A DNA stretch of 64,000 nt from assembly GCF_900100695.1 (NCBI RefSeq), contig NZ_FNCF01000004.1, forward strand, positions 434,001 to 498,000, given 5' to 3'. The notes beneath the pieces are model-generated. The model saw only the letters and a list, made by a program, of their open reading frames with translations, was not told where the DNA came from and did not search any database. Both the position numbers and the translations under genes were made by a program. This stretch comes from Klenkia brasiliensis. GTDB lineage: Bacteria; Actinomycetota; Actinomycetes; Mycobacteriales; Geodermatophilaceae. Numbering within the stretch: position 1 is the stretch's first letter; every line of letters starts with the position of its first letter. Of this stretch, positions 1-64,000 are shown one piece after another.

Positions 1-1
1 C

Positions 2-379
2 GCCGCGGTGGCCCGCGCCGCCGCACGCAACCCCGGTGTCGCCGTCGAGCAGCGGACCGCGCCGGTCGACCCGCTGCCGCCGGTGGACCTCCTGGTGCTC
101 TCGGAGGTCCTCTACTACCTGTCACCGGCCGACCTCGCCGACCTGGTCGACCAGGTGCGGACGGCGGTCCGGCCCGGAGGCACCCTGCTCGCGGTGCACT
201 GGCGGCACCCGGTGGCCGACTACCCGCAGACCGGCGACGCGGTGCAGGGGGCGCTGCGCGCCGGGCTGGACTGGCCGCGGGTGGCCACCCACGCCGAACC
301 CGACCTGCTGCTGGACTGCTGGGTGCGCTCGGCCGACCCCCGTGATGCCTCGGTCGCCGCGGCGGAGGACCTCTGGTGA
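2..379 (+). CDS. SAM-dependent methyltransferase, NodS-like (5' end outside window)
   Basis: The reading frame is open from the first bases, so only the C-terminal 125 residues are seen. They include the segment PVDLLVLSEVLYYLSPADL, typical of motif IV and the following helix of class I Rossmann methyltransferases, then VRPGGTLLAVHWRHP, which resembles the NodS-type subgroup. The AdoMet-binding motif I would lie upstream of the window. The stop codon overlaps the GTG of the next gene (GTGA), so the two are probably translationally coupled. In actinobacteria this pairing with a family 2 glycosyltransferase is common, but the substrate cannot be read from the sequence. The family call is fairly safe; NodS-type is recalled from general similarity. 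Confidence 0.75.
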   Translation, partial: AAVARAAARNPGVAVEQRTAPVDPLPPVDLLVLSEVLYYLSPADLADLVDQVRTAVRPGGTLLAVHWRHPVADYPQTGDAVQGALRAGLDWPRVATHAEPDLLLDCWVRSADPRDASVAAAEDLW

Positions 380-1095
380 GCGGACCCGACCTGCTCGGGG
401 TGGTGGTGCCCGCCCGCGACGAGGCCGCCCTGCTCCCCGGGTGCCTGGCCGCGCTGCGCCGGGCCGCCGCCCACCCCGATCTCGCCGGTGTCCCGGTGCT
501 GCTGGTGGTGGCCACCGACCGGTGCACCGACGCCACGCCCGACCTCGCCCGCGCCGGCGGCGCGGTCGTCGTGGACTCCCGGGGCGACACCGTCGGGGAC
601 GCCCGGCACGCCGGCGCGCTGCGGGTGCTGGCCGAGGCCGCGCACCGGGGCGTGCCGCCGCGGCGGGTCTGGCTGGCCGCCACCGACGCCGACAGCCGGG
701 TGCGGGGGGACTGGCTGGCCCTGCACCGGGCGGCGGCGGAGTCCGGGGTGGACGCGGTGCTGGGCCTGGTCCGCGTGGCCGACTGGGCCGGGCACCCCCC
801 GCACGTGGCCGCGGCCTTCACCCGGGCCTACGACGCGTGGCGGGCCGGCGGGCCGGGCGCGCTGCACCCGCACGTGCACGGGGCCAACCTCGGCGTGCGC
901 GGGGACGCCTACCTCGCCGTGGGCGGGTTCCCGCCGCTGGCGGTGTCCGAGGACGCCGCGCTGGCCGGCGCGCTGGCCCTGGCCGGCCGGGTGCTGCTGC
1001 GCACCCCGCTCTCGCCGGTGACCACGTCGGCCCGCCGCCACCCCCGCGCGCCGGGCGGGTTCGGGGCGGACCTGGACCGCCTCGCGGACGGCTGA
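376..1095 (+). CDS. Family 2 glycosyltransferase
   Basis: A 239-residue protein with the GT-A fold signature. The N-terminal GVVVPARDEAALLPGCLAAL (about 8-27) is the nucleotide-sugar binding strand and helix. The acidic DAD at 104-106, in ATDADSRV, is the likely metal and sugar-nucleotide binding DXD motif. HGANLGVRGDAYLAVGGFPPL followed by EDAAL matches the acceptor-side region of GT2 enzymes. No membrane segment is obvious, so it should be cytosolic or peripheral. The GTG start overlaps the preceding stop by 4 nt, indicating one transcript with the methyltransferase. Donor and acceptor are unknown; a small-molecule or cell-surface glycan role is inference. Confidence 0.8.
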   Translation: MSGPDLLGVVVPARDEAALLPGCLAALRRAAAHPDLAGVPVLLVVATDRCTDATPDLARAGGAVVVDSRGDTVGDARHAGALRVLAEAAHRGVPPRRVWLAATDADSRVRGDWLALHRAAAESGVDAVLGLVRVADWAGHPPHVAAAFTRAYDAWRAGGPGALHPHVHGANLGVRGDAYLAVGGFPPLAVSEDAALAGALALAGRVLLRTPLSPVTTSARRHPRAPGGFGADLDRLADG

Positions 1096-1100
1096 GCGGC

Positions 1101-1123
1101 TAGGCTGTCGAACGCGTGTTCGA
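1101..1123 (+). promoter_or_regulatory. dinB promoter -10 with perfect LexA (SOS) box
   Basis: A TAGGCT -10 hexamer at 1101-1106 is followed at once by TCGAACGCGTGTTCGA (1108-1123). This is a perfect match to the actinobacterial LexA box TCGAACNNNNGTTCGA. Because the box covers the expected transcription start, LexA bound here should block dinB until DNA damage. The box match is seen directly; repression is inferred from mycobacterial SOS biology. Confidence 0.88.
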
Positions 1124-1136
1124 CGGGAGGAGGCCG

Positions 1137-2387
1137 GTGGAGCGGGCCGAGGGCTGCCGGGTGCTGCACGTGGACATGGACGCCTTCTTCGCCAGCGTCG
1201 AGGTCCGACGCGACCCCTCGCTGGCCGGCCGGCCGGTCATCGTGGGCGGCGCCGGCGGCCGCGGCGTGGTCACCTCGGCCACCTACGAGGCCCGGGCCTT
1301 CGGGGTGCACAGCGCGATGCCCACAGCCCGCGCGCTGCGGCTGTGCCCCGACGCGGTGGTCGTCCCCGGGGACATGGCGCTGTACTCCGAGGTCTCCCGC
1401 GGGGTGATGGCCGTGTTCCGCAGCATCACCCCGCTGGTCGAGCCGCTGTCGGTGGACGAGGCCTTCCTCGAGGTGTCCGGCGCCACCCGGCGGCTGGGCG
1501 ACGCGCTGGCCGTGGCCGAGCTGGTCAAGGCCCGCGTCTTCGACGAGCAGGGCATCACCTGCTCGGTCGGGGTGGCTCCCACCAAGTTCGTGGCCAAGCT
1601 GGCCTCCACCCGCAGCAAGCCCGACGGCCTGCTCGTCGTCCGCCCGCACGAGGTGGTCGGCTTCCTGCACCCGCTGCCGGTCGGTGCGCTGTGGGGCGTG
1701 GGCCCGCGCACCGAGGAGGCCCTGCACGCCGTGGGGCTGCGCACGGTGGGCCAGCTCGCGCACGCGCCGGTCGAGCTGCTGCAGCAGGCGGTGGGTCCGG
1801 GCAGCGGCGCGCACCTGCGCGAGCTGTCCTGGGGCCGCGACCCGCGGCACGTCGTCCCCGACGAGCGGGAGAAGTCCACCGGTGCGGAGGAGACCTTCGG
1901 CCGCGACGTCGACGACCCCCGGGTGATCCACCGCGAGCTGCTGCACCTGTCGGAGCGGGTGGCCGGGCGGCTGCGCGGCGCCGGGCACCAGGCCCGCACG
2001 GTCACCCTGAAGGTCCGGTTCAGCGACTTCACCACCATCACCCGCTCGCGCACGCTGCCGGCCCCGAGCGACGTCGGGCAGGTGCTGTACGACACCGCCC
2101 GCGAGCTGTTCGACGCCCTGGCCCTGGACCGGGTGGCCGTGCGGCTGGTGGGGGTGCGCGCGGAGCGGCTGGCCGACGCCGGGGCCACGTCGGTGCAGCT
2201 GGCGCTGGGGGAGCGGGAGCACGGCCGCCGCGACGCCGAGCTGGCCGCCGACCGCGCCGTGGCCCGGTTCGGGGCCGGCGCCGTCCGGCCGGCGACCCTG
2301 CTGCGGCGCGACGGGATCACCGGGCGCTCGCAGGCCGCCCCGCGCCCGGACCGCGCGCCGCGGACGACACGCCGGGACGACGGTTGA
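1137..2387 (+). CDS. dinB: DNA polymerase IV (Y-family translesion polymerase)
   Basis: A Y-family error-prone polymerase that copies damaged DNA. Palm residues are visible: D13 in HVDMDAFFASVE and the pair D107-E108 in SVDEAFLEV, which bind the catalytic metals. The YEAR-type motif (ATYEARAFGV) and the helix-hairpin-helix region (GVGPRTEEALHAVGL) follow, and a little-finger domain completes about 416 residues. I start it at GTG 1137 because GGGAGGAGG at 1125-1133 lies just upstream. An in-frame GTG at 1116 lies inside the LexA box, has no ribosome site and would add seven residues. The C-terminal tail is basic and carries no obvious clamp motif. SOS control is indicated by the box at 1108-1123. 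Confidence 0.93.
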   Translation: MERAEGCRVLHVDMDAFFASVEVRRDPSLAGRPVIVGGAGGRGVVTSATYEARAFGVHSAMPTARALRLCPDAVVVPGDMALYSEVSRGVMAVFRSITPLVEPLSVDEAFLEVSGATRRLGDALAVAELVKARVFDEQGITCSVGVAPTKFVAKLASTRSKPDGLLVVRPHEVVGFLHPLPVGALWGVGPRTEEALHAVGLRTVGQLAHAPVELLQQAVGPGSGAHLRELSWGRDPRHVVPDEREKSTGAEETFGRDVDDPRVIHRELLHLSERVAGRLRGAGHQARTVTLKVRFSDFTTITRSRTLPAPSDVGQVLYDTARELFDALALDRVAVRLVGVRAERLADAGATSVQLALGEREHGRRDAELAADRAVARFGAGAVRPATLLRRDGITGRSQAAPRPDRAPRTTRRDDG

Positions 2388-2519
2388 CGCCCCGTGCGGG
2401 CGGGGAACGCGAGCCCTCGCCGGGACGTTCTCCCGGACGTGGTGCACCCGACCGGGTGTGCCACGACCGACATCGCCGCCTCGGGGCCGACTCGCCTTTC
2501 GCACCCCGGCGCGGACTCG

Positions 2520-2525
2520 TATCCT
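2520..2525 (+). promoter_or_regulatory. Candidate -10 of the DUF3040 gene
   Basis: TATCCT at 2520-2525 is the best -10 hexamer in the gap after dinB. It would give a leader of about 50 nt containing AGGAGG at 2574-2579, five bases before the GTG at 2585. No clear -35 is seen. Confidence 0.5.
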
Positions 2526-2584
2526 CGGGGCACCGCCGGCGACTCGCCACCGGCGGAACCGGAAGTGGACCTCAGGAGGTCGTC

Positions 2585-2983
2585 GTGCCGCTCTCCGAGC
2601 ACGAGCAGAAATTGCTGGAGCAGATCGAGCGCGCGCTCGTGGACGACGACCCGAAGTTCGCCTCCCAGGTGCGCAGCGGGGACCGCCGCAAGGGCGCCCG
2701 CCGCAAGCTGCAGCTGGGTGCGTTGCTGGTCGTCGTCGGGCTCGCCGTCCTGGTCGGGGGCGCCGCGCTCCCCTCGGTGCCGCTGGGCGTCGTCGGGTTC
2801 CTGGTCATGCTCGCCGGTGCCGTCCTCGGCGTCCTGAACTACAAGCACGCCACCGGCGCGGTCGAGGCCCCCGGCGCCGCCGGTGGGGCTGCCCGCCCCG
2901 CCGGGCGCGGCGCGGCCAAGGCCAAGCGGCAGCCGCTCAAGGACCGCCTCGAGGAGCGCTTCCGCCGCCGCTACGACCAGTAG
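2585..2983 (+). CDS. DUF3040 small membrane protein
   Basis: A 132-residue protein of the actinobacterial DUF3040 family. The N-terminus (PLSEHEQKLLEQIERAL, then DDPKFASQV) is the family signature: a short amphipathic segment ending in a basic patch (GDRRKGARRK). Two closely spaced hydrophobic helices follow (LGALLVVVGLAVLVGGAAL and LGVVGFLVMLAGAVLGVL), then a basic, Ala/Gly-rich cytoplasmic tail. A perfect AGGAGG lies five bases before the GTG start. The function of DUF3040 proteins is unknown; they are common close to dinB and the dcw cluster in actinobacteria (recalled). The gene is followed by a strong terminator and faces the transglutaminase gene. Confidence 0.9.
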   Translation: MPLSEHEQKLLEQIERALVDDDPKFASQVRSGDRRKGARRKLQLGALLVVVGLAVLVGGAALPSVPLGVVGFLVMLAGAVLGVLNYKHATGAVEAPGAAGGAARPAGRGAAKAKRQPLKDRLEERFRRRYDQ

Positions 2984-2998
2984 CCCCCCGCTCGACCG

Positions 2999-3040
2999 CG
3001 CAGCAGGGCCCCGGTGCCACGGCACCGGGGCCCTGCTGCG
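2999..3040. terminator. Strong bidirectional terminator hairpin
   Basis: A perfect 20-bp inverted repeat: 2999-3018 pairs with 3021-3040 around a 2-nt centre (arms CGCAGCAGGGCCCCGGTGCC and its complement). It lies 15 bases after the DUF3040 stop and 39 bases beyond the convergent transglutaminase stop, so it can terminate both. There is no U-tract, as is usual in this group. Confidence 0.85.
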
Positions 3041-3079
3041 TCCCGGGCCGGCCACGCGGAGCCGGTGTCGGGCGCGGGG

Positions 3080-5371
3080 TCAGGTGCGGGCGGTGCGGGG
3101 GCGGGGCAGGTGGTCGGTGACCCACCCGCGGACGTCGGCGACCAACGACGGCGGCAGCAGCCGGGCGACCACGCGGGCGCGGCGTCCGGCGGACCGGCGC
3201 AGCGCCCGGTCGACCTCGCGTGCGGGGGCGGCCAGGTCCCGGGCGGGCGCACCGGCGGGGGCGTAGACGTCGGCCTGCAGGGCGCCGGCCAGCACCAGCA
3301 GTGCCGGCGAGACCCCCGGGCCGGCCGCCCCGCCCAGGTCGTCGGCCAGCTGCCGGGGGGTGCCGGTGGACCGCACGGGGACGGCGAGGTCGTCGGCCAC
3401 CGCCAGCAGCTCGTCCCACACCGACCCCGGGTCGCCGCTGCGCAGCCGCCGGCGCCGCTGGGCCGCCCGGGCCACCGCGGGGGCGGCGAGCAGGGCCAGC
3501 GCGCCGAGCGTGCCCCCGGCCCAGGCACCGACCCGGCCCCACGGGACGCCGGTGGCGGTGTCCTGCGGGGTGGCCAGCGGGGTGAAGGTGTCGTCGCGGT
3601 CCAGCTGCGCGCTGGGGCCGGCCGGCGCGGTGGTCGGCGCCGCCGGGGACGCCGAGGCCTGCGCCGCCGCGACGTCGGCGCGGGTGGCCCACGGCAGGTC
3701 GACCGCCCGGCCCCCGGACAGCGGCGTCGGGTCGAAGGGCACCCAGCCCAGGCCGTCGTAGTACACCTCGACCCAGGCGTGCGCGTCGGCGGTGGTGACC
3801 ACCCGGGTGCCGTCGGGCTGGCGCTGGCCGGGGGTGTAGCCCAGCACCACCCGGGCGGGGACGCCGGCGGCGCGCACCAGCACCGCCATCGCGCCGGCGT
3901 ACTGCTCGCAGTAGCCGCGGCGCAGCTGCAGGAAGTCGGCCAGGTCGTCGCCGGTGGTGCCGGGCGCGGTGCTCAGGCTGTAGACGAACCCGTTGGCCCG
4001 GTCGGTGAGGAAGTCGAAGACCGCCCGCACCCGCTGGTCGGGGGTCTGCGCGCCGTCCACCAGCTGGCCCAGCAGCGTCGTCACCCGGGGGTCGAGGGCG
4101 GGCAGCTGGGTGTAGGCCTGCTGCACCGGGTCGTCGGCGGCCAGCGGCCCGGCGGCGGCCAGCTCGTCGTCGGTGGGCCGCACCTCCTCGCTGACCACGT
4201 CCCAGGTGCGGCCCGGCGTCCGGGCGTCGTCGCGGCCGAAGACGGTGCCGCTGGCCGGGTCCAGCCGCCAGTCCCCGCCCTGCCCGCCGTCGACGCTCAC
4301 CGACTGCAGGTCGGCGAACACCGGCAGGAAGCGGTCGTCGTGCGCCTCCGCGGTGATCTGCGCGCGCACCTCGCGGGTGGGTACGCCCGCCGGCACCGGC
4401 ACCAGCTCCTCTGCGCCGTCGGTGGGCTCCGAGCCCCCGAGGTTGCCGATCTCCCAGCCGTCCTCGGTGTACTGGTCCAGGGCGACCGCGCGCAGGTAGG
4501 CCGGGTCGTCGACGCTGGCGTCCACCCGCAGCAGGTCCACCGGGTCGGGCTGGGTGAGCTGCCCGCGCAGGGCGGCCTGCGGGTCCAGGGAGGTGCCGGT
4601 GCTGGACACCCCCGGACCCTGGCCGGTGCCCAGGCCCGAGGCGAAGGACCCCTCGGCCAGGGTCGGCACCAGCGCGGGCAGCAGCAGGCCGGCCAGCACG
4701 GCGACCGCGCCGGTGCGGACGGCGGGCAGCACCCCGGTGCCGGCGAAGGCACCCGGGCCCGAGCGCTGCCGCCCGGCCAGCCGCAGCCGCTGGTCGGCCC
4801 ACAGCAGGGTGGCCAGGCCCAGCGCCGGGCCGAGGAAGACCAGCAGCGAGACGTCGCCGGTGGTGGTGGCCACCGGCACGCAGCACAGCACGAGCAGGGC
4901 CAGCCCGCCCAGCGCCGGCTGCCGCGCGCCGACGGCCACCAGGTCGACGACCAAGGTCAGCGTGCCCACCAGCAGCGCGGTCAGCGCCACCAGGCCGTCG
5001 AGGGGGATCGCGGGGGTGACCTGCTCGCGGATCTCGGAGAACCCGGAGGACAGGACGCCCAGCAGGTCCGCGGTGCTGCCCGGGGTGGGCAGCACCCCCA
5101 CCAGCAGCCGGCCGGGGGCGAACACCCCGCAGAGCACGGTGAGCAGCGCGAGCACCTGCACCACGGGGACGGCGACCTCGCCGGCCACGGTGTCCCCGCG
5201 CCCCAGCCGCTCGACCCCGGCCCGCACCAGCGCGCCGGACCCGCTCACCGCGACCACCGCCAGCAGCGCCGGGGCCGCCCAGGTCGGCGCGGCGAAGACC
5301 GGCGCCATCGCCAGCAAGCCCAGCAGCATGGCCACCGCGACGGCCACCGCGGTGCCCCAGCGGCCGGTCAC
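3080..5371 (-). CDS. Membrane transglutaminase-like protein (TgpA family, DUF3488)
   Basis: A 763-residue protein. Five to six hydrophobic helices fill the first ~220 residues, then comes a long extracytoplasmic segment with a transglutaminase-core fold, then one more membrane helix (about 600-620) and a cytoplasmic tail (DUF4129-like). The catalytic triad is visible: C488 in [11 protein letters not shown]531 in [12 protein letters not shown] and D547 in WVPFDPTP. The GTG start overlaps the stop of the DUF58 gene (5368-5371). moxR-DUF58-tgpA is a widespread trio in which the AAA+ ATPase and the VWA-like DUF58 protein are thought to act with the membrane protein, perhaps in envelope assembly. 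The substrate is unknown. Confidence 0.88.
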
Positions 5372-6741
5372 GCCGGCACCGCCCGGCCCGCGCCGCCGGT
5401 CGCGGCGGCGCCCACCCGGGACCACACCGTCTCCACCGCGTCCTGCGGCCCGGCGGTGACCACCCGCCACCCGGCCGCGCGCAGCAGCCCGGCGGCCTGC
5501 TCCTGCTCCTGCACCAGGCGCACCCGCGCGCCGGGGGCCAGCGCGTAGCGGCGCCCGGCCCCGCCGCGGGCGGTGGCGTCGTGCCAGGCGGGGACGTTGA
5601 CCAGCACCGCCACGTCGCTGCCCGGCCCGGACCGGGCACGCACCAGCGCGGTGACGTCCTCGGGGGTGACCGCGGCCAGCAGGCAGACCAGCGGGCCGCC
5701 GTCGGCGCCGCGGCGCAGCGCCTGCAGCGCGGTCTCCAGGTCGGTGGCCCGCGAGGCGGTCACCCCGGCCAGCGCCTCGGCCAGCCCGGCCCGGTCCGCC
5801 GCGCCGTGCGGGCCGCCGCCGGGGAGCTCGCCGGTGTCGGTGAGCACCCGCAGGTCCGCACCCGCCGCCAGCAGGTGGTCGCCGATGCTCGCCGCCGCCT
5901 CGACCACCCACTCCAGGGTGTCCGGCGGGGGAGCGGGGTCACCGGGCGGGCCCGAGGTGAGCGCACCGCCCAGCACGTGGGCCCGCTGCCGGGTGTCGAC
6001 CAGCAGGGTGGCCGAGGACCGCCAGGGCTTCTCCTCCAGCCGCACCATGAGCTCGCCGGTGCGCGCGGTGGCCCGCCAGTGCACCTTGCGCAGGTCGTCG
6101 CCGCGCCGGTACTCGCGGGTGCTGACGTCGTCCTCGCCGTGCACGGCCAGCGACCGGCGCGCCCCGGCGGCGCCGCCCCCGGCGCCGCCGGACAGCGCCA
6201 CCGTGGCCAGCGGGCGCACCCGCGGCACCACCAGCAGGGTGGCGGTGTCCACGCCGCTGGTGGTGCGCAGCACCAGGCCGAAGGGGTCGACCAGCCGCAG
6301 CCGCAGCGGGCCCAGCGGGAGCCGGCCCCGGCGGGCGCCGTGCACCCGGTAGCGCAGCGCGGCGGTCGCGCCGCTGGGCAGCCGCTCCACCAGGAACCGG
6401 GGCCGGGGGCCGAGGTCGGCGGGCAGCTGCTCGGACATCGCCCACAGCCCGCCGGGACGGCGGTCGGTGTTGGTCACCTCCAGCAGCACCTCGGCGTCCT
6501 GGCCGCGGGGCAGCCGGGACGGCGTGACGGTGCGCCGGGAGGCCAGCCGGAACCGGGCCCGCACCACACCGACCGCGGCCAGCGCCGGCAGCGCCAGCAC
6601 GAACAGCGCGATCTGCACCAGCGATCGCTCGCCGAGGACGGCGCCCAGCAGCACCAGCGTGACCCCGGCGGCGACCAGGCACCCGCCGCGCAGGGTCAGG
6701 CTGGAGGTCAGGTCGGCCAGCCGGCCGCGGCGACGGCCCAC
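5368..6741 (-). CDS. DUF58 domain-containing protein
   Basis: A 457-residue protein of the DUF58 family, which partners MoxR ATPases. Two N-terminal hydrophobic helices ([17 protein letters not shown] and [16 protein letters not shown]) are followed by a beta-rich region. The DUF58 hallmark [20 protein letters not shown] lies in the middle, and a VWA-like half begins with [10 protein letters not shown]. The GTG at 6741 is chosen because it begins 2 nt after the moxR stop and gives the normal family length. It is probably membrane-anchored and may be a client or adaptor of the MoxR ATPase (family knowledge). Its stop overlaps the tgpA start. Confidence 0.85.
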
Positions 6742-6743
6742 GG

Positions 6744-7748
<1,005 letters not shown>

Positions 7749-7755
7749 CCCCGCC

Positions 7756-7761
7756 ACGGTA
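7756..7761 (-). promoter_or_regulatory. moxR -10 element (leaderless type)
   Basis: TACCGT read on the minus strand, 7 nt before the moxR GTG. There is no Shine-Dalgarno sequence in the short gap. Confidence 0.65.
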
Positions 7762-7823
7762 CGTGCCCGGCCCGCCGGCCGGGGGTGCTCGGCGTCCGCA
7801 CCCCGCTCGTCACTCCTGTCACA

Positions 7824-7843
7824 GACCCCCACCGGTGGGGGTC
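7824..7843. repeat. 20-nt perfect palindrome between moxR and mraZ
   Basis: GACCCCCACC at 7824-7833 is followed directly by its reverse complement. It lies in the shared upstream region of the divergent moxR and mraZ genes, about 57 bases before the mraZ -10. It could be a regulator site or a cruciform; with no loop it is a poor terminator. Confidence 0.6.
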
Positions 7844-7875
7844 GGGTGGGGCGAGGGGGGACACGGGGTGCGAAG

Positions 7876-7920
7876 TGGTGTCCAGTGGGGGCTGGTGGGT
7901 TAGGGTGGCGCGCGATGGGG
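7876..7920 (+). promoter_or_regulatory. MraZ operator: five TGG direct repeats at 10-bp spacing
   Basis: TGGTG, TGGGG, TGGGT, TGGCG and TGGGG begin at 7876, 7886, 7896, 7906 and 7916, exactly one helical turn apart. MraZ proteins bind TGGGN repeats separated by 5 nt upstream of their own gene in several bacteria. The array overlaps the mraZ -10 (TAGGGT, 7901-7906) and the expected start point, as expected for autorepression. Confidence 0.82.
7901..7906 (+). promoter_or_regulatory. mraZ / dcw cluster -10 element
   Basis: TAGGGT, preceded by T (TTAGGGT), lies inside the TGG repeat array. Transcription from about 7912 would give a leader of roughly 70 nt before the mraZ GTG. Confidence 0.7.
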
Positions 7921-7982
7921 ACGCAGGGCCTACAGGGGGACCTGCGGGGCCCCCGGGAAGCAGAGGTGGGGGTGGTGGACCG

Positions 7983-8417
7983 GTGTTCCTGGGCAGCCAC
8001 TCCCTGCGCCTGGACGAGAAGGGCCGCCTGGCCCTCCCCGTGCGCTTCCGCGACCTGGTCACCGGCGGCGTCGTGCTGACCAAGGGCCAGGAGCGCTGCG
8101 TCTACGGCCTGACCCACGAGCGCGTCGCCGAGGTGCAGCGCGCCCGGGCCGCCGCGATGCCCGCCGACACCGGCCGCGCCCGCGCCCTCAACCGCCTGGG
8201 GTTCGGCTCGATGGTCGAGCTCGAGCCCGACAAGGCCGGCCGCATCACGCTGCCGGCGCTGCTGCGCGAGTACGCCGGCCTCGACCGCGACGTCGTGGTC
8301 GTCGGCGTCGACACCCGCTTCGAGATCTGGGACGCCGCCGCCTGGGACGCCTACGTCGCCGAGCAGGAGGCCGCCTACGCGGAGAGCGAGAGCGAGGGGA
8401 TGCCGACCCTGTCCTGA
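7983..8417 (+). CDS. mraZ: Transcriptional regulator MraZ
   Basis: A 144-residue protein, the normal MraZ length. It has two AbrB-like SpoVT/MraZ repeats with the conserved DExGR...P motif: SLRLDEKGRLALPVRFRD (about 7-24) and ELEPDKAGRITLPALLREYAGL in the second half. MraZ forms a ring that binds TGG-type direct repeats in its own promoter and controls the dcw cluster. The GTG at 7983 is chosen because FLGSHSLRLDEKGR begins the family alignment there; GGTGGTGG just upstream is a passable ribosome site. It opens the division and cell-wall cluster, with its operator at 7876-7920 and a 474-nt leader separating it from rsmH. Confidence 0.95.
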   Translation: MFLGSHSLRLDEKGRLALPVRFRDLVTGGVVLTKGQERCVYGLTHERVAEVQRARAAAMPADTGRARALNRLGFGSMVELEPDKAGRITLPALLREYAGLDRDVVVVGVDTRFEIWDAAAWDAYVAEQEAAYAESESEGMPTLS

Positions 8418-8445
8418 CCGCCCCCGACCCGCGGGCGCCCCCCGT

Positions 8446-8470
8446 CCGAGCCCACTTCCCCGGGGCTCGG
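8446..8470 (+). ncRNA. mraW-type RNA hairpin, copy 1
   Basis: A perfect 8-bp stem (CCGAGCCC at 8446-8453 with GGGCTCGG at 8463-8470) closes the 9-nt loop ACUUCCCCG. The loop sequence and the position before rsmH (mraW) fit the actinobacterial mraW RNA motif as I recall it. Confidence 0.72.
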
Positions 8471-8484
8471 GTGCACCGGAACCG

Positions 8485-8507
8485 CCAGCCGACTTCCCCG
8501 CGGCTGG
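8485..8507 (+). ncRNA. mraW-type RNA hairpin, copy 2
   Basis: A perfect 7-bp stem (CCAGCCG at 8485-8491 with CGGCTGG at 8501-8507) closes exactly the same 9-nt loop, ACUUCCCCG. The stem sequence differs from copy 1 while the loop is identical, as expected for a selected RNA loop. Confidence 0.72.
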
Positions 8508-8591
8508 ACCCGGCCGGGACGCCCCACCCCAGCACCACCCCGGCTCCACCCCGCACCACCGGCTCCACCCCGCTCCACCCCGCACCACCGG

Positions 8592-8635
8592 CGGGGCCCA
8601 GGCCGGCGACCTTCCCCGTCGCCGGACGGGCCCCG
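8592..8635 (+). ncRNA. mraW-type RNA hairpin, copy 3 (two-part stem)
   Basis: The inner 8-bp stem (8603-8610 with 8618-8625) closes the loop CUUCCCC. After a small internal loop, an outer 8-bp stem (CGGGGCCC 8592-8599 with 8628-8635) extends it. It has the same loop core as copies 1 and 2. Confidence 0.72.
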
Positions 8636-8770
8636 CGGTGGGGGCGAAGCAGCCAGCACCGCCGCCCCGGGCGCGTCGACCCGGACCCCCAGCACCTCCC
8701 GGACCCGGGCACCACCCGGCCCGGCCGAACCCCACCAGCACCACGAGTCACATCCGCACCACCGCGCGCG

Positions 8771-8790
8771 CCCGGTGGTGCACCACCGGG
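8771..8790. repeat. 20-nt palindrome in the rsmH leader
   Basis: CCCGGTGGTG at 8771-8780 is followed by its exact reverse complement. It is about 100 nt before the rsmH start; its role is unknown. Confidence 0.6.
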
Positions 8791-8797
8791 TGGAGAA

Positions 8798-8813
8798 CGG
8801 CCGACGTCGGCCG
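8798..8813. repeat. 16-nt palindrome in the rsmH leader
   Basis: CGGCCGACGTCGGCCG is perfectly self-complementary and is bracketed by GAGAAC before it and GAGAACG after it. It could be a protein site or part of a folded leader. Confidence 0.55.
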
Positions 8814-8891
8814 AGAACGACACCAGCGAACGAGACCAGCGCGTCCCACGGCCGGGGCGCGGGGCACACCACGGACCGGAGGAGGCCCGCG

Positions 8892-9863
8892 ATGAGCGAC
8901 CAGCAGCCCGCGGTGCACGTCCCGGTCCTGCTCGACCGCGTCACCGAGCTGCTCGGCCCCGCCTGCGCCGCCGACGGCGCCGTGCTGGTCGACTGCACCC
9001 TCGGCCTGGCCGGGCACTCCCTCGCCCTCCTCGACGCCCACCCCGGCCTGCGGCTGGTCGGCCTGGACCGCGACCCCGACGCCCGCGCCGAGGCCACCCG
9101 CCGGATCGCCGCCGCCGGCCACGCCGACCGCGCCACCGTCGTCCCCGCCGTCTTCGACGAGCTGCCCGAGGTCCTCGACGAGCTGGGGCTGGACGAGGTG
9201 CACGCGGTCCTCGCCGACCTCGGCGTCTCCTCGCTGCAGCTGGACCGCCCCGACCGCGGCTTCAGCTACGCCCACGACGCGCCGCTGGACATGCGGATGG
9301 ACCCCTCCGGCCCGCGCACCGCCGCCGACGTCGTGAACACCTACTCCCGCGGCGAGCTCACCCGCGTGCTCAAGGTCTACGGCGAGGAGCGCTTCGCCGG
9401 CCGGATCGCGGCCGCCATCGAGCGGGAGCGCGCCCGCGAGCCCTTCACCACCACCGGCCGGCTCGCCGAGCTGGTCCGCGACGCCATCCCCGCCGCCACC
9501 CGCCGCACCGGCGGCCACCCCGCCAAGCGCGCCTTCCAGGCGCTGCGCATCGAGGTCAACGACGAGCTGGGCGTGCTGACCCGGCTGCTCCCCGCGGCTC
9601 TGGACGCCCTCGCCGTCGGCGGCCGCATCGCCGTCATCACCTTCCACTCCCTGGAGGACCGGATCGTGAAGCAGGCCCTGGCGCTGGGCGCCACCGACAC
9701 CACCCCGCCGGGCATGCCACAGCCGCTGCCGGAGCACGCCCCGGTGCTGCGGCTGCTCACCCGCGGCGGCGAGGCGCCGGCCGACGCCGAGACCGAGGAC
9801 AACCCGCGCGCGGCGTCGGCCCGGGTGCGGGCCGCCGAGCGGATCCGGCGGGCCGACCGGTGA
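8892..9863 (+). CDS. rsmH: 16S rRNA (cytosine(1402)-N(4))-methyltransferase
   Basis: A 323-residue RsmH (MraW). It transfers a methyl group from AdoMet to N4 of C1402 in the 16S rRNA decoding centre. Seen directly: HVPVLLDRV at the N-terminus, motif I as [44 protein letters not shown], and [16 protein letters not shown] near the C-terminus, all diagnostic. ATG 8892 follows GGAGGAGG with 6-nt spacing; an upstream in-frame extension is leader. Its stop overlaps ftsL (GTGA). The upstream hairpin array may regulate its expression. Confidence 0.96.
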
Positions 9864-10504
9864 GCGTCACCGCCCGCGTGCACACCGGCGCCCTCCGCGC
9901 CAAGGGGACTGCCTCCGCCCGCAGCACGACCGCCACCCGCAGCTCCGCCCCTGCCCGCACGGTGACCCGCCCGGGCACCACCCGGCGCACCGGACCGGTG
10001 CACGTCCGTCCCCAGCTGCGGCTGGTCACCGAGCCGGTCGGCACCCCGCCGCGGGTGCGCCGCACCACCCGCACCCGGCCCCGGCGGACGCCGTTCGTCC
10101 TGCTGATGGTGGGCCTCATCGCCGCCACCGCGCTGGTGCTGCTGGCCCTCAACACCGCCATGGCGGTGGACTCGCTGCGGGCCAGCGAGCAGCGCGCGGC
10201 CAACACCGAGCTGTCCCAGGCCGTCGAGCGGCTCGAGCAGCAGGTCACCACCGCCCGCACCCCTGCCCAGCTGGCCGCCGCGGCCGCCGCCGCCGGGCTG
10301 GTCCCCGCGGGCACCGCCGGCCACCTGGTGATCGGTCCGGACGGCACGTCGGTGGTCCGCGGCGCCCCCGAGCCGGCCCCCGCGCCCGAGCCGGCACCCG
10401 AGCCCGCCCCCGCCGCGACCCAGCAGCCGGCGGCCCAGCCCGACCAGCAGCCCTCCGCCGACGCAGCCGCGCCGGGGACGACGACCGAGCAGGCCGGAGG
10501 CTGA
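9860..10504 (+). CDS. ftsL: FtsL-like septum protein
   Basis: A 214-residue bitopic protein in the FtsL position. A basic, Pro/Thr/Arg-rich cytoplasmic N-terminus of about 80 residues is followed by one membrane helix ([22 protein letters not shown]). Next comes a short coiled-coil or leucine-zipper-like segment ([23 protein letters not shown]), then a C-terminal tail of repeated Glu-Pro-Ala-Pro. FtsL joins FtsQ and FtsB to recruit and activate FtsW-FtsI at the septum. Sequence conservation is poor, so the call rests on topology and place between rsmH and ftsI. The start overlaps the rsmH stop by 4 nt. Confidence 0.82.
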
Positions 10505-10506
10505 CC

Positions 10507-12357
10507 GTGCCGCACCGCCCCACCGACCCCACCCGGCGCCCGGTCCGCACCACCCCGCCGCGGCGCACCTCCACCGAGGCGCTGCGGCCCCGCCGAGCGC
10601 CCGGCACCCGGCGCACCCGCGGCCTGTCCCCGACCGTGCGCACCCGGCGCAACCGGTGGGGCCTCGGCGTCCTGGTCGTCCTGCTGGTCGCCGTCGCCAC
10701 CAAGCTGGTGGTGCTGCAGGGCATCGACGGCACCGCCTACGCCCAGGCCGCCGAGTCCGACCGGATGCGGGTGTTCGACATCGCCGCCATCCGCGGCGCG
10801 GTCCTGGACCGCGACGGCAACCCGCTGGCCTACACGGTCGAGGCGTCCAAGGTCGTCGCCGACCCAACCGTCGTGGAGGACCCCGACCGCACCGCGCTGG
10901 CGCTGACCACCCTGCTCGGCGTCCCGGTGGACCAGCTGACCGACGACCTGACCGCCTCGGGCCGGTACTCCGTGCTCGCCGAGCACGTCGACACCGCCAC
11001 CAGCGACCAGATCACCGCCCTCGAGCTGCCCGGCATCGTGCTGGAGGACCAGCCGACCCGGCTGTACCCGGCGGGCACCGTCGGCGGCCAGGTGGTCGGC
11101 TTCATCGGCCGCGACGGCGACGGCCTGGCCGGCATCGAGCAGCGCTACGACGACCAGCTGTCGGGCACCGACGGCACCCGGCGGGTCGAGGTGGGCGCCG
11201 GCGGCATCCCCATCCCCTCGGGCATCGACGAGTCCACCCCCGCCGTCGACGGCTCGGACGTCACGCTGACCATCGACGAGGACCTGCAGTACACGGTGCA
11301 GCAGCGGCTGGCCACCGAGTGCAGCAACGGCCAGACCACCCGCGGCTCGGCCGTGGTGATGGAGGCGCACACCGGCCGGGTGGTCGCGATGGCCACCTGC
11401 CCGGGCTATGACCCCTCCCAGGCGAGCACCACCGACCCCGACCTGCTGGGCAACCCGGCGATCTCCGACGTCTTCGAGCCCGGCTCGGTGATGAAGGCGG
11501 TCACGCTGTCCGCGGCGATCGAGGACGGCCACGCCACGCCCGACACCGTGCTCAGCGTCAACGGCCACATCCCGGCCGGCGACGTCGTGGTCACCGACGC
11601 CCACGACCACGCGCCGGTCGACTGGACCGTCACCGGCATCCTCGCCAAGTCCAGCAACGTCGGCACGATCATGCTGGCCCGCGAGGTCGGCGACGCCCGC
11701 CTCGAGCAGTACATGCGGGCCTTCGGGCTGGGCTCCACCACCGGCATCGAGCTGCCCGGCGAGAGCGCCGGCATCCTGCAGGACTCCGCGGACTGGACGG
11801 CGTCCCGCGCGGCGAACGTGCCGATCGGGCAGGGCGTCTCGGTGACCGCGCTGCAGATGGCGTCGGTCTACCAGACCATCGCCAACGGCGGGGTGCGCAT
11901 CCCGCCGCGCATCGTGGAGTCCACCACCGCCCCCGACGGCACCGTCACCCCCGAGCCGCAGCCCGAGGGCACCCGGGTGATCAGCGAGTCCACCGCGCAG
12001 CAGATGGCCTACATGCTCGAGGCCGTCGTCGGGCCGGGCGGCACCGCGCCGCTGGGCGAGGTGCCCGGGTTCCGGGTGGCGGGCAAGACCGGCACCGCGC
12101 AGCGCGCCAACCCCGAGTGCGGCTGCTACAGCGGCGGCGGCTACTTCACCACCTTCGTCGGCTTCGCCCCCGCCGACGACCCGCAGTACGTCATCGCTGT
12201 CGACCTCGAGCGCCCGAACAGCGACGCCGAGGGCGGCCAGGTCGCCGCCCCCGTGTTCGCCGACCTCATGCAGTACGTGCTCGCCGCCGACGACGTCGTC
12301 CCCTCGGGGAGCCCCCGCCCGGACTTCCAGCTCACCGGCACCGCGCCGACGAACTGA
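10507..12357 (+). CDS. ftsI: Septal peptidoglycan transpeptidase FtsI (PBP3)
   Basis: A 616-residue class B penicillin-binding protein that crosslinks septal peptidoglycan. A basic cytoplasmic tail and one membrane anchor (WGLGVLVVLLVAVATKLVVL, about 51-70) precede the pedestal domain (AAIRGAVLDRDGNPLA). The transpeptidase active site is complete: S327-V-M-K330 (SxxK), S382-S-N384 (SxN) and K527-T-G529 (KTG). An insertion with two cysteines (NPECGCYSGGGYF) follows KTG. GGAGG lies five bases before the GTG. It acts with FtsW. Confidence 0.96.
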   Translation: MPHRPTDPTRRPVRTTPPRRTSTEALRPRRAPGTRRTRGLSPTVRTRRNRWGLGVLVVLLVAVATKLVVLQGIDGTAYAQAAESDRMRVFDIAAIRGAVLDRDGNPLAYTVEASKVVADPTVVEDPDRTALALTTLLGVPVDQLTDDLTASGRYSVLAEHVDTATSDQITALELPGIVLEDQPTRLYPAGTVGGQVVGFIGRDGDGLAGIEQRYDDQLSGTDGTRRVEVGAGGIPIPSGIDESTPAVDGSDVTLTIDEDLQYTVQQRLATECSNGQTTRGSAVVMEAHTGRVVAMATCPGYDPSQASTTDPDLLGNPAISDVFEPGSVMKAVTLSAAIEDGHATPDTVLSVNGHIPAGDVVVTDAHDHAPVDWTVTGILAKSSNVGTIMLAREVGDARLEQYMRAFGLGSTTGIELPGESAGILQDSADWTASRAANVPIGQGVSVTALQMASVYQTIANGGVRIPPRIVESTTAPDGTVTPEPQPEGTRVISESTAQQMAYMLEAVVGPGGTAPLGEVPGFRVAGKTGTAQRANPECGCYSGGGYFTTFVGFAPADDPQYVIAVDLERPNSDAEGGQVAAPVFADLMQYVLAADDVVPSGSPRPDFQLTGTAPTN

Positions 12358-12402
12358 TCACCGCACCCCGGGTCGGTGACCGGGACGGCGGCGTCCCGCC
12401 GG

Positions 12403-12408
12403 TAGGTT
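12403..12408 (+). promoter_or_regulatory. murE -10 element (leaderless type)
   Basis: TAGGTT lies 8 nt before the murE GTG in a 59-nt gap after ftsI that has no ribosome site. This suggests a second promoter inside the dcw cluster. Confidence 0.62.
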
Positions 12409-12416
12409 GGGCACCC

Positions 12417-13922
12417 GTGAGCACCGCCCTGTCCGAGCTGGCCGACCTGGTCGGCGCGCCCGTGCAGGGCAGCCCCACCACCCGCGTGTCGGGGGTGTCG
12501 CTGGCCTCGGACCGGGTGGGGGAGGGCTTCCTGTTCGCCGCCCTGCCCGGGGCCCGCGCGCACGGCATCCGCTTCCTGCCCCAGGCGCTGGCCGGCGGGG
12601 CGGTCGCCGTCCTCACCGACCGCGCGGGCGCCGCCGAGGTGACCGACCCCGACCTGCCGGTGTGCGTGGTCGAGGACCCCCGCGCCGTGCTCGGCGAGGT
12701 CGCCGCCCGCGTGCACGGCCGGCCCGCCGACCACCTGGCCGTCGTCGGCATCACCGGCACCAACGGCAAGACGACGACCGCCTACCTGGTGGAGTCCGGC
12801 CTGGCCGCGGCCGGCTGGTCCAGCGGGCTGATCGGCACCGTGCAGACCCGCACCCGCGGCACCGGGCCGGACGGCGAGCCGCGGGTCACCGAGATCTCCA
12901 GCACCCGCACCACCCCCGAGGCCCCCGACCTGCACGCGCTGCTGGCCGGCATGCGCGCCGACGGGGTGCGCGCGGTGGTCATGGAGGTCTCCAGCCACGC
13001 CCTGGTGCTCGGCCGGGTCGGCGGGGTGCGCTTCGCCGCCGCCGGGTTCACCAACTTCTCCCGCGACCACCTGGACTTCCACGGCGACGAGGAGAGCTAC
13101 TTCCGGGCCAAGGCCCTGCTCTTCGACGGCCGCGCCGCCGTCGAGGTGGTCGACGTCGACGACGCGCACGCCCGCCGGCTGGTCCACGAGGGCACGGTGA
13201 CCGTCTCCGGCCGGGGCTCGGAGCCGCCGGGGAGCACCGCCGCGTGGCGGGCCACCGACGTCGTCGCCGTCCCCGGGGGCGGGTCCACCTTCGTGCTGCA
13301 CACCCCGGACGGCGGGGCCCACGACGCGCGGGTCCGGCTGCCGGGGGCCTTCAACGTGGCCAACGCGGTGCTGGCCGTCGCGCTGCTGGACGCCGTCGGG
13401 GTGCCCGTGGACGCCGCGCTGGCCGGCATCGCCACCACCGTCGTCCCCGGCCGGATGGAGCCGGTGGACGCCGGGCAGCCCTTCGCCGCGCTGGTCGACT
13501 ACGCGCACACCCCCGACGCGGTCGCCACCGCCCTCGCCGCGCTGCGCAGCGGCACCGGGGGCCGGCTGATCACCGTGCTGGGCTGCGGCGGGGACCGCGA
13601 CCCCGGCAAGCGCCCGGGCATGGGTGCGGCCGCCGCGGCCGGCAGCGACCTGCTGGTGGTCACCGACGACAACCCCCGCTCGGAGGACCCGGCCACGATC
13701 CGCGCCGCGATGCTCGCCGGGGTGCCCGCGGACACCCGGTGCGAGGTCCGTGAGGTGGCCGACCGGCGGGCCGCGATCGAGGCGGCGGTGCGCGCCGCGG
13801 GCCCGGGTGACACGCTGCTGGTGGCGGGCAAGGGCCACGAGAGCGGCCAGGAGGTCGCCGGGAGCACCAGCCTCTTCGACGACCGGGTGGAACTGCGACG
13901 AGCACTGGAGGCGCGGTCGTGA
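12417..13922 (+). CDS. murE: UDP-MurNAc-L-Ala-D-Glu:meso-diaminopimelate ligase
   Basis: A 501-residue Mur ligase that adds the third stem-peptide residue. The ATP P-loop is GITGTNGKTTT (K118). The central domain has EISSTRTTPEAPDL and NFSRDHLDFHG. The specificity motif D418-N-P-R421 (DNPRSEDP) indicates meso-diaminopimelate rather than lysine. The GTG at 12417 is supported by the -10 element 8 nt upstream and by the family N-terminus (LSELADLV). Its stop overlaps the murF GTG. Confidence 0.96.
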   Translation: MSTALSELADLVGAPVQGSPTTRVSGVSLASDRVGEGFLFAALPGARAHGIRFLPQALAGGAVAVLTDRAGAAEVTDPDLPVCVVEDPRAVLGEVAARVHGRPADHLAVVGITGTNGKTTTAYLVESGLAAAGWSSGLIGTVQTRTRGTGPDGEPRVTEISSTRTTPEAPDLHALLAGMRADGVRAVVMEVSSHALVLGRVGGVRFAAAGFTNFSRDHLDFHGDEESYFRAKALLFDGRAAVEVVDVDDAHARRLVHEGTVTVSGRGSEPPGSTAAWRATDVVAVPGGGSTFVLHTPDGGAHDARVRLPGAFNVANAVLAVALLDAVGVPVDAALAGIATTVVPGRMEPVDAGQPFAALVDYAHTPDAVATALAALRSGTGGRLITVLGCGGDRDPGKRPGMGAAAAAGSDLLVVTDDNPRSEDPATIRAAMLAGVPADTRCEVREVADRRAAIEAAVRAAGPGDTLLVAGKGHESGQEVAGSTSLFDDRVELRRALEARS

Positions 13923-15271
13923 TCGAGCTGGGCCTCGCCGAGGTCGCCGACGCCGTCGGCGGCACCCTCACCGGCCCCGACGCGCAGGTCACGGGGAAGG
14001 TCACCGTGGACTCCCGCACCGCGGGGCCCGGGGACCTGTACGTGGCGCTGCCGGGGGAGCGGGTCGACGGGAACGACTTCATCGGCGCCGCGGTGGCCTC
14101 CGGTGCGGCCGGCGCGCTGGGCACCCGCCCCGCCGACGGCCACCCCGTGGTGGTCGTGGAGGACCCGGTGGCCGCGCTGGGCCGGCTCGCGCACGCCGTG
14201 CACGAGCGGCTCCCCGGGCTGACCACGGTCGGCATCACCGGCTCCTCGGGCAAGACCTCCACCAAGGACCTGCTCGGCCAGGTGCTGGCCGCCGCCGGGC
14301 CCACGGTCAGCCCGCCCGGGTCGTTCAACAACGACATCGGCCTGCCGCTGACCGTGCTCTCCGCCGACACCGGCACCCGCTACCTGGTGCTGGAGATGGG
14401 TGCCCGCGGCATCGGCCACATCGCCCGCCTGTGCGGCGTCGCCCGCCCCGACGTCGGTGTCGTGCTCAACGTCGGCTCCGCGCACCTGGGCGAGTTCGGC
14501 AGCCCCGAGGCCATCGCGACCGCCAAGGGCGAGCTCGCCGAGGCCGCCACCGGCACCGCCGTGCTCAACGCCGACGACCCCCGCGTGCGGGCGATGGCCT
14601 CCCGCACCGCCGCCCGGGTGCTGCTCACCGGCACCGCGGAGGACGCCGACGTCCGGGCCGCCGACGTCGCCCTCGACGCCGACGCCCGGGCCTCGTTCAC
14701 CCTGCATGCCGCCGGCGAGGCGCACCCGGTGCGGCTGCAGGTCGTCGGCGCCCACCAGGTCGCCAACGCCCTGTCCGCGGCCGGCGCCGCGCTGGCCGCC
14801 GGGCTCGCCCCCGCGCAGGTCGCCGCCGGCCTGTCGGCCGCGACCGTGCAGAGCCGCTGGCGGATGGAGGTCACCCGCCGCCCCGACGGCGTCGTGGTGG
14901 TCAACGACGCCTACAACGCCAACCCCGAGTCCATGCGCGCCGCGCTGGCCGCCCTGCAGGGGATGACCGGCACCCGCCGGGTCGCCGTGCTGGGCGCGAT
15001 GGGGGAACTGGGCCCCGGGGCCGACGACGAGCACCACCGCCTGGGCGTCGACGCCGCGGCCGCGGTGGACCTCGTCGTGGCCGTGGGGCGCGACGCCGCG
15101 GGCATCGCCGCGGCACGGGAGGAGTCGGTGCACGTGCCGGACCGGGCCGCCGCCCGCCAGCTGCTCGCGGAGGTGCTGCGCCCGGGCGACGTCGTGCTGG
15201 TCAAGGCCTCCCGCGCGCAGGGCCTGGAGCTCCTCGCCGCCGACCTGCTCGAGGACGGGGGCACCGCGTGA
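13919..15271 (+). CDS. murF: UDP-MurNAc-tripeptide:D-Ala-D-Ala ligase
   Basis: A 450-residue Mur ligase that adds D-Ala-D-Ala to complete the UDP-MurNAc-pentapeptide. Seen: the N-terminal DSRTAGPGDLYVALPGERVDG, the P-loop GITGSSGKTSTKDLLG, SFNNDIGLPLTVL, EMGARGIGHI, and the C-terminal VVVNDAYNANPESMRAAL typical of MurF. GTG 13919 overlaps the murE stop, and the gene ends over the mraY GTG, so translation is coupled along the operon. Confidence 0.96.
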   Translation: MIELGLAEVADAVGGTLTGPDAQVTGKVTVDSRTAGPGDLYVALPGERVDGNDFIGAAVASGAAGALGTRPADGHPVVVVEDPVAALGRLAHAVHERLPGLTTVGITGSSGKTSTKDLLGQVLAAAGPTVSPPGSFNNDIGLPLTVLSADTGTRYLVLEMGARGIGHIARLCGVARPDVGVVLNVGSAHLGEFGSPEAIATAKGELAEAATGTAVLNADDPRVRAMASRTAARVLLTGTAEDADVRAADVALDADARASFTLHAAGEAHPVRLQVVGAHQVANALSAAGAALAAGLAPAQVAAGLSAATVQSRWRMEVTRRPDGVVVVNDAYNANPESMRAALAALQGMTGTRRVAVLGAMGELGPGADDEHHRLGVDAAAAVDLVVAVGRDAAGIAAAREESVHVPDRAAARQLLAEVLRPGDVVLVKASRAQGLELLAADLLEDGGTA

Positions 15272-16344
15272 AGAGCGTCCTCATCGCCGCCGCCGTCGGG
15301 CTGGTGGTCTCCATCCTGATGACCCCGGTGGCCATCAAGACCTTCCGCCGGCAGGGCTTCGGCCAGGAGATCCGCGACGACGGCCCCGAGAGCCACCTGT
15401 CCAAGAAGGGCACGCCCACCATGGGCGGCACGGTCATCGTGCTGGCCACCGTGGTCGGCTACTTCACCGCGCACCTGTTCCTGGTCGGCCAGCCCGGCCG
15501 CGGGGTGACCAGCACCGGCCTGCTGCTGCTGTTCCTGCTGGTGGGCCTGGGCGTGGTCGGGTTCCTCGACGACTACCTCAAGATCCGGCACCGGCGCAGC
15601 CTCGGGCTGAACAAGACCGCCAAGCTGGTCGGCCAGACGGTGGTCGGCCTGGGCTTCGCCGTCCTCGCGCTGGTCGAGTTCGGCGGCCGGCCGCCGGTCG
15701 CCTCGACCACGATCTCCTTCGTCCGCGAGATCGCCCCGCTGGCGCTGCCGGCCGCGCTGTTCCTGGTCTTCGCGCTGCTGTTCATCTCCGGGTTCTCCAA
15801 CGCCGTCAACCTCACCGACGGCCTGGACGGCCTGGCCGCCGGCTGCTCGGCGATGGTGTTCGGCGCCTACGTCGTCATCTCGTTCTGGCAGTTCGGGCAC
15901 AGCTGCGCCTCGGGGGTCGTCGAGGGCTGCTACACCGTCCGCGACCCGCTCGACGTCACCCTGGTCGCCGCCGCGGCGATGGGCGCCTGCCTGGGCTTCC
16001 TGTGGTGGAACACCTCGCCGGCCCGGATCTTCATGGGCGACACCGGCTCGCTGGCCCTGGGCGGGCTGATGGCCGGCATCGCCGTGGTCACCCGCACCGA
16101 GCTGCTGCTGGTCGTGCTCGGCGGCCTGTTCGTCGCCGTCACGCTGTCGGTGGCCATCCAGATCGCGTTCTTCAAGGCCACCCGGCGCCGGGTGTTCCGG
16201 ATGGCGCCGCTGCACCACCACTTCGAGCTCGCCGGCTGGGCGGAGAACACCGTCATCGTGCGGTTCTGGCTGGTCACCGGGATGGCGGTCGCCTTCGGCA
16301 TCGGCGCGTTCTACGCCGACTGGCTGTCCCTCACCGGCCTGTGA
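15268..16344 (+). CDS. mraY: Phospho-N-acetylmuramoyl-pentapeptide transferase (lipid I synthase)
   Basis: A 358-residue polytopic membrane enzyme that transfers phospho-MurNAc-pentapeptide to undecaprenyl phosphate. Diagnostic segments are KKGTPTMGGTVI, VGFLDDYLKIRHRRSLGL, NAVNLTDGLDGLAAG, GDTGSLALGG and PLHHHFELAGW; the Asp-rich loops and the HHH motif are active-site residues. About ten hydrophobic helices are present. The GTG at 15268 overlaps the murF stop and begins the first helix (SVLIAAAVGLVVSILM). The stop overlaps murD. Confidence 0.97.
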   Translation: MKSVLIAAAVGLVVSILMTPVAIKTFRRQGFGQEIRDDGPESHLSKKGTPTMGGTVIVLATVVGYFTAHLFLVGQPGRGVTSTGLLLLFLLVGLGVVGFLDDYLKIRHRRSLGLNKTAKLVGQTVVGLGFAVLALVEFGGRPPVASTTISFVREIAPLALPAALFLVFALLFISGFSNAVNLTDGLDGLAAGCSAMVFGAYVVISFWQFGHSCASGVVEGCYTVRDPLDVTLVAAAAMGACLGFLWWNTSPARIFMGDTGSLALGGLMAGIAVVTRTELLLVVLGGLFVAVTLSVAIQIAFFKATRRRVFRMAPLHHHFELAGWAENTVIVRFWLVTGMAVAFGIGAFYADWLSLTGL

Positions 16345-17762
16345 CCGGCCCCCTGGGGCGGGTCCTGGTCGCCGGGCTCGGCGTCTCCGGGGTCGCCGCG
16401 GCCCGGGTGCTGCTGGCCCGCGGGGACACCGTGCTGCTCGCCGACGCCGGCGACCCGCCCGCCCGGGCCGAGCTCGAGGCCGCCGGCGCGATCTGGCTCG
16501 GGGCCCGCAGCGACTGCCCGGACGACGTCGACCTGGTGGTCACCTCGCCCGGCTGGCGACCGGACTCCCCGCTGCTGGTCTCCGCCGCGGCCGCCGGCGT
16601 CGAGGTCGTGGGCGAGCCCGAGCTGGCCTGGCGGCTGCGCGCGCCGCTGCCCGACGGCGGGCCCGCGCCCTGGTACGCCGTCACCGGCACCAACGGCAAG
16701 ACCACCACCGTCACCATGCTCGAGGCGCTGCTGCTGGCCGGGGGACGGCGGGCGGTGGCCGCGGGCAACGTCGGCCGGCCGTTGGTCGAGGTGGTCACCG
16801 CGGTGGACGCCGACGGCGTCCCGGAGTTCGACGCGGTGGCCGTGGAGCTGAGCTCCTTCCAGCTGCACTGGTCGAGCTCCATCGCCCCGGCGGCCGCCGC
16901 GGTGCTCAACGTCGCCGACGACCACGTCGACTGGCACGGCAGCCCGACCGCCTACCGGGACGCCAAGGCCAAGGTCCTGGCCCGGGCACCGTTCGCGGTC
17001 GGCGACGCCGGCGACCCGGTGGCCGCCGAGCTGGTGGCCGCGCACCCGCACCCGGTCACCGTGACCCTGGACGAGCCGGTCCGCGGCCAGCTGGGGGTGC
17101 GCGCCGGGGCGCTGGTCGACCGCGCCTTCTCCGCGGCCCCCGCCGGGGACGTCCTGGTGGACACCGCGGCGCTGCAGGTGTCCGGCCCGCACAACCTGAC
17201 CAACGCGCTCGTGGCCGCCGCCCTGGCCCGGGTGGCGGGGGTGTCGCCGGCCGACATCGGCACGGGCCTGGCCGGCTTCCGCGGCGGGGCGCACCGCAAC
17301 GTGCTGGTGGCCACCGTCGACGGCGTGGACTTCGTCGACGACTCCAAGGCCACCAACCCGCACGCCGCCGGCGCGTCGCTGGCCGCCTACCCCCGCGTGG
17401 TGTGGATCGCCGGCGGGCTGCTCAAGGGTGCCGACGTCGACCCGCTGGTCGCCGCGGTGGCCCCGCGGCTGGCCGGGGTGGTGCTCCTGGGCCGCGACCG
17501 GGGGGTCCTGGCCAGGTCGTTGGCGCGACACGCCCCGTCGGTCCCACGGTCCGAGGTCCCCAGCGGTGACGATGTCGGAGTGACCGGTGTGACGAGCGGG
17601 ACGGCTGAGGCGGTGATGGGCGAGGTGGTGCGCGCTGCCGCCGCGATGGCCCGTCCCGGCGACACCGTCCTGCTGGCACCGGCCGCCGCGTCCATGGACG
17701 TGTTCACCGACTACGCGCACCGGGGCCGCGCCTTCGCCGACGCGGTCCGCGCCCTGCACTGA
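16341..17762 (+). CDS. murD: UDP-N-acetylmuramoyl-L-alanine:D-glutamate ligase
   Basis: A 473-residue Mur ligase that adds D-Glu to UDP-MurNAc-L-Ala. It has the N-terminal Rossmann glycine motif (VLVAGLGVSGVAAARVLL), TSPGWRPDSPLL, the P-loop VTGTNGKTTTVTMLEALL (K120), ELSSFQL, the HNLTNALVAAAL segment and DDSKATNPHAA. GTG 16341 overlaps the mraY stop by 4 nt. A region near 420-440 (EVPSGDDVGVTGVTSG) is less GC-biased and poorly conserved, probably a variable loop. Cytosolic. Confidence 0.96.
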   Translation: MTGPLGRVLVAGLGVSGVAAARVLLARGDTVLLADAGDPPARAELEAAGAIWLGARSDCPDDVDLVVTSPGWRPDSPLLVSAAAAGVEVVGEPELAWRLRAPLPDGGPAPWYAVTGTNGKTTTVTMLEALLLAGGRRAVAAGNVGRPLVEVVTAVDADGVPEFDAVAVELSSFQLHWSSSIAPAAAAVLNVADDHVDWHGSPTAYRDAKAKVLARAPFAVGDAGDPVAAELVAAHPHPVTVTLDEPVRGQLGVRAGALVDRAFSAAPAGDVLVDTAALQVSGPHNLTNALVAAALARVAGVSPADIGTGLAGFRGGAHRNVLVATVDGVDFVDDSKATNPHAAGASLAAYPRVVWIAGGLLKGADVDPLVAAVAPRLAGVVLLGRDRGVLARSLARHAPSVPRSEVPSGDDVGVTGVTSGTAEAVMGEVVRAAAAMARPGDTVLLAPAAASMDVFTDYAHRGRAFADAVRALH

Positions 17763-17773
17763 CGGGGGCCGGC

Positions 17774-19369
17774 ATGGCTGCCAGCACGGACGCACCGACC
17801 CGCACCGCCCGCCCGGCCCGCCCCGGGGGGACGGCGACGTCCGCGCGCGCCGCACGGCGCGGGGCGCAGGCCTCCCGGGGCCCGCTGTTCCGCGCGCCGG
17901 CCTGGCTGGACGGTCCGATGACCAGCGCGCACCTGGTGCTGGGCTCGGCCGGCCTGCTGCTGGCGATCGGCCTGGTGATGGTCTTCTCCGCCTCCAGCGT
18001 CGAGGCCGCCCTGGACGACCAGCCCGCGTGGCTGCCCGGCGTCCGCCAGCTGGTGTTCGCCGTGGTCGGGGTGGGGCTGGCGCTCGTCGCCGTCCGCCTG
18101 CCGATCGGCCACCTGCGCCGGTACTCCGGGATCGCGCTGCTGGTCGTCACCCTCATGCTGCTGGCGGTGCTGGTGCCCGGCATCGGCAAGGAGCTCAACG
18201 GCGCCCGGCAGTGGATCAGCCTCGGCGTGGTCGACGTGCAGCCCTCCGAGCTGGCCAAGCTGGTGCTCGCGCTCTGGGGCGCGCACGTCATCGCGCTGCG
18301 GGAGAAGTGGCTGACCACCAAGGCGCTGCTGGTCCCGGTGGTGCCGGCCTTCCTGCTGCTGGCCCTCCTGGTGCTCGCCGAGCCCGACATGGGCGCCACG
18401 GTGGGCCTGGGCCTGGTGGTGGCCGGGCTGCTGTGGTCCGGCGGGCTGCCCGGCCGCTGGATCGCCGGCCTGGGCATCGTCGCCGTCGCCGGCATCGCGA
18501 TCACCGCGCTGAGCGCCTCCTACCGCGCCGCGCGGGTGTTCTCGTTCCTGGACCCCTTCGCCGACCCCGAGGACGGCGGCTTCCAGGCCATCAAGGGCCT
18601 CTACGCGCTGGCCACCGGCGGCTTCACCGGCGTCGGGCTGGGCAACAGCCGGATGAAGTGGAACATCCTCCCGCACGCCGAGAGCGACTACATCTTTGCG
18701 ATCATCGGCGAGGAGCTGGGCTTCCTGGGCTGCCTGGTGGTCATCACCCTCTACGGCGTGCTGGCCTACGCCGGCTTCCGGATCGCCCGCCGGGCCACCG
18801 ACCGCTTCGTCCAGCTGGCCAGCGCCGCGATCACCGTCTGGCTGATCGGGCAGGCCTTCATCAACATGGGCTACGTCGTCGGCCTGCTGCCGGTCACCGG
18901 CGTCACGCTGCCGCTGATCTCCGCCGGTGGCACCTCCCTGGTGCTCACCCTGTTCATCGTCGGCCTGCTGGTCCGCTTCGCCCGCACCGAGCCCGAGGCC
19001 ATCGAGCACCTGCGCGCCCACCGGCAGGCCCACCCCGCCGGCCGGCTGGGCCGGCTGGGCCGCTGGCTGGTGCCGGTGCCCGAGCAGGCGGTGGCCCCGC
19101 TGCCGGTGCTCGGCCGCCGCGCACCGACCGGGCGCACCCGCCCCGACCGCGGTGGGCGCACGGTGGCCCGGGTGCGCGACGGGCGCCCGGGCGCCGCGGA
19201 CCGTCCCCGCGCTGCCGACCGCCCGGCCACCCGGCAGACTGCCCAGGCGCGTCCGGCGACCGACGAGCGGGTCCCGCGCCCCCGGTCGGCCGCCCCGGTC
19301 GGCAGCGCCGGGAGCCGGACCCGGCAGCCGGTCCGCACCCCGGGGGACCGGCCGCGCCGACCCCGCTGA
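17774..19369 (+). CDS. ftsW: Peptidoglycan glycosyltransferase FtsW (SEDS)
   Basis: A 531-residue SEDS protein that polymerises lipid II at the septum with FtsI. About ten membrane helices lie between residues 50 and 410. Hallmarks are [68 protein letters not shown] (split by family convention into the large extracellular loop) and [15 protein letters not shown]. The ~115-residue C-terminal tail is basic and Arg/Pro-rich; in mycobacteria such tails contact FtsZ (family knowledge). ATG 17774 lies 12 nt after murD. Confidence 0.95.
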
Positions 19370-19394
19370 GCGCCGACCCTGTGAGACTGACCCC

Positions 19395-20525
19395 GTGACC
19401 TCTGCGCCACCCCCTCCGTCCGCCCGCACCCGGCCGGTCAGCGTCGTGCTGGCCGGCGGCGGCACCGGCGGGCACATCGAGCCCATGCTGGCCCTCGCCG
19501 ACGCCCTCGTCCGCCGCACCGGCGCCCCCGGCGGCGCCCCGCGGGTCACCTGCCTGGGCACCGCCCGCGGCATGGAGACCCGGCTGGTGCCCGCCCGCGG
19601 GCACCAGCTGCGGCTCATCCCGCCGGTGCCGCTGCCCCGCCGGCCCACCCCGGACCTGCTGCGGGTGCCCGGCCGGGTCCGCCGCGCCGTCGCCGACACC
19701 CGCGCGCTGCTGGCCGAGCTCGAGGCCGACGTGGTGGTCGGGTTCGGTGGCTACGTCGCCCTGCCCGCCTACCTCGCGGCCCGCCGCGCCGGCGTCCCCG
19801 TCGTGGTGCACGAGCAGAACCCGCTGCCCGGCCTGGCCAACCGCGTCGGGGCCCGGCTCGCCGCCGCGGTCGCCGTCACCACCCCCGGCACGCCGCTGCC
19901 GCACGCGGTGCACGTGGGCATGCCGCTGCGCCCCGCCATCACCGGGCTGGACCGGGCCGCGCTGCGGGCGCAGGCGCGGGCGCACTTCGGCCTGGACCCC
20001 GACCGGCCGACCCTGCTGGTCTTCGGCGGCTCCCAGGGCGCCCGCTCGCTCAACACCGCCGCGACCGGCGCGGCGGGGGCCCTGCGGGCCGCCGGCGTGC
20101 AGGTGCTGCACGCGCGGGGGCCGAAGAACACCGAGGTGGCCGTCCCCGCCGGCGACCCGCCGTACGTGGTCGTGGACTACCTCGAGCGGATGGACCTGGC
20201 CTACGCCGCCGCCGACCTGGCCCTGTGCCGGTCCGGGGCGGTCAGCGTCGCCGAGCTCTCGGCGGTGGGTCTGCCCGGTGCCTTCGTGCCGTTGCCGATC
20301 GGCAACGGCGAGCAGCGCCGCAACGCCCTGCCGGTGGTGCAGGCCGGCGGTGGGCTCCTGGTCGAGGACGCCGAGCTGTCGGCCGACTGGGTGTCGGCCA
20401 CCCTGGTGCCCGTGCTCACCGACCCCGCCCGCCTCGCCGAGCTGACCCGGCACGCCGCGGCCGCCGGCGTCCCCGACGCCGACGAGCGGTTGGCCGACCT
20501 GACGCTCTCGGTGGTGCGGGCATGA
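19395..20525 (+). CDS. murG: UDP-GlcNAc:lipid I GlcNAc transferase
   Basis: A 376-residue GT-B enzyme (GT28) that makes lipid II at the inner membrane face. The N-domain has the glycine loop [37 protein letters not shown] and [12 protein letters not shown]. The C-domain has [12 protein letters not shown] and the donor-binding [25 protein letters not shown]. The GTG at 19395 has no ribosome site; a GAGACT hexamer ends 6 nt upstream, so a weak internal leaderless promoter is possible. It ends over the murC ATG. Confidence 0.95.
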
Positions 20526-21964
20526 GCGCCGCCGACGTCGCCGCCTGGCGCGACCCCGTGCCGGCGCTCGACGAGCTCGGCGCCGTGCACTTCGTGGGCA
20601 TCGGCGGGGCCGGCATGAGCGGCATCGCCCGGATCCTGCTGGCCCGCGGGGTGTCCGTGTCCGGCAGCGACCGCAAGCAGACCCCGACCACGGCCGCGCT
20701 GGCCGCCCTCGGCGCGCGCACCGAGGTCGGCCACGCCGCCGAGCACCTCGGGGACGCCGCGACCGTGGTGGTGTCCACGGCCATCCGCCCGGACAACCCC
20801 GAGCTGGTCGCCGCCCGCGAGCGGGGCCTGCGCGTGCTGCCCCGCGCGGTCGCGCTGGCCGCGGTCATGGCCGGCCGGCGCAGCGTCGCCGTGGCCGGCA
20901 CCCACGGCAAGACGTCGACCACGTCGATGCTCACCGTCGCGGTGCAGGCCTGCGGCGCCGACCCGTCCTTCGCCATCGGCGGTGACCTCAACGAGTCCGG
21001 CTCCAACGCCCACGACGGCGCCGGCGACGTGTTCGTGGCCGAGGCCGACGAGAGCGACCGGTCCTTCCTGCTGCTGGCGCCCTTCGCCGGCATCGTGACC
21101 AACGTCGAGGCCGACCACCTGGACAACTACGGCGACCTGGCCGCCGTGGAGGCCGCCTTCGAGCGCTTCCTCACCACGGTCGACCCGGCCGGGTTCGTGG
21201 TGCTCTGCGCCGACGACCCCGGGTCCGCCCGGCTGGCCGGGGTGCCCACCTCCGGCGCGCGGGTGCTGACCTACGGCCGCACCGGCGACGTCGACCTGGA
21301 GGTCCGCGACCTGGAGGTCGGGCCGGCCGGCACCAGCTGGACGGCGGTGCACCGCGGCGCCGTGCTGGGCCGGGTCACCCTGCGGCTGCCCGGGGAGCAC
21401 ATGGCGCTCAACAGCGCCGCGGCGCTGCTGGCCGGCCTGGAGCTGGGTTTCCCGGCCAGCGGGCTGATGGGCGGGCTGGCCCGCTTCGGCGGCGTGCACC
21501 GCCGCTTCGAGCTCAAGGGCACCGCGGCCGGTGTGCGGGTCTACGACGACTACGCCCACCACCCCACCGAGGTGGCCGCGCAGCTGCGCGCCGCCCGGTC
21601 GGTGGTGGGGGAGGGCCGGCTGGTCGTGCTCTTCCAGCCGCACCTCTACAGCCGCACCGCCGAGTTCGCGGCCGGTTTCGGGGAGGCCCTCGGGCTGGCC
21701 GACGAGGTCGTGGTGATGGACGTCTACGGCGCCCGCGAGGACCCGGTGCCCGGCGTCACCGGCGCGCTGGTGGCCGACGCGGTGCCGCTGCCGGCCGGCG
21801 CGGTGGCCTTCGAGCCCTCCTGGTCGGCGGCCGCCGGGGCCATGGCCGACCGGGCCCGGCCCGGGGACCTGCTGCTCACCATGGGCGCCGGTGACGTCGT
21901 CCAGGTCGGCCCGGAGATCCTCACCGCCCTGGCCGAGCGCGAGCGCACCGACGGGGTGGGCTGA
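20522..21964 (+). CDS. murC: UDP-N-acetylmuramate:L-alanine ligase
   Basis: A 480-residue Mur ligase that adds L-Ala to UDP-MurNAc, the first step of stem-peptide assembly. Seen: [18 protein letters not shown] (UDP-binding N-domain), the P-loop [14 protein letters not shown] (K130), [33 protein letters not shown] and [11 protein letters not shown]. The ATG overlaps the murG stop. Length and motifs are all normal. Confidence 0.96.
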
Positions 21965-21967
21965 GCC

Positions 21968-22771
21968 GTGCCGCGGACGGGGAGCACCACCCGGGACCGC
22001 ACCCGGGGTGCTCGCCGGGAGCGGCCCGGCCGGGGGGCGGGCGCCGGCGGGGTGACCCGGCTGCGCACCCGCCGGCAGCTGGACCCCCGGCGCCGGCGGT
22101 TGCTGGTCGCCGGCACGGTGGTCGTGCTCGCCGCGGTGCTCGCCTGGGTGGTGCTGGCCAGCCCCGTGCTGGCCGTGCGGACCGTGCAGGTCGACGGCGC
22201 GGTCACCCTGTCGGCCGACCAGGTCCGCGACGCCGCGGGCGTGGCGGTCGGGACGCCGCTGGTGCGGGTGGACACCGGCCGCGCGGCCGCCCGGGTGGCC
22301 GCACTGCCGCAGGTGGCCGACGCCGAGGTGACCCGGGGCTGGCCCGACCGCGTCGTGGTGACCCTGCGGGAGCGGGTCGCGGTGGCCGTGGTCACCGAGG
22401 GCGGCACCCGCTCGCTGGTCGACGCCGGCGGCACCCTGTTCGGCACGATCACCGGTGACCCGCCGGCGGGCACGGTGCCGCTGTCGGTCGCCGACCCCGG
22501 TCCCGACGACCGGGCCACCGCCGCCGCGCTGGCCGCGATCGTCTCCCTGCCCGGTTCGGTGCGCGACCAGGTGACCGATGTCGCGGCCACCACCCCGGAC
22601 GACGTCACGCTCACCCTCGCCGACGGCACCACGGTGCTGTGGGGCGACGCCTCGCAGGCCGACCGCAAGGCCGAGGTCCTCGCCGCCGTCCTGGACCAGG
22701 TGGCCGCCGGCGGCCTGGACCCGGCCACCCAGGTCGACGTCAGCTCGCCCGACCAGGTCGTCCTGCGCTGA
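21968..22771 (+). CDS. ftsQ: Cell division protein FtsQ
   Basis: A 267-residue bitopic protein. An Arg-rich cytoplasmic segment is followed by one membrane helix (LLVAGTVVVLAAVLAWVVLAS, about 45-65). A POTRA domain comes next (VRTVQVDGAVTLSADQVRDAAGVAVGTPLVRVD), then the FtsQ/DivIB region with VADAEVTRGWPDRVVVTLRERVAVAVV. It links FtsL/FtsB with the divisome. The start is 3 nt after the murC stop. In most actinobacteria ftsZ follows directly; here another gene intervenes. Confidence 0.92.
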   Translation: MPRTGSTTRDRTRGARRERPGRGAGAGGVTRLRTRRQLDPRRRRLLVAGTVVVLAAVLAWVVLASPVLAVRTVQVDGAVTLSADQVRDAAGVAVGTPLVRVDTGRAAARVAALPQVADAEVTRGWPDRVVVTLRERVAVAVVTEGGTRSLVDAGGTLFGTITGDPPAGTVPLSVADPGPDDRATAAALAAIVSLPGSVRDQVTDVAATTPDDVTLTLADGTTVLWGDASQADRKAEVLAAVLDQVAAGGLDPATQVDVSSPDQVVLR

Positions 22772-22790
22772 CCGGTGTTGGGTGGGCCAC

Positions 22791-23378
22791 ATGCCCGAGC
22801 CCCAGCCCGTGTCCCGCTTCGAGGTGGCCGACCGCGCCGCCCTGCCCGACGACCTGCGCGAGCGCTACGACGCCGTGGAGGAGAAGTCGGGGTTCCTGCC
22901 CAACGTGTTCGCCGCGCTGGCCCACCGGCCCGACGAGGCGCGGGCCTTCTTCGCCCACCACGACGCCCTGATGGACAAGGACACCCCGGGGCTGTCGCAG
23001 GCCGAGCGCGAGGTGGTCGTCGTGGCCACCAGCGCGGCCAACGACTGCCTGTACTGCGTGGTGGCCCACGGCGCGATCGCCCGCATCCGGGCCCGTGACC
23101 CCTACCTGGCGGACCAGGTCGCCGTCGACTGGCGCAAGGCGCCGGTCGGGCCCCGCATGCACGCGGTGCTCGAGGTCGCCGTCCGGCTGGCCACCGACCC
23201 GGCCGCCGTCGTCCCGGCCGACCTGGACACCCTCCGCGGCCACGGGCTCACCGAGGACGACCTGTGGGACCTGGGCGCGATCGTGTCGTTCTTCGCGATG
23301 AGCAACCGGCTGGCGCACTGGGCCGCCATCCCGCCGAACCCGGAGTTCTTCCTCCTGGGCCGGGTGCCGCGCGGCTGA
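22791..23378 (+). CDS. Peroxidase-related protein, AhpD/carboxymuconolactone decarboxylase superfamily
   Basis: A 195-residue all-helical protein of the AhpD-like family. EEKSGFLPNVFAALAHRPDEARAFFAHHDALM and REVVVVATSAANDCLYCVVAHG match the 'uncharacterised peroxidase-related enzyme' subgroup. The CLYC...H motif (C-x-x-C with a His four residues later) is the redox or proton-relay site of AhpD enzymes. It may reduce organic peroxides, but the substrate and partner are unknown. The ATG at 22791 starts the family alignment. It lies 19 nt downstream of ftsQ and before the ftsZ promoter region, so it probably rides on the dcw transcript. Confidence 0.85.
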   Translation: MPEPQPVSRFEVADRAALPDDLRERYDAVEEKSGFLPNVFAALAHRPDEARAFFAHHDALMDKDTPGLSQAEREVVVVATSAANDCLYCVVAHGAIARIRARDPYLADQVAVDWRKAPVGPRMHAVLEVAVRLATDPAAVVPADLDTLRGHGLTEDDLWDLGAIVSFFAMSNRLAHWAAIPPNPEFFLLGRVPRG

Positions 23379-23473
23379 TGCGACACGCCCGGGCCGGAAA
23401 CCTTCGTCAGGTTCTGCGCCACGGGCCCGCCGCGCGTGCCTCGACCCCGGGATGAGACGCTGACGGGGCGGGT

Positions 23474-23501
23474 CGTCACCACGGGTGAGGCCCGTGTGAC
23501 G
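23474..23501. repeat. Imperfect hairpin between the AhpD-like gene and ftsZ
   Basis: CGTCACCACGGG (23474-23485) pairs with CCCGTGTGACG (23491-23501) with one bulged base and a 5-nt loop. It could terminate the upstream transcript or be an operator of ftsZ; its place, about 100 bases after the stop, allows either. Confidence 0.5.
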
Positions 23502-23585
23502 TACGGGTCCGAGGGGGCGGACGGGGACCGCGGGGCCGACACGCCGCTGCGCCGGAGGGTGCTGGCGTCGGGCAATCCGCGCCCC

Positions 23586-23640
23586 TAGCGTCGCCCCCAT
23601 CGCCCTAGGTGACATAACTATAAGGCTTAACCTGAGGATG
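23586..23640 (+). promoter_or_regulatory. ftsZ promoter region, AT-rich island
   Basis: Candidate -10 hexamers are TAGCGT (23586-23591), TATAAG (23619-23624) and TAACCT (23628-23633). The stretch GGTGACATAACTATAAGGC is strikingly AT-rich for this chromosome and precedes ftsZ by about 40 nt. I recall similar conserved TTAACCT..AGGTTGAGG-like sequences before ftsZ in other actinobacteria. Confidence 0.6.
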
Positions 23641-23663
23641 AGGGTCCAGTTGGGGAGCGCAGC

Positions 23664-24920
23664 ATGACACCTCCGCACAACTACCTCGCGGTCATCAAGG
23701 TCGTCGGCATCGGCGGCGGCGGCGTGAACGCGGTGAACAGGATGATCGAGGTCGGCCTCAAGGGGGTCGAGTTCATCGCCATCAACACCGACGCGCAGGC
23801 GTTGCTGATGAGCGACGCCGACGTCAAGCTCGACGTCGGCCGTGAGCTCACCCGCGGCCTGGGCGCCGGCGCCCAGCCCGACGTGGGCCGGCAGGCCGCC
23901 GAGGACCACCGCGAGGAGATCGAAGAGGTGCTCAAGGGCGCCGACATGGTCTTCGTGACGGCCGGCGAGGGAGGTGGCACCGGCACCGGTGGCGCGCCCG
24001 TCGTGGCGTCCATCGCCCGCAAGCTCGGCGCGCTGACCATCGGCGTGGTCACCCGCCCGTTCTCCTTCGAGGGCAAGCGGCGGGCCGTGCAGGCCGAGTC
24101 GGGCATCGACGAGCTGCGCAACGAGTGCGACACGCTCATCGTCATCCCGAACGACCGGCTGCTCCAGCTCGGCGACCGGAACGTGTCCGTGATGGACGCC
24201 TTCCGCACCGCCGACCAGGTGCTGCTGTCCGGTGTGCAGGGCATCACCGACCTGATCACCACGCCCGGTCTGATCAACCTGGACTTCGCCGACGTCAAGT
24301 CGGTCATGTCCGGGGCCGGGTCGGCGCTCATGGGCATCGGCAGCGCCCGCGGGGACAACCGCGCGCTGCTGGCGGCCGAGCAGGCGATCGCCTCGCCGCT
24401 GCTGGAGGCCTCGATGGAGGGCGCCCACGGCGTCCTGCTGTCGATCTCCGGCGGCTCGGACCTCGGCCTGTTCGAGATCAACGAGGCCGCCTCGCTGGTC
24501 TCCGACGCCGCGCACGCCGACGCCAACATCATCTTCGGCGCCGTCATCGACGACGCCCTGGGCGACGAGGTGCGGGTCACCGTGATCGCGGCCGGGTTCG
24601 ACGGCGGCAAGCCCAGCGGCACCGGCCGCAAGGTGGAGGCCGCACCGGCGTCCGCCGCGGGGGCCGCCTCGGTGCCCGCGCAGGCCCGTCCGGTCCAGCC
24701 GGCCCCGCAGCCGGCCCCGCGGCAGACCGGCGAGCGGCTGGTGTCCGGCCCGCCCGCCGGCGCGCAGCAGGCCCCGGCCCGGCCGGTGGCCCAGGGCGGC
24801 GGCATCTCCGTGCCGCCGCTGCCCCCGGTGCCCGGTCCGGTCGCCGGCGGTCGCCGTCCGCTGTCCTCGGACGACTTCGAGGAGGAGCTCGACATCCCCG
24901 AGTTCCTGCGCTCGCAGTAA
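23664..24920 (+). CDS. ftsZ: Cell division GTPase FtsZ
   Basis: A 418-residue tubulin homologue that forms the Z ring. Seen: [15 protein letters not shown], the GTP-binding tubulin signature GGGTGTG at residues 103-109, TRPFSFEG, and the catalytic T7 loop ([11 protein letters not shown]). A Pro/Ala-rich linker (about 320-395) ends in the conserved C-terminal peptide [16 protein letters not shown], which binds partners such as SepF. GGGGAG six bases before ATG 23664 fixes the start. It has its own promoter region upstream. Confidence 0.98.
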
Positions 24921-24923
24921 GCA

Positions 24924-25670
24924 GTGGCTCCACGCGATCCGGCCGCCCCGCCGGCCCGGTCCCCCCGCCCCCGGCGGGTGGTGACCGACCGGCGGGGCGG
25001 CCGTTCGTCGTCCCCGTACGACGCGTTCAACCTGGGCGGCCACGTCGGGGATGACCCGGCCGACGTCGCCGCCAACCGGGAGCGGCTGGCCCGCGAGCTC
25101 GGGGTGGACGCCGCCGACCTGGTCTGGATGGACCAGGTGCACGGCACCGGCGTCGAGGTCGTCACCGGGCGGGCGACCGGCGCGCCGCCGCAGGTGGACG
25201 CACTGGTCACCGCCGTCCCCGGGCTCGTGCTGTGCGTGCTGGTCGCCGACTGCGTGCCGGTGCTGCTGGCCGACCCCGTCGCCGGGGTGGTGGCCGCGGT
25301 GCACGCCGGCCGGGAGGGCGTCCGGGCGGGCGTCGTGCCCGCCGCGCTGGCCGCGATGGCCGACCTGGGCTCGCGGCCGGCCGACGTGCAGGCCCTGCTC
25401 GGCCCGGCGGTCTGCGGGCTGGACTACGAGGTGCCCCGGGCCATGCAGGTGCAGGTCGCCCGGGTCGCCCCCGACGCCGCCGTCCGCTCCCGCACCGGCA
25501 CCCCCGCCCTCGACCTGCGGGCCGGGCTCACCCAGGTGCTGCGCGGCGCCGGGGTGGGGCAGGTCGTGCAGGACCCGCGGTGCACCGTGGAGGACCGGCG
25601 GCTGTTCTCCCACCGCCGCGACGGCGTGACCGGCCGGCAGGCGGGCGTGGTCTGGCTGGACCCGGCGTGA
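24924..25670 (+). CDS. pgeF: Purine nucleoside phosphorylase-like PgeF/YfiH (DUF152)
   Basis: A 248-residue member of the YfiH/laccase-domain family, usually found just after ftsZ in actinobacteria. The zinc ligands are visible: H73 (DQVHGTGV), C110 (VADCVPVLLADP) and H127 (AAVHAGREGVRAG). Related proteins act as adenosine phosphorylase or deaminase, and E. coli PgeF removes wrong residues from peptidoglycan precursors; which activity applies here is not shown. The usual HAGWRG is HAGREG here. The GTG start is 3 nt after the ftsZ stop, and the stop overlaps the next gene. Confidence 0.88.
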   Translation: MAPRDPAAPPARSPRPRRVVTDRRGGRSSSPYDAFNLGGHVGDDPADVAANRERLARELGVDAADLVWMDQVHGTGVEVVTGRATGAPPQVDALVTAVPGLVLCVLVADCVPVLLADPVAGVVAAVHAGREGVRAGVVPAALAAMADLGSRPADVQALLGPAVCGLDYEVPRAMQVQVARVAPDAAVRSRTGTPALDLRAGLTQVLRGAGVGQVVQDPRCTVEDRRLFSHRRDGVTGRQAGVVWLDPA

Positions 25671-26374
25671 GCGACCTCGCGGAGTCCTACGCCGCGGTGC
25701 AGCGGCGGATCGAGGACGCCGCCCGGGCGGCCGGCCGGGACCCCGCCACGGTGCGGCTGCTCGCGGTGAGCAAGACCCGCACCGCCGACGACGTGGCCAC
25801 CCTGGCCGCGCTCGGCCAGCGGGAGTTCGCGGAGAACAAGGTGCAGGAGCTCGTGGCCAAGGCCGAGGAGCTCGCGCACCTGGACCTGCGGTGGCACCTG
25901 GTGGGCCAGCTGCAGCGCAACAAGGCCACCGCGGTGGTCGGCGCCGGCGCCGTCGTGCAGTCGGTGGACCGGGTGTCGCTGGTCGAGCGCCTGGCCGGGG
26001 TCGCCGAGCGGGCCGGGACGGTGACCGAGGTGTTCGTCCAGGTCGACCTGGGCGGGCCCGGGGGCGAGGCCGCCGCCCGCGGGGGAGTGGCCGCCGCGCT
26101 GGCGCCGGAGCTCGCCGACGCGGTGGCCGAGCAGTCCGCGCTCCGGCTGCGCGGGCTGATGGCGGTCGCGCCCCGGGGCGAGGAGCCCGGCCCCGCCTTC
26201 GCCCGCCTGGCCGCGCTCGCCGAGCGGGTGCGCCGCGACCACCCGGGCGCCGTCGAGCTCTCGGCCGGCATGAGCGGGGACCTGGAGGAGGCCGTCGCCG
26301 CCGGCGCCACGGTGGTGCGTGTCGGAACCGCGTTGTTCGGCCCGCGGCCCCTAGCCTCCGGGGCGGGACCATGA
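25667..26374 (+). CDS. PLP homeostasis protein, YggS family
   Basis: A 235-residue single-domain PLP-binding protein with the TIM-barrel of the alanine racemase N-domain. K36 in LLAVSKTR is the PLP lysine. [64 protein letters not shown] are all diagnostic. YggS/YlmE proteins keep pyridoxal phosphate and amino-acid pools balanced and are linked to the division cluster. The GTG overlaps the pgeF stop. Confidence 0.92.
26352..26357 (+). promoter_or_regulatory. Candidate sepF -10 element
   Basis: TAGCCT lies inside the end of the YggS gene, about 70 bases before the preferred sepF ATG. It would give a leader with a GAGAGGGG ribosome site. Confidence 0.5.
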
Positions 26375-26429
26375 GTCACACCGGTCCCACGAGTCACGGA
26401 TGACGACCAGCACAGAGAGGGGCCCTGGG

Positions 26430-27203
26430 ATGGCCGGCGCCATGCGCAAGATGGGCATCTACCTCGGACTCGTCGAGGACGACGAGACGCGCGCCGCCTA
26501 CGGGCGCTACGACGCGCGGCAGTCCGACCACGACGACCGCCCCGACCGGCGCGACCGGTACGCCGGCGACCACCGCGGTGACCGCCGGGACGACTACTAC
26601 GACAGCCGCTACGAGTCCTACGACTCGGCGTACCCGTCGGAGGAGTACCCCTCGGAGGAGCTGGCCCTCGACGAGCCCGCGCCGGTGGCGGAGGCCCCGC
26701 TGCCGCGCCGCACCGGCCCGCGCCGGCTCGACCTCGCCGCGCCCGCCACCGTCGGCCCGCGGACCGGCAGCAGCCGGGTCGGGTCCTCCCCGGTGTCGGG
26801 CACCGCGACCTCCGGCCCGGTCGGGGCCACCGCCGCCGCCCTGCGCGACCCCGAGCCCGCCCCGGCGCCCCCGGTGGCCGCCCCGGTGGCCCCGCCGGTC
26901 GCCGCCCCCGTCGTGGCGCCCAAGGCCTACCGGATCACCACGCTGGTGCCGCAGACCTACAACGAGGCGCGCACCATCGGCGAGCGCTTCCGCGACGGCG
27001 ACGCCGTGCTGATGAACCTGTCCGAGATCGAGGACGCCGACGCCAAGCGGCTGGTCGACTTCGCGGCGGGCCTGTCGTTCGGCCTGCACGGTAGTATCGA
27101 GCGGGTCACGGCCAAGGTGTTCCTGCTCTCCCCGGCCGGCACCGACGTGACCGCCGAGGACAAGGCCCGCATCCGCGAGGGCGGGTTCCTCAGCCAGCCC
27201 TGA
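26430..27203 (+). CDS. sepF: Cell division protein SepF
   Basis: A 257-residue SepF. An N-terminal amphipathic membrane-binding helix ([15 protein letters not shown]) precedes a long Asp/Arg/Tyr-rich and then Pro/Ala-rich linker. The conserved globular domain follows ([55 protein letters not shown], read as consecutive short motifs), ending in TAEDKARI. SepF tethers FtsZ polymers to the membrane and binds the FtsZ C-terminal peptide. I prefer ATG 26430, where the family N-terminus begins and GAGAGGGG lies upstream. An in-frame ATG at 26400 would add ten residues and lacks a ribosome site. Confidence 0.93.
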
Positions 27204-27255
27204 TCACCGGCTGCCGGCGGCCCCGCGTCTGCCCAGCCCCGAACGAGCGAGGACC

Positions 27256-27552
27256 GTGTCCCTTCTCCTGCAGATCGTGTCATCGGTCCTGCTGATCTTC
27301 CTGATCCTGCTGTTCGCCCGCTTCGTGGTGGACTGGGTGATGGTGCTGGCCCGCAGCTGGCGCCCCTCGGGTGCCGTCGCTGCCGGGCTCGAGGTCGTGT
27401 ACGCCGCGACCGACCCTCCGCTGAAGGCGGTGCGCAAGGTCATCCCGCCGTTGAACCTGGGGAGCATCAGGTTGGACCTCGGGTTTATGGTGCTCCTGAT
27501 CGCTGTGCTCATCCTGCGCAGCATCGTGGATTCACTGGCTGCCACCGCGTGA
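27256..27552 (+). CDS. YggT family membrane protein
   Basis: A 98-residue protein with two hydrophobic helices ([26 protein letters not shown] and [17 protein letters not shown]), joined by a loop carrying [17 protein letters not shown], the YggT signature. It lies between sepF and wag31, the usual actinobacterial place. The function is unclear; a role in division or osmotic adaptation has been suggested for relatives. The GTG start follows GAGCGAGGA. Confidence 0.9.
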
Positions 27553-27649
27553 CCAGTTCTGCCGTCCGAAGGAGCGGTCCCGCGGTCGCGGCCACGCGCC
27601 GCCCGTGGAGACTGCGCCCTGTTCCTCCCGTCCGACCCGAGGTGACCCG

Positions 27650-28360
27650 ATGCCACTGACGCCCGCCGATGTGCACAACGTCGTCTTCAAGAAGCCGCCG
27701 ATCGGCAAGCGTGGCTACGACGAGGACGAGGTCGACGCCTTCCTCGACGTGGTCGAGGCCGAGCTGGCCCGGCTGATCGAGGAGAACAACGAGCTCCGCA
27801 GCAACGGCGGCGGCTCCCGCACCGAGGAGCGCCCGGCCGAGCCGGTCGCCGCGGCGGCCCCGCCGGTCCCGGTGCAGTCCCGCGAGGACGACGGCGTGCG
27901 CGCCTCCCGGATGCTGACCCTGGCCACCGAGACCGCCGACCGGTACGTCAACGAGGCCAAGCAGCAGGCCGACCAGCTGGTCGGCAGCGCCAAGACCAAC
28001 AGCGACCGGATGCTGGCCGACGCCCGGGCCAAGAGCGAGCAGCAGCTCGCCGAGGCCAAGCAGCGCGCCGACGCGATGGTCGGCGACGCCCGCACCCGGG
28101 CCGACACGATGGAGCGCGAGGCACGCGCCAAGGCCACCGCGCTGGACCAGGAGGCCGAGCGCAAGCACGTCGAGGTCATGGGCTCGCTGGAGGAGAAGCG
28201 CTCCAGCCTCGAGCGCAAGATCGAGGAGCTGCGCACCTTCGAGCGCGAGTACCGCACCCGGCTGCGCTCCTACCTCGAGTCGCACCTGCGTGACCTGGAC
28301 AGCCGCGGCTCGGCCGAGCCGGCGTCCAACGCCCGGCAGAACACCCACGCCGGCGCCTGA
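27650..28360 (+). CDS. wag31: Polar growth protein DivIVA/Wag31
   Basis: A 236-residue DivIVA protein that marks the cell poles and directs polar peptidoglycan insertion. The N-terminal lipid-binding domain is [34 protein letters not shown] (residues 3-36). After a short Ala/Pro linker, a long coiled coil (about 85-220) is built of [27 protein letters not shown] and similar heptads. ATG 27650 with GAGGTG six bases upstream fixes the start. A GAGACT hexamer at 27608 may provide its own promoter. A strong terminator follows and closes the dcw cluster. Confidence 0.96.
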
Positions 28361-28378
28361 TCCACCCCGCACCACCCC

Positions 28379-28411
28379 GGAGCCCCCGCAGACACGGTCT
28401 GCGGGGGCTCC
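28379..28411 (+). terminator. Rho-independent-type terminator after wag31
   Basis: A perfect 15-bp stem (GGAGCCCCCGCAGAC, 28379-28393, with its complement at 28397-28411) and a 3-nt loop start 18 nt after the wag31 stop. This is the end of the dcw transcript. Confidence 0.88.
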
Positions 28412-28427
28412 GTCGTGTGGTGCCGGT

Positions 28428-28433
28428 TACGCT
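28428..28433 (+). promoter_or_regulatory. -10 element of the 28440 gene (leaderless type)
   Basis: TACGCT, preceded by T, lies 6 nt before the GTG. There is no ribosome site between the terminator and the start. Confidence 0.62.
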
Positions 28434-28439
28434 CCGGCG

Positions 28440-29441
28440 GTGATCGTGCTGGCCGGGTTGCTCATCCTCGTCGCGGGCGCGCTGCTGGTCGGCGGCCTGG
28501 GCAACGGGCAGACCAGCATGCTGTGGGGGTCGGTGGGCGTGAGCGCCCTGGCCGCCGCCGCGCTGGTCGTGCAGTCGGTCCAGCGCCGCCGCGCCGCCTC
28601 CGTGGACCCCGGGACGGCTCGTGCGGAGGCCGGAGCGGCTCCCGCGGAGGCCGAGCCCGTCGCTGTCCGGGCGACGGCGGCCGCGCCGGCCGCGCGCGCC
28701 GTCGGCGGGCCCGCCCCGACGGCCGGGCCCGCCGCCGGAGCCGGTGCCGCGGAGCCCGTCTCCGCGGAGATCGCCGCGCTGCGGGCCGAGCTGGCCGAGC
28801 TGCGCTCCTCGCGGTCGGCGCACGCGACGCCCGCCGACGACGCCGTGCCGACCGAGGCCCCCGTGCCGACCGCGGACCCCGTGCCGACCGCGGACCGCGT
28901 GCCGAGCGAGGACGATCCGTCGAACCAGGACGACGTCCCGACCGACGACGAGGTGCCGACCGGGGGCGCGGAGCCCGTCGACGGCGCCGTGCCGGCCGGT
29001 GACGCGGTGCCGGTCCTGGCGACGCCGGCCGCGGCCGTCCCCGCCGCCAGCGGGCAGCACGCCCGCGACGAGAGCGACGGCCCGTCCGGGGACGCCCCCG
29101 CGCCGGCCGCCCCTGCTGCCCGCGCGGCCGCCGACGGGCCCGGCACCGGCACGCACGCCGTCGTCCGGCCCATCGTGCTGGGGGAGGACGGCGAGCCGGT
29201 CGAGGAGGACGTCGTCGTCACCGACCTGCTCATCGTGATCGACCTGGTCGACGAGGTCTTCGTCGTCGACGAGCACCCGCGGTACCACCTCGAGGGGTGC
29301 GCGGTGACCGAGGGCCAGGAGACGTTCGGCCTGCCGCTGAACGAGGCCAAGGGCGACGGGTTCACCGCCTGCGGCATCTGCCGCCCGGACCGCAGCCTGG
29401 CCGACGCCGAGCGCCGGCGCCGCGCCGCCGCCCGCTCCTGA
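28440..29441 (+). CDS. Membrane-anchored protein with C-terminal Cys motif, function unknown
   Basis: A 333-residue protein I do not recognise. Two N-terminal helices (VIVLAGLLILVAGALLVGGL and MLWGSVGVSALAAAALVVQSV) anchor it. A long low-complexity region rich in Ala/Pro/Glu holds PVPTAD-type repeats (about 140-180), DNA-level repeats of the form GTGCCGACC. The C-terminal ~90 residues look folded: VTDLLIVIDLVDEVFVVDEHPRYHLEGC, then ACGICRPDRSLADA. The His, Cys and C-x-x-C residues could form a zinc or redox site. It is expressed from its own leaderless promoter and faces ileS. Confidence 0.75.
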   Translation: MIVLAGLLILVAGALLVGGLGNGQTSMLWGSVGVSALAAAALVVQSVQRRRAASVDPGTARAEAGAAPAEAEPVAVRATAAAPAARAVGGPAPTAGPAAGAGAAEPVSAEIAALRAELAELRSSRSAHATPADDAVPTEAPVPTADPVPTADRVPSEDDPSNQDDVPTDDEVPTGGAEPVDGAVPAGDAVPVLATPAAAVPAASGQHARDESDGPSGDAPAPAAPAARAAADGPGTGTHAVVRPIVLGEDGEPVEEDVVVTDLLIVIDLVDEVFVVDEHPRYHLEGCAVTEGQETFGLPLNEAKGDGFTACGICRPDRSLADAERRRRAAARS

Positions 29442-29476
29442 CCCGCACCAGCCGGCCGGCCGGACGCGGGGTCAGG
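29438..29476. terminator. Bidirectional hairpin holding both stop codons (28440 gene / ileS)
   Basis: CCTGACCCGC (29438-29447) pairs with GCGGGGTCAGG (29466-29476) with one bulge; a CCGGCCGGCCGG core lies inside. The TGA of the plus-strand gene and the TGA of ileS are both part of the stem. Confidence 0.65.
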
Positions 29477-32400
29477 CGCGGGCGACCCAGATGCGGCCGC
29501 CGGCGGGGGTCTCCACGCCCTCGCCCGCACCCGCGCCGCCGGCGTGCACCGACGTCGCCAGCACCTCGGCCGCCAGCTGGTCGGTGGCCTCGGTGAGCGC
29601 CTGCGCCAGCTGGCCCTCGGCGGTCCACCACAGCTCGATCCGGTCGCTGACCTCGAACCCGGCGGCCTTGCGGGCGTCCTGCACCAGCCGGACCACCTCG
29701 CGGACCAGCCCGGCCCGCTCCAGCTCCGGGGTCAGGGTGAGGTCCAGGGCGACGGTGAGCCCGCCGCCGGACGCCACGGTCCAGCCCTCCCGCGGGGTCT
29801 CGGTGACCACCAGGTCGCCGTCCTCGAGGGGGACGTCGGCGCCGTCCACGGCCACCGTCGCCGAGCCGGCGCGGTAGGCCGCCACCAGGGCGGTGGGGTC
29901 CTGCGTGGCGACGGCCTTCGCGACCGCCTGCACCTGCTTGCCCATCCGCCGCCCGACGGCCCGGAAGTCGATCTTCACGCTGACGTCGACCAGGTCCCCG
30001 CCGGCCTCGGCGACCGGCGCGAGCTCGGCGACGTTGAGCTCCTCGGCCACCTCGGCGACCAGGTCCCGCGGCAGCTCGCCCCAGCCCGGGGCGGCCACCA
30101 GTGCGCGGGCCAGCGGCTGGCGGGTGCGCACCTTGGCCGACGTCCGGGCCGAGCGGCCCAGCTCCACCAGCCGCCGGACGACGTCCATCTGCTCGACCAG
30201 CCGGTCGTCGCGCGCAGCCTCGTCGACCGCGGGCCACGAGGAGAGGTGCACGGAGTCGGGGGCGTCGACCAGGCCCGGTGCGACCACCTCGCGCCACACC
30301 CGCTCGGTGACGAACGGGGTGAACGGCGCCATCAGCCGGGTCAGGCCGTCGAGCACCTCGTGCAGCGTGCCCAGCGCGGCCGGGTCGCCGTCCCAGAACC
30401 GGCGGCGGGAGCGCCGGACGTACCAGTTGGACAGGTCGTCGACGAACGCCGCCAGCAGCCTGCCCGCGGTCTGGGTGTCGAACTCCTCCAGCGCCTTCGT
30501 CACGCCGTCGGTGACGGTGGCCAGCGACGCCAGGGCCCAGCGGTCCAGCAGCGGCCGGTCCGCCGCCGCCGGGGCGGGGGAGGAGGCCGGGTCCCAGCCG
30601 TTGGTCGAGGCGTACAGGGTGAAGAAGGAGGCGGTGTTCCAGTAGGTCAGCAGGACCTTGCGGACGACCTCGGACAGCGTCTCGTGGCCCACCCGGCGGG
30701 CCTGCCACGGCGAGCCGCCGGCCAGCATGAACCAGCGGACGGCGTCGGCGCCGTGCCGGTCCATCAGCGGGATGGGCTCCAGGATGTTGCCCAGGTGCTT
30801 GCTCATCTTGCGGCCGTCCTCGGCCAGGATGTGGCCCAGGCACAGCACGTCCTCGTAGGAGGACTTCCCGAACACCAGGGTGCCCACGGCCATGAGCGTG
30901 TAGAACCAGCCGCGGGTCTGGTCGATCGCCTCGGCGATGAACTGGGCCGGGTAGGCCGCCTCGAAGGCCTCCTTGTTCCGGTGCGGGGCACCCCACTGCG
31001 CGAAGGGCATCGAGCCGGAGTCGTACCAGGCGTCGATGACCTGCCGGACCCGGCGGAACTCGCCCTCGACGCCGGGCAGGGTGAAGACGACGTCGTCGAT
31101 GAAGGGCCGGTGCGGGTCGAGGTCGGACAGGTCGCGGCCGGTCAGCTCCGACAGCTCGGCCAGCGACCCGACGGCGACCAGGTGCTGCGGGTCGAGCTCG
31201 TTGCGCCAGATCGGCAGGGGCGTGCCCCAGTACCGGTCGCGCGACAGCGCCCAGTCGACGTTGTTGTGCAGCCAGTCGCCGTAGCGGCCCCACTGCACGT
31301 TCTCCGGGTGCCAGCGGGTGGCCTCGTTCTCGGCCAGCAGCTGGTCCTTCACCGCGCTGGTGCGGATGTACCAGGACGGCTGGGCGTAGTACATCAGCGG
31401 CGTGTGGCAGCGCCAGCAGTGCGGGTAGGGGTGCTCGTAGCGCTGCTCGCGCCACAGCACGCCCCGGTCGGCCAGGTCCTGCACCAGCGTGGGGTCCGCG
31501 GCCTTGAAGAAGTGCCCGCCGACCAGGGGGACGTCGGCGGTGAAGTGGCCGGTGGCGTCCACCGGGTTCACCACCGGCAGGCCGTAGGCGCGGCAGACCG
31601 CCAGGTCCTCGGCGCCGAACGCGGGGGACTGGTGCACCAGGCCGGTGCCGGAGTCGGTGGTCACGTAGTCGGCGAGCAGCACGTAGTGCGCGTCGCCCTC
31701 GGGGAACTCGACGAGGGAGAAGGGCCGCTGGTAGTGCACCCGCTCCCAGTCGCGGCCGGTGGTGGTGGCCAGCACCTCGTAGGGCACGTCGGCCCCGAGG
31801 ACGGCGGCCACCAGCGGCTCGGCGACCACGACGGTGCGCTCCCGCCCGTCGTGCTCGGCGCGCACCACCAGGTAGGTGGTGTCGGGGTGGACGGCCACCG
31901 CGGTGTTCGACGGCAGCGTCCACGGCGTCGTCGTCCAGACCAGCAGGTCGGCCCGGCCGGCCCACTCGCCGCTGGTGATCGGCAGCGAGACGTACACGGA
32001 GGGGTCGGTGACCGTCTCGTACCCCTGGGCGACCTCGTGGTCGGACAGGCCGGTGCCGCAGCGCGGGCAGTAGGGGGCGACGCGGTGGTCCTCGGTGAGC
32101 AGGCCCTTGTCGAAGATGGTCTTCAGCGACCACCACACGCTCTCCACGTACTCGGGGTTCATCGTCCAGTACGCGGTCGACATGTCGACCCAGTAGCCCA
32201 TCCGGTCGGTGAGCTCGGAGAAGTCGGCCACGTGCCGCTCCACCGACTCCCGGCAGCGGGCGTTGAACTCGGCGATGCCGTAGGCCTCGATGTCGGGCTT
32301 GCCGTTGAAGCCCAGCTCCTTCTCCACCGCGATCTCCACCGGCAGGCCGTGGCAGTCCCAGCCGGCCCGGCGGGGCACCGAGAAGCCCTGCATGGTCTTG

Positions 32401-32630
32401 AAGCGCGGGAAGACGTCCTTGAAGGCGCGCGCCTCGATGTGGTGGGTGCCCGGGCGGCCGTTGGCGGTGGGCGGGCCCTCGTAGAACGTCCACTGCGGAC
32501 GCCCGGCGGAGGCCTCCAGCGAGCGCGCGAACACCTTCTCCTCGGCCCACTGGTCGAGCACCTCGTGCTCGAGGGCCGGCAGGTCCACCTGGGCGGGGAG
32601 GGGGCGGAAGGGGGAGGTCGGGCTGCTCAC
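29472..32630 (-). CDS. ileS: Isoleucyl-tRNA synthetase (long, eukaryote-like type)
   Basis: A 1052-residue class I synthetase. The HIGH-type motif is HHIE (63-66, in GRPGTHHIEARAFKD) and the KMSKS-type motif is K608-M-S-K-H612. The tryptophan-rich connective editing domain (VWTTTPWTLPSNTAV) removes misactivated valine, and the anticodon domain contains NWYVRRSRRRFW. The length and the KMSKH form fit the IleS2/eukaryote-like subgroup, which is generally insensitive to mupirocin (family knowledge). I prefer GTG 32630, since a GATGAT hexamer lies 6 nt upstream; an in-frame GTG at 32657 adds nine residues. Confidence 0.95.
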   Translation of the reverse strand: MSSPTSPFRPLPAQVDLPALEHEVLDQWAEEKVFARSLEASAGRPQWTFYEGPPTANGRPGTHHIEARAFKDVFPRFKTMQGFSVPRRAGWDCHGLPVEIAVEKELGFNGKPDIEAYGIAEFNARCRESVERHVADFSELTDRMGYWVDMSTAYWTMNPEYVESVWWSLKTIFDKGLLTEDHRVAPYCPRCGTGLSDHEVAQGYETVTDPSVYVSLPITSGEWAGRADLLVWTTTPWTLPSNTAVAVHPDTTYLVVRAEHDGRERTVVVAEPLVAAVLGADVPYEVLATTTGRDWERVHYQRPFSLVEFPEGDAHYVLLADYVTTDSGTGLVHQSPAFGAEDLAVCRAYGLPVVNPVDATGHFTADVPLVGGHFFKAADPTLVQDLADRGVLWREQRYEHPYPHCWRCHTPLMYYAQPSWYIRTSAVKDQLLAENEATRWHPENVQWGRYGDWLHNNVDWALSRDRYWGTPLPIWRNELDPQHLVAVGSLAELSELTGRDLSDLDPHRPFIDDVVFTLPGVEGEFRRVRQVIDAWYDSGSMPFAQWGAPHRNKEAFEAAYPAQFIAEAIDQTRGWFYTLMAVGTLVFGKSSYEDVLCLGHILAEDGRKMSKHLGNILEPIPLMDRHGADAVRWFMLAGGSPWQARRVGHETLSEVVRKVLLTYWNTASFFTLYASTNGWDPASSPAPAAADRPLLDRWALASLATVTDGVTKALEEFDTQTAGRLLAAFVDDLSNWYVRRSRRRFWDGDPAALGTLHEVLDGLTRLMAPFTPFVTERVWREVVAPGLVDAPDSVHLSSWPAVDEAARDDRLVEQMDVVRRLVELGRSARTSAKVRTRQPLARALVAAPGWGELPRDLVAEVAEELNVAELAPVAEAGGDLVDVSVKIDFRAVGRRMGKQVQAVAKAVATQDPTALVAAYRAGSATVAVDGADVPLEDGDLVVTETPREGWTVASGGGLTVALDLTLTPELERAGLVREVVRLVQDARKAAGFEVSDRIELWWTAEGQLAQALTEATDQLAAEVLATSVHAGGAGAGEGVETPAGGRIWVARA

Positions 32631-32713
32631 GCGTCCATCATCCCAGCCCGGGAACACCGCATTGACCCCAACGTCACCCGCCTGCGGGAGACTGGCCGGG
32701 TGGGGAGCCGCTG

Positions 32714-34225
32714 ATGTCGACGACGGTGACCGTCGCCCTCGCCGTCGGCGCCCTCGTGGTGCTCACCGCCGCCGTCGCGCTGCGGCTGTCCGACCGGCTC
32801 GGCCTGCCCGCGCTGCTGCTCTACCTCGCCCTCGGCGTCGGGCTGGGGGAGGACGGGCTGGGGATCCAGTTCTCCGACGTCGACCTCACGCAGACCCTCG
32901 GCGTGGCCGCGCTCGTGGTCATCCTGGCCGAGGGCGGGCTGACCACCCGGTGGTCCGACGTCCGGCGCGCGGTCGGCCCCGGGCTGACCCTGGCCACGGT
33001 CGGGGTGCTGGTCTCGGTGGCCGCCACCGCCGCGGTCGCGGTCTGGCTGCTCGGGTTCGGCTGGACCGACGCGCTGCTGCTGGGCGCGGTGGTCAGCTCC
33101 ACCGACGCCGCCGCCGTGTTCGCCACGCTGCGCCGGCTGCCGCTGCCGCGGCGCATGGCGGCGTCCCTGGAGATGGAGTCCGGCCTCAACGACGCCCCGG
33201 TCATCCTGCTGGTGCTGGTGCTCTCCGAGCGGCTGGCCGGCGGGGAGACCGCGCCCTGGTGGGTCACCGCGGTCGAGGTCGTCGGCGAGCTGGCCGGCGG
33301 GTCGGTCATCGGCGTGGCCGTCGGGTTCGGCGGGGCGTGGCTGCTGCGCCGGGTCGCGCTGCCCCTGGCCGGCTTCTACCCGCTGGCCACCCTCGCGCTG
33401 TGCGTGCTCGCCTTCGCCTCGGCCGACCTGGTGCACACGTCGGGGTTCGTGGCGGTCTACCTGGCCGGGCTCGTGCTGGGCAACGCCCCGCTGCCGCACC
33501 GCGCCGGCACCATCGGGTTCGCCGAGGGCATGGCCACCCTGGCCCAGATCGGGCTGTTCGTGCTGCTGGGCCTGCTGGCCAGCCCCGGGCGGCTGCTCGA
33601 CGTGGTCCCCGAGGCGCTCGTGGTCGGCCTCGCGCTGCTGCTGGTCGCCCGGCCGCTGTCGGTGGTGGCCAGCCTGACCTGGTTCCGGGTGCCCTGGCCC
33701 CAGCAGGCGTTCATCTCCTGGGCCGGGCTGCGCGGCGCGGTGCCGATCGTGCTGGCCACCTTCCCGATCGCGGCCGCCGTGCCCGGGGCGACCCGGGTGT
33801 TCGACATCGTCTTCGTGCTGGTCGTCGTGTTCACCGTCGTGCAGGGCGGCTCGCTGCCGGCGGTGGCCCGGCTGCTGCGGATCGCCACCCCGGTCACCCC
33901 GCGCGACATCGACGTGGAGTCGGCCCCGCTGGACGAGCTGGGCGCCGAGCTGATGCAGCTCACCGTGCCGCCGGGTTCCCGGCTGCACGGGGTGTACCTG
34001 CCCGAGCTGCGGCTCCCCGAGGACGCCGCCGTCGTCCTCGTCGTGCGCGACGGCAAGCCCTTCGTGCCCGACGCCGACACCCGGCTGATGCGCGGGGACC
34101 AGGCGCTGCTGGTGTCCGCGCGCGCCTCGCGGGCCGAGGCCGAGCGCCGGCTGCGGGCGGTCAGCCGGGCCGGCCGGCTGGCCACCTGGCGGGGCGAGAC
34201 GGGTCGGCCGACCGAGGTCGACTAG
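32714..34225 (+). CDS. CPA1-family cation:proton antiporter with RCK_C domain (NhaP2-like)
   Basis: A 503-residue protein. About twelve membrane helices span the first 390 residues. LAEGGLTTRWSDVRRA, SSTDAAAVFATLRRLPLPRR and ESGLNDAPVILLV carry the conserved acidic transport residues (STDAAA and ESGLNDAP are CPA1 hallmarks). A C-terminal RCK_C/TrkA_C domain follows (PLDELGAELMQLTVPPGSRLHGVYLPEL, then GDQALLVSA). It probably exports K+ or Na+ in exchange for protons, gated by a ligand of the RCK domain. Its stop codon shares a CTAG with the convergent tetR stop. Confidence 0.9.
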   Translation: MSTTVTVALAVGALVVLTAAVALRLSDRLGLPALLLYLALGVGLGEDGLGIQFSDVDLTQTLGVAALVVILAEGGLTTRWSDVRRAVGPGLTLATVGVLVSVAATAAVAVWLLGFGWTDALLLGAVVSSTDAAAVFATLRRLPLPRRMAASLEMESGLNDAPVILLVLVLSERLAGGETAPWWVTAVEVVGELAGGSVIGVAVGFGGAWLLRRVALPLAGFYPLATLALCVLAFASADLVHTSGFVAVYLAGLVLGNAPLPHRAGTIGFAEGMATLAQIGLFVLLGLLASPGRLLDVVPEALVVGLALLLVARPLSVVASLTWFRVPWPQQAFISWAGLRGAVPIVLATFPIAAAVPGATRVFDIVFVLVVVFTVVQGGSLPAVARLLRIATPVTPRDIDVESAPLDELGAELMQLTVPPGSRLHGVYLPELRLPEDAAVVLVVRDGKPFVPDADTRLMRGDQALLVSARASRAEAERRLRAVSRAGRLATWRGETGRPTEVD

Positions 34226-34788
34226 CGCCAGCGGTCCACCAGCGCTGCGGCGGTCGCCCGGCCCTGCGCGGTGGCACGTGCCGGGTCGGTGCGCAGCGCC
34301 ATCGCCAGCGCCCCGGTGACCACGACGAGCAGGTGCTCGGCGAGCTCGGCGGCGTCCTCGCCGGCCACGGGGGCGGCCAGCTCGCGCAGCCGACCCCGCA
34401 GCAGGGCGGTGTCCTCGGCCAGTGCGGCCACGGCGGTGCCGTCGTCGGCGGGGGCGCCGGCCGCGGCGTCGAGGAAGGCGCACCAGCGGGACGGCGTCCC
34501 CCCGGTGCCGAACGCGTCCAGCGCGTCGAACACCGCCAGCAGCCGGGCCCGGTCGTCGGGCGCGGCGGCCACCGCGGCGGACCAGACGTCGTCCCACCGG
34601 CGGAGCCGGGCGGCGAGCGCGGCGGCCTGCAGGCCGGTCTTGCTGCCGAAGTGCGCGTACAGCGTGGCGGGCGCGACCCCGGCGCGGGCCAGCACCGCGT
34701 CGACCGGCGTGCCGGCGAAGCCGCCGGAGGCGAAGAGCTCCTCGGCGGCGTCCAGCAGCCGTTGCCGGGCACCGGGTCGCGGGGTCAC
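34222..34788 (-). CDS. TetR-family transcriptional regulator
   Basis: A 188-residue regulator. The N-terminal helix-turn-helix is complete (RQRLLDAAEELFASGGFAGTPVDAVLARAGVAPATLYAHFGSK, read in pieces, residues about 8-50) and a C-terminal helical ligand-binding domain follows. GTG 34788 is chosen: a TACAGT hexamer (34795-34800) ends 6 nt upstream. It is divergent from an MFS transporter gene and the short shared region holds two AACGRTCGTT sites, so it most likely represses that transporter and itself. The ligand is unknown. Confidence 0.9.
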   Translation of the reverse strand: MTPRPGARQRLLDAAEELFASGGFAGTPVDAVLARAGVAPATLYAHFGSKTGLQAAALAARLRRWDDVWSAAVAAAPDDRARLLAVFDALDAFGTGGTPSRWCAFLDAAAGAPADDGTAVAALAEDTALLRGRLRELAAPVAGEDAAELAEHLLVVVTGALAMALRTDPARATAQGRATAAALVDRWR

Positions 34789-34794
34789 CCGGTC

Positions 34795-34826
34795 ACTGTA
34801 ACGATCGTTCTGTGAAACGGTCGTTT
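34795..34826. promoter_or_regulatory. Divergent tetR/MFS promoter with two TetR-type operator sites
   Basis: AACGATCGTT (34800-34809, a perfect palindrome) and AACGGTCGTT (34816-34825, one base different and flanked to AAACGGTCGTTT) lie 16 bp apart. The first overlaps the tetR -10 (TACAGT, minus strand) and the likely MFS -10; the second overlaps the start of the MFS gene. Confidence 0.68.
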
Positions 34827-35939
34827 CGTTCGGTCGTCCTCGTGGCGGCCGGCACCGCGTTGGTCGCCTGCACCTACGGGTTGGTCCGCTACGCCGTCGG
34901 GTTGAGCGCCCCGGACGCCCAGCGCGACCTGGGGCTGTCCACCGCGGCGGTCGGCCTGGTCGCCGGCGGCACGTCGGTGGCCTACTGCCTGGCCGCGGCG
35001 CTGGCGTTCCTGCACGCGGAGCGGCGTCCGCGGACGGTCGTGGCCGGGGCGGGTGCGGTCGCCGTGCTGGGCGCGGCCGGGGTGGGGACGGCGGGCTCCG
35101 CGGCGGTGTTCGCCGCCGCGGCGGTGCTCGGCAGCGCCGGGGCCGGTGCGGCCTCGCCGGGCCTGGTGGTCCTCGTCCGCCGCGCGGTGGCGGGCCCGGC
35201 GGAGCCGCGGGCGCAGGCGGTGGTGAACGCGGGCACCGGCCCGGGGCTGGTCGTGGCCGGGCTGCTCGCGATGCTGGTCGAGCGGTGGCAGGTCGCCTGG
35301 ACCGCCGCGGCCGCGGGCACCGCCGTGGTGACCGTGGTCGTGCTGGTGGCCGCGCGCGGGGGCGGTGCGGCGGCGCGCGCGCCACGGGCGGACGCGGGCC
35401 GGCGGTGGGTGCTGCCGGTGCTCGCGGCGGGTCTGCTCGGCGCCGGCAGCGCGGCGGTGTGGACCCACGGCCGCACGGTGCTGCAGGACGGCGGGCTGGG
35501 CGAGCGCCCCGCGCTGTGGGTGTGGGTCTGTCTCGGCGTCGGTGCCACGGGCGCCGCGGTGGCCGGCCCGCTGCTGCTGCGGGCCGGCCCGGTGCCGGCG
35601 TGGTCGGCGTCGGCCGCGCTCACCGCCGTCGCCGTCCTGGCCTGGGCCCTGCCGCCGCGCGGGGCGGTGCCCGTGCTCGCCGCGCTGGTCTTCGGCCTGG
35701 GGTTCACCACGGCGACCACGGCGCTGATCGCCTGGGCGGGACAGGTGTCGCGCACCCCCGCGGCCGCGGTCTCCGTCTTCTTCGTGGCCCTGCTGCTGGG
35801 TCAGGCAGCCGGGGCCCCGGCGACCGCCGCGCTGCTGGACGCGGGGACGCCGGTCGCCCTGGGCGCCGCCGCGGCTGCGACCGCGGCCGCGGCGGTGCTG
35901 CCGCTCAGCGGGCGCCGGCGAGCTCCACGGGCCCGGTGA
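34812..35939 (+). CDS. MFS transporter
   Basis: A 375-residue membrane protein with about eleven to twelve hydrophobic helices arranged as an MFS fold ([45 protein letters not shown] is the helix 1 to helix 2 region, read in pieces). A charged loop (AERRPRTVV) follows helix 2. It is shorter than many MFS proteins. The gene is divergent from tetR and is the likely target of that regulator, suggesting drug or metabolite efflux. Its last 35 bases overlap the 3' end of mqo on the other strand. Confidence 0.82.
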
Positions 35940-37455
35940 GCTCCAGCGTGCGGGTGGTCTCCTCGCGCACCTCGGCGAACAGTGCCGGGTCGTCGGCGAG
36001 CACGCGGCCGTAGGAGGGGATGGCCTCGCGCAGCAGCGGCTCCCACTCGGCGTGCCGGTCGGGGAAGCAGCGGCGCAGCAGGTCCAGCATCGCGGCCACC
36101 GCGGTGGACGCGCCGGGGGAGGCACCCAGCAGGCCGGCGATGGTGCCCTCGCCGCCGACGACGAGCTCCGTGCCGAACTGCAGGACGCCGCGGCCCTTGT
36201 CGTCCTGCTTGATGACCTGCACGCGCTGGCCGGCGTGGATCATCTCCCAGTCGTCGCCGTCGGCGGTGGGCACGAACTCCTCGAGGGCCTCGATGCGGTC
36301 CGAGGGGCGCTGCAGCACCTGGCCGATGAGGTAGCGGGTGAGCGCGGTCTGGGTGCGGGCGACACCGAGCATCGAGCCGATGTTGCCCAGGCGTACCGAC
36401 TTGGGCAGGTCAAGCCACGACCCGGCCTTGAGGAACTTGGGCGAGAAGCCGGCGTAGGGGCCGAACAGCAGCGACTGCTTGCCCTCGATGAGCCGCAGGT
36501 CCAGGTGCGGCACCGACATCGGCGGGGCGCCGACGGCGGCCTGGCCGTAGACCTTGGCCTGGTGGCGGGCGGCCAGCGCCTCGTTGGTCGAGCGCAGGAA
36601 CAGCCCGGACACCGGGAACCCGCCGAAGCCCTTGATCTCGGGGATCTCGGCGCGCTGCAGCAGCGGCAGCGCACCGCCGCCGGCGCCGACGAACACGAAG
36701 CCGGCGTTGACGGTGAACTCCTGGCCGCTGGCGTGGTGGCGGGCGCTGACCTTCCAGCGGCCGTCGGTGGTGCGCTCGAGGCCCTGCACGCTGGTGCCGG
36801 TGTGCACGGCGACGCCGCGGGCGGTGGCCTGGTCCAGCAGCAGCCGGGTCAGCGACCCGAAGTCGACGTCGGTGCCGGCGGTGGAGCGCGTGGCGGCGAC
36901 CGGCTGCGCGGGGTCGCGGCCCTCCATCATCAGCGGCACCCACTGCGCCAGCTCGTCCTGGGAGGTGGTCAGCTCCAGCTCGGCGAACAGCGGCGAGGCG
37001 GTCAGCGCGGCGTGCCGGGCCCGCATGTAGCGCTGGCCCTCCTCGCCGTGCACGAAGCTGATGTGCGGCACCGGGGTGATGAAGTGCTTGGGCGAGTCGG
37101 TGAGCCCCGAACGCACCAGGTGCGACCAGAACTGCCGGGACAGCTGGAACTGCTCGTTGATCGAGTTGGCCTTGGTCGCGTCGACCGTGCCGTCCTTGCC
37201 CGCCGGTGTGTAGTTCAGCTCGCACAGCGCCGAGTGCCCGGTGCCCGCGTTGTTCCAGCCGTCGGAGCTCTCCGCGGCGACCCGGTCACCGGCCTCGAAC
37301 AGCGTGATCGACCAGTGCGGGGCCACGATCCCCAGCAGGGCGGCCAGCGTCGCGCTCATCACCCCGCCCCCGACCAGGACGACGTCGGGGCGCGACGTGT
37401 CGGGGACGACGGGGTGGGCGTACTCGCCCGGCGCGGTGTTCTCGGCGCTGGTCAC
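35905..37455 (-). CDS. mqo: Malate:quinone oxidoreductase
   Basis: A 516-residue FAD enzyme that oxidises malate to oxaloacetate and passes electrons to the quinone pool; peripheral on the inner membrane. The FAD glycine motif [17 protein letters not shown] (about 25-41) is followed by [34 protein letters not shown], and [29 protein letters not shown], all typical of Mqo. The C-terminal [18 protein letters not shown] and [18 protein letters not shown] are also typical. The GTG at 37455 begins the family N-terminus. The 3' end overlaps the MFS gene by 35 bp. Confidence 0.96.
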
Positions 37456-37482
37456 GGGGCTGGTCGGGCCTTCCTGGTGGTC

Positions 37483-37507
37483 GCGCGCGGCGGTCGTTGC
37501 CGCGCGC
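37483..37507. repeat. Hairpin upstream of mqo
   Basis: GCGCGCGGC (37483-37491) pairs with GCCGCGCGC (37499-37507) around a 7-nt loop, 28 bases before the mqo start. It may fold in the mqo leader; its function is unknown. Confidence 0.5.
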
Positions 37508-37650
37508 TGCGTTCAGGGGAGCGGGGTCACCGCTGCGGTCCATCGTCGTCCCACCGCGGGCGGCGCACCCCACCCGGGCGGTGTGACCCTCGCCATGCTC
37601 CCATCGGGTGCCCGACCCCGCTGGTGGGCGGTTCGCCCAGGTCGGCTCGG

Positions 37651-37656
37651 TACCGT
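37651..37656 (+). promoter_or_regulatory. lspA -10 element (leaderless type)
   Basis: TACCGT ends 6 nt before the lspA GTG, with no ribosome site. Confidence 0.62.
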
Positions 37657-37662
37657 CGTCGC

Positions 37663-38247
37663 GTGCCCGAGGAAGTCGACCGCCCGTCCGAGCCCGCCGG
37701 CCCGACCAGCGAGGTCGGCCACCGTCGTCCGCGCACGGCGCTGCTGGTCGGCCTGGCCGCCGGCATCCTGGCCCTGGACCTGGTCACCAAGCTGGTCGTG
37801 GTGGCCACGCTGTCCGACCGCGAGCCGCTGCGGCTGCTGGGCGGGGCGCTCTACCTCACCGAGGCCCGCAACACCGGTGCCGCGTTCTCCTTCGCCGAGG
37901 GCGCCACGGTGGTGTTCAGCCTCATCGCCGCGGTCGTCGTGGTGGTCATCGTGCGGGCCGCGCGCCGGCTGTTCTCCACGGGCTGGGCCGTGGCGCTGGG
38001 CCTGGTGCTCGGCGGGGCGCTGGGCAACCTGGTCGACCGCGTCTTCCGCGACCCCGGGTTCCTGCGCGGCGGGGTCGTGGACTTCTTCTCCCTGTTCGAC
38101 CCCTACGGCCGGGTGTGGCCGATCTTCAACGTCGCGGACTCCGCCATCGTGTGCGGCGGCATCCTGGGCGCGGTGCTGGCCGTGCGGGGCATCGAGTTCG
38201 ACGGGTCCCGCGGCGGCGGGGACCGGAAGCGCGCGGGGACCGACTGA
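37663..38247 (+). CDS. lspA: Lipoprotein signal peptidase (signal peptidase II)
   Basis: A 194-residue membrane aspartic protease that cleaves prolipoprotein signal peptides. Four hydrophobic helices follow a charged, Pro-rich N-terminus of about 25 residues. The catalytic aspartates are D125 ([10 protein letters not shown]) and D159 (FNVADSAIV); [12 protein letters not shown] is also conserved. Start at GTG 37663 is supported by the -10 element 6 nt upstream. It lies 20 nt before an RluD-type gene, a standard bacterial pairing, although that gene has its own -10. Confidence 0.95.
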
Positions 38248-38255
38248 CCGTCGGT

Positions 38256-38261
38256 CACAAT
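38256..38261 (+). promoter_or_regulatory. -10 element of the RluD-type gene
   Basis: CACAAT (in TCACAAT) ends 6 nt before GTG 38268. It is a leaderless-type arrangement 9 nt after the lspA stop. Confidence 0.5.
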
Positions 38262-38267
38262 GGCGGG

Positions 38268-39200
38268 GTGACCGCCAGCCTGCGCCGTGAGCTCCCGGTG
38301 CCCGACGGCCTGGAGGGCCAGCGGGTCGACCAGGCGCTGTCCCGGCTGTTCGGGCTGTCCCGCGGCGCCGCCGCCGACCTCGCCGACGAGGGCCGGGTGC
38401 TGGTCGACGGCCGGGCCCGCAGCAAGGGCGACCGGCTGACCGCGGGCAGCTGGCTGGAGGTCGAGCTGCCCCCGCCGCCGGGCGAGCCCGCCCCGCCGCA
38501 GGCGGTCGAGGGCATGGCCGTGGTGCACGACGACGACGACGTCCTGGTCGTCGACAAGCCGGTCGGGGTCGCCGCGCACGGCAGCCCGGGCTGGGACGGG
38601 CCCACCGTGGTGGGCGGCCTGGCCGCGGCCGGCTACCGCATCTCCACCAGCGGCGCCGAGGAGCGCCGGGGCATCGTGCACCGGCTCGACGCCGCCACCA
38701 CCGGGCTGATGGTCGTCGCCAAGAGCGAGCGCGCCTACACCCTGCTCAAGCAGGCGTTCAAGGAGCGCACCGTCGACAAGGGCTACCACGCCCTGGTGCA
38801 GGGCCACCCGGACCCGTCGCGGGGCACCATCGACGCCCCGATCGACCGGCACCCCAAGCACGACTGGCGGTTCGCCGTCGTCAGCACCGGCCGGCCCTCG
38901 GTCACCCACTACGACACCCTCGAGGCCTTCCGGGCCGCCTCGCTGGTCGACGTGAAGCTCGAGACCGGCCGCACCCACCAGATCCGGGTGCACTTCTCCG
39001 CCATGCGCCACCCGCTGGTCGGCGACATGGCCTACGGCGCCGACCCCACGCTGGCCGCCCGGCTCGGGGTGTCCCGGCAGTGGCTGCACGCGGTGCGGTT
39101 GGGCTTCGCCCACCCCGCCGACGGCCACTGGGTGGAGTTCACCAGCAGCTACCCCGCCGACCTCACCGGTGCGCTGGACCGGCTGCGCGCCGAGGCCTGA
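38268..39200 (+). CDS. RluA/RluD-family 23S rRNA pseudouridine synthase
   Basis: A 310-residue pseudouridine synthase. An N-terminal S4 RNA-binding domain ([30 protein letters not shown]) precedes the catalytic domain. [28 protein letters not shown] (catalytic D141), YHALVQGHP and [22 protein letters not shown] are the family motifs. By position after lspA it corresponds to RluD, which modifies helix 69 of 23S rRNA, but the exact target is inferred. Complete and of normal length. Confidence 0.93.
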
Positions 39201-39213
39201 GCGCCCTCCCGAA

Positions 39214-40041
39214 GTGACCGGCCTGCCAGACTCCCTCGCCGACCTCGGTCCGGCGGCCTTCGCCGCGGTCGTCGTCGCCGGGTACCTGGTCGTCGGCGAG
39301 CCGGTCGTCGGGCACGTCCTGCACCGCCGGTTCGAGGACCGGATGCGCACCGACGCCCGTGCCCGCCGGTCGTTCTACCTGCGCCTGCTGGTCCTGGAGT
39401 GGGGTCTGTCCCTGCTGGCCCTGGTGGTCTTCCTCGCCGCCCCGGACGTCGACGCCGGGCAGGTCGGGCTGCGCTGGCCGCAGGCCTGGCCTGGCTGGCT
39501 CACCTCGGCGGCCTGCCTGCTGCTGGTGGCCTTCGTGGTGGTGTCCACCCGGGCGCTGCGCTCGGGCGCGCTGGCCGACGCGGCACCCCCGCCCACCGGC
39601 CGGCACGGGGAGCCCCCGGTGCAGTCGACGGTGGCGCTGCTGCCCCGGTCGGCGGCCGAGCGGCGGCTGTTCGCCGTCGTCGGGGTCACCGCGGGGGTGT
39701 GCGAGGAGTGGCTCTACCGCGGCTTCTTCCTCGCCGTGGTCGCCGCCGTCGTCCCCGGGCTGCCGTCGGGGGTGCTGGTCGTCGTGGCGGCGGTCGCCTT
39801 CGGCGCCGCGCACGCCTACCAGGGCGTGGGCGGGGTGCTGCTCACCGGCGTGCTCGGCGGGGTGTTCGCCGCGCTCTACCTGCAGACCGGGTCGCTGCTG
39901 CTGCCGGTCCTGCTGCACGCCGCGGTCGACCTGCGGTTCCTGCTCGTGCCCACCGCCGCGCTGCCCCCGCTGGCGCCCCGCGCGGGCCGGGACCGGGACA
40001 CGCGGGGAGACCAGCGCGACTCTGTCGGACCCCCGGAGTAG
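39214..40041 (+). CDS. CPBP-family intramembrane metalloprotease
   Basis: A 275-residue polytopic protein of the CAAX/Abi (CPBP) family. The three motifs are E164-E165-x3-R169 (CEEWLYRGFF), H200 (FGAAHAYQG) and H235 with D239 (LLHAAVDLRF), which form the intramembrane metal site. About eight helices are present. Family members cleave prenylated or other membrane substrates, or confer bacteriocin self-immunity; the substrate here is unknown. The GTG at 39214 is 13 nt after the previous stop. Confidence 0.88.
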   Translation: MTGLPDSLADLGPAAFAAVVVAGYLVVGEPVVGHVLHRRFEDRMRTDARARRSFYLRLLVLEWGLSLLALVVFLAAPDVDAGQVGLRWPQAWPGWLTSAACLLLVAFVVVSTRALRSGALADAAPPPTGRHGEPPVQSTVALLPRSAAERRLFAVVGVTAGVCEEWLYRGFFLAVVAAVVPGLPSGVLVVVAAVAFGAAHAYQGVGGVLLTGVLGGVFAALYLQTGSLLLPVLLHAAVDLRFLLVPTAALPPLAPRAGRDRDTRGDQRDSVGPPE

Positions 40042-40162
40042 ACAGCGGGGAGTGCGAGGATCGGGGGGCCTGCACCCCGTGCACCCGACCTGATCGCGCA
40101 CTCGGCCTTCCCCGCCGGTCAGCACCACCAGCACCTGCACCACCGACCAGTGAGGAGCCCCC

Positions 40163-43100
40163 GTGCCCGACGCCGAGAACTTCGTGCACCTGCACGTGCA
40201 CACCGAGTACTCGATGCTCGACGGCGCGGCCAAGCTGCCCGAGGTCACCAAGGCCGCCGCCGAGCAGGGCATGCCGGCGCTGGCCATGACCGACCACGGC
40301 AACGTCTTCGGCGCGTACGACTTCTACAAGCAGGCCAACGCCAACGGCGTGAAGCCGATCATCGGCATGGAGGGCTACTACACGCCCGGCTCGCGGTTCG
40401 ACCGCGCGCCCTACGACTTCGGCGCCATCGCCGACGAGGACGGCGAGGGCGCCTCGTCCAAGGGCAAGGCCGCCTACACCCACATGACCCTGCTGGCCCG
40501 CACCACCGAGGGCATGCACAACCTGTTCCGGCTCTCCTCGCTGGCCAGCCTCGAGGGCCAGTACCGCAAGCCGCGCTTCGACCGCGACCTGCTCGAGCAG
40601 TACGGGAAGGGCCTGATCGCCACCACCGGCTGCCCCTCGGGCGAGGTGAACATGTGGCTGCGGGCGGGCAAGGTCGACCGCGCCCGGCAGGCGGCGGCGG
40701 ACTTCCAGGACATCTTCGGGCGGGAGAACTTCTACGCCGAGGTCATGGACCACGGCCTGTCCATCGAGAAGCAGACCAAGCCCGCGCTGCTGGAGATCGC
40801 CAAGGACCTCGGCATCCCGCTGCTGGCCACCAATGACCTGCACTACACCCACCGCGAGGACGCCGAGGCCCACGACGCCCTGCTGTGCATCCAGACCGGG
40901 GCGCGGCTGAACGAGACCAACCGCTTCAAGTTCAACGGCGACGGCTACTACCTGAAGTCCGCCGCCGAGATGCGCGGGCTGTTCACCGAGATGCCCGAGG
41001 CCTGCGACAACACCCTGCTGGTCGCCGAGCAGTGCGAGGTCACCTTCACCGAGGGCGCCGACCTCATGCCCCGGTTCCCGCTGCCCGAGGGCGAGGACGA
41101 GACCTCCTGGTTCATCAAGGAGGTCGAGCGCGGGCTGCACAAGCGCTGGCCCGGCGGCATCCCCGACCACGTGCGCAAGCAGGCCGACTACGAGGTCGGG
41201 ATCATCACGCAGATGGGCTTCCCGGGGTACTTCCTCGTGGTCGCCGACTTCATCAACTGGGCCAAGGACAACGGCATCCGGGTCGGCCCGGGCCGTGGCT
41301 CGGCGGCCGGTTCGCTGGCCGCCTACGCGATGGGCATCACCGACCTCGACCCGCTGGCCCACGGCCTGATCTTCGAGCGGTTCCTCAACCCCGAGCGCGT
41401 CTCCATGCCCGACGTCGACATCGACTTCGACGAGCGCCGGCGCGGCGAGGTGATCCGCTACGTCTCGGAGAAGTACGGCGAGGAGCGGGTCAGCCAGATC
41501 GTCACCTACGGCACGATCAAGGCCAAGGCCGCCATCAAGGACGCCGGCCGGGTGCTGGACCGGCCCTTCTCCGTCGGCGACGAGCTCACCAAGCTGCTGC
41601 CGCCGGACGTGATGGGCAAGGGCATCCCGCTGACGGGGGTCTTCGACCCGGCCCACCCGCGCTACAAGGAGGCCGCGGAGTTCCGCGCCCGCTACGAGTC
41701 CGACCCGGGCGCCGCCGAGGTGGTCGACCAGGCCCGCAAGCTCGAGGGCCTCAAGCGCCAGTGGGGCGTGCACGCCGCCGGCGTCATCATCGGCCGGTAC
41801 CCGCTCATCGACAGCGTGCCGATCATGCGGCGCGAGGCCGACGGCGCGATCATCACGCAGTTCGACTACCCGACCTGCGAGACGCTCGGCCTGCTCAAGA
41901 TGGACTTCCTGGGCCTGCGCAACCTCACGGTCATCGACGACGCGCTGCGCAACATCGAGATCAACGGCAAGCCCGCGATCGACCTCGACGAGCTGAGCAA
42001 GGACCTCACCGACCCCAAGACCTACGAGCTGCTGTCCAAGGGCGAGACGCTCGGGGTCTTCCAGTTCGACGGCGGCCCGATGCGGTCGCTGCTGCGGCTC
42101 ATGCGCCCGGACAACTTCGAGGACATCTCGGCCGTCGGCGCGCTGTACCGGCCCGGGCCGATGGGCGCCAACTCGCACACCAACTACGCCCTGCGCAAGA
42201 ACGGCCAGCAGGAGATCACGCCGATCCACCCGGAGCTGGCCGAGCCGCTGGAGGAGATCCTCGGCCAGACCTACGGCCTGATCGTCTACCAGGAGCAGGT
42301 CATGGCGATCGCGCAGAAGGTCGCCGGGTACTCCCTCGGCAAGGCCGACCTGCTGCGCCGCGCCATGGGCAAGAAGAAGAAGTCGGTGCTGGACGCCGAG
42401 TTCGTCGGCTTCGAGGCCGGCATGAAGGCCAACGGCTTCTCCGCCGCGGCGGTCAAGACGCTGTGGGACATCCTGGTCCCCTTCGCCGACTACGCGTTCA
42501 ACAAGGCGCACTCGGCGGCCTACGGCCTGGTCTCCTACTGGACGGCCTACCTCAAGGCGAACTACCCGGCCGAGTACATGGCCGGCCTGCTCACCAGCGT
42601 CGGCGACGACAAGGACCGCCGCCCGGTGTACCTGGCCGAGTGCCGCCGGATGGGCATCAAGGTGCTCCCGCCCGACGTCAACGAGTCCTCCTGGGACTTC
42701 ACCGCCGTCGGCGACGACATCCGCTTCGGCCTGGCCTCGGTGCGCAACGTCGGGCACAACGTGGTGGCCTCGATCGTCAAGGCGCGGGAGGAGAAGGGCG
42801 CCTTCCGCGACTTCAACGACTTCATGCGCAAGATCGACACCGTCGCCTGCAACAAGAAGGTCATCGACTCCCTGGCCAAGGCCGGCGCCTTCGACTCCCT
42901 CGGGCACTCCCGCCAGGCCATCGCGGTCAAGCACTCCGAGGCCGTCGACGCCGCCATGTCGGTCAAGCGGCGCGAGGCCGAGGGCCAGTTCGACCTGTTC
43001 GGCGACATGGGCGGCGACGACTCCGGGGCCGGCGCCTTCGACGTCGTGCTGGGCACCGCCGACTGGTCCAAGGCCGAGCGGCTGGTCTTCGAGCGCGACA

Positions 43101-43702
43101 TGCTCGGCCTCTACGTCTCCGACCACCCGCTGCACGGCGTGGAGCACGTGCTCACCAGCCACGCCGACACCGCGCTGGCCGAGATCCTCGCCGGCGGCGT
43201 CGAGGACGGCGCCAACGTCACCGTCGCCGGCATCCTCACCGCGGTCTCCCCGCGCACCAACAAGCAGGGTGCGCCCTGGGCGATCGCCACCATCGAGGAC
43301 CTCGAGGCCGGCATCGAGGTGCTGTTCTTCCCCAAGACGTGGCTCGAGGTGCAGGACAAGGTCGCCCGCGACCAGATCGTCGTGGTCAAGGGCCGCATCT
43401 CCCGGCGCGACGACACGCCCTCGATCTTCGGCTCCGAGGTGATGATCCCCGAGCTCACCGAGGGCCCCCGCGGCCCCGTGCTGGTCTCCATGCCCGCCGC
43501 CCGGTGCACCCCGCCGGTCGTGGAGCGGCTGCGCGAAGTGCTGGGCAGCCACCCGGGCACCACCGAGGTGCAGCTCAAGCTGATCAACGGGCAGCGCGAG
43601 ACGGTGCTGCGGCTGGACCAGCGCCTCTCGGTGCGGCCGAGCACCGCGCTCATGGGCGACATCAAGGCGCTGCTGGGTCCCACCAGCGTGGCCATCCTCT
43701 GA
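40163..43702 (+). CDS. dnaE: DNA polymerase III alpha subunit
   Basis: A 1179-residue replicative polymerase. The N-terminal PHP domain starts at once (FVHLHVHTEYSMLDGAAK). The palm has the catalytic aspartates D419 and D421 in MPDVDIDFDERRR and the GRGSAAGSLAAYA motif; FNKAHSAAYGLVSYWTAYLKANYPAEY, read in pieces, is the helix-hairpin-helix/fingers area. EGQFDLFGD resembles the beta-clamp binding motif, and an OB-fold (VTVAGILTAVSPRTNKQG) lies near the C-terminus. GAGGAG five bases before GTG 40163 sets the start. Length and motifs fit DnaE1. Confidence 0.98.
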   Translation: MPDAENFVHLHVHTEYSMLDGAAKLPEVTKAAAEQGMPALAMTDHGNVFGAYDFYKQANANGVKPIIGMEGYYTPGSRFDRAPYDFGAIADEDGEGASSKGKAAYTHMTLLARTTEGMHNLFRLSSLASLEGQYRKPRFDRDLLEQYGKGLIATTGCPSGEVNMWLRAGKVDRARQAAADFQDIFGRENFYAEVMDHGLSIEKQTKPALLEIAKDLGIPLLATNDLHYTHREDAEAHDALLCIQTGARLNETNRFKFNGDGYYLKSAAEMRGLFTEMPEACDNTLLVAEQCEVTFTEGADLMPRFPLPEGEDETSWFIKEVERGLHKRWPGGIPDHVRKQADYEVGIITQMGFPGYFLVVADFINWAKDNGIRVGPGRGSAAGSLAAYAMGITDLDPLAHGLIFERFLNPERVSMPDVDIDFDERRRGEVIRYVSEKYGEERVSQIVTYGTIKAKAAIKDAGRVLDRPFSVGDELTKLLPPDVMGKGIPLTGVFDPAHPRYKEAAEFRARYESDPGAAEVVDQARKLEGLKRQWGVHAAGVIIGRYPLIDSVPIMRREADGAIITQFDYPTCETLGLLKMDFLGLRNLTVIDDALRNIEINGKPAIDLDELSKDLTDPKTYELLSKGETLGVFQFDGGPMRSLLRLMRPDNFEDISAVGALYRPGPMGANSHTNYALRKNGQQEITPIHPELAEPLEEILGQTYGLIVYQEQVMAIAQKVAGYSLGKADLLRRAMGKKKKSVLDAEFVGFEAGMKANGFSAAAVKTLWDILVPFADYAFNKAHSAAYGLVSYWTAYLKANYPAEYMAGLLTSVGDDKDRRPVYLAECRRMGIKVLPPDVNESSWDFTAVGDDIRFGLASVRNVGHNVVASIVKAREEKGAFRDFNDFMRKIDTVACNKKVIDSLAKAGAFDSLGHSRQAIAVKHSEAVDAAMSVKRREAEGQFDLFGDMGGDDSGAGAFDVVLGTADWSKAERLVFERDMLGLYVSDHPLHGVEHVLTSHADTALAEILAGGVEDGANVTVAGILTAVSPRTNKQGAPWAIATIEDLEAGIEVLFFPKTWLEVQDKVARDQIVVVKGRISRRDDTPSIFGSEVMIPELTEGPRGPVLVSMPAARCTPPVVERLREVLGSHPGTTEVQLKLINGQRETVLRLDQRLSVRPSTALMGDIKALLGPTSVAIL

Positions 43703-43738
43703 GCGCCGCCGCCGTGCCCCTGTGGTCGAATCGCTGAC

Positions 43739-44413
43739 GTGACCGCCGCCCAGTCCCCGTCCCCGGCCCCGGCGCCGGGCCCGCAGCCGGTCCCCGCCGA
43801 CGAGCACCCGCCGGCGGTGCGGGCGGGTGTGCCGGGCCTGCGCGGGAGCCGGGGCGACGTCCGCGGCGCGGTGGTCACCGTGGTCGTGCTGGCCGTGCTC
43901 GGTCTGGCCGCCGGCCTGCTGTGGGTGTGGCTGGCCCCGCGGGCGCAGTTCACCGTCACCTCGACCGACGGCGCGGTGCAGGTCACCGGCGGCGGGCTGG
44001 TCGACCCGGAGCTGTTCGCCTCCGACGACGGGGTGTTCGTGCTCCTGCTCGGCGGGCTCGGCCTGCTGGCCGGCCTCCTGGGCTGGCTGCGCCGGCGTCG
44101 GCGGGGCGTGGTCACCCTGGTCGGCCTGGCGGTGGGCATGCTCGCGGCCTCGGTCACCGCGTGGCAGCTGGGTGCGGTGCTGGGCCGGGGCCCCTCGCGG
44201 GAGCAGCTGAGCACGGTCGGCACCGTCGTCACCACCGCGGTGGACCTCAACATGCTGGCGGCCCTGGCCGTCGGCCCCTTCGCCGCCGTGCTCGTCTACG
44301 TGGTGGCCACCGTGCTGGCCAGCCGGGACGACCTCGGCCGCGACGACCTCGGCCGCGACGACCTCGGCCGCGACGAGCCTGCGGGACTGGCGGGACCCGC
44401 GATCCGGGAGTGA
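43739..44413 (+). CDS. DUF2567 membrane protein
   Basis: A 224-residue protein with a Pro/Ala-rich cytoplasmic start and four hydrophobic helices (VVTVVVLAVLGLAAGLLWVWL; VFVLLLGGLGLLAGLLGWL; VVTLVGLAVGMLAASVTAWQLG; LAALAVGPFAAVLVYVVATVL). The extracytoplasmic QFTVTSTDGAVQVTGG and GRGPSREQL fit the DUF2567 family. Near the C-terminus the peptide DDLGR occurs three times in tandem, from exact 15-bp repeats. The function is unknown. TCGAAT seven bases before the GTG could be a leaderless -10. Confidence 0.8.
   Translation: MTAAQSPSPAPAPGPQPVPADEHPPAVRAGVPGLRGSRGDVRGAVVTVVVLAVLGLAAGLLWVWLAPRAQFTVTSTDGAVQVTGGGLVDPELFASDDGVFVLLLGGLGLLAGLLGWLRRRRRGVVTLVGLAVGMLAASVTAWQLGAVLGRGPSREQLSTVGTVVTTAVDLNMLAALAVGPFAAVLVYVVATVLASRDDLGRDDLGRDDLGRDEPAGLAGPAIRE
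44327..44371 (+). repeat. Three perfect 15-bp tandem repeats
   Basis: GACGACCTCGGCCGC occurs three times without change at 44327, 44342 and 44357, with a partial fourth copy. It is in frame and encodes DDLGR repeats at the C-terminus of the DUF2567 protein. Confidence 0.9.
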
Positions 44414-44509
44414 CGAACCGTTACCCGACGGGCCCGTCGCTCCACTACGCGCTGCTGTTCAGCTGTCACTCTCGGTTCCGTGCTCCGGAGTTCCGCTGAC
44501 CTCGCCCTG

Positions 44510-44537
44510 ACGACCGACCCCCACGGGGGCCGGTCGT
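44510..44537 (+). promoter_or_regulatory. Hairpin covering the ribosome site and start codon of the LCP gene
   Basis: ACGACCG (44510-44516) pairs with CGGTCGT (44531-44537) and CCCCC (44518-44522) with GGGGG (44525-44529), around one A.C mismatch and a 2-nt centre. The GGGGG run is the only ribosome-site-like sequence, and the GTG begins at 44536, inside the stem. Confidence 0.6.
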
Positions 44538-46041
44538 GAGCGACGAGCGCCCGCCCCAGCTCCCCGCCCGCCTGGACCCGCGGCTGGGCCGGACCGCCGG
44601 GGCACCCACCGGCGGCGGCCACCGGGTCGCCGTCGCCGTCCGCGCGCTGGCCGGCGTGCTGAGCGTGCTGCTGGTCGCCGGCAGCGGGTGGGGCTGGTAC
44701 CTGGTCCGGGTGGCCGAGGCCAGCGTCAACCGCACCGACGCCATCCCGACCACCGGCAACAGCGACATCAACGGCGACGGCCACGCCGGCCAGGAGATGA
44801 ACATGCTCCTGGTGGGCGTGGACTCCCGCGCCGGGCTGACCGAGCAGCAGATCGAGGAGTACGCCACCGGCGACCCCGACGACCTGCACAACACCGACAC
44901 GATGATGCTGGTGCACATCCCCGCCGACGGGTCGGCCGCGTCGTTCGTGTCCTTCCCGCGCGACATGTACGTGCAGATCCCCGGCCACGGCAAGGGCAAG
45001 CTGAACTCGGCCTACGCCGCCGGCTACGACGACGTCGACGGCAGCGACGAGGAGAAGCGGGCCGGCGGGGCCCGGCTGCTCATCCAGACGATCAGCAACC
45101 TGTCGGGTCTGCAGATCGACCACTACGCCGAGGTCAACCTGCTCGGGTTCATCAACCTGACCTCGATCGTGGGCGGCGTCGACGTCGACCTGTGCCAGCC
45201 CAGCGACGACACGGTCACCGGCGCGCACTTCGACGCCGGCCCGCAGACCCTCACCGGCAGCCAGGCGCTGCTGTTCGTCCGGCAGCGGCACGGCGTGGGG
45301 GAGCGGTCCTCGGACTTCGACCGGGTCGCCCGCCAGCAGGTCTTCATCGCCGGCATGCTGCGCAACCTGCTGTCCTCGGACCTGATGCTCAACCCGAACA
45401 AGCAGCGCCAGGTCGTCGAGCAGGTCGGCAGCTCGGTCACCCTCGACCGCGGCCTGGACATCTTCACCCTCGCCGCCCAGATGCAGGGCGTGCAGCCGGG
45501 CAGCATCACCTTCCAGACCATCCCCGGCCTCACCGACGCCAGCGTCGACGGCGTGTCGGTCCTCCAGCTGCCGCCCGCGCAGGTGCTCACCGACTTCTTC
45601 GCCGACCTGACCACCGAGCCCGAGCCCGCCGCCGACCCGGCCCCGGCGCAGGCGCCGGCCACGGTGGCCCCGGCGCAGGTCACCGTGTCGGTCCTCAACG
45701 GCTCCGGCGTCTCCGGTGCCGCGGCCGGTGCGGCCGAGGACCTCGCCACCGCGGGCTTCGTGGCCAGCAGCGGCGGCAACGCCCCCGCCTCGGCGACCAC
45801 CACGATCACCCACCGGACCGGGGACGACGCCGCGGCGGCGACCCTGGCCGCACGGGTGCCCGGCGCCGCGGTCGCCGTCGACGACACCCTGGCGCCCGGC
45901 ACGGTCGCCCTGGTGCTGGGTACCGACTTCAACGGGGTCGGCCAGCCGGTCACCGCCGCCGCGCCGACCAGCGCGCCCGTGGTCCCGGACTCCTACGTCA
46001 ACCCCGAGCGCACCGCCGCCGACACCAGCTGCATCAACTAG
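44536..46041 (+). CDS. LytR-CpsA-Psr (LCP) family wall-polymer ligase with LytR_C domain
   Basis: A 501-residue enzyme that attaches glycopolymers (in this group arabinogalactan-type or teichoic-like) to peptidoglycan. One membrane helix ([19 protein letters not shown]) follows a short cytoplasmic tail. The LCP domain has [47 protein letters not shown] and [22 protein letters not shown], with the conserved Arg and Asp residues that bind the prenyl pyrophosphate. A Pro/Ala linker leads to the LytR_C domain ([27 protein letters not shown]). Its stop lies in a terminator shared with the next gene. Confidence 0.92.
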
Positions 46042-46058
46042 GCGCAGGCGCCTAGTTG
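46035..46058. terminator. Bidirectional terminator containing both convergent stop codons
   Basis: CAACTAGGCGC (46035-46045) and its exact complement (46048-46058) around a 2-nt centre. The TAG stops of the LCP gene (46039-46041) and of the LON-domain gene (minus strand, 46052-46054) sit in opposite arms. Confidence 0.7.
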
Positions 46059-46933
46059 GGGGTCATCGGCCCGGCGAACTGCTGGATCGGCACCGGCACC
46101 GCGCCGAGCTCGCGCAGCAGGGTGAGCTCGCGGCGCAGCAGCCGGGACTCCGCGGCCAGCCGGCGACGGGTGGCCGACTCGGCGAGCAGCGCCTGCCGGT
46201 CGTCGGTGGTCAACAGCGCGGCGGAGGCGACCAGGTAGGACAGCCCGCGCGCGTCGTCCCCGACCTGGCGCAGCAGGGCCGCCGCGGCGCCGTCGGCGGT
46301 GTCGGCGGCGTCCCCCTCGGCGCCGTCCAGGCCCAGGTCGGCCAGCAGCTCGGCCTCCTCCTCGTCGTCGACCTCCAGCGGCCCGCCGCCGCTGCGCAGC
46401 GCGGCCACCTCGGTGACGTAGCGGGCGAACAGGCCCGAGACGCTGCTGACCAGCAGGTCCAGCGAGCCCTTGGCCACGGACGCGGCGACGTCGTCGTCGG
46501 CGGGGGCGAGCGTGCCGGGCTCGGTGACCAGGCCCTCGGCGTCCCCGGCCGCCTCCTCGGCGGCCTCCTCCTCGCCCAGCCACTCCACCTCGGCCTGCAG
46601 GTAGGGCGGGTCGTCGGCGACGACGACGTCCAGCAGCCGGAACCGGTCGGCGCCCACGGTGACCAGCCGGTAGCCGCCGTCGGCCTGCGGGGTGACCGCG
46701 CGCAGCACGGCGGTGCAGCCCACGTCGAACAGCGCCTCGGCGGGGGCGACCCGCTCGACCTCCCAGCCCTGGCGGATCGCGACCACGCCGAACGAGCGGG
46801 GGCCGCTGCCCTCGGGCCGGGCCACCAGGTCGGCGACCAGGCGCCGGTACCGGGGCTCGAAGATCTGCAGGGGCAGCACGACGCCCGGGAACAGGGGGCT
46901 CCCCAGCGGGAACAACGGGATCAGCTCGCCCAC
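46052..46933 (-). CDS. LON substrate-binding domain protein
   Basis: A 293-residue protein with the N-terminal domain of Lon protease but no ATPase or protease domain. [33 protein letters not shown] is the LON (PUA-like) signature, then [11 protein letters not shown] and [11 protein letters not shown] Glu/Ala-rich acidic segment (about 130-150, 205-225) and a helical C-terminus follow. Stand-alone LON proteins are common in actinobacteria; their role is unknown. GTG 46933 is used because TAGGGT (46941-46946) ends 7 nt upstream. Confidence 0.87.
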
Positions 46934-46940
46934 GGCCCGA

Positions 46941-46946
46941 ACCCTA
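46941..46946 (-). promoter_or_regulatory. -10 element of the LON-domain gene (leaderless type)
   Basis: TAGGGT on the minus strand, 7 nt before the GTG. Confidence 0.6.
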
Positions 46947-47020
46947 CGGGGGAGGGCGGACGCCGGCCCAGTGCCGCGCAACTACCCTGGACAGGTCCGC
47001 CCGGCCTTCTGGAGGTACCC

Positions 47021-48322
47021 GTGCTCGCCCGCATCGACCTGCGTGGATCCCAGCTGCCGGGGGTGCGTGAGCTCACCGGGCTGCTGCCGCGGGCCGGCAC
47101 CGACATCGACAGCGTGCTGGCCACCGTCCGGCCGATCTGCGAGGACGTGCGCGACCGCGGTGCCCAGGCCGTCCGCGAGATCACCGCCCGGTTCGACGGG
47201 GTGGACGCCGAGGACTTCGCCGTCCCGCAGGCCGCGCTGGAGGACGCTTTGGCCTCGATCGACCCGACGCTGCGCGAGGCGCTGGAGGAGTCGGTGCGCC
47301 GGGTGCGGAAGGTGCACGCCGACCAGCGGCGCACCGACGTCACCACCGAGGTCGTCCCCGGCGGCACGGTCACGGAGCGCTGGGTCCCGGTCCGCCGGGT
47401 GGGGCTCTACGTCCCCGGTGGCCTGGCCCCGCTGCTGTCCAGCGTGGTGATGAACGTCGTCCCCGCGCAGCTGGCCGGTGTGGAGTCCATCGCCGTGGCC
47501 ACCCCGCCGCAGCGGGACAACGGCGGCCTGCCCGACCGCGGGGTGCTGGCCGCCTGCGCGTTGCTGGGCGTCACCGAGGTCTACGCCGTGGGCGGGGCCC
47601 AGGCCGTCGCGGTCCTGGGCTACGGCGCCGGGTCCTGCGAGCCGGTGGACATGGTCACCGGACCGGGCAACGTCTACGTGACCGCGGCCAAGCGGCTGCT
47701 GCGCGGCCTCATCGGCATCGACAGCGAGGCCGGCCCGACCGAGGTCGCGATCCTCGCCGACGACACCGCCGACCCGGTGCACGTCACGGCCGACCTGATC
47801 AGCCAGGCCGAGCACGACCCGCTGGCCGGCGCCGTGCTGGTGACCACCAGCGAGCAGCTCGCCGACGCGGTGGTCGCGCTGCTGCCCGAGCAGGTCGCGG
47901 CCACCAAGCACAGCGACCGGATCACCACCGCCCTGGGCGGGTCGCAGTCGGGCATCGTGCTGGTCGACGACCTCGACGCCGGCCTCGCCGTGGTCGACGC
48001 CTACGCCGCCGAGCACCTGGAGATCCAGACCCGCGACGCCCGCGAGGTCGCGCTGCGGGTGCGCAACGCCGGTGCGGTGTTCGTCGGTGCGTGGTCGCCG
48101 GTCAGCCTGGGCGACTACGCCGCGGGCTCCAACCACGTGCTGCCCACCGGTGGGTGCGCCCGGCACTCCAGCGGCCTGTCGGTGCAGACCTTCCTGCGCG
48201 GCATCCACCTCGTCGACTACGACGAGCAGGCCCTGGCCGGCGTCGCCCGGCACGTCGACGTGCTGGCCCACGCCGAGGACCTGCCCGCGCACGCCGCCGC
48301 CGTCGCCGTCCGACAGCGATGA
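47021..48322 (+). CDS. hisD: Histidinol dehydrogenase
   Basis: A 433-residue NAD-dependent zinc enzyme that performs the last two steps of histidine synthesis (histidinol to histidine). Seen: [115 protein letters not shown] five bases before GTG 47021 marks the start; a TACCCT hexamer lies about 35 nt upstream. Its stop overlaps the hisC ATG (ATGA). Confidence 0.97.
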
Positions 48323-49440
48323 CGTCGCTGTCGGACCTGCCGCTGCGCCCCGAGCTGCGGGGCCGGTCGCCCTATGGGGCCCCGCAGGTCCCCGCCCGGC
48401 ACCGGCTCAACACCAACGAGAACCCGCACCCGCTGCCCGACGAGTTGCTCGCCGACCTCGGTGCCGCACTTGGCGAGGCCGCGCTGGAGCTCAACCGGTA
48501 CCCCGACCGCGACGCCACCGCGCTGCGCGGCGACCTGGCCGCCTACCTGTCCCGCTCGGGCACGGCCGTCGGGGCCGACCAGGTGTGGGCCGCCAACGGC
48601 TCGAACGAGATCCTGCAGCAGCTCTCGCAGACCTTCGTCGGCGCCGGGCGCACCGCGCTGGGGTTCACGCCGTCGTACTCGATGCACCCGCTGATCACCG
48701 CGGCCACCGGCGGCACCTTCGTCGACGGCCACCGGCGGGCGGATTTCACGATCGACACCGCGGCCGCGGTCGACCAGGTCCGCGAGGTCCGGCCCGACCT
48801 GGTCTTCGTCACCAGCCCGAACAACCCCACCGGGACGGCGGTGGCGCTGGAGACGGTGACCGCGCTGCACGACGCCTTCGACGGCGTGGTGGTCGTCGAC
48901 GAGGCCTACGCCGAGTTCGCCCGCGAGGGCACGCCGTCGGCGCTCACCCTGCTCGCGGGCCGCCCGCGCCTGGTGGTCAGCCGCACGATGAGCAAGGCGT
49001 TCGGCATGGCCGGTCTCCGGCTGGGCTACCTGGCCGCCGACCCCGCCGTCGTCGACGCCCTGCAGCTGGTCCGGCTGCCCTACCACCTGTCCAGCCTCAC
49101 CCAGGCCGCGGCGCGCGCCGCGCTGGCGCACACCGACGCGCTGCTGGCCACCGTCGACGCGGTCAAGCACGAGCGCGACCGGGTCGTCGACGCGCTCCCC
49201 GGCCTCGGGCTGACCAGCGTGCCCAGCGACGCCAACTTCGTGCTGTTCGGCGGGTTCGCCGACGCCCCCGCCGTGTGGCGTGCGCTGCTGGACCGCGGGG
49301 TGCTGGTCCGCGACGTCGGCCTGCCCGGCTGGCTGCGGGTCACCGCCGGCACCGCGGAGGAGACCGACGCCTTCCTCACCGCCCTGGGTGAGGTCACCGC
49401 CGACCTGCGCAGAGCCGCCGGCCCAGGGCTGGGAGGATGA
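48319..49440 (+). CDS. hisC: Histidinol-phosphate aminotransferase
   Basis: A 373-residue class I/II PLP aminotransferase that converts imidazole acetol phosphate to histidinol phosphate. [11 protein letters not shown] at the N-terminus, [33 protein letters not shown], and the PLP lysine K226 in [17 protein letters not shown] identify HisC. The C-terminal [20 protein letters not shown] binds the substrate phosphate. It overlaps hisD by 4 nt and is 5 nt from hisB. Confidence 0.95.
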
Positions 49441-49445
49441 CCGGC

Positions 49446-50042
49446 ATGAGCCGCACCGCCCGCGTCGAGCGCACCACCAACGAGACCAAGGTGGTCGTCG
49501 AGGTCGACCTCGACGGCACCGGCACCAGCTCGATCGCCACCGGGGTCGGGTTCTACGACCACATGCTCACCGCGCTGTCCAAGCACAGCGGCATCGACCT
49601 GCGGGTGCAGGCCGACGGCGACCTGCACATCGACGCCCACCACACCGTCGAGGACGTCGCCATCGCCCTGGGCCAGGCCTTCGCCGAGGCGCTCGGGGAC
49701 AAGAAGGGCATCACCCGCTACGGCGACGCCACCATCCCCATGGACGAGGTGCTGGTGCAGGCCGCCGTCGACCTGTCCGGCCGGCCCTACTTCGTGCACG
49801 CCGAGCCCGAGACGATGACGCCGATGATCGGGCCGGACTACCCGACGTCGCTGACCAAGCACGTGCTGGAGAGCTTCGCGTTCAACGCCCGCATCTCGCT
49901 GCACGTGCGCGTGCTCTACGCCGGCCGCGACGCCCACCACATCGTCGAGGGCCAGTTCAAGGCCCTGGCCCGGGCGCTGCGCACCGCCGTGGCGCTGGAC
50001 CCGCGGGTGACCGACGTGCCCTCGACCAAGGGCGCGCTGTAA
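49446..50042 (+). CDS. hisB: Imidazoleglycerol-phosphate dehydratase
   Basis: A 198-residue monofunctional HisB that dehydrates imidazole glycerol phosphate. The Mn-binding histidine clusters are visible: [43 protein letters not shown] and [21 protein letters not shown] prefer ATG 49446, which has GGGAGG 9 nt upstream and the family N-terminus SRTAR; the ATG at 49437 sits directly on that ribosome site. Confidence 0.95.
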
Positions 50043-50045
50043 CCG

Positions 50046-50219
50046 GTGGGTCTCGCCTCCGGGCTGGTCGCCATCGGCCTGTTCCTGCTGGGCGGTGCGT
50101 TCTCCATCTTCCGCGCCGACCACCCCGAGAAGGGCCGGACGAGCGGGCAGGTCGTGTTCGCCGGCCTGCTGGTGCTCGCCGCGGCGCTGGCGATCGCCTC
50201 GGGGCTCCTCAGGTTCTGA
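50046..50219 (+). CDS. Small two-helix membrane protein, unknown
   Basis: A 57-residue reading frame starts at GTG only 3 nt after the hisB stop and ends in TGA at 50217-50219. It encodes two clear hydrophobic helices (LASGLVAIGLFLLGGAFSIF and VVFAGLLVLAAALAIASGLL) joined by a charged loop (RADHPEKGRTSGQ). The tight coupling to hisB, the coding-like GC3 bias and the hydrophobic pattern suggest a real gene. Its function is unknown; it is the last gene of the hisDCB block and overlaps the merR 3' end by 11 bp. Confidence 0.7.
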   Translation: MGLASGLVAIGLFLLGGAFSIFRADHPEKGRTSGQVVFAGLLVLAAALAIASGLLRF

Positions 50220-50556
50220 GCCGGCCGGCGAAGGCCTCGGCGGTGGCCAGCTGGGCCCGCAGCGCGTCGACCCGCTCGGCGGCGGCCGCCCGGTAGTGCG
50301 CCAGCCGCTCCGCCGGGCCGCCCTCGGCCAGCGCGGTGAGCAGCTCGCGCATCTCCTCCAGGGAGAACCCGAGCGGCTTCATCTGCATGATCACCCGCAG
50401 CCGCTCGACGTCGTCCTCGGTGTAGAGGCGGAACCCGCCGTCGCTGCGGGCCGAGGGCACGGCGAGGCCGACCTCCTCGTAGTACCGGATGGTGCGCAGC
50501 GAGAGCCCGATCCGGTCGGCGACCTCACCGATCTGCAGCATCCCGTGCGCGCCCAT
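50209..50556 (-). CDS. MerR-family transcriptional regulator
   Basis: A 115-residue regulator. The winged HTH (LQIGEVADRIGLSLRTIRYYEEVGLAVPSARSDGGFRLYTEDDVERL, read in pieces) occupies the first half and a helical dimerisation segment the rest. There is no cysteine in the protein, so a metal- or thiol-sensing role of the MerR/SoxR kind is unlikely. The start (50556) is 5 nt after the sulP stop, so it is probably cotranscribed with sulP; a GACACT hexamer 7 nt upstream may also serve as a weak promoter. It most likely controls the sulP promoter palindrome at 52103-52116. Confidence 0.88.
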   Translation of the reverse strand: MGAHGMLQIGEVADRIGLSLRTIRYYEEVGLAVPSARSDGGFRLYTEDDVERLRVIMQMKPLGFSLEEMRELLTALAEGGPAERLAHYRAAAAERVDALRAQLATAEAFAGRLRT

Positions 50557-50561
50557 GCAGG

Positions 50562-52037
50562 TCAGTGTCCGCCGCCCAGGGTGCCGGCCATGCGGCGGTG
50601 CCAGTGCCCGGCCGTCCCGGTCAGGCCGACCAGCTCCACCGTCGTCCCGCGGGCGGCGTACCGGTGCTCGACGGCGTCCAGCGCGGCCACCGACGAGGCG
50701 TCCCAGACCTGGGCGGCGGACAGGTCGACGACGACGCGGTCCGGGTCGCCGGCGTAGTCGAACCAGTTCACCAGGTCGTTGCTCGAGGCGAAGAACAGCG
50801 CCCCGCTGACCCGGTAGGTGCGCACGCCGTCCTCGACCGGCCCGGGGACGACGGCGACCAGGTGGGCAACCCGGCGGGCGAACAGCACGCAGGCGGTGAG
50901 CACGCCGACCCCGACCCCGATGGCCAGGTTGTCGGTGGCCACGACGACCGCCACGGTCACCAGCATCACCGCGCTCTCGCTGCGCGGCATGCGGCGCAGG
51001 GTGCGCAGGGAGTGCCAGTCGAAGGTGGCGATCGACACGAAGACCATGACCGCGACCAGCGCGGCCATCGGGATGACCGCGACGACGTCGCCGAGCGCGA
51101 CCACCAGCACGAGCAGGAACACCCCGGCCAGGAAGGTGGACAGCCGGGTCCGCGCCCCCGACCGGACGTTGATCATGGTCTGGCCGATCATCGCGCAGCC
51201 ACCCATGCCGCCGAAGGCACCGGTCACCACGTTGGCGATGCCCTGGCCCACCGACTCGCGGCGCTTGGAGGACCGGGTGCCGGTCAGGTCGTCGACCAGG
51301 GTGGCGGTCATCAGTGACTCGAGGAGGCCCACCGCGGCGAGCCCGAGGGCGTAGGGCAGCACGATCCGCAGCGTCTCCGGGGTGAGCGGGACGTCGGGCA
51401 CCAGCAGCGCCGGCAGGCTGTCGGGCAGCGCGCCCTGGTCGCCGACGGTGGGCACGTCGACGCCGGCCACGACGGCGACCGCGGTGAGCACCACGATGGC
51501 GACCAGCGGCGCGGGGACGGCGGTGGTCAGCCGCGGCAGACCGAAGATGATCACCAAGCCGGCGGCGGCCATCGGGTAGACCAGCCACGGGACGTCGACC
51601 AGCTGCGGCACCTGCGCGGCGAAGATCAGGATGGCCAGCGCGTTGACGAAGCCGACCATCACGCTGCGCGGCACGAACCGCATCAGCCGGGCGACCCCGA
51701 GCAGGCCGAGGGCGATCTGCAGCGCACCGCCGAGCAGCACCGCCGCGATCAGGTAGGGCAGGCCGTGCTCGGCCACCAGGGGCGCGACGACCAGGGCGAC
51801 CGCGCCGGTGGCCGCCGAGATCATCGCGGGCCGGCCGCCGACGACGGCGATGGTCACCGCCATGGTGAAGCTCGCGAACAGCCCCACCCGTGGGTCGACC
51901 CCGGCGATGATCGAGAAGCTGATCGCCTCGGGGATCAGGGCCAGGGCGACCACCAGGCCGGCGAGGACCTCGGTGCGCAGGGTGCGGGGGTCGCGCAGGG
52001 CGGTGGTCCAGCCGGGGGCGCGCAGGGCAGAGGTCAT
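50562..52037 (-). CDS. SulP-family anion transporter with STAS domain
   Basis: A 491-residue transporter of the SLC26/SulP family. About ten to twelve helices: [25 protein letters not shown] is the SulP signature, with [26 protein letters not shown] and [17 protein letters not shown] later. The C-terminal STAS domain ([43 protein letters not shown]) is short but complete. Substrates of this family include sulfate, bicarbonate and other anions; which one is not shown. ATG 52037 starts the family alignment. It is paired with merR. Confidence 0.9.
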
Positions 52038-52096
52038 CGTTCCGTTCCGCAGGTGGGGGAGGGGGGCCGCTCCGCCGCGCTGCGGGGCCGCGCCGA

Positions 52097-52126
52097 ACCC
52101 TACCCTCACGTGAGGGGAGAGTTGTC
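52097..52126 (-). promoter_or_regulatory. sulP-merR promoter with MerR-type palindrome
   Basis: On the minus strand a TAGGGT -10 (52097-52102) is directly preceded by the perfect 14-bp palindrome CCCTCACGTGAGGG (52103-52116). A weak -35 candidate (GACAAC, 52121-52126) leaves an 18-bp spacer. MerR-family activators bind a dyad within a long spacer, and the merR gene is in this operon. Confidence 0.62.
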
Positions 52127-52213
52127 CGGCCGACGATGACGGGTCGGCTGCTGCCCCGACGGCGGGGAGGCCGCAGCCGACCCGGGGTGATCTCGGCGGT
52201 GGCGGCCGCTGGG

Positions 52214-52219
52214 TAGCGT
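52214..52219 (+). promoter_or_regulatory. hisH -10 element (leaderless type)
   Basis: TAGCGT ends 7 nt before GTG 52227. Confidence 0.62.
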
Positions 52220-52226
52220 GGGGCGG

Positions 52227-52862
52227 GTGAAGAAGGTCGTCGTCCTGGACTACGGGTCGGGCAACCTGCGCTCGGTCGAGCGCGCGGTCGCCCGGGTGGG
52301 TGCCGATGTCGAGGTCACCGCCGACCCGCACGCCGCGCTCGCGGCCGACGGCCTCGTCGTCCCCGGGGTGGGCGCCTTCGCCGCCTGCATGGACGGCCTG
52401 CGCGCGGTGGACGGGCCGCGGATCATCGGCAAGCGGCTGGCCGGCGGCCGGCCGGTGCTGGGCATCTGCGTGGGCATGCAGGTGCTCTTCGACCGCGGCA
52501 TCGAGCACGGCTACGACGCCGAGGGCTGCGCGGAGTGGCCCGGCACCGTCGAGGAGCTGCACGCGCCGGTGCTGCCGCACATGGGCTGGAACACCGTCGA
52601 GGCGCCCGAGGGCAGCGAGCTGTTCGCCGGCATCGAGGACCAGCGGTTCTACTTCGTGCACTCCTACGGCGTGCGCGACTTCCCGCTGGGCCGCGACGGC
52701 ACCGGCCCGCTGACGCCGCCGGCGGTGACCTGGGCCGAGCACGGCGACCGGTTCGTCGCCGCGGTGGAGAACGGCGCCCTCAAGGCCACCCAGTTCCACC
52801 CGGAGAAGTCCGGGGACGCCGGGGCCGCACTGCTCACCAACTGGCTGCGCACCCTGGACTGA
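52227..52862 (+). CDS. hisH: Imidazole glycerol phosphate synthase, glutaminase subunit
   Basis: A 211-residue class I glutamine amidotransferase. It hydrolyses glutamine and channels ammonia to HisF. The catalytic triad is complete: C81 in [13 protein letters not shown]191 and E193 in QFHPEKSG. Also [15 protein letters not shown] and HMGWNTV. I choose GTG 52227 because TAGCGT lies 7 nt upstream; the GTG at 52218 overlaps that hexamer. It stands alone between two opposite-strand blocks, separated from both hisDCB and priA-hisF. Confidence 0.95.
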
Positions 52863-52878
52863 GCGCCCACCCCGGCGC

Positions 52879-53925
52879 TCACTGGAGCGGGAACGGCGGC
52901 TGCAGCCACCAGGGGGAGTCGAGCACCTCGACCCGGTCCACCCACTTCACCCACCACACGCCGCGCCGACCCGGGGCGACCAGCCGCACCGGGGCGCCGT
53001 GGCCGGCCGACAGCGGCCGGCCGGCGGCGTGCGTGGCCAGCAGCGTGCCGCCGGCGTCGCGCAGCGGGATCCGCCGGGAGAACCCGGTGACCGAGGTGAC
53101 CTGCAGGCACTGGGCCCCCTCGACCTCGCCGAGGTGGTCGGCGACGAGGCGGGCCAGGGTGGTGCCGCGCCAGTCCTGGTCGGCGTACCAGCCGCCGGTG
53201 CAGTCCAGCCGGGCCCGCACCTCGTCGCCGCGGTCCAGGTCGGCGAGGGGGACGACGACCTCCCGCCCACCCCCGGTGAGCGTGATGGAGGTGCCGACGG
53301 CGTCGGGGACGTTGTCCGAGGCCCACTGGGTGACCGGCATGGCGGTGGGGTCGTCGGTGCCGCGCTCGTAGGAGCCGGTGCCGCTGCGCCGCGCGCCCGG
53401 TGCGCCGGTGACCCGCCAGACGCCCTCGGTCAGCGCCCACAGCGCCAGCGAGCCGCCGGCCAGGGCGCCGGTGCCCAGCAGCGTGCGGCGGGACAGGTCC
53501 ACCCGGCGTGGCCGCTGGTGCCGGCCCCAGATGTGCGCGACCAGGGCGAGGACCAGCACGATCGCCGCACCCACGTGCACCTGCAGGGCGGCGACCGGCG
53601 TCCCCGAGGTGGCCCAGATGCCGGCCGCGCCGGCGGCGTGCAGCACCCCGCTGACCACGCAGACCGCCACCAGCCCGGTCAGCCAGTACGCCGCGGCCGG
53701 GGCGCGCAGCTGCGGCGGCTTCGCCCGCGCCCGCCGGACGACGACGGTCTTCCACGGCACCAGCAGCAGCAGGCCGAGCCCGGCGGCGCCGTGCGCGACC
53801 GCGACCACCCGGCCGGCCAGCGGGGTGCCGACGGCGAACCCCAGCACCCCCGTGCCGCCGGCGACCAGCAGCAGCCCGAGCAGCGCCAGGTTCGACCGGC
53901 GTCCCGCCCGCTGCAGCCCCCGCAC
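52879..53925 (-). CDS. Membrane molybdopterin oxidoreductase (sulfite-oxidase fold) with b-type heme-like helices
   Basis: A 348-residue protein in two parts. The N-terminal ~165 residues hold four membrane helices with histidines in positions suited to b-type heme (H45, H95, H117, H131), then RRTLLGTGALAGGSLALWAL, which resembles a twin-arginine or anchor segment. The C-terminal part is the molybdopterin-binding sulfite-oxidase fold, with the likely Mo ligand C242 in LDCTGGWYADQDWRGTTL and RIPLRDAGGTLLATHAAGRPLSAGHGAPVRLVAPGRRG, read in pieces. The physiological substrate is unknown. The start (53925) lies 4 nt after the nitroreductase stop; a CACACT hexamer is 6 nt upstream. Confidence 0.85.
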   Translation of the reverse strand: MRGLQRAGRRSNLALLGLLLVAGGTGVLGFAVGTPLAGRVVAVAHGAAGLGLLLLVPWKTVVVRRARAKPPQLRAPAAAYWLTGLVAVCVVSGVLHAAGAAGIWATSGTPVAALQVHVGAAIVLVLALVAHIWGRHQRPRRVDLSRRTLLGTGALAGGSLALWALTEGVWRVTGAPGARRSGTGSYERGTDDPTAMPVTQWASDNVPDAVGTSITLTGGGREVVVPLADLDRGDEVRARLDCTGGWYADQDWRGTTLARLVADHLGEVEGAQCLQVTSVTGFSRRIPLRDAGGTLLATHAAGRPLSAGHGAPVRLVAPGRRGVWWVKWVDRVEVLDSPWWLQPPFPLQ

Positions 53926-53929
53926 GCCC

Positions 53930-54547
53930 TCAGTGTGCGCCGGTGGCGCCCCAGTGCCCGCGGTGCACGACCTCGTCCACCCCGCGCCGGCCCCGGCGCA
54001 GCGACGGCGACCGCCTGTCGTCGGTGCCCGGGTAGCCGACGGACACGCAGCCCACCGGCCGGTACCCCTCGGGGACGCCGAAGGCCTCGCGCAGCGCCGG
54101 CACCCGCTCGGGCGGGACGCCGAAGAAGCACGCGCCCAGGCCCTCGTCGACGGCGGTGAGCAGCACCAGCAGCGACGCCATGCCGGTGTCGACGTCCCAG
54201 TAGGGCACCGGCCAGCGCGCCTCGTCCCGGTCGGTCCAGCCCTTGTCCGGCTCGGCGTAGCGGTCCAGGTAGGCCGTCTTGTGGCTGAAGGGCACCACCA
54301 GCAGCGGGGCGCGGCGCATCCGGGTCAGCCAGCCGTCGGGCGCGCCGCCGTCCGTGGTCGCGGCCCAGAACGCCTCCCGCTCGGCGGGGCTCTCCAGCAC
54401 CAGGAACGCCCAGCCCTGGCTGAACCCGGCGCTGGGGGCGCGCAGCGCGTGCGCCAGCAGCCGCTCCCTGACCTCGGGGGGCACCGGCCGGTCGGGGTCG
54501 TAGTCGCGCACCATCCGCCGCCGTCGCAGCACCTCGGAGAACTCCAC
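53930..54547 (-). CDS. Nitroreductase-family flavoprotein
   Basis: A 205-residue FMN enzyme. EVLRRRRMVRDYDPDRPVPPEVRERLLAHALRAPSAGFSQGW, read in short pieces, is the FMN-binding N-terminal signature (RRxxR...APS). GMASLLVLLTAVDEGLGACFFG forms the dimer helix, and GYRPVGCVSVGYPGTD lies near the end. Such enzymes reduce nitro compounds, quinones or flavins with NAD(P)H. Its substrate is unknown. It sits between the HNH gene (16 nt upstream) and the molybdopterin gene on the same strand. Confidence 0.88.
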   Translation of the reverse strand: MEFSEVLRRRRMVRDYDPDRPVPPEVRERLLAHALRAPSAGFSQGWAFLVLESPAEREAFWAATTDGGAPDGWLTRMRRAPLLVVPFSHKTAYLDRYAEPDKGWTDRDEARWPVPYWDVDTGMASLLVLLTAVDEGLGACFFGVPPERVPALREAFGVPEGYRPVGCVSVGYPGTDDRRSPSLRRGRRGVDEVVHRGHWGATGAH

Positions 54548-54563
54548 GGCCGGGAGCCTGCCG

Positions 54564-55967
54564 TCAACCGGCAGCTGGGTCGAACAGAGGTGGGTCGTGT
54601 TGCCGTTCGTGGTCGATGGGTTGGCCGGTGGTGTCGGTGAGGACGCCGGTGATGATCTCGCGTCCGTCGGGCCGGAAGGTGCGCCAGTGCCCGTCGTCGG
54701 GGTCCCACTCCAGGCGGTAGCCGTGGTGAACCTGGGTGTGGTGCCGTTCGCACAGCAGGGCGGTGTTGGTCAGCGAGGTCTCGCCGCCGTCGATCCAGTG
54801 GGTGAGGTGGTGGGCGTCGCACCACCAGGCGGGTGCGTGGCAGCCGGTGAACACGCACCCGCGGTCGCGGACCTCGGCGGCGCGGCGGATGTGGGCGGGT
54901 ACGAGGCGGTGCGCCCGGCCGACGTCCAGGGGGAGGCCATCGGGGCCGAGCAGGATGCGGGCGACGTCACCGTCGCAGGCGGCCTGCCGGGCCACGGTGT
55001 TCGTCGTGGTGGCGCCGGAGCCCAGGCGGGTGGCGGCGGGCCGGGTGTCGGGGTCGGCGAGGTCCTCGAGCTGGATCAGCGCGGTAATCTGGGGCTTGGT
55101 CGTGCGCAGCATCGGCAGGTCACCGGCGGCCAGGTGCAGCGCGGCGAGCTGCACGAGGGCGTCAGCGGCGCGCTGCTCGCGGGAGCGCAGGTCACCCTCG
55201 CAGCGCCCGGCGGCCGCAATCGCCTCCAGCGCGGCCTCCACCTGCTCACCACCGCCAGCGTCGAGCTGCCCGCGGATCGATCTCGACCCGTCGGCGCGGC
55301 GGGTGATCCGCAGCCCGCGGCCCTTCGTGGGGTCACTCGGTGCCGGGCCGTCGGGGTCGAGGGCGTCGGCGATCCGCCGGCACACATCGGCCAGCGTGCG
55401 GGGGGAGCGCATCGCGGCCTCGGCGACGACCACGTCGAGGGCGGGCAGGTCGACGCCGGCCGCCTCGCCGGTGGCCCAGACGTCGTCGGTGAGGATCCGG
55501 CCGATCACGACCAGCTGGCCGGCGGCGATCCCACCCGCCGCGGCACCGGCGCCGACCGCGGGCATGCGCTGGGCCAGCCGACCGGCGGCGAGCACCGCGG
55601 CGGCGTCAGGTCCGGTCAGGTGGGCGTGGCCGCGCAGCCACGGCTTCATCCCGGTCAACCCGTCGGCGTACGCAGCACCCATCGACTCCGCGTGCGCCAC
55701 GGTGCGGGCCAGCTCGGCCTGGGCCAGGTTGACCAGCCGCGCCAGCCCCCGGGCGCGGTCCAGCAGCTGTGCGTTCGACGTCCCGTCGTCCAGCGGGGTA
55801 CGCGCAGCGGCCAGTACAGCCTCGACGGCGGCGCAGACGTCGGCCGGTGGTGGCTCGGGTAGCCGGGAGGCGGCGGACATCGGGGAGGGGGCCGGTGGCC
55901 GCTCGCCACCGAGGGCGCCGGGGGCGAGGGGTTCGGGCGTCCACGGCTGGGTGTCGTCCAGACCCAC
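54564..55967 (-). CDS. DUF222 / 13E12-repeat HNH endonuclease-like protein
   Basis: A 467-residue protein of the 13E12 repeat family. The N-terminal two thirds are the DUF222 helical domain (LLDRARGLARLVNLAQAELARTV; GIAAGQLVVIGRILTDDVWATGEA). The C-terminal HNH domain has DRGCVFTGCHAPAWWCDAHH, then HWIDGGETSLTNTALLCERHHTQVH, with zinc cysteines and the catalytic HH. I choose GTG 55967, with GAGGGGG 5 nt upstream; an ATG at 55985 adds six residues. An SOS box overlaps its promoter. The biological role of this family is unknown. Some base usage (less GC-skewed codons, TCGTCCAGA-type stretches) looks a little unlike the neighbours, consistent with insertion into the his region. Confidence 0.88.
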   Translation of the reverse strand: MGLDDTQPWTPEPLAPGALGGERPPAPSPMSAASRLPEPPPADVCAAVEAVLAAARTPLDDGTSNAQLLDRARGLARLVNLAQAELARTVAHAESMGAAYADGLTGMKPWLRGHAHLTGPDAAAVLAAGRLAQRMPAVGAGAAAGGIAAGQLVVIGRILTDDVWATGEAAGVDLPALDVVVAEAAMRSPRTLADVCRRIADALDPDGPAPSDPTKGRGLRITRRADGSRSIRGQLDAGGGEQVEAALEAIAAAGRCEGDLRSREQRAADALVQLAALHLAAGDLPMLRTTKPQITALIQLEDLADPDTRPAATRLGSGATTTNTVARQAACDGDVARILLGPDGLPLDVGRAHRLVPAHIRRAAEVRDRGCVFTGCHAPAWWCDAHHLTHWIDGGETSLTNTALLCERHHTQVHHGYRLEWDPDDGHWRTFRPDGREIITGVLTDTTGQPIDHERQHDPPLFDPAAG

Positions 55968-55988
55968 CGGGCACCCCCTCGCCATCGT

Positions 55989-56010
55989 TCGATCAGGTGT
56001 TCGAAGTCTA
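55989..56010 (-). promoter_or_regulatory. Promoter of the DUF222/HNH gene with near-perfect LexA box
   Basis: TCGATCAGGTGTTCGA (55989-56004) differs at one base from TCGAACNNNNGTTCGA. On the minus strand the -10 TAGACT (56005-56010) immediately precedes it, so LexA would sit on the start point, exactly as at dinB. Confidence 0.78.
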
Positions 56011-56173
56011 CCGCCGCGAACGCCGTCGAGCACTACGAATCCGCAGGTCAACCGTCATATGACGGTGAGAGCCCATTCCGACGCAGAAGTGGTCGATCAG
56101 CGTCGAACGATGCCTCGGCCGGGTGGCGGAGATCGATGACGCGGGTGCGGCGAGGGTGACCGTCGCCGCTCCC

Positions 56174-56179
56174 TAGGCT
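56174..56179 (+). promoter_or_regulatory. priA (hisA) -10 element (leaderless type)
   Basis: TAGGCT ends 6 nt before GTG 56186, with no ribosome site. Confidence 0.65.
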
Positions 56180-56185
56180 GTCACC

Positions 56186-56920
56186 GTGCCGAAGCTGCAG
56201 CTGCTCCCCGCCGTCGACGTCGCCGATGGCCAGGCCGTGCGCCTGGTCCAGGGGGAGGCCGGCAGCGAGACCTCCTACGGCGACCCGCTGGACGCCGCGA
56301 CGACCTGGCAGCGCGACGGCGCCGAGTGGGTGCACCTGGTCGACCTCGACGCCGCCTTCGGCCGCGGCTCCAACCGCGAGCTGCTGGCCCGCGTCGTCGG
56401 CGAGCTCGACGTCGACGTGGAGCTGTCCGGCGGCATCCGCGACGACGCCTCGCTGCAGGCGGCGCTGGCCACCGGCTGCCGGCGGGTCAACCTGGGCACC
56501 GCGGCGCTGGAGTCCCCGGAGTGGTGCGCCCGGGCCATCGCCGAGCACGGCGACCGCATCGCCGTCGGCCTGGACGTGCGCGGCACCCGGCTGGCCGCCC
56601 GCGGCTGGACCCGCGAGGGCGGCGAGCTCTACGAGACCCTCGCCCGCCTGGACGCCGAGGGCTGCGCCCGCTACGTGGTCACCGACATCACCAAGGACGG
56701 CACGCTGCGCGGGCCCAACCTCGAGCTGCTGCGCGAGGTCTGCGCGGCCACCGACCGGCCGGTCATCGCCTCGGGCGGGGTCAGCAGCCTGGACGACATC
56801 CGCGCCCTGGTCGGGCTGACGGGCGTCGGCGTCGAGGGCGCCATCGTCGGCAAGGCCCTCTACGCCGGCCAGTTCACCCTGCCCGAGGCGCTGGCGCTCA
56901 CCGTCGAGGCCGCCGGGTGA
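56186..56920 (+). CDS. priA: Phosphoribosyl isomerase A (HisA/TrpF bifunctional type)
   Basis: A 244-residue TIM barrel that isomerises ProFAR to PRFAR. Seen: [19 protein letters not shown] (general base D11), [58 protein letters not shown] (D167) and [13 protein letters not shown]. The ARGW...G and TDITKDG segments are typical of actinobacterial PriA, which also serves as the TrpF of tryptophan synthesis because these genomes usually lack trpF. Dual activity is inference. It is followed by a RidA gene and hisF with 4-nt overlaps. Confidence 0.95.
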
Positions 56921-57294
56921 GGCGGCTGGGCTCCGGCTCGCCCTGGGAGGACGTGGTCGGCTACAGCCGCGTCGTGCGCACCGGCGACCTGGTCTTCGTC
57001 AGCGGCACCACCGGCACCCGCGACGGCGTGCTGGTCGACGGCGGCGCCGCCGAGCAGACCCGGCAGGCGCTGACCAACGTGCTCGCCGCCCTCGACCGGG
57101 TGGGTGCCGGCGCCGCGGACGTCGTCCGCACCCGGCTCTACGTCACCGACAGCGCGCAGTGGGAGGCCGTCGGCCGGGTGCACGGCGAGTTCTTCGGCGC
57201 GCACCGGCCCGCCACCGCGATGGTCCAGGTCGCGGCGCTGATCGACCCCGCGATGGTGGTCGAGGTCGAGGCCGACGCGGTGGTGCAGCCGTGA
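56917..57294 (+). CDS. RidA family protein (YjgF)
   Basis: A 125-residue RidA/YjgF protein. These trimeric enzymes hydrolyse reactive enamine/imine intermediates (2-aminoacrylate in E. coli). Motifs: [87 protein letters not shown]. The conserved substrate Arg is in RTRLYVTD. It is translationally coupled to both priA and hisF (4-nt overlaps). I recall the same position in Streptomyces. A link to histidine pathway intermediates is inferred. Confidence 0.92.
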
Positions 57295-58082
57295 GCCTGG
57301 CCGTGCGGGTCATCCCGTGCCTGGACGTCGACGCCGGCCGGGTGGTCAAGGGCGTCAACTTCGTCGACCTGCGCGACGCCGGCGACCCGGTCGAGATGGC
57401 CCGGGTCTACGACGCCGAGGGCGCCGACGAGCTGACCTTCCTGGACATCACCGCCTCCTCCGGCGACCGCGCGACCACCTACGACGTGGTCTCCCGCACC
57501 GCCGAGAGCGTGTTCATCCCGCTCACCGTGGGCGGCGGCGTGCGCACCGTCGGGGACGTGGACAAGCTGCTGCGCGCCGGTGCGGACAAGGTCGCGGTCA
57601 ACACCGCCGCCGTCGCCCGGCCCGAGCTGATCGCCAAGATCGCCGACCGGTACGGCAACCAGGTGCTGGTGCTGTCCCTGGACGCCCGGCGCTGCACCGA
57701 CGGCGCGGCCACCGACTCCGGCTACGAGATCACCACCCACGGCGGGCGCCGCGGCACCGGCCGGGACGCCGTCGAGTGGGTCGTCGAGGCCGCCCGGCTG
57801 GGCGTCGGCGAGGTGCTGCTGAACTCCATGGACGCCGACGGCACCAAGGCCGGCTTCGACCTGGCCATGATCGAGGCGGTGCGCCGCGAGGTCACCGTGC
57901 CGGTCATCGCCAGCGGGGGAGCGGGCGCGGCCGACCACTTCGCCCCCGCGGTGGCCGCCGGCGCCGACGCGGTGCTGGCCGCCAGCGTCTTCCACTTCGG
58001 CGACCTGCGGATCGGCGACGTCAAGCAGGCCCTCGACGCCGCCGGCGTGCCGATCCGCCGCGAGGCCGACCAGCCGCTCTAG
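57291..58082 (+). CDS. hisF: Imidazole glycerol phosphate synthase, cyclase subunit
   Basis: A 263-residue TIM barrel that uses ammonia from HisH to convert PRFAR to imidazole glycerol phosphate and AICAR. Seen: [19 protein letters not shown] (catalytic D12), [79 protein letters not shown] and [13 protein letters not shown], read as separate motifs. GTG 57291 overlaps the RidA stop. The TAG stop shares CTAG with the convergent gene. Confidence 0.96.
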
Positions 58083-58675
58083 GAGACCTCGACCCGGGCC
58101 ACGGAGTCCCGGCCCGAGGCCCACAGCAGGACCTCCAGCGGCTCGCCGGTCACCGTCGTGGCCGGCGATCCGGACCGGACGGTGCGGGTGGCCCCGGTGT
58201 CGGAGCGGCGGACCACCAGCCCGCCCCCGCGCGGCCGGGTGCGGGCCAGCACCGGCACCTGGCCCCACAGGACGTCCTGCGCCGCGGCCGGCAGCTCGCG
58301 GGGCGCCCACCCCGGCCGGGCCCGCCGGACGTCCTCGTGGTGGATGGTCATCTCCGCGCCGTTGACCAGCCGGTCCACCGGGTCCCACGCGGTCGGCAGG
58401 AACGCCGGCGGGCCGCTGCGCAGCTGGTCCAGCAGCGCCGGCCACGGGGTGCCGCGCCGCCACCGGTCGGACACGTGCGCCGTCCACCGGGCGAAGGGCC
58501 CGCCCACCACCGCACCCGGGGCGGCGTCCGGCCGCCGGTCGCGGACCACCAGGTGGACGGCGAGGTCGGCCGTCGTCCAGCCCTCGCAGCAGGTCGGCTC
58601 GTCCGGGCCCAGGTCGGCGAGCAGGTCGGCGAGCGCGGCGCGCTCGGTCCGGGACAGCGCGGGGGAGTCGGTCAC
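58079..58675 (-). CDS. TIGR03085-type (maleylpyruvate isomerase/DinB-like) metal-binding protein
   Basis: A 198-residue protein similar to actinobacterial proteins of the mycothiol-dependent maleylpyruvate isomerase superfamily. [44 protein letters not shown] contains the W-x-x-x-D-x-x-x-H-L motif, and [20 protein letters not shown] the second His cluster. The function is unknown. GTG 58675 lies 6 nt after a TACAAC hexamer (58682-58687), so the message may be leaderless. It ends on the hisF stop. Confidence 0.8.
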
Positions 58676-58728
58676 GCGACCGTTGTACCGCGCCACCGAA
58701 ATCCCGTAGCCCGGGTAAGGACCGCGGG

Positions 58729-58734
58729 TAGTCT
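58729..58734 (+). promoter_or_regulatory. -10 element of the ABC exporter operon
   Basis: TAGTCT, giving a leader of about 33 nt with AGGGAG (58763-58768) four bases before GTG 58773. Confidence 0.55.
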
Positions 58735-58772
58735 CAGGGAACACCCAGCAGCACCACCCCGTAGGGAGACGC

Positions 58773-60626
58773 GTGTCCGCGCGCAGCACAGGCAACACCG
58801 TCGTCCGCAGCGAACGGGACCAGAAGAAGGTCATGCGCCGGGGGTTCCGGCACGTCGGCCGGGCGATCCGCGAGCAGCGCGGCATGTTCACCCTCGCCGT
58901 CCTCGGCAGCAGCCTCTACGCGGCCATGACCGTGGCCAGCGCCTACGTCATCGGCGGCATCACCGAGCGGGTCGTGCTGCCCTCCTTCGAGCGGGGTTCG
59001 GCCACCGCCGGCGCGCTCACCCTGGCCGCGGTCGCCATCCTGGCCGTCGCCGTCCTCAAGATCATCGGCATCATCGGCCGGCGGTTGTTCGCCGGCATCA
59101 TGAGCTTCCGGCTGCAGGCCGAGTACCGCCGCCGGGTGACCGGCCAGTACCTGCGGCTGCCGCTGTCCTGGCACCAGCGCCACCCCACCGGCCAGCTGCT
59201 GTCCAACGCCAACTCCGACGTCGAGGCCAGCTGGTTCTTCGTCTCCCCGCTGCCCTTCGCCTGCGGCGCGCTGGTCATGGTCGCCATCACCGTCGTCGCG
59301 CTGTTCCTCACCGACCCGCTGCTGGCGCTGGTCGGCCTGGTCGTCTTCCCGCTGGTCTTCGTCGCCAACGCGCTGTACTCGCAGGTGATGAGCCCGCGGA
59401 TGGCGCGGGCCCAGCAGCTGCGCGCCGAGGTGTCGGAGATCGCGCACGAGTCCTTCGACGCCGCCCTGGTGGTCAAGACCCTGGGCCGGGAGGCCGAGGA
59501 GACCCGCCGGTTCGCCGGCAGCGCCGACGAGCTGCGCGACGGGCTGGTCGCCGTCGGCCGGGTCCGCGGCCTGTTCGACCCGATCATGGAGGCGCTGCCC
59601 AACCTGGGCACCCTCGCCGTCCTGCTGGTGGGCGCCAACCAGGTCGCCGTCGGTGCGACGAACGCCGGCGACCTGGTCTCCATCGCCTACCTGTTCACCC
59701 TGCTCGCGCTGCCCATCCGCGCGATCGGCTGGGTGCTGGCCGACCTGCCCCGGGCGATGGCCGGCTTCGACCGGGTCACCCCGGTCCTGCAGGCCGAGGG
59801 CGAGACCCCGCACGGCCCCGACGCCGCCCCCGCCGGCACCGGCGGCGCCGGCGTGGGCGTGCAGGCGGTCGACTTCGGCCACACCGACGCCGACGGCCGC
59901 ACCAACCAGGTGCTGCACGGCGTCACCTTCGACGTCGCCGCCGGCCGCACGGTCGCCGTCGTGGGCCCCACCGGCTCGGGCAAGTCCACCCTGGCCGGGC
60001 TGCTGGTCCGCCTCGTCGACCCGCACAGCGGGGCGGTGCTGATGGACGGCGTCGACCTGCGCAGCCTGCGCGAGGGCGAGGTCGCCGGGCAGGCCGCCTT
60101 CGTCGCGCAGGGCACGTTCCTCTTCGACGACACCGTGCGCGGCAACATCACCCTTGGCGCGCACTTCACCGACGCCCAGGTGCAGGAGGCGCTGCGGGTC
60201 GCCGCCGCCGAGGACTTCGTCGACCGGCTGCCCGAGGGCCTGGACACCAGGGTCGGCGAGCGCGGCGCCAGCCTGTCCGGCGGCCAGCGGCAGCGGCTCG
60301 CGCTGGCCCGCGCCGTCGTCCGCCGTCCCCGCCTGCTGGTGATGGACGACGCCACCAGCGCCGTGGACCCCAGCGTCGAGGCGCGCATCCTCGACGCGCT
60401 GCGCACCACCGACGCCCCGGCCACCGTGGTGGTCGTGGCCTACCGGCAGGCCACCATCTCGCTGGCCGACGAGGTGCTGTGGATCGACCGCGGCCGGCTG
60501 GTCGCCCGCGGCAGCCACGCCGAGCTGCTCGCCCGGGTGCCCGGCTACGCCAAGCTCGTGCAGGCCTACCAACCGCCGGACGAGGTCACCGCCGCCGAGC
60601 CCGAGCCCGCCGGGGCGCAGGCATGA
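58773..60626 (+). CDS. ABC exporter half-transporter, subunit 1 (degenerate ATP site)
   Basis: A 617-residue fusion of six membrane helices (about 35-320) and an ATPase domain. Walker A GPTGSGKST has K404 and the signature LSGGQRQRLALARA is intact. Two catalytic residues are altered: Walker B reads LLVMDDATS, with D526 where the catalytic Glu is expected, and the H-loop reads VAYRQ, with Y557 in place of His. With subunit 2 this predicts a heterodimer having one degenerate and one active site, as in TM287/288-type exporters. The substrate is unknown. It overlaps the next gene by 4 nt. Confidence 0.93.
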   Translation: MSARSTGNTVVRSERDQKKVMRRGFRHVGRAIREQRGMFTLAVLGSSLYAAMTVASAYVIGGITERVVLPSFERGSATAGALTLAAVAILAVAVLKIIGIIGRRLFAGIMSFRLQAEYRRRVTGQYLRLPLSWHQRHPTGQLLSNANSDVEASWFFVSPLPFACGALVMVAITVVALFLTDPLLALVGLVVFPLVFVANALYSQVMSPRMARAQQLRAEVSEIAHESFDAALVVKTLGREAEETRRFAGSADELRDGLVAVGRVRGLFDPIMEALPNLGTLAVLLVGANQVAVGATNAGDLVSIAYLFTLLALPIRAIGWVLADLPRAMAGFDRVTPVLQAEGETPHGPDAAPAGTGGAGVGVQAVDFGHTDADGRTNQVLHGVTFDVAAGRTVAVVGPTGSGKSTLAGLLVRLVDPHSGAVLMDGVDLRSLREGEVAGQAAFVAQGTFLFDDTVRGNITLGAHFTDAQVQEALRVAAAEDFVDRLPEGLDTRVGERGASLSGGQRQRLALARAVVRRPRLLVMDDATSAVDPSVEARILDALRTTDAPATVVVVAYRQATISLADEVLWIDRGRLVARGSHAELLARVPGYAKLVQAYQPPDEVTAAEPEPAGAQA

Positions 60627-62416
60627 CCGCCGTGACCGAGCGGGCCACCGAGTCCGCCACCGCCACCCTCCGCCGCGGCCTGCGGATGATGCCGGAGTTC
60701 CGCCGCGGCCTGCCGGTGACCTTCGCCCTCGCGCTGGTCGCCACCGCCGGGCGGGTCGTCGTGCCGATCGCGGTGCAGCAGACCCTCGACCGCGGGCTGG
60801 GTGCCGCGGGCGGCCCGGACATCCCGCTGGTGCGCGAGCTCGTCGCGGTGTGCGCCGTCGTCGTGCTCGTCACCGCGTTCGCGGTCTACCGGATGAACGT
60901 GCGGCTGTTCCGCACCACCGAGACCGCGCTGGCGGGCCTGCGGGTGCGCGCCTTCCGGCACGTGCACGACCTCTCGGTGCTGCACCAGCAGGGCGAGCGC
61001 CGCGGCAACCTGGTCTCCCGGGTCACCAGCGACGTCGACCAGCTGTCGGTGTTCATGCAGTGGGGCGGTGTGCTGGGCCTGGTCAGCCTCGGCCAGCTGG
61101 TCGTGGCCACCGTGGTGATGTTCTTCTACAGCTGGCAGCTGACCCTGCTGGTGCTGGTCTGCTTCGTGCCGCTGGGCTACGCGGTGAAGTGGTTCGCGAA
61201 GCGCCTGGCCGAGGTCTACGGCGTGGTCCGCGAGCGGGTCGGCGACGTGCTCGCCGCGGTGGGGGAGTCCGTCGTCGGCGCCCCGACCGTGCGCGCCTAC
61301 GGCGTGCGGGCCCGCACCGCTGCCCGCATCGACACCGCCATCGACCGGCACTACCGGGCCTCGGTGCAGGCCCAGCGCACCACCGCCGGCGTGTACGTCA
61401 GCGGCGAGTTCGTCGCCGCCGTCGCCAACGCCGCCGTCGTCGTGGTCGGCGTGCTGCTCGGCGTGGGCGGGCAGATCTCGGCCGGCACGCTGGTCGCCTT
61501 CCTGTTCCTGGTCACGCTGTTCGTCGCGCCGGTGCAGACCGCCAGCGAGGTGCTCAACGAGGCGCAGAACGCCGTCGCCGGGTTCCGCCGGGTCCTCGAC
61601 GTGCTCGACACCGAGCCCGACGTGCAGGACCCCGCGGACGGCCGGCAGCTGCCGCCGGGGCCGCTGGGGGTCCGCTTCGACCACGTGACCTTCCGGTACG
61701 CGCCCGGTGCCCGTGCCGCGCTGGACGACGTCGACCTGGAGATCGCCCCGCGCACCCGGGTGGCCGTGGTGGGCGAGACCGGGTCGGGCAAGACCACCTT
61801 CGCCAAGCTGCTGACCCGGCTGATGGACCCCGCCGAGGGCCAGGTGCTGGTCGGCGGCGTGCCGCTGGACCGGGTGGCGTTCTCCTCGCTGCGCGAGCGG
61901 GTGGTCATGGTGCCCCAGGACGGGTTCCTCTTCGACGCCTCCGTGGCCGACAACGTCCGCTACGGCCGGCCCGGGATGACCGACGCGCACATCGCCGCCG
62001 CCTTCGACGAGCTGGGCCTGGGCGGGTGGGTCGAGGGCCTGCCCGACGGCGTGGCCACCCAGGTGGGTCAGCGCGGGGAGTCGCTGTCGGCGGGGGAGCG
62101 GCAGCTGGTCGCCGTCGCCCGCGCCTACGTGGCCGACCCCGACCTGCTGGTGCTCGACGAGGCCACCAGCGCGGTCGACCCGGCCACCGAGGCCCGGCTG
62201 ACCCGGGCGCTGGACCTGCTCACCGACGGCCGGACGACGATCACCATCGCGCACCGGCTGTCCACCGCCGAGCGCGCCGGCGAGGTGCTGGTGGTCGACG
62301 CCGGCCGGGTGGTGCAGCGCGGGCGGCACGCCGACCTGGTCGACGTCCCCGGGGTGTACGCGGGCCTGCACGCCTCGTGGCGGCGGTCCTCGGGCGGGGC
62401 GGTCAGCCTGGCCTGA
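60623..62416 (+). CDS. ABC exporter half-transporter, subunit 2 (catalytic)
   Basis: A 597-residue half-transporter: six membrane helices (about 30-300) and an ATPase domain. Walker A GETGSGKTT (K390), Walker B LLVLDEATS (E513) and the H-loop IAHRLST (H544) are canonical. The signature motif is changed to LSAGERQ (488-494), where LSGGQ is usual. That altered signature would face the degenerate Walker site of subunit 1, so the pair forms one consensus and one degenerate ATP site. ATG 60623 overlaps the subunit 1 stop. Probably an exporter of drugs, lipids or peptides (inference). Confidence 0.94.
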   Translation: MTAVTERATESATATLRRGLRMMPEFRRGLPVTFALALVATAGRVVVPIAVQQTLDRGLGAAGGPDIPLVRELVAVCAVVVLVTAFAVYRMNVRLFRTTETALAGLRVRAFRHVHDLSVLHQQGERRGNLVSRVTSDVDQLSVFMQWGGVLGLVSLGQLVVATVVMFFYSWQLTLLVLVCFVPLGYAVKWFAKRLAEVYGVVRERVGDVLAAVGESVVGAPTVRAYGVRARTAARIDTAIDRHYRASVQAQRTTAGVYVSGEFVAAVANAAVVVVGVLLGVGGQISAGTLVAFLFLVTLFVAPVQTASEVLNEAQNAVAGFRRVLDVLDTEPDVQDPADGRQLPPGPLGVRFDHVTFRYAPGARAALDDVDLEIAPRTRVAVVGETGSGKTTFAKLLTRLMDPAEGQVLVGGVPLDRVAFSSLRERVVMVPQDGFLFDASVADNVRYGRPGMTDAHIAAAFDELGLGGWVEGLPDGVATQVGQRGESLSAGERQLVAVARAYVADPDLLVLDEATSAVDPATEARLTRALDLLTDGRTTITIAHRLSTAERAGEVLVVDAGRVVQRGRHADLVDVPGVYAGLHASWRRSSGGAVSLA

Positions 62417-62450
62417 CGGCGAGCCCGGCCCCACGGCGGCCGACCACCAC

Positions 62451-62456
62451 TACCGT
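62451..62456 (+). promoter_or_regulatory. -10 element of the 62464 gene (leaderless type)
   Basis: TACCGT ends 7 nt before ATG 62464. Confidence 0.6.
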
Positions 62457-62463
62457 GCCCGGC

Positions 62464-62880
62464 ATGACCGCGCCCCCCGCCCGCAAGGTCCCGCCGATCC
62501 CGGCCGGGGTGGCCGCCGTGTGCGCGCTGCTCGGCGCGCTGCCGGTGGCGGTGTTCTCGCTGATCGCCGGGGTGTTCGCCGCGGCGTCGGGGGTGGGGCA
62601 GGGCCTGCTGTTCGGGGCGGTGCCGGCCGTGGTGGCGCTGACGGTGCTGGTCGGCATCGTGCTGCTGCTCACCGGCCGGTCCTGGCGGGTGCTGGTGGTC
62701 GGCTCGGTGCTGACCCTCGTGCTCGTGGTGTGGGCGCTGACCCAGGGCGCGGCGTCGGACGAGCCGGGGTCGGTCGTGGTGCTGGTGGCCGGCCCGCTGG
62801 TCGCGGCGCTGCTGGGCTCGCTGCCGGTGGTGCGGGCCTGGGTGGCCGCGCGGCAGGCCGACCGGGCCGCCCGGGGCTGA
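62464..62880 (+). CDS. Small four-helix membrane protein, unknown
   Basis: A 138-residue protein with four hydrophobic helices (VAAVCALLGALPVAVFSLIAG; LLFGAVPAVVALTVLVGIVLLL; VLVVGSVLTLVLVVWALTQ; SVVVLVAGPLVAALLGSLPVV), a short Pro-rich N-terminus and a basic C-terminus. No family is recognised. Start at ATG 62464 with a -10 7 nt upstream. It is 48 nt from the ABC exporter and could act independently. Confidence 0.75.
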   Translation: MTAPPARKVPPIPAGVAAVCALLGALPVAVFSLIAGVFAAASGVGQGLLFGAVPAVVALTVLVGIVLLLTGRSWRVLVVGSVLTLVLVVWALTQGAASDEPGSVVVLVAGPLVAALLGSLPVVRAWVAARQADRAARG

Positions 62881-62901
62881 CCCCCGGACGGCCCCGCGGC
62901 A

Positions 62902-63306
62902 TCAGGCCGGCGGCTCGTCCTTGCCCGACTCCTCCAGCTCGTCGGCCTCCTCCTTGGTGTGGTGCACCGCGCCGTCGGCGTGGTCGGCCGGGCCGTAGAC
63001 GGTGTAGAGCACCCACGGGTTCGGGCCGTCGTTGACGAAGTTGTGCTTGGTCCCGGCGGGGACGACGACGATCTCGCCCGGCTTCACCGTCTTCGTCGAG
63101 CCCTCGATGACGGCTTTGCCGACGCCGCTGACGAAGCTGAGGATCTGGTCGTTCTCGTCGTGGACCTCCTCGCCGATCTCCCCGCCCGGCGGGATCGTCA
63201 TGATCACCAGCTGGGTGTGCTCACCGGTCCAGAGCACCCGACGGAAGTCGGCGCTCTTCTCGGCCGTGGTCGCGATGTCGAAGTGCACGATGTCCTTGGC
63301 TGCCAT
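62902..63306 (-). CDS. Cupin-domain protein
   Basis: A 134-residue small cupin. The two cupin motifs are HTQLVIMTIPPGGEIGEEVHDENDQILSFVSG (around residues 30-60) and KPGEIVVVPAGTKHNFVNDGPNPWVLYTVYGP, read in pieces, with His and Glu metal ligands. The C-terminal ~25 residues (ADGAVHHTKEEADELEESGKDE) are acidic. I choose ATG 63306, which has AAGGGGGG upstream; an ATG at 63339 adds 11 residues. Cupins may be enzymes or metabolite binders; the role is unknown. Confidence 0.85.
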   Translation of the reverse strand: MAAKDIVHFDIATTAEKSADFRRVLWTGEHTQLVIMTIPPGGEIGEEVHDENDQILSFVSGVGKAVIEGSTKTVKPGEIVVVPAGTKHNFVNDGPNPWVLYTVYGPADHADGAVHHTKEEADELEESGKDEPPA

Positions 63307-63346
63307 GCGCCCCCCTTGCCCCGCTCCGATGTGGATCATGCGGGCC

Positions 63347-63352
63347 TACGCT
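63347..63352 (+). promoter_or_regulatory. -10 element of the 63361 gene (leaderless type)
   Basis: TACGCT ends 8 nt before ATG 63361, in the short gap divergent from the cupin gene. Confidence 0.6.
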
Positions 63353-63360
63353 GTCGGGCC

Positions 63361-63822
63361 ATGGCCAAGCAGTCCCGTCCGGCACCCGTGCGGCGCTCGC
63401 CCCGGGCGGCCCGGCCCACCCCCGCCCGGGCGGCGCAGGTCCCCGAGCGGCCGGTCGCCGCGGTCTGCGCCGCGGTGTTCGGGGTGCTGGTCGCCGCCGA
63501 GGTGCTCTACCTGACCTGGCTGCTGGTCGTGCCCGACGCCGACCTGGTCGCCGTCCCGCGCTGGCTGGGCGCGGTCCTGGTCGCCCTCGCGCTGTGGCCG
63601 CTGGCCGGTGCGGTGCTGACCGTGCTGGGGCGCGGGCGGGGCTGGCTGGTGCTGCTCACCGGCTGCGTCGTGCCGTTGCTGGGGCTGCTGGCCGTCGCCG
63701 TGCTCTTCGGGTCGCTGGGGGCGGGGTCGGCCACCTGGTGGGCCCTGCTGCTGGCGCTGGGCCCGCTGGGCGGGCTGGTGCTCGCCGCGCAGCGCGCCGT
63801 CCGGGAGTGGACCGCTCGCTAA
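63361..63822 (+). CDS. Small membrane protein, unknown
   Basis: A 153-residue protein. A basic, Pro/Ala/Arg-rich N-terminus of about 30 residues is followed by four hydrophobic helices (AAVCAAVFGVLVAAEVLYLTWLLVV; WLGAVLVALALWPLAGAVLTVLG; WLVLLTGCVVPLLGLLAVAVLF; TWWALLLALGPLGGLVLAA). No family is recognised. Divergent from the cupin gene; the stop codon overlaps the -10 of the next gene. Confidence 0.75.
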   Translation: MAKQSRPAPVRRSPRAARPTPARAAQVPERPVAAVCAAVFGVLVAAEVLYLTWLLVVPDADLVAVPRWLGAVLVALALWPLAGAVLTVLGRGRGWLVLLTGCVVPLLGLLAVAVLFGSLGAGSATWWALLLALGPLGGLVLAAQRAVREWTAR

Positions 63823-63825
63823 CCT
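63820..63825 (+). promoter_or_regulatory. -10 element of the FAD dehydrogenase gene (leaderless type)
   Basis: TAACCT, which includes the TAA stop of the upstream gene, ends 6 nt before GTG 63832. Confidence 0.6.
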
Positions 63826-63831
63826 CGACCC

Positions 63832-64000
63832 GTGACCACCGACACAGCCGACGTCGTCGTGGTGGGGGCGGGCCTGGCCGGCCTCGTCGCCACCGCCGAG
63901 CTCACCGACGCGGGCAAGCGGGTGCTGCTGCTGGACGCCGAGCCGGAGCAGAACCTGGGCGGGCAGGCCTTCTGGAGCTTCGGCGGGCTGTTCCTGGTCG
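63832..64000 (+). CDS. FAD-binding dehydrogenase (3' end outside window)
   Basis: Only the first 56 residues are in the window. DVVVVGAGLAGLVATAELTDAGKRVLLLDAE is the FAD Rossmann motif (GxGxxG), then QNLGGQAFWSFGGLFLV, which resembles the FAD-binding dehydrogenases related to 3-ketosteroid 1-dehydrogenase or fumarate reductase. The substrate cannot be told from this piece. The GTG start has a -10 6 nt upstream and no ribosome site. Confidence 0.82.
   Translation, partial: MTTDTADVVVVGAGLAGLVATAELTDAGKRVLLLDAEPEQNLGGQAFWSFGGLFLV

Follow-up and report, generated by a model that had tools for sequence, protein, structure and literature searches.

The window analysed here, a stretch of 64,000 nucleotides from Klenkia brasiliensis, carries mraZ (7983..8417, + strand, GTG start, 144 aa, aligned with its relatives) and rsmH, also called mraW (8892..9863, + strand, ATG start), with an ftsL-like ORF and an ftsI-like gene for a penicillin-binding protein 3′ of rsmH, both named by inspection. 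Upstream from mraZ, four (G/A)TGG(G/C) repeats, one every 10 nt, lie at 7885..7919 (+ strand), with TAGGGT, a −10-like element, between them; judged by the established MraZ-box spacing, these repeats are likely MraZ boxes that overlap the promoter of mraZ. No sigma-70 consensus promoter was found in the stretch around the mraZ-rsmH gap, and no intrinsic terminator (GC hairpin and U run) between 7700 and 8950. At the place of the region just ahead of the mraZ GTG (7962-7983), other Geodermatophilaceae (L011, L024, L036) carry GGAGGACxGATG, a strong ribosome-binding site with an ATG. The mraZ GTG follows some 17 nt downstream in another frame, which may mean an overlapping upstream ORF or translational coupling.

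The gap between mraZ and rsmH contains CTTCCCC three times on the + strand, at 8455-8461, 8493-8499 and 8611-8617, each copy being the loop of a perfect hairpin, and the three stems all differ. H1 (8443..8473, + strand, core 8446-8470) reads CCGAGCCC-ACUUCCCCG-GGGCUCGG, an 8 bp stem that extends to 11 bp if G-U pairs are counted. H2, 38 nt from H1 (8485..8507, + strand), reads CCAGCCG-ACUUCCCCG-CGGCUGG, with 7 bp. The third hairpin, H3, has rsmH as the nearest gene downstream. Its inner hairpin (8603-8625, + strand) reads CCGGCGAC-CUUCCCC-GUCGCCGG, with 8 bp, and with its outer helix it spans 8581..8646 (+ strand, z −3.7). The loop strings are thus ACUUCCCCG for H1 and H2 and CUUCCCC for H3, as written in the preliminary description, and its observation of three such hairpins before rsmH is confirmed. 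By itself CTTCCCC is about as frequent in the window as expected (7 copies against 6.8). Among 2000 dinucleotide shuffles of the gap, two hairpins sharing a heptamer arose in 9, and three in none. All three hairpins are kept in other Klenkia and, with altered stems, across Geodermatophilaceae. One same-genus genome has an RsmH that is 89% identical. Between H2 and H3 runs a C-rich linker (8508..8580, + strand) of 63% C and 18% G in which CACCCC recurs, possibly a Rho-entry-like stretch, and few parts of the window are as C-skewed as the gap.

The preliminary description had pointed to the mraW RNA motif, usually a single hairpin, described by Weinberg et al. in 2010 (PMC2864571) and held in Rfam as RF01746. 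An Rfam search of the window at Rfam's own cut-offs gave no match. At a permissive threshold, each of the three hairpins matched RF01746 better than any other family, at 22.5 (H3), 19.0 and 14.6 bits for a gathering cut-off of 50, so that the proposed covariance search falls short only in the formal sense of this cut-off. R1, a covariance model trained on 17 inner hairpins that all came from families other than Geodermatophilaceae, did find the three of them (H1 25.8, H2 19.8 and H3 19.8 bits). Of 396 genomes of the phylum, no more than 22 reach the RF01746 cut-off, which thus shuts out most syntenic homologues; since these score below it, the Rfam model should be rebuilt. The likeness to mraW RNA lies in the position between mraZ and rsmH, a GC-rich stem, for H3 a probable nested outer helix, and the hairpin-borne (A)CUUCCCC loop, which occurs three times in the Klenkia gap. 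The differences are scores far below the gathering cut-off, an outermost helix (P1, GGUCUCC/GGGGACC) missing from the window, a replaced H3 inner stem, and two added hairpins with unrelated stems that have neither the P1 nor the P2 outer helix. By position it is H3 that is the homologue: elsewhere in Geodermatophilaceae its stem is the canonical CCUGRCGC/GYGCCAGG, scoring 41-43 bits in many of them, and most Klenkia now have CCGGCGAC/GUCGCCGG instead, while the outer helix displays, by inspection, compensatory changes on both sides within the family. We identify H3 as the divergent homologue of mraW RNA, with H1 and H2 as extra copies. The suspected kinship is supported by the R1 matches and by conserved synteny, and the Klenkia feature is a tripled, divergent form of mraW RNA. 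To our knowledge, this RNA has been listed since 2010 with no function given.

Conservation was then followed in relatives. In about 55 Geodermatophilaceae genomes each gap holds three or four hairpins; outside this family, in the rest of the same taxonomic order, the gap usually holds one CUUCCCC hairpin. A script found the hairpin in 160 of 162 mraZ-rsmH gaps, the two exceptions being L196, where it lies outside the called gap, and Glycomyces, whose gap is only 7 nt long. All named genomes in which mraZ adjoins rsmH (Streptosporangiales, Micrococcales, Nocardioides, Corynebacterium, Rhodococcus, Micromonospora and others) carry it except Glycomyces, and so do all of the 19 further families whose stretch includes rsmH. 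None of the weak matches in other classes adjoins rsmH, and further matches in the Klenkia genome itself have E values above 0.3 and none is at an rsmH gene; to judge from these searches, the element is confined to Actinomycetes. The loop is thus near-universal in the class, most of whose genomes are missed at the Rfam threshold, and its letters are invariant whereas stems differ, even within a single genome. In the P3 stem, every pair covaries above 3′-shuffles (150 distinct sequences, fixed registers), a control that ignores relatedness. The preliminary description was right to see a selected RNA element here. On the + strand, G-U pairs are far commoner than A-C, outside pair 4. At this fourth pair from the loop, the canonical P3 has a conserved A-C mismatch (e.g. 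L015, L018, L078), present in 39 of 150 sequences outside Geodermatophilaceae and in 27 of 37 Geodermatophilaceae H3, which might respond to protonation or serve in recognition.

Multiple hairpins are not restricted to Klenkia. Besides the 3-4 copies of Geodermatophilaceae, where the first hairpin spacing is 32-40 nt (mostly 36), three hairpins were counted in G100, and two in G073, G091, Rhodococcus/Prescottella, Citricoccus, Nocardioides and the family f114, where the pair is spaced 46 nt apart and the stems are not alike. On a tree of mraZ and RsmH built without f114, the single/multiple state changes 9 times. We conclude that multi-hairpin arrays arose repeatedly, in at least six lineages, often with a spacing of about 36-46 nt. 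A second CUUCCCC also occurs 21-26 nt downstream with no stem of its own in many Streptomycetaceae, where outside core Streptomyces such a single-stranded copy is often added, and in some Nocardioides/Streptosporangiales-like lineages. Given this single-stranded location, it seems to be the letters, rather than one fold, that are kept.

Streptomycetaceae are informative about MraZ, which the preliminary description had named as a possible binder. Several genera of this family have lost mraZ. Outside core Streptomyces, CUUCCCC is kept in 35 of 35 mraZ-less genomes, and it is kept in 36 of 36 mraZ-bearing Streptomycetaceae. No MraZ box (GTGGG repeat) is present in the hairpins either. The loop therefore does not serve MraZ, and as it persists with or without mraZ, its partner must be common to most of the class. 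MraZ or the mraZ mRNA as partner had also been suggested by Streptomyces, where mraZ and the loop are both lost, but six other mraZ-less genera keep the loop. In core Streptomyces, the heptamer was found in 3 of 18 genomes and at the canonical place only in L220, whereas the outer helix GGCCUCC..GGGGACC is still present in many; this lineage thus gave up the interaction. Core Streptomyces can grow vegetatively without cell division. The vestige itself, about 100 nt before rsmH in L204-L219 and L245, consists in many of them of the outer helix with UCCCCUUC as a remnant, and UUUU, UUCC and similar strings stand in place of the CUUCCCC loop.

A sequence that the loop could pair with was looked for in cis. 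No conserved GGGGRRG complement was found from about 400 nt upstream to 900 nt downstream of the rsmH start, and none complementary to the loop in the mraZ leader, the gap or early rsmH. Pairing with a GGGAAG of the mraZ leader is particular to Klenkia and is not conserved. A pseudoknot of UCCCC with the GGGGA of the P1 strand was rejected: in L071, L073 and L074, P1 is changed to GGATGCC/GGCATCC, and the loop is kept without GGGGA, as it is in Geodermatophilaceae. Ribosomal RNA was a further candidate, with GGGGAAGU near position 190 of the 23S rRNA in three genera (L330-L335; G005, G118, G455), a perfect complement of ACUUCCCC; by sequence, the site falls within a helix. In shuffled rRNAs the 7-mer turns up in 64-70% of draws and the 8-mer in 18-23%; the match is at chance level, and pairing with rRNA was discarded. 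The 14-contig assembly G000 gave no 16S or 23S match, so that its rRNA operons appear to be missing from it. With no conserved complement, an excluded pseudoknot and a 23S match at chance level, a trans-acting protein is favoured; the lack of a pairing partner is the one ground on which we infer that it is a protein.

A near-fixed loop on varying stems, in three copies in Klenkia, points to a partner that reads the letters and regulates cell-division genes. Our preferred reading, to which we give a probability of roughly 0.48, is that of a leader RNA showing CUUCCCC to a trans-acting factor, likely a protein, that controls the rsmH/dcw operon. The mraZ-rsmH gap would be the cis-acting RNA leader of this operon, and would present as recognition site one to four single-stranded CUUCCCC copies, mostly at the tip of a hairpin. 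The factor would most likely be a sequence-specific RNA-binding protein, for instance a pyrimidine binder of the KH or cold-shock type, although we know of no protein that binds CUUCCCC. It would bind while RNA polymerase or a ribosome moves into rsmH from mraZ, or from a promoter ahead of the leader, and once bound would set the expression of rsmH and the division genes downstream. Binding would be what multiplies with the copies, extra ones as in Klenkia giving higher avidity or cooperativity; the earlier suggestion that the tripled array is a multi-site platform fits the data. A broader and more tentative proposal is that one class-wide actinomycete regulator reads CUUCCCC in dcw leader RNA, and that lineages tune its grip through one to four hairpins, gained repeatedly and lost in core Streptomyces. 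Against a leader stands the fact that core Streptomyces manages without the loop. In C. glutamicum the motif region was seen transcribed, which speaks for a leader, yet a transcription start maps inside the motif (PMC3890552), and in C. diphtheriae the motif is upstream of the rsmH start; as these starts lie in or after the motif, part of the rsmH mRNA would be without it.

The chief rival to a leader read by a protein is C-rich RNA-RNA pairing, in which the loops are UCCC-type seeds for G-rich ribosome-binding sites, in trans or far along the operon, and the copies are redundant. Seed pairing of this type is known for LhrC, RsaE, RNAIII and 6C/B11. The LhrC sRNAs of Listeria share the anatomy, each RNA displaying three redundant CU-rich UCCC sites on loops and on a single-stranded part, but are free small RNAs with known mRNA targets, whereas the Klenkia element is an intergenic operon region with a longer, fixed heptamer (PMC4132741). 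In the mycobacterial 6C/B11 sRNA, also actinobacterial, two C-rich hairpin loops pair with G tracts at ribosome-binding sites and either one is enough; these loops are runs of C, in a stand-alone sRNA at an unrelated locus (PMC10470900). CUUCCCC itself complements GGGGARG, a Shine-Dalgarno-like string found at some mraZ starts. However, the mraZ leader, the gap and the first part of rsmH hold no conserved complement, the loop is kept in mraZ-less genomes, and seven letters fixed over the class are beyond the needs of a plain UCCC seed, which makes pairing rather unlikely. Still less probable is transcription attenuation or RNA processing, with the C-rich, G-poor gap serving as a Rho loading site and the hairpins modulating termination or cleavage of transcripts between mraZ and rsmH. 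At 0.21, the C-skew of the gap is higher than in 99.8% of the windows of this size within the 64 kb, and the linker composition and the Geodermatophilaceae mean skew (0.26) go in the same direction. Yet the skew is about 0 elsewhere (order 0.05, class 0.02) with the loop still kept, there is no intrinsic terminator, and a rut site does not require an invariant heptamer. The C-rich linker, special to Geodermatophilaceae, may add Rho sensitivity there.

A DNA operator, in which a transcription factor would recognise the inverted repeats close to a promoter of rsmH, would account for the perfect palindromic arms and for the start inside the motif in C. glutamicum (PMC3890552). We consider it improbable, as the arms have three distinct sequences in one genome and change in a compensatory manner over the class, the conserved part is the asymmetric centre, the excess of + strand G-U over A-C is large outside pair 4, and MraZ is excluded as loop binder. 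Autogenous control by RsmH, which the preliminary description had also mentioned, appears the most improbable of all: the loop would mimic the decoding-site strand of 16S rRNA (ACCGCCCGUC around C1402). The element directly precedes rsmH, and CUUCCCCG briefly resembles the 16S CCGCCCG. Only a short string is alike, a universal 16S site contrasts with an element confined to Actinomycetes, and core Streptomyces retains RsmH with the loop lost.

For the leader that we prefer, a loop that is fixed, convergently multiplied, MraZ-independent and dispensable in core Streptomyces leads to two testable questions: what binds CUUCCCC, and does hairpin copy number scale the control of the cell-division operon. 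Mycobacterium and Corynebacterium have the same leader ahead of essential division genes. The GGA hairpin arrays of RsmY/Z, bound by CsrA/RsmA (PMC4132741), likewise combine a constant loop, variable stems and multivalent protein binding, a likeness in the way of working only, with other letters and other proteins.
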